This document shows positions 1 to 24,277 of a stretch of 24,277 nucleotides of DNA, in pieces. Under the pieces are notes generated by a model. That model did no database searches. It was not told the origin of the DNA and saw nothing but the letters and a program-made list of their open reading frames with translations. The translations under genes were made by a program, and so were the position numbers. Source of the stretch: Myxococcales bacterium (GTDB taxonomy: Bacteria; Myxococcota; Myxococcia; Myxococcales; Myxococcaceae); the NCBI GenBank assembly GCA_003153055.1, contig PMBV01000482.1, positions 4,727 to 29,003 on the forward strand, given 5' to 3'. How positions within the stretch are numbered: position 1 is the stretch's first letter; each line of letters begins with the position of its first letter.

Positions 1-438
1 CTGCCCGAGCACGCGCAGCGGCTGCTGGAGGACGACCGGCTGCTGATGGTCTTCCCCGAGGGCGCCCGGGGCACCGCCAAGCTCTTCTCGCAGCGCTACT
101 CGCTGGTCGACTTCGGCACCGGCTTCCTCCGCCTGGCCATCAAAACCAAGACGCCCATCATCCCCTTCGGCTTTGTGGGCGGCGCTGACGCGGTGCCCAC
201 CATCTACAACTCCAAGACCCTCGGCAAGCTCCTGGGAGTGCCCTACGTGCCGTTCACGCCCTACGGTCTCGCGGCTCCACTGCCGACGCGGTGCGAGGTG
301 CACTACGGGGCCCCGATGCGCTTCGAGGGCACCGGCAATGAAGACGACCTCGTCGTCCGTGTCTGGGTGGATCAGGTGAAGGCGCGCATCGGCGAGCTGA
401 TGGCCGAGGCACGCAAGGCCCGGGGAGGTGCCCTGTGA
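1..438 (+). CDS. PlsC-like lysophospholipid acyltransferase, 3' part (5' end outside window)
   Basis: The reading frame is open from the first base and ends at TGA 436-438, so only the C-terminal 145 codons are present. The segment FPEGARGTAK (from codon 17) matches the FPEGTRS-type motif III of the PlsC/LPLAT acyltransferase family, which transfers acyl groups from acyl-CoA or acyl-ACP to lysophospholipids at the inner membrane. It is followed by a TPIIPFGFVGG stretch resembling motif IV, where a Pro is conserved. The catalytic HX4D motif would lie upstream and cannot be checked. The ATG at 46 is internal to the motif and is not a plausible start. The stop overlaps the GTG of the next gene (GTGA), so the two are probably translated together. 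The family call is good; the exact substrate is unknown. Confidence 0.85.
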   Translation: MPEHAQRLLEDDRLLMVFPEGARGTAKLFSQRYSLVDFGTGFLRLAIKTKTPIIPFGFVGGADAVPTIYNSKTLGKLLGVPYVPFTPYGLAAPLPTRCEVHYGAPMRFEGTGNEDDLVVRVWVDQVKARIGELMAEARKARGGAL

Positions 439-1358
439 AGGTGCTGGTGGTGGGCATCAGCGGCGCCCTCGCCCGCATGGTGGCGCTGCTCCTCCGTGGG
501 GCCGGGCATGAGGTGGTGGGGCTCGATCGCCGCCCCTGGTGGGACCACCCCAAAGACATCGAGGTCCACGAGTTCGACATTCGCAAGCGCGCGGCGGAGG
601 ACGTGTTCCGCACCGCCCGGCCAGACTGCGTCGTGCACATGGCCACCGTCAACGCCCTCTCGGCCATCGGCGAAGAGCGAGCCCGCATCAACATGGGTGG
701 CACCCGTGCGGTGTTCGACCACAGCGTGGCCTACGGAGTGAAGCACGTGGTCTTCGTCGGCCGGCACACGTACTACGGCGCCACCGACGACTCGCCCCTG
801 TACCACACCGAGAACGAGCCGCCCCAGGGCATGGGCGCCTTCCCCGAGCTCGTCGACCTGGTGGCCGCCGACCTCTACGCCGCCAACATGCTGTGGCGAG
901 AGCCAGCCATCACCACCACGGTGCTGCGCGTGGTGTACACGCTGGGGCCAACCAAGACGGGGACCCTGTCGTCGTTCCTCAAGGGCACGCGGGTGCCGCT
1001 GGTGCTCGGCTTCGACCCCCTGTTCCACTTCATGGAAGAGGAGGACGCGGCGCGCGGCATCGTGGCCGCCGTCGAGAAGCGACCCCGCGGCATCTTCAAC
1101 GTCGCCGGGCCCTCGCCGGTGCCCCTCTCCATCATCATTCGGGAGACTGGGCGCACGGCGGTTCCACTGCCCGAGACCATCATCCGCGCGCTCTTGGGGA
1201 AGTTCGGTCTCCCGGCGCTCCCCAAGGGCGCCGTGCAGCACATCAAGTTCCCCATCGTGGTGGATGCTCGTGCGTTCCACCAGGCGACCGGCTTCGAGCA
1301 CCAGGTGAGCGAGGTCGAGGTGCTCAAGCGCTACCGCCGCGTCCTCGGCGGCAGGTGA
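435..1358 (+). CDS. SDR-fold NAD(P)-binding protein (epimerase/dehydratase-like, atypical active site)
   Basis: 307 aa. GTG start at 435 overlaps the upstream acyltransferase stop by 4 nt. The N-terminus (KVLVVGISGALARMVA, residues 2-17) is a Rossmann beta-alpha unit with a Gly-x-x-Gly turn, followed by VVGLDRRP (28-34), whose Asp fits an NAD-binding extended SDR. The region DCVVHMATV (64-72) matches the usual VxHLAA strand. The expected YxxxK catalytic pair should fall near residues 142-146, where the sequence reads LVAAD, and the preceding Ser/Thr strand reads FVGRHTYYG. The canonical triad therefore appears to be missing. It may be a non-catalytic or divergent SDR acting with the acyltransferase on a lipid or envelope substrate. 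The fold call is firm; the reaction is unknown. Confidence 0.8.
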   Translation: MKVLVVGISGALARMVALLLRGAGHEVVGLDRRPWWDHPKDIEVHEFDIRKRAAEDVFRTARPDCVVHMATVNALSAIGEERARINMGGTRAVFDHSVAYGVKHVVFVGRHTYYGATDDSPLYHTENEPPQGMGAFPELVDLVAADLYAANMLWREPAITTTVLRVVYTLGPTKTGTLSSFLKGTRVPLVLGFDPLFHFMEEEDAARGIVAAVEKRPRGIFNVAGPSPVPLSIIIRETGRTAVPLPETIIRALLGKFGLPALPKGAVQHIKFPIVVDARAFHQATGFEHQVSEVEVLKRYRRVLGGR

Positions 1359-1434
1359 GCCCCGGCCTTCCTACGGACTGACCACGGCGCACCGCCGACG
1401 GCAGGGCTCTCGAATTCGAAGACGCCAGGAAGAC

Positions 1435-2964
1435 TCAGCCAACCTGTGGCTCGGGCGCCCCGCGGCCTCTCCGGAGCGTCTTGGCGAAGGCGACGGTCTC
1501 CTTGAGCGCCACGGCGCCGCTCGCCATGACCAGCACCACGTACAGCACCGCGTCGACCACGACCCGCGCCGGCCCCAGCGTGGTGAGGAAGGCACGGTCC
1601 ACCGCGAACACCGCGAGGGAGACGGCCAGCGACTTCAGCAGCACCTTCACCAGCCGAGCGTCCCACACGGACACCCCGAGCCGGTAGAACATCGCCACCA
1701 ATACCAAGGACTCGGTGGTGATCGACGCCATGGCGCACGCGGCGCCGGCACCACCCTCTGGCCAGCCCCAGCGCTTCGCCAGCGACACCAGGGAAATCAC
1801 CAGCAGGGGGTTGACCACCATGCTCAGCAGCGAGGTGACCGTCACGGTCCATTCTCCCCCGCTCATATTGAGGGCGATGGCCGAGATGACCGAGATGTAG
1901 GTGAGCAAGAAGCTCGGCCCCAAGATGCTGAGCGCCCACGAGGCGTTCATGTACTGCGCCCCGTACACCAGCCGGACCCAGACGTCTGAGCCCACGGCGA
2001 TGCCGAGCGAGATGGGGAACGACAGCACCAGGACCAGCTCGAGGGTGCGACGGACCAGGCGGTAATACGCCTCCGGGCCACTGGCCAAGGTGCGGGCGAA
2101 CAACGGCATCACCACGCCGGGCAGCATCGGCGTCATCACGAAGGTCAACTGAGCCATCTCGGCGGCTGCGCTGTACAGGCCAATCTCGGTGTCGTCGGCT
2201 CGCACCTTCAGCACGTTGACGTCGAACCGGTTCACCACCACCAGCGCCACCGCGTTCAGGTAGAACGCGAAGCTCGCCCTCAGCGTGGGCCTCACCTGCG
2301 CCCAGTCGACGCGGAACTCGAGCTTGAGGTGCTTCTTCACCAGGTACCAACCGACGATGGCCCTCAACACCTCGGAGGCGAACACCGACAACGGCACGCC
2401 CACCAGCGGCCACCCGAAGGCCATGGTGGCCACGAAGCCCACCGCCCACACGAGCTTCGACAGCACGTTCGTCACTGACAGGCCGTCGACGGTGCGGGCC
2501 GACTGCAAGAGGGCGACGAAGGTCTGATTGACCGACATGGCCGCCTGCGCCGCGCCGTAGGCCCAGACGAGGTCCCTGACCTCGGGAGGCTGGCCCATCA
2601 GGTGGAGCACCGCCGCCATGACGATGAATACGACGCCCGACACGAGGAGCCGGATGACCAAGACGGCGCCGAGGAACTCGCTCGCGCTCTCGAGCCTGAC
2701 CGGCACCACCTTGCGAATATGCGTATCGACCCCGAGCCCGACGAAGACGAAGCCCACCGCCGAGAAGGCGTCGGCGAAGTTGACCGGCCCGATGACGGTG
2801 GGGCCCAGATACCTCCGCAGGGCCACGCGCACTCCGAAGCCAATGACAAGCGTCATCACCAGAGAGCCACCCAGCTTGATGGCGTTGCGCAGCGAGGTGG
2901 CCACCTCCGCGTGCTGGGAATGGGAATGGGGCGTGCTCTTCGTCTCGTCCGTCACCGGGCTCAC
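1435..2964 (-). CDS. Wzx-like polysaccharide/lipid-linked oligosaccharide flippase
   Basis: 509 aa, integral membrane protein. The start is GTG 2962-2964 and the stop is at 1435-1437. After a polar N-terminus of about 25 residues there is a run of hydrophobic segments typical of the MOP superfamily (12-14 helices). The first contains LRNAIKLGGSLVMTLVIGFG followed by LRRYLGPTVIGPVNFADAF, the pattern at the start of the Polysacc_synt/Wzx family (helix, RxLGPxxxGxxxF). Known family members move undecaprenyl-linked sugars across the inner membrane. The gene converges with the SDR gene (76 bp apart) and is followed upstream by the sigma-like/CpaB-like gene on the same strand, 33 bp away. No glycosyltransferase genes adjoin it directly. 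Residues 490-509 form a short polar tail. The family is confident; the substrate is not known. Confidence 0.85.
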   Translation of the reverse strand: MSPVTDETKSTPHSHSQHAEVATSLRNAIKLGGSLVMTLVIGFGVRVALRRYLGPTVIGPVNFADAFSAVGFVFVGLGVDTHIRKVVPVRLESASEFLGAVLVIRLLVSGVVFIVMAAVLHLMGQPPEVRDLVWAYGAAQAAMSVNQTFVALLQSARTVDGLSVTNVLSKLVWAVGFVATMAFGWPLVGVPLSVFASEVLRAIVGWYLVKKHLKLEFRVDWAQVRPTLRASFAFYLNAVALVVVNRFDVNVLKVRADDTEIGLYSAAAEMAQLTFVMTPMLPGVVMPLFARTLASGPEAYYRLVRRTLELVLVLSFPISLGIAVGSDVWVRLVYGAQYMNASWALSILGPSFLLTYISVISAIALNMSGGEWTVTVTSLLSMVVNPLLVISLVSLAKRWGWPEGGAGAACAMASITTESLVLVAMFYRLGVSVWDARLVKVLLKSLAVSLAVFAVDRAFLTTLGPARVVVDAVLYVVLVMASGAVALKETVAFAKTLRRGRGAPEPQVG

Positions 2965-2997
2965 CCTAGCGTGTCCGTCCCTCGGTCGCTGGTGAAT

Positions 2998-4959
2998 TCA
3001 CGGCGTGTCACCGCGGCGATCCGCCCCGCGAATGACGGCGATGATGGCGCTGCGCTGTGACTGAAGCAGCCTCAGCCGCGCCTGGCCCAGCGCGCTCTTC
3101 GAGTCGCTCCAGTCACCCGAATCGACCGCGGCGCTCGAGAGGCGCTCGGGCTCTGCATGCACGCCCAATCGGAGTGGCGCGAGGGTCGCGGCCAAGCTCA
3201 ACCGCTCGGCCTCCTCCGGGGGCACGAGGAGCGTCACTTCTGTCCAAGGGGCTTCCTGGGCACCGGGCCGCTTCCCGTTGGTGACGGTGCCGATGTGGCC
3301 CGTCGCGAGCACTCGAGCGCCCTCGGTGACCATGGTCGTCACCTGGGCCCCGTCGGCGCCGCGAAGGGCGGCGGTGACATCGACTCGATCTCCCTGTTTC
3401 ACGAGCTGCGCCACCTCGGTGCTGACCCACGCGGTGATGCTCACCCCGCGACCGCGGCGGACGGGCCGTCGAGTGAGCCCTCGCTGGAGCCGGATGGCCT
3501 CGAGCTCAGTGAAGAACAGCGGGTCGCCCTCGAAGACTGGCGTGGCCAGCCGTTGGTTGAGCGCGAAGCGGACATCGTCGACCTTCACCAGCTCGGTGGT
3601 CTCGCCGCCCGCGTGGGTGGCCCTCGGCACGGCGCGCACCGCGGTGTTCTCGGAGGTGACGAGCGCCCCTTCCTCGAGGTCCTCGGCCGCTACGACCACG
3701 TCGACCAGGGTCCAGCGCTGCTGAGCCGGCGAGCCAAGGAGCGCGGCGGCCCCGGCGGCGAGGGCCACGGCCACCAGAGCCACCGCGCCCCAGAGGCGTG
3801 GGCCTTGGCGCCAGCCCCGAGTCAACGGGCTCGCCACGCCGATGCGCGTCTCGTTGCTCGAAACGCCCCGCTGAATGAATGGCCGCGCCTCCGTGCGAGC
3901 GGAGTCTCCTGGGGCCTTCTGAACGTGCTTCGGCAGCGGCTTGGAGCGACCGGCGGGGCCCTGCGCTCGCGCCTTCGCCCCGGCTCGCCTCGACGCGCCG
4001 CCGAGTGGGCGGTCAGTGGCTTCGTCGCCCGACGGTCCCCGCGCGGGTGTGGGGAGGGTCACGGTGCGGTCGGGGTCATCATGCGCGGTTCGATCGCGGT
4101 CGCCGCCCAAGGCTCCGCTGGACGCGAGGCGCGCCAAGAGCCGTTGGGCGTCTCGCGGGGGCAGCGACTGCTCCACCAGTGAAGGCAGCGCGGGAATGGC
4201 GTGCGCTGGGCCCTCGGCCTCGGTGCGCACCTCGCTGGCGCGGGCAGACCTGGTCGAGCCGAGGCGCGCCTCCACCGGCAGCTCATTGGCGGGCAAGGTG
4301 GGGTTGGCGCTCTCGGAGAGGCTCTCGGCCCGGCCCATCGGCAGGAGATCGAGGTGCGTGACGTCGGTGCGCCATGGCGTCGCCGACACCAGCACCTCGT
4401 GGCGCAGCACCGGCAAGAGCAACTCGAGGCGGGCGAGGAAAGGGCTCGGGCTCCCGGCGTACTCCCACAGCCAGCGATCATTCCCCAGCTCGTTGCGCTG
4501 GCTGGAGATGCGGGCGAGCTCGGCCAACCCCCGCTCGAGCGTTTTGCGTACCGCGGCCGGATCGAGTCGGAGCGTCTCGGCCAGCTCGATGCCGGGGATG
4601 CCTTCGACCAACCGGAGCACCAACCACTCCCTCAGCGGGTCAGCGAGGGTGACCAGCCGCCCGAGGGTGCGGAGCGCCTCGAGAGAGTGAGTGGGCTCGA
4701 GGGAGCTCTTCGTGCTGAGCTCGGTCGCCAGCCTCCGAGCCTCCGCGACGGCCACCGTCACGAGGTCGGCGTCGTCCTCGACCAGGAGCCCCCGCGCCAG
4801 CGCCCCGTCGAGCAGCCGCGGCATGGCGCCCTCGACAGTCTCATGGGCGGCGTGGGCCAGCGCGACGCCGTGGACAAACGGCGTGACGTATTCACCGAGC
4901 CTCTGCCGTGCGTGTGCATCGCCTGCGCGGCAGAGGGCGACGTCCCTGACCCAGTCCAT
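2998..4959 (-). CDS. ECF-sigma-like N-terminal domain fused to membrane segment and SAF/CpaB(RcpC)-like domain
   Basis: 653 aa, ATG at 4957-4959. Residues 1-150 are helical and resemble an ECF sigma factor: a region-2-like start (CRAGDAHARQRLGEYVTPFV) and a region-4-like helix-turn-helix at about 106-147 (DPLREWLVLRLVEGIPGIE, then LAETLRLDPAAVRKTLERG). Residues 205-380 are a polar Pro/Arg/Ala-rich linker. One hydrophobic segment (389-409) follows. After it, DVVVAAEDLEEGALVTSENT (420-439) is the start of a SAF domain, and about 500-605 (VSITAWVSTEVAQLVKQGDR, then VDVTAAL) resembles the RcpC/CpaB domain of Flp/Tad pilus assembly proteins. The predicted topology is cytoplasmic sigma-like half, one helix, periplasmic SAF half. 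No other tad genes are visible nearby. The domain reading is by motif only. It could be a membrane-tethered regulator or a pilus-assembly protein with a degenerate sigma-like domain. Confidence 0.7.
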   Translation of the reverse strand: MDWVRDVALCRAGDAHARQRLGEYVTPFVHGVALAHAAHETVEGAMPRLLDGALARGLLVEDDADLVTVAVAEARRLATELSTKSSLEPTHSLEALRTLGRLVTLADPLREWLVLRLVEGIPGIELAETLRLDPAAVRKTLERGLAELARISSQRNELGNDRWLWEYAGSPSPFLARLELLLPVLRHEVLVSATPWRTDVTHLDLLPMGRAESLSESANPTLPANELPVEARLGSTRSARASEVRTEAEGPAHAIPALPSLVEQSLPPRDAQRLLARLASSGALGGDRDRTAHDDPDRTVTLPTPARGPSGDEATDRPLGGASRRAGAKARAQGPAGRSKPLPKHVQKAPGDSARTEARPFIQRGVSSNETRIGVASPLTRGWRQGPRLWGAVALVAVALAAGAAALLGSPAQQRWTLVDVVVAAEDLEEGALVTSENTAVRAVPRATHAGGETTELVKVDDVRFALNQRLATPVFEGDPLFFTELEAIRLQRGLTRRPVRRGRGVSITAWVSTEVAQLVKQGDRVDVTAALRGADGAQVTTMVTEGARVLATGHIGTVTNGKRPGAQEAPWTEVTLLVPPEEAERLSLAATLAPLRLGVHAEPERLSSAAVDSGDWSDSKSALGQARLRLLQSQRSAIIAVIRGADRRGDTP

Positions 4960-5109
4960 CGTCTCGAGACTCTACACCGCCCCGTGCCGCAGGTCGGACG
5001 GCTTGTCAAAGGACCGGCTGCCGTGGGGCGCCGAATCTCGGAGATCGACGGCGAGCGTCCGCCGGGGAATTGGACGAGCGCGGAGAAGCGGTGGACAACA
5101 GGGGCACAC

Positions 5110-5388
5110 ATGGCAGACATCATCGACCTGTCGCTCGTGATGGAGTCCCGGAAGTACCTCAAGAAGCTGCTCGACGTGCGCGGCGTGGGGTACTTCCTCG
5201 CTCCAGACGCTGGCCGCCCCTTCCGTCTCGAGCCGTCGAAGGTGGACCTGGTGGTTCGCACCGCCGCTCGCTCCCGTGAGTCAGAGCGAGGTCGCCCTCA
5301 CGCGAAGGCCTTCGAGCACGCGCGCTCCGAGGTCCGCAAGGAGCTGATCCGCCGGGTCGTCGCCGAGATGATTCAGGTTGGGCTCTGA
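5110..5388 (+). CDS. Small conserved-looking hypothetical protein (92 aa)
   Basis: 92 aa, ATG 5110-5112, stop 5386-5388, with an AGGGG stretch just upstream as a weak ribosome binding site. The protein begins MADIIDLSLVMESRKYLKKLL and ends in a charged amphipathic stretch (ARSEVRKELIRRVVAEMIQVGL). Codon third positions are strongly G/C, as in neighbouring real genes. There is no signal peptide, membrane segment or recognised motif. It is divergent from the sigma-like/CpaB-like gene (150 bp apart) and 45 bp upstream of the ArsR regulator. I do not recognise the family and give no function. Its short distance to the next gene allows, but does not prove, cotranscription. Confidence 0.6.
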   Translation: MADIIDLSLVMESRKYLKKLLDVRGVGYFLAPDAGRPFRLEPSKVDLVVRTAARSRESERGRPHAKAFEHARSEVRKELIRRVVAEMIQVGL

Positions 5389-5433
5389 GGCACGGTTGAC
5401 CCTCGGTCGCGGTCGGGTAATGGTAACCGTGAG

Positions 5434-5757
5434 GTGACCCAAGTGCCCAAGGCCAAGCCAGATGTCTTCCGCGCGATCGCTGATCCAACGAGGCGGGCGA
5501 TCCTCGATCGACTGCGAGCCGGGCCCGCGCCGGTGAACGCGCTGGCAGCCGACTTCTCGACCAGCCGACCGGCCATCTCCAAGCATCTGCGGGTCCTCCG
5601 GGCGTCGCGGCTGGTGACCGAGCGGAGGTCCGGGCGTGAGCGGCTCTACCAACTCGAGCCGGTTCCCCTGCAGAGCGTCGCCGGGTGGCTTGAAGGTTAC
5701 CGATCGTTCTGGCAGCGGAGCCTCACCAACCTCAAGCGGTACCTGGAGGAGCCGTGA
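5434..5757 (+). CDS. ArsR-family winged-helix transcriptional regulator
   Basis: 107 aa, GTG start at 5434; an in-frame GTG at 5443 is an alternative. FRAIADPTRRAILDRL (12-27) is the diagnostic first helix of ArsR/HTH_20 regulators. The recognition helix lies at about 43-56 (TSRPAISKHLRVLR), and the wing at 60-75 (LVTERRSGRERLYQLE). The metal-sensing ELCVCDL-type cysteines are absent, so this is not a classical metal sensor. It belongs to the common class that is paired with an SRPBCC/AHSA1-domain protein. The stop overlaps the GTG of that partner (5754), which indicates an operon with translational coupling. A TTGACC element (5396-5401) and a GGTAACC palindrome (5422-5428) lie in front and might be promoter or operator sequences, but this is weak. 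The protein is probably a DNA-binding repressor of its own operon. Confidence 0.88.
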   Translation: MTQVPKAKPDVFRAIADPTRRAILDRLRAGPAPVNALAADFSTSRPAISKHLRVLRASRLVTERRSGRERLYQLEPVPLQSVAGWLEGYRSFWQRSLTNLKRYLEEP

Positions 5758-6209
5758 CCGCCGCCCGCGCCGTGGCCGACGTGACCCGGGGCGTCGTGCT
5801 GGCAACCATCGAGCTCGCCGTCGGCGCCGAGCGAGTGTTCCAGGCGCTCACGACCGAGGAGGTCGTTCGCTGGTGGGGCAGCGATGAGACCTACCGCACC
5901 ACTGGGTGGGAAGCCGATGTGCGGGTGGGCGGCCGGTGGAGGGCCGAGGGCGTGAACGCCGATGGCCGGCCCTTCGCGGTGGGAGGCGAGTACCTCTCCG
6001 TCGAGGCGCCGAGGATGTTGGTGATGACGTGGCGGCCTGCTTGGGAGCCGGACCTCTCGACGACCCTCACGTACCGTATCGACGCCATCCCTTCCGGGGT
6101 TCGGCTCACCGTGCGCCATGAGGGTTTCGGCGCCCACCGCGAGGCGTGCGAGTCGCATACGCGGGGGTGGGAGCTCGTGCTCGGCTGGCTCGGGCGCTAC
6201 GTCCGCTGA
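5754..6209 (+). CDS. SRPBCC / AHSA1-domain protein
   Basis: 151 aa, GTG start in a 4-nt overlap (GTGA) with the ArsR stop. The pattern IELAVGAERVFQALTTEEVVRWWG (19-42), followed by WEADVRVGGRWR and GEYLSVEAPRMLVMTW, is the typical AHSA1 (activator of Hsp90 ATPase homologue 1-like) version of the START-like SRPBCC fold. This fold forms a hydrophobic pocket and is often encoded with an ArsR-type regulator. The helix at the C-terminus (ESHTRGWELVLGWLGRYV) is the usual long closing helix. The ligand or partner cannot be read from sequence. The pairing suggests that the regulator controls this protein in response to a small molecule, which is inference. Confidence 0.88.
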   Translation: MTAARAVADVTRGVVLATIELAVGAERVFQALTTEEVVRWWGSDETYRTTGWEADVRVGGRWRAEGVNADGRPFAVGGEYLSVEAPRMLVMTWRPAWEPDLSTTLTYRIDAIPSGVRLTVRHEGFGAHREACESHTRGWELVLGWLGRYVR

Positions 6210-6616
6210 AGCGGGAGCAGGTGCCGCCTCGGGGTGCGGAGACAGACGGGTACGGAGACGGGGTCGGGAGTCGGGGTCGGGTGCGCGAGCGGGGTCGTGC
6301 GCGTGCGCGGGTGCGGTGACCGCGGCCTCGGAGACGGACACGGGGACCGAGAGCGTGAAGACGGGCACGGTTGAGGACCTCGGCGCTTCGAGCACGAGAA
6401 GGTCGAGATGGATCGAGTCGCTTGAGTCGGAGCTGTGGCCCCACCCCGTCGAGCGTACCCGTCGGACGTGCCCCGGCTCCCGTGCGCGTGCCCCGACGCC
6501 GCACCCGGAAACGCACCCGCACGCGGTCCCGGTCCCGGCAGTTCACTCTCTTCCCCGGCAGTTCACTCTCTGCCCCGGTGACACCTCGATTCGAGGGTAG
6601 ACTCGATGGCCCTCCC
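6210..6616 (+). repeat. Low-complexity G-rich/C-rich intergenic region
   Basis: About 400 bases without a convincing gene. From about 6232 to 6330 the plus strand is a degenerate array of short G-rich words (ACGGGG, TCGGGG, GTGCGGG). From about 6430 to 6545 the composition flips to C-rich words (CCCCGACG, GCACCCG, TCCCGG), so the two halves are roughly inverted copies that could fold on each other. Positions 6260-6281 fit a G-quadruplex pattern (four runs of at least three G, loops of 2, 4 and 2). An open frame runs through part of the region into the next gene, but its peptide is Arg/Pro/Thr low complexity, so it is not read as coding. Confidence 0.6.
6534..6573 (+). repeat. Two-copy 20-bp tandem repeat
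   Basis: The 17-base sequence CCCGGCAGTTCACTCTC occurs at 6534-6550 and again at 6554-6570, a period of 20 bases. A third partial copy (CCCGG) begins at 6574. It lies about 45-80 bases upstream of the RNB gene start, next to an inverted repeat CCTCGA-T-TCGAGG (6584-6596). It could be a regulatory site cluster or simple replication slippage; nothing in the sequence decides between these. Confidence 0.7.
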
Positions 6617-8227
6617 ATGAAGAACCAGCCAACCTCTCCGAAGTACGCCACGGGGCACGAGGAGCTGATGGCCATCGCCACGGCGCTCCAGCTCTCGGTG
6701 GAGTTCCCTCCCGCGGTCATCGCCGAAGCCGAGGCCTGGGTGAAAGCGCCCCAGGTCGAGGACCCCTCGCTCTCCGACTTCACCACGGTGCCCTTCGTCA
6801 CCATCGACGGCCCCCACTCCAAGGACCTCGACCAGGCCATTCACGTGGCGCAGACGAACGAGGGCTACCTGGTGGAGTACGCCATCGCCGACGCGGCGTT
6901 CTACGTGCGGCCCGGCTCGGCCCTCTTCGCCGAGGCGATGCGCCGTGGGGCCAGCTACTACTTCCCCGGCTTCTCGGTGCCGATGCTCCCTCGCTCTCTG
7001 TCCGAGGGCGTCATCTCGCTCAACGCCGATGGCGTGCGTCGGGCCCTCGTCTTTCACCACCGCCTCGACAGCCAAGGGCAGCTCCAGGGCACCACGCTGC
7101 ACCGCGCCCGGGTGCGGTCTCGGGCGAGGTTGAGCTTCGCCGCCGTGCAAGCCCTCGTCGACCACCCAGAATCGAGCCCGCTCAAGGGGGCCGAGTTCGA
7201 GCGGAGCTTGGCGCTGCTCCGCGAGGTCGGGCGCAAACGCATGGCCATCGCCGCGAGCCGCGGGCTGGTGCGCTACCGCCGAGAAGAGGTGCAGGTCGAG
7301 CTCGACGGGCGAGGCCTCTCCTTCGCGGTGATGGAGGTGGTGCGCGACGAGGTCGAGCTGTGGAACGAGCAGATCTCCCTCCTGTGCAACGCCGAGGGAG
7401 GCCGCCTGTTGCGCGACCACCCGAGCCCCTCGGTGCAGCCCATCTACCGGGTGCACGCCGGCCCAGACCCCTTGCGCCTCGAGAGCCTCGCGCGGCTGAC
7501 CGAGCGGGTGGCGGCCGTGCATGGGCTGCCTGCGAAGCCCTGGGTGTGGAGCCCCGCGACGACGGCGCTGGCCGACTACCTCGGAGCCCTGCCCTCGACT
7601 CACAGCACCCTCACCCTCGAAGGCCGGCTGGCCCGGGCGCTGTCAAGACAGGCGGTGATGGTCAGTCTGCGCTCCGAGTACTCCACCGAGCCGGGGCCCC
7701 ACGTCGGGGTCGGCGCCGAACCCTACGCGCGCTTCTCGGCCCCGATGCGCGAGATGGTAGGCGTATTCCTCCACAAGGAAGCCATCGAGCTTCTGACGGG
7801 GGCACACCCGCCACCCGAGGAAGACGAGGTGCTGCGGGCCGAGGTGGTGCGGGTCGCCAACCGGGCGCGCGAGCTCCAGCGCAAAGTGCAGGACCTCTCC
7901 AACGAGGTGGTGCTCAACCGGCTCTTCGCGCCTGAGCTGACCAAGGCCCCCAAGGCGCGCACCCGCTTTCGAGGCACCGTCATGGGGCTCGCGGGCACGA
8001 AGGTGCACGTTCGCCTCGATGCGCCGCCGCTCGACGTCAAGCTCCAGCTCTTCGACCTGGCGCCGTTCTTCAAGGGCGCCTGGCTCGAGGTCGCCGAGGA
8101 AGGCGCCGTGCTGCGCGCCAAGGGCACCACCGAGCCGCTCCTCAAGCTCGCCGACTCGCTCGAGCTCACGGTGCACAAGCGTGACGAGGCCAACCGGCGG
8201 TGGATCTTCGCCCTCCCGAGGAGCTGA
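6617..8227 (+). CDS. RNB-domain protein (RNase II/R-like) with altered catalytic residue
   Basis: 536 aa from ATG 6617. ATG 6668, preceded by GAGGAG, is a possible shorter start. The RNB domain spans about residues 58-395. VTIDGPHSKDLDQAI (61-75) is the catalytic acidic motif, LPRSLSEGVISLNADGVRRA (124-143) matches the conserved LPxxLSxxxxSLNxxxxR segment, and YRVHAGPDPLRLE (277-289) and ARFSAPMRE (371-379) match later conserved blocks. An OB/S1-like segment follows at about 445-530. Known relatives degrade RNA 3' to 5' with four Asp coordinating metal. Here the positions are D64, D70, D72 and Q73, so the fourth is Gln. The N-terminal cold-shock domains of RNase II/R are absent or reduced to about 57 residues. 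It may be a divergent exoribonuclease or an RNA-binding paralogue with weakened activity. Confidence 0.85.
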   Translation: MKNQPTSPKYATGHEELMAIATALQLSVEFPPAVIAEAEAWVKAPQVEDPSLSDFTTVPFVTIDGPHSKDLDQAIHVAQTNEGYLVEYAIADAAFYVRPGSALFAEAMRRGASYYFPGFSVPMLPRSLSEGVISLNADGVRRALVFHHRLDSQGQLQGTTLHRARVRSRARLSFAAVQALVDHPESSPLKGAEFERSLALLREVGRKRMAIAASRGLVRYRREEVQVELDGRGLSFAVMEVVRDEVELWNEQISLLCNAEGGRLLRDHPSPSVQPIYRVHAGPDPLRLESLARLTERVAAVHGLPAKPWVWSPATTALADYLGALPSTHSTLTLEGRLARALSRQAVMVSLRSEYSTEPGPHVGVGAEPYARFSAPMREMVGVFLHKEAIELLTGAHPPPEEDEVLRAEVVRVANRARELQRKVQDLSNEVVLNRLFAPELTKAPKARTRFRGTVMGLAGTKVHVRLDAPPLDVKLQLFDLAPFFKGAWLEVAEEGAVLRAKGTTEPLLKLADSLELTVHKRDEANRRWIFALPRS

Positions 8228-8309
8228 AGAACCTCTCTCGAGCCGCGGGCGGTCATCGACGCGCTCAAGGCTGAGCGTGCGAAGCGGAGGGTGCGGAGCG
8301 GCTCCGGTC

Positions 8310-10137
<1,828 letters not shown>

Positions 10138-10576
10138 GGCGTAGGCAGCGACGAGCATGCCTTGGCCAAGCGCGGCACCAGAGTCGTCGCGCGCCTTCGG
10201 GGCCGCGAAGTCGCAGCCGACGGCGACCGTGCGCATCGTGCGGTGCGGATAGGGAGCCTTGAGGAGCGTCATCATCAACGAGACCGCGGCGCGCTTCACG
10301 ATCGCGGCCACGCTGTCACCCTCGATGACCGTGCACCCGAGCAGGAGCCGGTCACTCCGGGCCTGAAGGAAGGCCGCGATGGACCGGCGCGTCGCCGTCG
10401 ACGGGACTCGCACCGGCTCTCCGACGATGACGATGAGCACGATGCCCTGGGGGTGCCGGGCGAGCGTGCGAGTGATGATCTCGAACGAGGGCTCCAAGGA
10501 CTCGTCGGGCATGTCCGTTCGGAAGTCGAGGAAGACGACGTTGCCGACGCGGCCCTGCGCCCACCCCGGGCCCCGG

Positions 10577-11806
10577 TCACCGCGATCGAGCGTGCTCGTC
10601 ATTCTTGAAACCCCCAGGGTGCTGCCACTCGAAAACATAGCCGCGAGGGCCTGGTCGCGCAGCGCTGGCTTCGAGTCGTTCGACGAGCTCGAGGAAACGA
10701 AGGCCTGACTCCTCCAGGGTAGACCGAGCGACCCCTCGAGCCGCGAGCGCGTCGAAGAGCACGGGGAGGTCCGCCACGCTCGGGAGACCTCGAGGACAGC
10801 CACCACCTGGGCCAGCGCGGTCGATGACGCTGTTGAAGTCGCTGCCCAGCACGACGTGCGTCTCCCCCACGAGGTGCGCAAAGTGGAGCCATCGGCTCAC
10901 GACTTCATCGCAGGTGCCCTCGACGAAGCCCTCGAAGCGCTCGTCGTTCGGCGTCGGCACGAGGCGAGCCTCTCGGTAGACGCCAATGCCGACGAGGCCA
11001 CCCAAGTGGGCCAGCCGCAGCGCGTTCTCGTCGTCGAGGGTGTGGGGTCGGTCGAAGTCAGCGCCCACATGCGAGGCGATGGCCGGCGCGCCGAGGGGCT
11101 CGAGCACATCGAGCACGTCACGCACCGCGCGGGGGCTGGCATGCTCGACGTCCACCACCATGCCGAGCTCCACCATCCGCCGGACGGCCGCGCGACCGAG
11201 CTCGGTGAGACCAAAGGAGGCCCCGTTGGTGATGTGTCCCAGCGAGCCGAGCTGGTCATCGGCCGCGTCGGCCAGCGCGTTGTCGAAGAAGTGCACCAGC
11301 CCGACGACGCGTACGCCCGCCGCGTACAGCCGCTCCACGTCCTCAAGGCGCGCGATGGAGGCGGCACCCTCGATGCCGGGGAAGAGCGCGATGCTCCCCG
11401 CGGCCAGTGCCCGTCGTGCCTCGGCTGCCGAGCGCACCACGGTGAGGCCCGCGTGTGCCTCGGCGTACGCCCGGAGCTTCTTGAGCTGCCGCTCGACCTC
11501 CTCGAACTCGGGCCGGCCGGGCGGAGGCCAGATGGTGGCGACCACCACCTTCACTCCCGCGGCCCGGAGTGCCGACACCGACAGCTGATTGCCCAGACGG
11601 TCATGGGGGTCGTCGGTGAGGGGCGAGTCGGTGCCACCGCGAGCCAGCCCCAGGGTGGACGCCATGGTGACGTGCGCGTGCAGGTCGCACACGGCGGCCT
11701 GGGGACTCGGTCCCGACACTGTGGCGAGCCCGGTCGTCGAGTGGGCGCAGCCGGCGAGGGCGAGGGCGAGGCCCCACCCGAAGCGCGCTCGTCGACGGTT
11801 CGTCAT
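10577..11806 (-). CDS. Membrane dipeptidase-like lipoprotein (peptidase family M19)
   Basis: 409 aa, ATG 11804-11806. The basic N-terminus MTNRRRAR, a hydrophobic core and lipobox LAGC place the lipidated Cys at residue 20. The M19 zinc ligands are all visible: D41 and H43 (DLHAH), E146 (GIEGA), H222 (DVEHASP), H246 (SHVGA) and the catalytic-site D323 (GSDFNS). Characterised members are binuclear-zinc enzymes that cleave dipeptides, including D-amino-acid-containing ones, and may act on peptidoglycan-derived dipeptides in the periplasm. The length is normal for the family. The gene overlaps the following 168-aa gene by 26 bases. It is divergent from the VWA lipoprotein gene, with 133 bases between starts that hold repeat copy B. 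No clear ribosome binding site is visible. Confidence 0.9.
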   Translation of the reverse strand: MTNRRRARFGWGLALALAGCAHSTTGLATVSGPSPQAAVCDLHAHVTMASTLGLARGGTDSPLTDDPHDRLGNQLSVSALRAAGVKVVVATIWPPPGRPEFEEVERQLKKLRAYAEAHAGLTVVRSAAEARRALAAGSIALFPGIEGAASIARLEDVERLYAAGVRVVGLVHFFDNALADAADDQLGSLGHITNGASFGLTELGRAAVRRMVELGMVVDVEHASPRAVRDVLDVLEPLGAPAIASHVGADFDRPHTLDDENALRLAHLGGLVGIGVYREARLVPTPNDERFEGFVEGTCDEVVSRWLHFAHLVGETHVVLGSDFNSVIDRAGPGGGCPRGLPSVADLPVLFDALAARGVARSTLEESGLRFLELVERLEASAARPGPRGYVFEWQHPGGFKNDEHARSR

Positions 11807-11849
11807 CGGCGCGACTGGTACCAGCAGCCACCCGCGATGAACAGTGCAT

Positions 11850-11917
11850 CGGGGGTGGAATCGAACCCGGCCGAAACTCTACGAGGGCCGAGAAGTCGCC
11901 ACCTTCGGGGCCGCTCC
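11850..11917 (-). repeat. Imperfect direct repeat, copy B (tRNA T-arm-like core)
   Basis: This is the second copy of the repeat at 10071-10137, in the same orientation and on the other side of the dipeptidase/168-aa operon. On the minus strand it reads a short codon run ending in TAG (AAPKVATSRPS-stop), then CGGGTTCGATTCC and ACCCCC. The T-arm-like core is clear, but the stem bases do not pair as a T-stem and no acceptor, D- or anticodon arm is found. It is read as a relic of a duplicated gene end or an attachment-like site, not a tRNA. Confidence 0.6.
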
Positions 11918-11939
11918 AGCAGGCTATGGTGTGCGCCCC

Positions 11940-12935
11940 ATGGTCCCGCAGACAAGGCTGTTGCTCGCGTCGTCGTTGCTCACCGTCTCATGTGCCGGGC
12001 TGCGGCCTCGCCTGGTCGACGCGAGCGTACAGAAGCCATCGAACGTCGCGGTGTACTTCGCGGTCGACACCCGCGACGGCGAGCCTGTGCCAGGGCTGAC
12101 CGCCGAGCAGTTCCACATCTACGAAGATGAGAAGCTGGTCTCGAAGTTCGAATCGAAGCAGACCATCCTCAACCCCGAGGTCGCGGCGATTCACTACCTC
12201 CTGCTGCTCGTCGACCTGTCCGCTTCGGTGACCGAATCAGGGGCTGGAGCGGCTCTGGAGGAGGCCGTCGGGCGCTTCACCACGCGAGTGGGCCAGTATC
12301 AGCAGACAGCGATCTACGGCTTCGATGGCCGGCCGGAGCTCATCCCCATTCGCGGATTCTCGCCGGGGAAGGCAGGGGCGGCGGGGCTTGGGTCGATCAA
12401 ACCTCGCGACCCTTCGACCAACCTCAATGGCGCGGTCACCGAGGCCATCAAGGTGCTCGAGAAGCAGCTCGACCGTTCGCCGGTGCCGCTTCGCTTCGCG
12501 ACGCTGGTGGTGTTCACCGACGGCACTGACCAGGCGCATCGCGTGTCGGCCTCGGACCTCCACGCCACCCTCGCCCGCGCCAAGCTCGAGGTGTTCGTCA
12601 TCGGCGTCGGGGCCGAGATTGACGAGCAAGAGCTCCGCGAGCTCGGCCGCAGCGGCGCGGCCCTCAACCGCGACCCAGGCTCGCTCGGCGCGACCTTCGA
12701 CCAGGTGGCCGAGCGGGTCGAGGGGTACTCGAAGCGGTTCTACTTGCTCTCCTATTGCAGTCCAGCGCGGGCCGGCGTTCACGAGCTGCGCATCGAGCCC
12801 TTCACCCCCGACGGCAAGGCCGGTTCCCTCCGGTACCAGTTCAACGCTGACGGGTTCGGGCCTGACTGTGACCCCAACCGCAAGCCGGCGTTCGACGTGC
12901 GGCATCCACGGATGGGTGTCGAGCCGACGCGATGA
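11940..12935 (+). CDS. von Willebrand factor A-domain lipoprotein
   Basis: 331 aa from ATG 11940. The start is chosen because the signal peptide begins there (MVPQTRLLLASSLLTVSCAG, putative lipidated C18). The frame is open further upstream only through repeat copy B. Residues 36-80 (AVYFAVDTRDGEPVPGLTAEQFHIYEDEK) resemble the short beta domain that precedes VWA in VWFA-related proteins. The VWA domain occupies about 85-265 with a complete metal-ion-dependent adhesion site: D92-x-S94-x-S96, T160 and D194 (FTDGTD). Such domains bind protein partners through a metal ion. Its stop overlaps the start of the GT39 gene (ATGA), so the two are translationally coupled. Anchoring at the outer face of a membrane is inferred. 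The partner is unknown. Confidence 0.88.
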   Translation: MVPQTRLLLASSLLTVSCAGLRPRLVDASVQKPSNVAVYFAVDTRDGEPVPGLTAEQFHIYEDEKLVSKFESKQTILNPEVAAIHYLLLLVDLSASVTESGAGAALEEAVGRFTTRVGQYQQTAIYGFDGRPELIPIRGFSPGKAGAAGLGSIKPRDPSTNLNGAVTEAIKVLEKQLDRSPVPLRFATLVVFTDGTDQAHRVSASDLHATLARAKLEVFVIGVGAEIDEQELRELGRSGAALNRDPGSLGATFDQVAERVEGYSKRFYLLSYCSPARAGVHELRIEPFTPDGKAGSLRYQFNADGFGPDCDPNRKPAFDVRHPRMGVEPTR

Positions 12936-14464
12936 GCGGCTCCTACCGGGGATCGACAATCCACGGTTGCGGGCGAACGCTCGCGGTGGTCCTGGGTACC
13001 GCGGTGATCGCGGCCGAGCTCGTCTTCGGTCTCAACTACCCGCTGTTTCGCGACGAGTTCTACTTCCTGGCCTGCGCCAATCACCCCGCGGCGAGCTACG
13101 TCGACCACCCGCCCCTCTCCATCTGGATCCTCCTTGGTTGGCAGCAGCTGTTCGGCGACTCGCAGCTGGCGGTGCGCTTCCTCCCCGCGGTGTCGGGAGG
13201 CGTCTTGGTGCTGCTCACCGCTCGACTCGCTCGTGAGCTGGGAGGCGGAGTGCTGGCCCAGCGCGTCGCCGCGCTCCTCGCCGCGCTCGCTCCGGCCTGG
13301 CTGGGGACCAACGGCCTCTACTCGATGAACACGTGGGACCTGCTGGCCTGGGCCACGGCCTCGCTCCTCGTGGCCCGCTTGCTCGCCGGAGGGGCTCCCC
13401 GTCTGTGGATACTTCTGGGCCTGGTGGCGGGGCTCGGGCTGCTCAACAAGTGGTCGCTCCTCTTCTTTCTGGCCGGGCTCGGGGTCGCGCTCCTCGCCAC
13501 GGCGCCGCTGAGGCGACAGCTCCGCCAGAAGGAGCCGTGGATCGGCCTGGGGGTGATGGTGCTCGTGAACGTTCCGCAGCTCGCCTGGCAATTCGCCCAC
13601 GGCTGGCCGACCCTGGAGTTCATCCACAACGCTACCCAATACAAGAACGCGGCGCTGTCACCTGCGGAGCTCATCCTGGGGCAGCTGTTTGAAATGGGGC
13701 CGGCGAGCGCGCCGTTCTGGCTGGCGGGGCTCGGCTGGCTGCTCTTCGCCCGAGGAGGCACGTTCCGGGCGCTGGGCCTCGTCTACATGGTGGCGCTCGT
13801 CATCATCGCCACCCAGCACGGCAAGACGTACTACCTCGTGCCGGCCTATGCGCCGCTCCTCGCCGCTGGGGGCGTGGCGCTCGAGGCCGTGCCTCGACGA
13901 TGGGCACGGCTCGCCGCCGTGGCGCTGCTGGTCGTGCTCGGGCTCCCCATCACACCGTTCGCCATTCCGGTGCTCCCGGTGGAGCGCTTTGTCCAGTACT
14001 CCGAGGCCCTGGGTGTGAAGCCCATCGCGATGGAGCGGAGCGCGTTGGGCGCCCTGCCCCAGCACTTCGCGGATCGCTTTGGGTGGACCGAGCTCACCCA
14101 GGCGGTGGCCGAGGCGTACCGAGCGCTGAGCCCCGAGGACCAGCGGCGCGTGGTCCTGGTGGCCGACAATTACGGCGAGGCGGCGGCCCTCGACTACTAC
14201 GGGCGCCGCGAAGGTTTGCCCGCCGCCATCTGCCAGCACAACAGCTACTATCTGTGGGGCCCCGGTCGCGAGCGGGTCGACCTGGCCCTCATCGTCGGCA
14301 TGCCCGCGGAGGGGCTGCGCGAAGCCTGGCGCGAGTGCCAGCCGGTCGGGCAACTTCGCGCGCCCTGGGCGATGCCCTACGAACGGCGCAACCCGATACT
14401 CCTGTGCCGCGACCTGCTGCTCCCGCTCGACGAGGCCTGGCGACGCGGGCGGCACTTCATCTGA
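12932..14464 (+). CDS. GT39/ArnT-like integral membrane glycosyltransferase
   Basis: 510 aa, ATG in a 4-base overlap with the preceding VWA gene. The first membrane helix (about 17-36) is followed by a periplasmic loop with RDEFYFLACAN (40-50). Its Asp-Glu pair corresponds to the catalytic acidic residues of the PMT/ArnT (GT39/GT83) fold. YVDHPPLSIWI (56-66) is the second conserved loop motif. About ten further hydrophobic helices and a soluble C-terminal portion (about 355-510) complete the usual GT-C architecture. Family members transfer a sugar from a polyprenyl-phosphate donor to a lipid or protein. Coupling to a VWA lipoprotein might mean the lipoprotein is a substrate or partner, which is inference only. 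The acceptor is unknown. Confidence 0.88.
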   Translation: MSGSYRGSTIHGCGRTLAVVLGTAVIAAELVFGLNYPLFRDEFYFLACANHPAASYVDHPPLSIWILLGWQQLFGDSQLAVRFLPAVSGGVLVLLTARLARELGGGVLAQRVAALLAALAPAWLGTNGLYSMNTWDLLAWATASLLVARLLAGGAPRLWILLGLVAGLGLLNKWSLLFFLAGLGVALLATAPLRRQLRQKEPWIGLGVMVLVNVPQLAWQFAHGWPTLEFIHNATQYKNAALSPAELILGQLFEMGPASAPFWLAGLGWLLFARGGTFRALGLVYMVALVIIATQHGKTYYLVPAYAPLLAAGGVALEAVPRRWARLAAVALLVVLGLPITPFAIPVLPVERFVQYSEALGVKPIAMERSALGALPQHFADRFGWTELTQAVAEAYRALSPEDQRRVVLVADNYGEAAALDYYGRREGLPAAICQHNSYYLWGPGRERVDLALIVGMPAEGLREAWRECQPVGQLRAPWAMPYERRNPILLCRDLLLPLDEAWRRGRHFI

Positions 14465-14497
14465 GCCCTCCTTCTTGCTCTGGCGAAGCTCCTCAAG

Positions 14498-15031
14498 CTA
14501 CCTCTTGACTGCAATCGTCGATGTTCCGCTGGATGTCTGTTCGAAATCGACCACTTCGAATGCGACGTATTTCCCTTGATCGGTCTTCACCACGAAAGCG
14601 TCACCTTTCGTGACATCGCTCGAGGTGATGACGGGGCCGGCACTGTACAGGGCTCGAATCTCCTCCGCCGTGGAGAGGGAAGTGAATTTCGTCCCCGCGA
14701 CCTTCACGAAATCGGTGGCCGCGGCCGTGTCCCAGCCGACGTAGACGCTGACGCCGCTCGAGTCTCTCGCATACACCGGAGTGGTGACCCTCATCGCGCT
14801 CTTCGCGCCCGAGTAGCTGATGATGATGTCCACTCCCGAGCCGCTCTTGATGGCCTCGACGGACTTCACTCCTTGCAGCGACGCTGCGTCGAGATCCACC
14901 GACGGCCCAAGAGTTGGATGGAGAAGCGAGCCGAGGGTCACGTTCAAGGTCGTTACAGGCGTTCCTGAACCACCACAACCCATGATCGCCACCACCGCCA
15001 CTGCGCAAACAAGTACAGACACTCTCCTCAT
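14498..15031 (-). CDS. Small lipoprotein of unknown function
   Basis: 177 aa. ATG 15029-15031 is chosen over upstream possibilities because GGAGAG lies 7 bases before it and it gives a clean lipoprotein signal (MRRVSVLVCAVAVVAIMGCG, lipobox IMGC, Cys 19). The mature part is rich in Val, Ser and Thr and looks beta-rich (GVDIIISYSGAKSAMRVTTPV, GVSVYVGWDTAAATDFVKV, DAFVVKTDQGKYVAFEVVDF). No known motif is recognised. The coding DNA is less G/C-rich than its neighbours (for example the AATG and TTCG stretches near its 3' end), which may point to different ancestry. It converges with the GT39 gene (33 bases apart). No strong hairpin terminator is seen between them. Confidence 0.75.
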   Translation of the reverse strand: MRRVSVLVCAVAVVAIMGCGGSGTPVTTLNVTLGSLLHPTLGPSVDLDAASLQGVKSVEAIKSGSGVDIIISYSGAKSAMRVTTPVYARDSSGVSVYVGWDTAAATDFVKVAGTKFTSLSTAEEIRALYSAGPVITSSDVTKGDAFVVKTDQGKYVAFEVVDFEQTSSGTSTIAVKR

Positions 15032-15285
15032 AATCGTTCTCTCCAATGGACTGGCAAACAGCGAGCACGCCGATGTCTCGGGGTCGACGTGCGCGAACAA
15101 CTCCTTTTGTAGATGCCGGTCAGGTGGGTTTGCGGGTCACATGGAATGATTTTAGAGACACCTCGCCGCTCGAGGAGGTCCGGCGCCGCGCTGCGTCGAA
15201 ACACGGGCACGACCGGCGCGGCCTGGCTGGGGTACGCGAAACCCAGGCCGGTATCCCTCTCAGCAGTCGCCCACGAGCAAGGGAG

Positions 15286-17199
15286 TCACGGGCCATCCGC
15301 GCGGATCGCCACGACCTGCTTGCTGCTGTGGTGATACATCACGCCCCCGGCGAAGCTGGGCGCGGCCAGGGTCCACGTCTGCCCCAGCGGCCCGAGATCG
15401 CCGTACCCGAGGATGGCGCTCTCGTCGAGCACCTTGGCCGTCGCGTCGATGACGTAGGTTATCCCCAGCGTGGTGCCGAAGTAGATCTTGTTCCCGAGCA
15501 CGATGGGCGCCGGGTAGAACGCGGGAATCGACCAGCCGTCAGTGTGCGAGCGCTGGGCGTCGTCGGCGACGTCGTTCCCCTTCGCGTCCTGGGCCGTCGT
15601 CGTGAGGTCCTTCCCGTAAATCAACTGCTCCGCCGCGCCCGCTGTCCGCTGAACGCCAACCGGAATCTCGAGGTATTCGACCTTGCCGGTCTCGACGTTC
15701 ACGCGCCCCACGCAGTGGGGTGGTCCAGTATGGACACCCCAGCGGTCGTTGTTGTTGGTGACAGTCAGAAACCAGACATACCCATTCGCCACCACGTTCG
15801 AGTGCCAGTCAGGGACCACGTGCAACGTCCCCGAGTACTCCCAGTCGGAGGTATTGGTGAGGTTCACCCCCGACATCGTGATGTATTTCTTGGTAGTGCT
15901 GTCCCACCGGCGGACATCGACCAACTTCGTCAGCGACCAGCCGTGAACCGGCTTGCCGGTCTTGATGTCCAGGACGCTCAGGATCTCGTTCGGCGGCTCG
16001 GCGAACCAGTACGCATACGTGTCGTCCCAGCTCATGTTGTACAGCGCGGTCCCCGAGCCACCGCTGCACTTGGGCGGCTCGGTGGCGCTGCCGCCGGTGC
16101 AGGTCGGCGTTCCCCCGGAGTTGAACTGCCACAGCGACTTGCCCTCGCTGCCCGGCTCCAGGCTGGTCAGGCTGAGCCCGACTGGCTGCTCGGGGACGCC
16201 GTGCGGCCCCCCGCGACCGTGCACGACGGCCGAGGTGCCGTCGGGGAGCTTGCCGATCACGGCCGTGTTGTAGAACGTCGACGCGTCATTGGCCACCCAA
16301 GTCGTCTTCCCGGTCAACTTGTCGATGCCGTGGAGATAATTCCAACCAGGGTGCGGCGAAGAGGGGTCACCGTTGCCCTTGCCGAGCGGCGACAGGATGA
16401 CGACGTCCTTGGCAGTCATGAACGGCTCGTGCTGGCGGTTGGACGGAAACGCCGGGTCCTGGCCGGCGAAGTCGCCCTCCCACACCGGGGCCAGAAAGCC
16501 GGAGGCGTCGGGCGTGCCGTTCACGTCCCAGCACCCCATGTGGCCCGTCGAGTTGAAGAACCAGACGTGCTTCCCGTCGGTGATCGGCGTCCACGACGTC
16601 GCGTCGCTGTACTGGTAGGCCATGCCGCTGACGAGCCCGTTGCCGGTCAGCGGCCTCGTGCGCCACTTGATCGCGCCGGTCTTCCGATCGATGGCGTAGC
16701 CCTCGATGGACAGGCTGGTCTTGCTCCCGGTGAACGGCAGGAACGTCGTCAGGAACAGCAGGTCTCCCGAGACGGCGATCCCGCCCTGGCCCTCGTTGTC
16801 GAGGTCGGTTTGCCAGATGATGTTCTTGTGAGACGCCACGCTCCAGGTCGTGGGCGCGCCATCGACGTTCACCCGGAAGGTCCCATCGGGGCCACCGGCT
16901 TGCGGCCACTCGTCGTTCGTCTTCAAGCCCGAGCCCGCGTCCACCGACGCCGCGCCGCCGCCACCGCCTTCGGCGACACCACCTCCGCCTCCGCTCTCGC
17001 CACCAGCGGTGCCACCGCCTCTGCCCCCCGCGCTCCCGCCCGTACCGCCGCCGGCCCCGCCCCTGCCAGCATCAGCGTGGGTTCCACCGTCCCGGGTCGA
17101 TCCGCCGTCGGGCCTCGTGGGGAACGACGTGCATTGGGTTGCTCCCATGGCCAGTACGAGAATCGTCAGCCCCGGAATCCGACTCGATGTCAGTGTCAT
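15286..17199 (-). CDS. Exported PQQ-propeller-like protein with Gly-rich stalk
   Basis: 637 aa, ATG 17197-17199. The N-terminal signal (MTLTSSRIPGLTILVLAMGA) ends at ATQC (Cys 23). This could be a lipobox, but Gln before Cys is unusual. Residues 30-91 form a low-complexity Gly/Ala/Asp stalk (GGTGGSAGGRGGG type), common in myxobacterial surface proteins. From about 95 onward the sequence has repeated beta-propeller blades of the PQQ/quinoprotein type: WQTDLDNEGQGGIAVSGDLL, YAIDRKTGAIKWRT, GKHVWFFNSTGH, HGIDKLTGKTTWV, LDIKTGKPVHGW. Known relatives include quinoprotein dehydrogenases and structural propellers such as BamB. No dehydrogenase-specific cofactor residues or heme motif (CxxCH) are visible, so an enzymatic role is not supported. 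It is probably a surface or periplasmic binding protein. Confidence 0.8.
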   Translation of the reverse strand: MTLTSSRIPGLTILVLAMGATQCTSFPTRPDGGSTRDGGTHADAGRGGAGGGTGGSAGGRGGGTAGGESGGGGGVAEGGGGGAASVDAGSGLKTNDEWPQAGGPDGTFRVNVDGAPTTWSVASHKNIIWQTDLDNEGQGGIAVSGDLLFLTTFLPFTGSKTSLSIEGYAIDRKTGAIKWRTRPLTGNGLVSGMAYQYSDATSWTPITDGKHVWFFNSTGHMGCWDVNGTPDASGFLAPVWEGDFAGQDPAFPSNRQHEPFMTAKDVVILSPLGKGNGDPSSPHPGWNYLHGIDKLTGKTTWVANDASTFYNTAVIGKLPDGTSAVVHGRGGPHGVPEQPVGLSLTSLEPGSEGKSLWQFNSGGTPTCTGGSATEPPKCSGGSGTALYNMSWDDTYAYWFAEPPNEILSVLDIKTGKPVHGWSLTKLVDVRRWDSTTKKYITMSGVNLTNTSDWEYSGTLHVVPDWHSNVVANGYVWFLTVTNNNDRWGVHTGPPHCVGRVNVETGKVEYLEIPVGVQRTAGAAEQLIYGKDLTTTAQDAKGNDVADDAQRSHTDGWSIPAFYPAPIVLGNKIYFGTTLGITYVIDATAKVLDESAILGYGDLGPLGQTWTLAAPSFAGGVMYHHSSKQVVAIRADGP

Positions 17200-17443
17200 G
17201 CGGTCACGTCGCAGAGGTCAGAGACCATGGTAGAATGGTGGCGCGATTCGCTCGGTCCAAGCGGCCGGCTGTTGCCCAAGCACAGCGTCTTCGCGCGCAT
17301 GAGCGCAGGCGCCGGCGTCACGCGTCGGGCGTCGGGGGCGACCGAGAGGCCCACCATGTGGTGCTTCGGGGTTGCGGGCAGCAGGAGCACTTCGGAGTAG
17401 GATGACCGCTCACGAGGAAGTGGGTCACGCGCGTGGCGGTCGG

Positions 17444-18049
17444 TTAGCGTTTGAGAGTACGCCTGCCTTCGCGCCCATAACGGCTCATGAACATCTCGAC
17501 GGCCTCGGCCACGAGCTGAGGCGTCTCGCGTTCATCGACGCGCTGGGCACAGTGGATCTGTGGCCAGAGGAGGAAACCCGAAAGCAGGCTGATGAATTGA
17601 ATCGCGGCGATGGCAGGCCGCTCGCAGGCAAGCTGGCCGTTCGCCACCCCGACTTTGATCGCGCACACGAACCGTTCGACCATCGCGTCGTGGCGAGCGC
17701 GAAACTGCTCCGCGATCCACGGGAAGCGCCGCGCCTCCACGATGATCATCCGGTTGAGCGCAAGGTTGTCGGGCTTCTGAAAGTGGGCGGCCAGTGCCGT
17801 ACCCAGCATGGTGAGACCTCGGCGCGCCTCGCCCGAAGCTTCGGCTTCGCGCAGTTGCTCGGTGTCGAGGTCGACCCACAGCAGCTCGAGTACGGCGCGG
17901 AACACCTCCTCCTTTCCGGGAAACTGGTTGTACAGCGAGCGACGTGCGACCCGCGCCGCGTCGGCCAGCGCGTCCATGCTCACGCCGTCGAAGCCGTGCT
18001 GCAGAAAGAGGTCCCGTGCAGCGCGCAGGATCGGCACCCGTGTGCTCAC
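17444..18049 (-). CDS. TetR-family repressor (AefR-like C-terminal domain)
   Basis: 201 aa from GTG 18047-18049, which has GGGAGG just upstream and gives a normal TetR length. The frame is open further upstream, but only through the promoter/operator region. The N-terminal helix-turn-helix is ILRAARDLFLQHGFDGVSMD then ALADAARVARRSLYNQFPGKEEVF (about residues 6-55), the standard TetR_N pattern. The C-terminal part (FQKPDNLALNRMIIVEARRF, then PWIAEQFRARHDAMVERF) resembles the AefR-like ligand-binding domain. The gene is transcribed away from the adaptor/permease operon. Two inverted repeats at 18161-18204 sit between them, so this is probably the local repressor of the efflux genes, released by a toxic ligand. 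The role is inferred from family and context. Confidence 0.9.
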   Translation of the reverse strand: MSTRVPILRAARDLFLQHGFDGVSMDALADAARVARRSLYNQFPGKEEVFRAVLELLWVDLDTEQLREAEASGEARRGLTMLGTALAAHFQKPDNLALNRMIIVEARRFPWIAEQFRARHDAMVERFVCAIKVGVANGQLACERPAIAAIQFISLLSGFLLWPQIHCAQRVDERETPQLVAEAVEMFMSRYGREGRRTLKR

Positions 18050-18160
18050 TGGCCTCCCAACCTGATGCTCCTCCTCGAATGGAACTGCGCGTGTCTTCAG
18101 TGGTTTGCGCAAAGATCTGGCCCTCACGGCGAGTGTGACTGAACCTTCATGCACCGACAA

Positions 18161-18179
18161 GTGCAATTCAATGTTGCAC
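18161..18179. promoter_or_regulatory. Operator-like inverted repeat O1 (TetR site)
   Basis: GTGCAATTCAATGTTGCAC is a perfect inverted repeat with 6-base arms GTGCAA and TTGCAC, 7 bases apart. It lies in the divergent region between the TetR and efflux genes. Its start is 30 bases (about three helical turns) before the second site, as expected for two dimers on the same DNA face. Confidence 0.65.
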
Positions 18180-18202
18180 TGCATCGCACAGTGCAATATT
18201 GT
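18174..18202 (+). promoter_or_regulatory. Candidate promoter of the efflux operon
   Basis: TTGCAC (18174-18179) as -35 and TATTGT (18197-18202) as -10 are separated by 17 bases. The matches to the consensus are partial (three and four of six), but the spacing is ideal and both elements lie inside the operator repeats. Transcription would start near 18209, just upstream of the GGAGG at 18222-18226. Confidence 0.45.
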
Positions 18203-18204
18203 AC
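18191..18204. promoter_or_regulatory. Operator-like inverted repeat O2 (TetR site), overlapping -10
   Basis: GTGCAATATTGTAC is a 14-base palindrome with a single mismatched pair and shares the GTGCAA half-site with O1. It overlaps the candidate -10 element of the efflux operon, so bound repressor would block transcription directly. The ribosome binding site of the adaptor gene lies 18 bases further downstream. Confidence 0.65.
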
Positions 18205-18230
18205 GGCTCTTCTCTTCTCTCGGAGGACCC

Positions 18231-19319
18231 ATGCCCCGCACCCTCTTCCTGCTCTGCTGCGCACTCGGCGCATCGTGCAGCCGACCGCCCGCGGCTCCCA
18301 CGCCGGTGCTGCGCCCGGTTCGCGTCTCGTCGCCTATCGAGGGGGCGTGCACGGCTACGCCTCGGTATTCGGGCAATGTACAGCCGCTGGCGCGGGTGGA
18401 CCTGGCCTTCAAGCGCGGTGGCTACGTGGAGGAGGTCCACCGGGTGACGGCGCGCCCTGGCGGGTTGGTCGACGAGGGAGACCGCGTCAAGCAGGGCACG
18501 GTCTTGGCCAGGCTGCGCTCGGCCGACTACCGCGTGAAGCTGGGTCAGGCGCGCGCACAGCTGGGGCAGGCCGTTGCCGCCGAAACTCAAGCCCGCCAGG
18601 ACCTCGAGCGAGCGCAGCAGGTTTTCGCTGGCGGTGGCATGTCGCAGGCGACGCTTGATGGCACGGAGAACAAGGAAGCGGCCGCGCTCGCACAGGCTCA
18701 CGCCGCGAGCTTGATGGTCGAGGAGGCGCAGCTCGCGCTCGCCGACTGCGAGCTCGTCGCCCCCCTCGACGCGGTGGTGGTGAAGCGAATGGTCGAGCCG
18801 GGCAACCTGGTTGGACCAGGCTCACCCGGCTACATCCTCGTCGACAACTCCTCGATGAAGGTCACCTTTGGGGTGCCCGACGCGATGCTCGACCGCGTCA
18901 AGGTGGGAGCTCGCGTCGCGGTGGTGGTCGAGGTGATCGGGTCTGCGCCTATCTCAGCGCCGGTGAGCCGGGTCGCTCCGGTGGCCGACCAGAAGACCCG
19001 CCTGTTCGAGGTCGAAGTGCTCCTGCCGAACGCCGACGGGCGCCTCCGTGCGGGAATGATCGCCTCGCTCCAGCTCGAGGCGGCGGCGTCGGCCAGCCTG
19101 TCGGTCCCAGTGGGCGCGGTGGTGCGGCCACCGGGTGAGTCCGAGGGCTTCGCGGTATTCGTCGCCGACGCAGGCACGCTCCACGCGCAGCCGATCGAGC
19201 CGGGAGAGCTGTGCGGCGCCACCGTCGAAGTGCGTGGAGGTCTGAGCGGCTCCGAGCGCGTGGTGGTGGAAGGTGCAGCCCAGGCCTTCGACGGTGAGCG
19301 CGTTGTCGTCGTTCCGTAA
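18231..19319 (+). CDS. RND efflux periplasmic adaptor (membrane fusion protein), lipoprotein
   Basis: 362 aa, ATG 18231 with GGAGG 4 bases upstream. The signal ends in lipobox GASC (Cys 16), as in AcrA-type adaptors. The lipoyl-like half-motifs are VDLAFKRGGYVEEVH and GDRVKQGTVLARL, followed by a helical hairpin rich in Ala, Gln and Glu (about 96-165) and then VAPLDAVVVKRMVEPGNLV. A beta-barrel domain with VTFGVPDAMLDRVKVGARV and RLRAGMIASLQLE and a membrane-proximal domain complete the HlyD/AcrA fold. Adaptors link the inner-membrane RND pump to an outer-membrane channel. The permease gene begins 9 bases after its stop. No TolC-type gene is seen in the window. Regulation by the divergent TetR is likely. 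Confidence 0.92.
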   Translation: MPRTLFLLCCALGASCSRPPAAPTPVLRPVRVSSPIEGACTATPRYSGNVQPLARVDLAFKRGGYVEEVHRVTARPGGLVDEGDRVKQGTVLARLRSADYRVKLGQARAQLGQAVAAETQARQDLERAQQVFAGGGMSQATLDGTENKEAAALAQAHAASLMVEEAQLALADCELVAPLDAVVVKRMVEPGNLVGPGSPGYILVDNSSMKVTFGVPDAMLDRVKVGARVAVVVEVIGSAPISAPVSRVAPVADQKTRLFEVEVLLPNADGRLRAGMIASLQLEAAASASLSVPVGAVVRPPGESEGFAVFVADAGTLHAQPIEPGELCGATVEVRGGLSGSERVVVEGAAQAFDGERVVVVP

Positions 19320-19328
19320 GAGGACTCC

Positions 19329-21482
19329 ATGGCTCAGAAGACCGACACTCAGTGGATCGCGGAGAAGCACAACACCGCACGCTTCTTCGTCGAGAACCCG
19401 CAAGTCGCCTGGGTCGTCCTGGTCGCCACGCTGGCGTGGGGCGTCTACGGCTATGTCAACATGCCAAAGCAGAAAGACCCGGTCATCGGTATGAGCGTGT
19501 CGGCGGCGGTCTGTGCCTGGCCGGGCATGTCAGCCGAGCAGATCGAACGCCTGGTGACCGAGAAGGTCGAGCGGAAGCTCGCCGAGAACTCACACATCAA
19601 GCACATCGAGACGACGGTGCGCACCAACGTGAGCGTGACCACGGTGATTCTGCGCGCCGGCACCGATGTCGACAGCGACCTCGAAGACCTGCGCGGCAAG
19701 CTCGACTCCATTCACGACCTACCCGCCAATGCTGGGCCCATCGTCTTCCTCAAGGACTTCAAAGACACTGCGACCCTGATGTTGACGGTGGCCAGTCCCA
19801 AAGCGAGCGGGATGGAGGTCGGGTTGCGCGCTCGTTCCATTCGGCGTGCAATCGAGGAGACGAGGACCAAGGTGTTGGGAGACGGGTCGCGCGCTTCGTT
19901 GGTCATCAGCTTCCCTGCCTCCGCTCGCACCGACGCGCTCACGGACAGCTTCGGCGAATTCGCGCGCTGGCTGGAAGCCAGTCACACCGCGTCCGACGTG
20001 CGGGTCATCACTCGAGCCACATTCGTGGCGCTCGACGCTCGGTGGCTGGTCGACGATGACGCCGCATCGGCGGCATTCCAGCAGTTTACTCGCGACCACA
20101 TTCACTCTTCCGACCTCTCGCTCGACGTCTGGGCGCCAGTACTCATACACGACCCCGCCGAGACCGAGGCGCGGCTCGCCACCGTGGCCGGCCCCAAGTA
20201 CTCGTACCGCGCCCTCGATGACTACACTGACACAATTCGCCGCGTGCTGCAGGGCTCTCCCAAGGTGTCCCGTGTCACCCGAGGTGGCGTCCTCGGCGAA
20301 GTCGTCAACCTCACCTACTCGCAAGAGAAGATAGCCGAGTACGGAGTGGCGCCGCTGGCCATTCGCGACGCGCTTCGGGCGAGGAACATAGCCCTTCCCG
20401 GAGGCCTGTTTGAGGCGGGTGGCCGCAGCATTCCCCTCGACCCCTCGGGCTCATTCACCGACGAGAAGGACCTTGGCAACGTCATCATCGATGGGTCGAA
20501 TCGAGGAAGCCCCGTTTACCTGCGCGACCTGGTGGAAGTGTCGCGCGACTACGAAAGCCCGCCGCGGTACCTCAACGCGCTCACCGTCGCGGGCCCCGAC
20601 GGGACGCTGCAGCGCTCGAGGGCCATCACCCTGTCGGTGATGATGCCAGCTGGCGACCAGATCTTTGAGTTCGGCACCGAGGTTGACAAGCTGCTCGAAA
20701 CGGCGCGCGCGACGTTGCCACCCGACCTGGTCATTCAGCGCACCTCCGATCAGCCGCTTCAGGTGCAGGAAACCATCGACCTCTTCATGCGCAGCCTGCT
20801 GGAGGCGGTCATTCTGGTGATTCTCACTGCGCTCATTGGCTTCTGGGAGTGGCGCTCGGCGATGCTCATCGCCATCTCCATTCCACTGACGCTGGCGATG
20901 ACGTTCGGCATGATGCATGCCCTCCACGTCGACATTCAGCAGGTATCGATCGCCTCGCTCATCATCGCGCTCGGCCTGTTGGTCGACGACCCGGTGGTTG
21001 CGAATGATGCCATCAAGCGCGAGCTGGAGCACGGACACCCGGGAATCATCGCCGCCTGGCTCGGCCCCACGAAGCTGGCAAACGCCATTGTCTTTGCCAC
21101 CATCACCAACATCGCCGCGTACCTCCCGTTCCTCACCGTGAACGACCACGTGGGCGAGTTCATCTACTCGCTGCCCGTGGTGCTGACCTGCTCACTGGTG
21201 GCGTCTCGCATCGTCTCGATGACCTTTGTACCGCTCATCGGTCGGTACTTTCTGCGGGCGTCGGTCGTCCCGCACAAGCCTTCTGGCTTTCAGCGCGGCT
21301 ATCGCCACCTCAGTTCGTGGATGCTCGACCACCGCAAGCGCTTGCTCGTGGCGGTCGCCGCCCTCCTCGTTGCGGTGACGGGCCCCCTGGTGAAATCGCT
21401 CCGCACCAGCTTCTTCCCGAAAGACCTTTCGTACTTCTTCTACGTCGACGTCTGGACTCCCGAAGACCTACCGTTCCGGTAA
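19329..21482 (+). CDS. RND efflux permease, 5' portion, interrupted by IS66-family element
   Basis: 717 aa of a family that usually has about 1020-1050. GAGGA sits just before ATG 19329. The first membrane helix is at about 25-42, the porter domain follows, and helices 2-6 lie at about 490-640. GLLVDDPVVAND (549-560) is the helix-4 motif with the proton-relay Asp pair D553/D554. The frame stops at residue 717, shortly after the seventh helix (about 670-690), at the start of the second periplasmic loop. The TAA stop (21480-21482) is supplied by the GTAA end of the inserted element. Porter residues about 157-290 are longer than usual: an insertion separates TLMLTVASPK from YSYRALDDYTDTIRRVL. 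The rest of the gene should lie beyond the element, outside the window. The pump is probably non-functional here. Confidence 0.9.
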   Translation: MAQKTDTQWIAEKHNTARFFVENPQVAWVVLVATLAWGVYGYVNMPKQKDPVIGMSVSAAVCAWPGMSAEQIERLVTEKVERKLAENSHIKHIETTVRTNVSVTTVILRAGTDVDSDLEDLRGKLDSIHDLPANAGPIVFLKDFKDTATLMLTVASPKASGMEVGLRARSIRRAIEETRTKVLGDGSRASLVISFPASARTDALTDSFGEFARWLEASHTASDVRVITRATFVALDARWLVDDDAASAAFQQFTRDHIHSSDLSLDVWAPVLIHDPAETEARLATVAGPKYSYRALDDYTDTIRRVLQGSPKVSRVTRGGVLGEVVNLTYSQEKIAEYGVAPLAIRDALRARNIALPGGLFEAGGRSIPLDPSGSFTDEKDLGNVIIDGSNRGSPVYLRDLVEVSRDYESPPRYLNALTVAGPDGTLQRSRAITLSVMMPAGDQIFEFGTEVDKLLETARATLPPDLVIQRTSDQPLQVQETIDLFMRSLLEAVILVILTALIGFWEWRSAMLIAISIPLTLAMTFGMMHALHVDIQQVSIASLIIALGLLVDDPVVANDAIKRELEHGHPGIIAAWLGPTKLANAIVFATITNIAAYLPFLTVNDHVGEFIYSLPVVLTCSLVASRIVSMTFVPLIGRYFLRASVVPHKPSGFQRGYRHLSSWMLDHRKRLLVAVAALLVAVTGPLVKSLRTSFFPKDLSYFFYVDVWTPEDLPFR

Positions 21483-21503
21483 CTGTGACCGACGAGGCCG
21501 AGC
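21479..21503 (+). repeat. IS66 left terminal inverted repeat (inferred extent)
   Basis: GTAA at 21479 begins the element, judged from the loss of RND coding similarity exactly here and the GTAA rule for IS66 ends. The repeat length is assumed from family norms (about 15-27 bases), because the partner end is not visible. Confidence 0.5.
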
Positions 21504-21548
21504 CCCGCGCGTAGCCTTCCTGGTGGCCGGTCACCAGGAGGAGCACAC

Positions 21549-21929
21549 GTGAGAGTCGATTCGCTGGACGAGCTGAAGCGGGCGTTCGAGGAGTGGCGGG
21601 AGGAGAAGCGGCACCTGCGGGAGGCTGTGCCGGAGGTGTTGTTGGGGCGAGCGAGGCGTTCGGCGGAGGTGCACGGGGAAAGGCCGGTGGCGCGCGCGGC
21701 GAAGCTGGACGGCCGTCGGCTGAAGAGGGCGAGCAGCTCGCCCAGGGGCGAGGGCGGGCGGCTGAAACCGAAGACGCCGGGGTACTCGAAGCTCGAGGTG
21801 GGGACGTCGGTGGCGGGGCGACCCCTGGCGGAGGTGGAGACGCCAAACGGAGTGAAGGTTCGGGTCTACGTCGCGACGGCGGAGATGCTGGCGCTGCTCA
21901 CGGCAGCCAGCGGCGGGGGTGGGCGATGA
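21549..21929 (+). CDS. IS66 TnpA-like accessory protein
   Basis: 126 aa, GTG 21549 preceded by GGAGGAG. The N-terminus is a charged helix (LDELKRAFEEWREEKRHLREAVPEVL). The segment ARRSAEVHGERPVARAAKLDG and the C-terminal VETPNGVKVRVYVATAEMLALL match the general form of IS66 TnpA/orf1 proteins, small factors needed for transposition. Its stop overlaps the start of tnpB (ATGA), so the two are coupled. The helix-turn-helix of typical TnpA is not obvious, so this assignment rests largely on position. Confidence 0.7.
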   Translation: MRVDSLDELKRAFEEWREEKRHLREAVPEVLLGRARRSAEVHGERPVARAAKLDGRRLKRASSSPRGEGGRLKPKTPGYSKLEVGTSVAGRPLAEVETPNGVKVRVYVATAEMLALLTAASGGGGR

Positions 21930-22285
21930 TTCAGCTGCCAGCGAACGCGACGGTGGTGGTGATGCACGAGGCCATCAGCTTCCGGAACGGCATCGAGGGG
22001 ACGGCGGCGGTAGCGCGGGTGGTGCTGCAGCGGGAGCCGATGGACGGGGCGTACTTCGTGTTCCGCAACAAGGGGGGCCAGATGGTACGGATTCTCTACT
22101 ACGACGGCGGGGGATTCTGGCTGTGCACCAAGCGCCTGTCGAAGGGCCGCTTCTCCGCCTGGCCCCGAGGAGACGGACTGGCTCCGGCGTCGGAGTTGCT
22201 GGTGAGGGAGCTGCAAGTCCTTCTCTGGGGCGGAGACCCGGCCAGCTGCGAGTTCCCCGCGCTGTGGCGCAAGGTGGCCGCCTGA
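21926..22285 (+). CDS. tnpB: IS66 accessory protein TnpB
   Basis: 119 aa, ATG in a 4-base overlap with the upstream tnpA stop. The family pattern is clear: a short strand segment, then DGAYFVFRNKGGQMVRILYYDGGGFWLCTKRLSKGRFSAWP, which corresponds to the diagnostic VFxNRxxxxIKxLxWDxxGFxLxxKRLExGxFxWP block of IS66 TnpB (orf2). The protein assists transposition but its biochemical role is unknown. A 106-base gap with no gene separates it from the transposase. Confidence 0.92.
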   Translation: MIQLPANATVVVMHEAISFRNGIEGTAAVARVVLQREPMDGAYFVFRNKGGQMVRILYYDGGGFWLCTKRLSKGRFSAWPRGDGLAPASELLVRELQVLLWGGDPASCEFPALWRKVAA

Positions 22286-22391
22286 GACTGGGGCGATCAG
22301 CCGTGTGGATGGCCCGCATCATTTGGGGTTGAGGCTGGGGAGAAGAAGGGCGAGCAGCGAGGGCGGGAGTGTGATCTGACCGACGTTGCGA

Positions 22392-24134
22392 ATGGTCCGG
22401 CGGATAGACGTCAGCCTCGACGGGTTGCACCAACTGCTCCACCGGCTGGAGAAGAAGGAGCTGGTGGACGGGGACTGGGCCATCTGCGCGTCGCTGGTGC
22501 TGCAGCTCATCACCCGGGTGCAGGGGAAACAGGACCGGATGGTGGCCAAGTTGGCGGCGGCGGCCAGTGCAGGCGCACCGGGCGAAGTCATTGAGGGTCA
22601 GCTGGCGTCGAGCGAGACGCCGTCGGCACTGACCGCAGGAGCGTCGCCGCCGGGGCCCGGGCCAGAGGAGAGCGCGACGGCCGGCGCGACGTCGACGGCG
22701 CCGGAGGCGAAGAAGGCCAAGGGGCACGGGCGGAACGGCGCCGCGGCCTTCGTCAACGCCAAGGACGTCACCCATCCCCTGGCGGGCGGACAGGTGGGCG
22801 CCCTTTGCTCCGCCTGCGGGGCGGGGCGACTGACGCGGTACCGCGAGAAGGTCGTCATCCGAGTCGTGGGCCAGCCCCTCTTCGCCGCCGAGCGCCACCA
22901 CCTGGAGCAGGCGCGGTGCCGGAGCTGCGGAAAAGTCGTCCGGGCCGAGGCGCCGGCCAGCATCCTCGAGGGCGTCGGCAGCAGCTACGTGGTGTACGAC
23001 TGGTCCGCCTGCGCGATGCTGTGCATGATTCACTACTTCGCCGCGAATCCATTCAAGCGGCTGGAGTCGCTCCACCAGGGCTGGGGCATGCCCCTGGCCG
23101 ACGCCAACCAGTGGCGCGTCGTCGACGAGGCCGACGACTTGCTCCTCCCCGTGCACCGGGAGCTTGAGCGCCACGCCGTCCAGCAGGCGACGACGCTGCG
23201 CATCGACGACACCAGCTCGATGGTGGTGGCCCTGGCTCGGCAAATTCAAGCCGAAGTCGCCGCTCTCGAGGCAGCGGGGGTCTCCACCAAGAGCGTCCGG
23301 ACGGGCATCAACGCCACCGGCATCTTCCTCGAGACGCCCAGCGGCACCGTCATCCTCTTCTTCACCGGCCGCCACCACGCAGGTGAAGTCCTCGACCGGC
23401 TACTGGCCCGCCGCAAGCCCGTGCCCGGTGCCGCCCCCCTGGTGAAAGTCACCGACGGCGCCTCGAAGAATTTCGACCATCAGCACCAAGGCCAAATCGT
23501 CGAGGGGACCTGCAACGCCCACGCCTTCCTCAAGTTCCGCGACGTCAAGGACAAGCACCCCGTCGAGTACGCCATTGCCGGCGAAGTCTACAAGGCCGTC
23601 TTCGACAACGACGACGAGGCCAAGGCCCGCCGCCTGTCCCCTCAAGACAGAATGCTCCTCCACCTTCAGCACTCCAAGCCCCTGATGGAGAGGCTCAAGG
23701 CCATGTGCGAGGAGAAGCTCAAGAGCAAGCTCGTCGAGCCCTCTTCTGCCCTCTGGGAGCCCCTCACCTTCATCATCAACCAGTGGCCCCGCCTCACCCG
23801 CTTCTACGAGGTGCCCGACGTCCCCCTCGACACCAACCTCGTCGAGCAGACCCTCATCATCCCCGTCCGCTACCTCGCCGCCTCCTTCAACTACCAAACT
23901 CAGACTGGCGCCGACGTCGGCGACCGGATGATGTCTCTCATCGCCTCCGCCCGGGCCAACGACGTCGAGCCCGTCGCCTACCTCGCCTACTGCCTCAAGC
24001 ACCACGCTGAGCTCGCTCGAAGGCCCGCGGATTTCCTCCCATGGGCGCTCCGCGATGTCCTCCGCCTCCCGGCTCCCTCAACCTCCGGCTCAGGCCCCGG
24101 CCCAGTTGCCGCCGCGGGCGGTCCCACCGGCTGA
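22392..24134 (+). CDS. tnpC: IS66-family DDE transposase (TnpC)
   Basis: 580 aa from ATG 22392; an in-frame TTG at 22386 would add two residues. The N-terminal part has a helical LHQLLHRLEKKEL stretch, a Pro/Ala-rich spacer and a zinc-finger-like pair (C139-x2-C142 and C176-x2-C179). The catalytic residues are visible: D273 in LRIDDTS, D355 in VKVTDGASKN and E485 in PLDTNLVEQTL, which matches the xxDNNxxERxxRP block. LIASARANDVEPVAYL (516-531) is the IS66 C-terminal signature. The length is normal for the family and the frame is intact, so the element may still be active. The protein is transcribed in the same direction as the interrupted permease. Confidence 0.93.
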   Translation: MVRRIDVSLDGLHQLLHRLEKKELVDGDWAICASLVLQLITRVQGKQDRMVAKLAAAASAGAPGEVIEGQLASSETPSALTAGASPPGPGPEESATAGATSTAPEAKKAKGHGRNGAAAFVNAKDVTHPLAGGQVGALCSACGAGRLTRYREKVVIRVVGQPLFAAERHHLEQARCRSCGKVVRAEAPASILEGVGSSYVVYDWSACAMLCMIHYFAANPFKRLESLHQGWGMPLADANQWRVVDEADDLLLPVHRELERHAVQQATTLRIDDTSSMVVALARQIQAEVAALEAAGVSTKSVRTGINATGIFLETPSGTVILFFTGRHHAGEVLDRLLARRKPVPGAAPLVKVTDGASKNFDHQHQGQIVEGTCNAHAFLKFRDVKDKHPVEYAIAGEVYKAVFDNDDEAKARRLSPQDRMLLHLQHSKPLMERLKAMCEEKLKSKLVEPSSALWEPLTFIINQWPRLTRFYEVPDVPLDTNLVEQTLIIPVRYLAASFNYQTQTGADVGDRMMSLIASARANDVEPVAYLAYCLKHHAELARRPADFLPWALRDVLRLPAPSTSGSGPGPVAAAGGPTG

Positions 24135-24277
24135 CTGCCCCGGTCGCCACCGAGAGGCGAGCGGCGTCCAGGCAGACTGGCGATCGCCACTCCCGCGACT
24201 GCATCGAAGATCGCCCCCCGCGCCCGGAGTCTACGCGCTCCGCCACTGGGCGCCGGCCACGGTTGCGGGAACAGTAG

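Follow-up and report, generated by a model that had tools for sequence, protein, structure and literature searches.

A myxobacterial membrane protein that looks like an ECF sigma factor fused to its CpaB-type partner, with a sigma half that probably no longer works as sigma

Background

In several groups of ECF sigma factors, a single polypeptide carries the sigma factor, an anti-sigma part, and a membrane helix, and some of these fusions also have an extracytoplasmic part. Examples (PMC8999054, PMC5826349) are IutY of Pseudomonas putida (ECF243), ECF48, SCO4117 (ECF52), and ECF53; the sigmas of IutY and SCO4117 are active and the others are expected to be. A related arrangement is encoded within a stretch of 24,277 nucleotides from a Myxococcales assembly (hereafter the window, meaning the whole stretch that was analysed). 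The window protein has a sigma fold, a membrane helix, and a CpaB domain in that order, together with an anti-sigma part that is recognised by pattern and has no significant profile match. Unlike the known fusions, it has no zinc finger among its Pfam matches, its periplasmic part is CpaB, and the core-binding residues of its sigma half, as judged from motif comparisons, are gone.

Loss of a core-binding motif has a precedent in ECF43/EcfP, which lacks the acidic motif of region 2.2 and is activated by a phosphorylated threonine at that site (PMC8999054). The window family has lost the motif as well, but whereas a phosphorylatable Thr takes its place in EcfP, no Ser or Thr is conserved there in the family. 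Another system that comes close is PhyR, whose sigma-like domain binds the anti-sigma factor NepR. The closed fold predicted for the N-domain of the window protein, along with its loss of motifs, would be compatible with a sigma mimic of the PhyR type. In contrast to PhyR, however, the window protein lacks a receiver domain (none among its Pfam matches up to E 10), is anchored in the membrane, and carries its own anti-sigma-like segment and a CpaB half.

The CpaB half connects the protein to CpaB/RcpC/KilB, the alignment-ring protein of Tad systems, which has the same SAF plus RcpC periplasmic half and one membrane helix. To this the window protein adds a cytoplasmic extension of about 388 residues, and its gene lies outside any Tad cluster seen. 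RcpC is described as an oligomeric periplasmic ring bound to the secretin (PMC12307814), and a CpaB homologue as a component of the myxobacterial contact-killing Kil system (PMC8460266). No report of a CpaB anti-sigma factor, or of CpaB joined to ECF sigma signalling, was found in the literature searched, which does not by itself establish absence from print.

Among the nearest intact sigma factors found are those of a two-gene ECF sigma/CpaB pair (L126-L139), whose CpaB member has the same YLWD..G..LE segment and the same CpaB half as the window protein. The pair differs in consisting of two genes and in having intact sigma motifs. Given that an intact pair with the same segment exists, the window protein resembles a sigma/CpaB-anti-sigma pair of this kind fused into one chain, with a sigma half that is apparently dead as a sigma factor.

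The 653-residue protein

The 653-residue frame is uninterrupted and begins with ATG, and most homologues have the same order of domains (Table 1).

Table 1. Features of the gene for the 653-residue protein and of its neighbours, with window positions
Feature	Position	Strand	Basis
Whole gene, 653 aa: pseudo-sigma / anti-sigma-like segment / linker / membrane helix / CpaB	2998..4959	-	ORF, Pfam, NCBIfam, family alignment
Sigma-2-like four-helix part, residues 1-87, region 2.2 core-binding motif lost	4699..4959	-	AF2, VIA, motif counts, no PF04542
Sigma-4-like part with helix-turn-helix, residues 94-152	4504..4680	-	Sigma70_r4_2 sub-threshold, structure
Anti-sigma-like segment, residues 157-190, contains RWLWEYAGSP...LARLELLLPVLRHE	4390..4491	-	Pattern shared with CpaB partners, AF2
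Polar, disordered cytoplasmic linker (predicted), residues 191-387	3799..4389	-	AF2 pLDDT
Conserved linker motif around T....(D/E)LP(A/V).A, residues 221-233	4261..4299	-	Family alignment
Single membrane helix, residues 389-408	3736..3795	-	Hydropathy, AF2
SAF domain, residues 420-481	3517..3702	-	Pfam PF08666 21.0 bits, VIA structural matches
RcpC/CpaB domain, residues 504-599	3163..3450	-	Pfam PF16976, Foldseek
Convergent NAD-dependent epimerase	435..1358	+	Pfam PF01370
Divergent neighbour 'MADIID...', 92 aa	5110..5388	+	No Pfam family, single-copy across family

A sequence-only reading of the window had described a long polar linker, a single membrane helix, and a SAF plus RcpC/CpaB half, and all three are borne out. 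The NCBIfam model TIGR03177 (pilus_cpaB) scores 79 bits against a cut-off of 71, and Pfam assigns RcpC an E value of 2.4e-14 (53.6 bits, cut-off 28.8) and SAF one of 4.9e-4, the SAF score falling exactly on the cut-off of 21 bits. The RcpC part matches the RcpC of a Tad pilus (9gzr_B) in Foldseek with E 8.5e-7, and VIA matches residues 417-486 to chains of antifreeze type III, NeuB, and FlgA, which we take to share the SAF fold. A 19-residue hydropathy maximum of 2.25 at position 391 coincides with the one such helix of the AlphaFold2 (AF2) model. Over most of the linker (190-266 and 281-387) pLDDT is below 50, so about 200 residues are predicted to be disordered; the full-length model has a pTM of 0.38, and how it arranges the domains on either side of the linker is left out of account.

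The linker has the highest dN/dS of any region in five of seven comparisons. Its motif, T....(D/E)LP(A/V).A, recurs in 37 of the 39 rows of the family alignment (two rows repeat others), and 20 of 4361 distinct ORFs, all of them family genes or pieces thereof, match a stricter form that the window copy does not fit. This degree of conservation and restriction to the family suggest that the motif is likely a docking site for some partner. An FHA/phospho-threonine type of docking, prompted by ETRIG-like strings in the linker, was dropped since these strings are not consistently present.

Distribution and genomic setting

A protein search at E <= 1e-3 yields 21 proteins: P0002, a fragment of the window protein itself, and 20 homologues. 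Eighteen of the homologues have both the N-domain and CpaB, and two (P0004, P0022) stop after the membrane helix. A later profile search gives 17 matches, among them P0007 and P0014, which were already known, and P0143 and P0144, which are known loci. In a scan with one genome per species, 12 loci were found, every one titled as a Myxococcota-type MAG. The N-domain occurs in 18 of 96 genomes of the same family, in ten with CpaB (G001-G007, G055, G093, G094) and in eight as N-domain, linker, and helix without CpaB (G008-G012, G058, G095, G096). When 195 phylum-level genomes are searched and the best 17 candidates per genome scored, family-type matches (E 9e-65 or better) are present in those 18 only, and the next-best matches are ECF-type genes within the same genomes, at 4.5e-30 to 7.7e-25.

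The divergent 'MADIID...' gene adjoins the pseudo-sigma gene in 17 of the 18 genomes and lies about 12 kb off in G094. It was considered as a partner and rejected. The gene is found once each in 92 of the 96 same-family genomes, most of them without the pseudo-sigma gene, and thus marks the site rather than a component specific to the system. In the 20 loci listed that lack the pseudo-sigma gene, it adjoins other genes (aminotransferase-like, for example), some of which are presumably of biotin type. On the other side, an ORF that starts like the window's epimerase is seen, by inspection of the sequences, downstream of the gene in L002, L003, L005, and L006. A polysaccharide flippase gene (1435-2964) separates the 653-residue gene from the epimerase in the window, and the epimerase is the direct neighbour in several relatives. 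Elsewhere in the window, Pfam identifies a protein of GH11 xylanase type that has two stretches resembling InlB B-repeats (8543-10051), and an IS66-type element with TnpB_IS66 and DDE_Tnp_IS66 ORFs lies at 21593-24134.

The observation that no Tad genes adjoin the gene holds on a wider scale: there is none among the 20 window ORFs scanned with Pfam, and the 18 contigs with homologues, short ones among them, show no gene of T2SSF (the TadB/TadC family). Instead, 17 of the 18 genomes have a stand-alone CpaB gene next to two T2SSF genes on a separate contig; for G094 it is not among the matches listed. In the one Tad-type cluster scanned with Pfam (L142:5788-13127), the genes for an ECF sigma and a zf-HC2 protein lie at one end and are followed by those for a pilin-like small protein, CpaB, two T2SSF proteins, and an FHA protein.

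Such clusters raise the alternative that the protein is an adaptor for Tad/Kil assembly, whose CpaB half joins or caps the alignment ring while the pseudo-sigma and linker dock motor or FHA proteins, with no role in transcription. RcpC assembles into a periplasmic dodecamer, a ring that one helix anchors (PMC12307814), 17 of the genomes encode a CpaB beside T2SSF genes elsewhere, with an FHA protein in the one cluster scanned, and the linker motif is strongly kept. However, the absence of the gene from any T2SSF-bearing contig and the retention of N-domain, linker, and helix without CpaB in eight of the 18 genomes speak against it, and it leaves the anti-sigma-like segment unexplained. An adaptor is unlikely. 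The eight genomes also indicate that the periplasmic half is dispensable, which fits a binding role in the cytoplasm.

A sigma-like domain without its core-binding motif

Taken as a single sequence, residues 1-150 are nearly negative in profile tests, an outcome close to the one that the sequence-only reading named as its refutation. Pfam finds no sigma region 2 in them and a sub-threshold Sigma70_r4_2 (PF08281, 0.014) at residues 104-148, and the scores of the NCBIfam sigma models are far under their cut-offs. The conclusion towards which these tests point, that the domain is not sigma-like, is overturned by family profiles, structure, and intact relatives. PF08281 is matched at E <= 1 by 13 of 19 members, L081 scores above its cut-off (31.1 bits), and a profile of the N-domain alignment reaches the stand-alone ECF sigma genes at the E values given above. 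AF2 predicts eight sigma-like helices with a mean pLDDT of 91.5, and the structural matches listed by VIA are, judged by their titles, sigma factors, PhyR, or transcription complexes. By profile and model, residues 1-152 are an ECF-sigma-like fold of ECF-sigma ancestry in which the closed sigma-2/sigma-4 arrangement appears to be kept. In this respect the earlier reading of the N-terminus was right about ancestry.

That reading went on to propose that a periplasmic signal could reach a promoter through the one polypeptide, and here the motifs disagree. Not one of 49 family members has an intact region 2.2 motif for core RNA polymerase, whereas 21 of 21 stand-alone relatives do. These relatives (7 FecR-paired, 14 CpaB-paired) all keep the acidic/Gln motif of region 2.2 and the Trp of region 2.3; among the members, the Gln is retained in two and the Trp in nine, namely L052/L082 and eight divergent, later-found proteins. 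(The counts of motifs and charges leave out P0157, which is cut at its N-terminus, and P0143/P0144, which are L080/L082; the 537-aa fragment P0002 was left out of the alignments.) The sigma region 2 family PF04542 is not matched at E <= 1 by any of 19 members and is matched by all ten of the 14 pair sigmas that entered the scan. Averaged over the 49 members, the region 4.2 stretch carries a charge of -1.5 (range -4 to +1), versus +3.1 in the 21 relatives of both groups, although the window's own stretch, at +1, is at the top of the family range. At two positions, members have Glu/Asp where relatives have Asn and His/Cys/Phe. Judged by these motifs, the sigma half is a pseudo-sigma, without what binds core RNA polymerase. 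The general idea of a sigma domain and a periplasmic sensor in one chain survives, and signalling to a promoter in its simple form becomes unlikely.

An ECF sigma/anti-sigma fusion of the IutY/ECF243 or SCO4117/ECF52 kind, tethered to the membrane and still working, in which periplasmic sensing and proteolysis would free the sigma for RNA polymerase, is hard to reconcile with these counts. Its order of parts is the same as that of the window protein (PMC8999054, PMC5826349), and the sigma-4 helix-turn-helix is recognisable. Furthermore, loss of the acidic motif alone is not fatal, given the example of ECF43/EcfP (PMC8999054), and the window copy has a Thr at the first aligned site. Some members likewise have Ser/Thr near the region 2.2 site, but none is conserved across the 49. 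Together with the lost region 2.2 motif, the infrequent Trp, the mostly acidic region 4.2 stretch, the lack of PF04542, and the lack of a zinc-finger anti-sigma domain among the Pfam matches of the window protein, this makes a tethered working sigma quite improbable.

ToxR and CadC are membrane one-component regulators, and by analogy the sigma-4-type helix-turn-helix might bind DNA from the membrane without RNA polymerase. The topology would fit (a cytoplasmic helix-turn-helix, a long linker, one helix, and a periplasmic domain), the fold of the motif is retained, and the window's region 4.2 stretch is positive. The acidic mean of the family and the Glu/Asp substitutions nevertheless argue against DNA binding, and such a role is highly improbable.

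Within the family alignment, the N-domain is among the best-conserved parts of the protein. In seven comparisons among carriers, a simple NG86 estimate with dS up to about 1 gives dN/dS values of 0.09-0.37 for the N-domain and 0.03-0.44 for segment 153-190, and in these comparisons the N-domain is under purifying selection. Motif loss under such selection suggests a domain that has a function, though probably not that of a polymerase subunit. That the gene is decaying, a chimaera, or an assembly artefact, as the lost motifs and the MAG titles of all 12 named genome loci could imply, is scarcely credible given these values, the same architecture across many separate assemblies, and the same divergent gene beside it in 17 of 18 genomes.

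The anti-sigma-like segment and the two-gene pair

Behind the pseudo-sigma, the anti-sigma-like segment, a short one, is modelled with high pLDDT as two helices, 162-166 and 173-185. A segment of the same YLWD..G..LE kind is found at the N-terminus of the CpaB partners of intact ECF sigmas. A profile of the segment run against 4999 ORFs gives no significant partner match (best partner E 0.17), so the case rests on patterns that were written after the sequences had been seen. A loose pattern matches 18 of 4336 distinct ORFs, including 12 of 13 pair CpaB ORFs and one of seven FecR-type ORFs; the others are L014 and L016 (truncated re-reads of pair genes), L138 (the fourteenth pair ORF), L042 (a piece of a fusion gene), and one unrelated ORF. 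A stricter pattern has 13 matches: six of the 13 pair ORFs, three of the seven FecR-type ORFs, and L014, L016, L042, and L138. The N-termini of the FecR-like partners vary within one sigma group, with the YLWD segment borne by three of seven (L073-L075) and, by eye, not by L076-L079.

Fourteen genomes (G001, G003-G012, G058, G093, G096) have the pair, in which a CpaB gene comes directly after an intact ECF sigma gene, and the two overlap in those measured. The partner starts like (M)SDYLWDKSG.DP..E.LE..L.GLAYD (or PLFD...), with the segment doubled in L126, L127, and L129. In the 12 of 14 partners whose contigs extend far enough, the segment is followed by a membrane helix and SAF-RcpC; Pfam was run on two of the pairs. 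From the gene order, overlap, and topology, we infer that the CpaB partner is an anti-sigma factor whose CpaB half serves as the sensor. No T2SSF is found on the pair contigs. Just downstream of the pair, L126-L129 have one more stand-alone CpaB ORF, also on contigs with no T2SSF.

With the best 33 candidates per genome scored, the pair sigma occurs in 14 of the 96 same-family genomes, all within the 18 that have the pseudo-sigma, and in none of the 78 others at E <= 1e-30. Four of the 18 (G002, G055, G094, G095) lack the pair at the threshold used. The co-occurrence of pseudo-sigma and pair may reflect shared descent. The sequence-only reading picked out a protein that is real and unusual; the anti-sigma-like segment and the two-gene version are absent from it, and the intact sigma/CpaB pair is a more important find than the window protein itself.

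Origin of the fusion

The fusion N-domains form one clade (support 100/99, 29 rows) on a long stem, and in the sigma tree the fusion and the sigmas of the CpaB and FecR pairs part at a three-way fork in which neither pair stands out as the sister of the fusion. In the CpaB tree, built without overlapping reads of the same genes, 16 of 18 fusion CpaBs form one supported clade on long branches, apart from the canonical and pair CpaBs, and the pair CpaBs nest among the canonical ones. A tree-based derivation of the fusion from the CpaB pair was therefore rejected. Since neither tree joins the fusion to the pair, origin from the pair is a hypothesis, and the fusion could predate the pairs seen today.

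A possible mechanism

The protein most likely works, by analogy with PhyR, through protein-protein binding within this sigma network. In the reading we prefer, held tentatively and at somewhat less than an even chance, it descends from an ECF sigma and an anti-sigma-type partner in one chain, with CpaB as the periplasmic half and a pseudo-sigma that acts by binding the segment. The closed pseudo-sigma would hold its own YLWD-type segment in cis, and perhaps would also take up, in trans, the segment of a sigma-paired CpaB, freeing the real ECF sigma, as the sigma-like domain of PhyR does by binding NepR. A window-type protein could in this way tune the amount of free ECF sigma. CpaB and the linker would place the protein at the envelope and couple it to the state of the periplasm.

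A more specific and distinctly unlikely version has CpaB-type rings recruited as envelope sensors. The pair would sense through CpaB and hold the real sigma, and the window-type protein would be a membrane decoy, or anti-anti-sigma, in the same ring, competing for the segment. If so, the assembly or strain of a pilus machine would set a transcription programme.

Significance

The preferred reading, a pseudo-sigma that binds anti-sigma-type segments, brings together two families not found joined in print, CpaB as the alignment protein of Tad pili and the signalling of ECF sigma factors. In the fused pseudo-sigma, a sigma-type domain has apparently been kept under selection after loss of its polymerase-binding motif, in relatives of the myxobacteria that bear Kil. 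The intact two-gene relatives make the sigma/CpaB idea directly testable. Together, the fused gene and the intact pair, in myxobacteria known mainly from metagenomes, hint that pilus-type proteins can be sensors for gene regulation.
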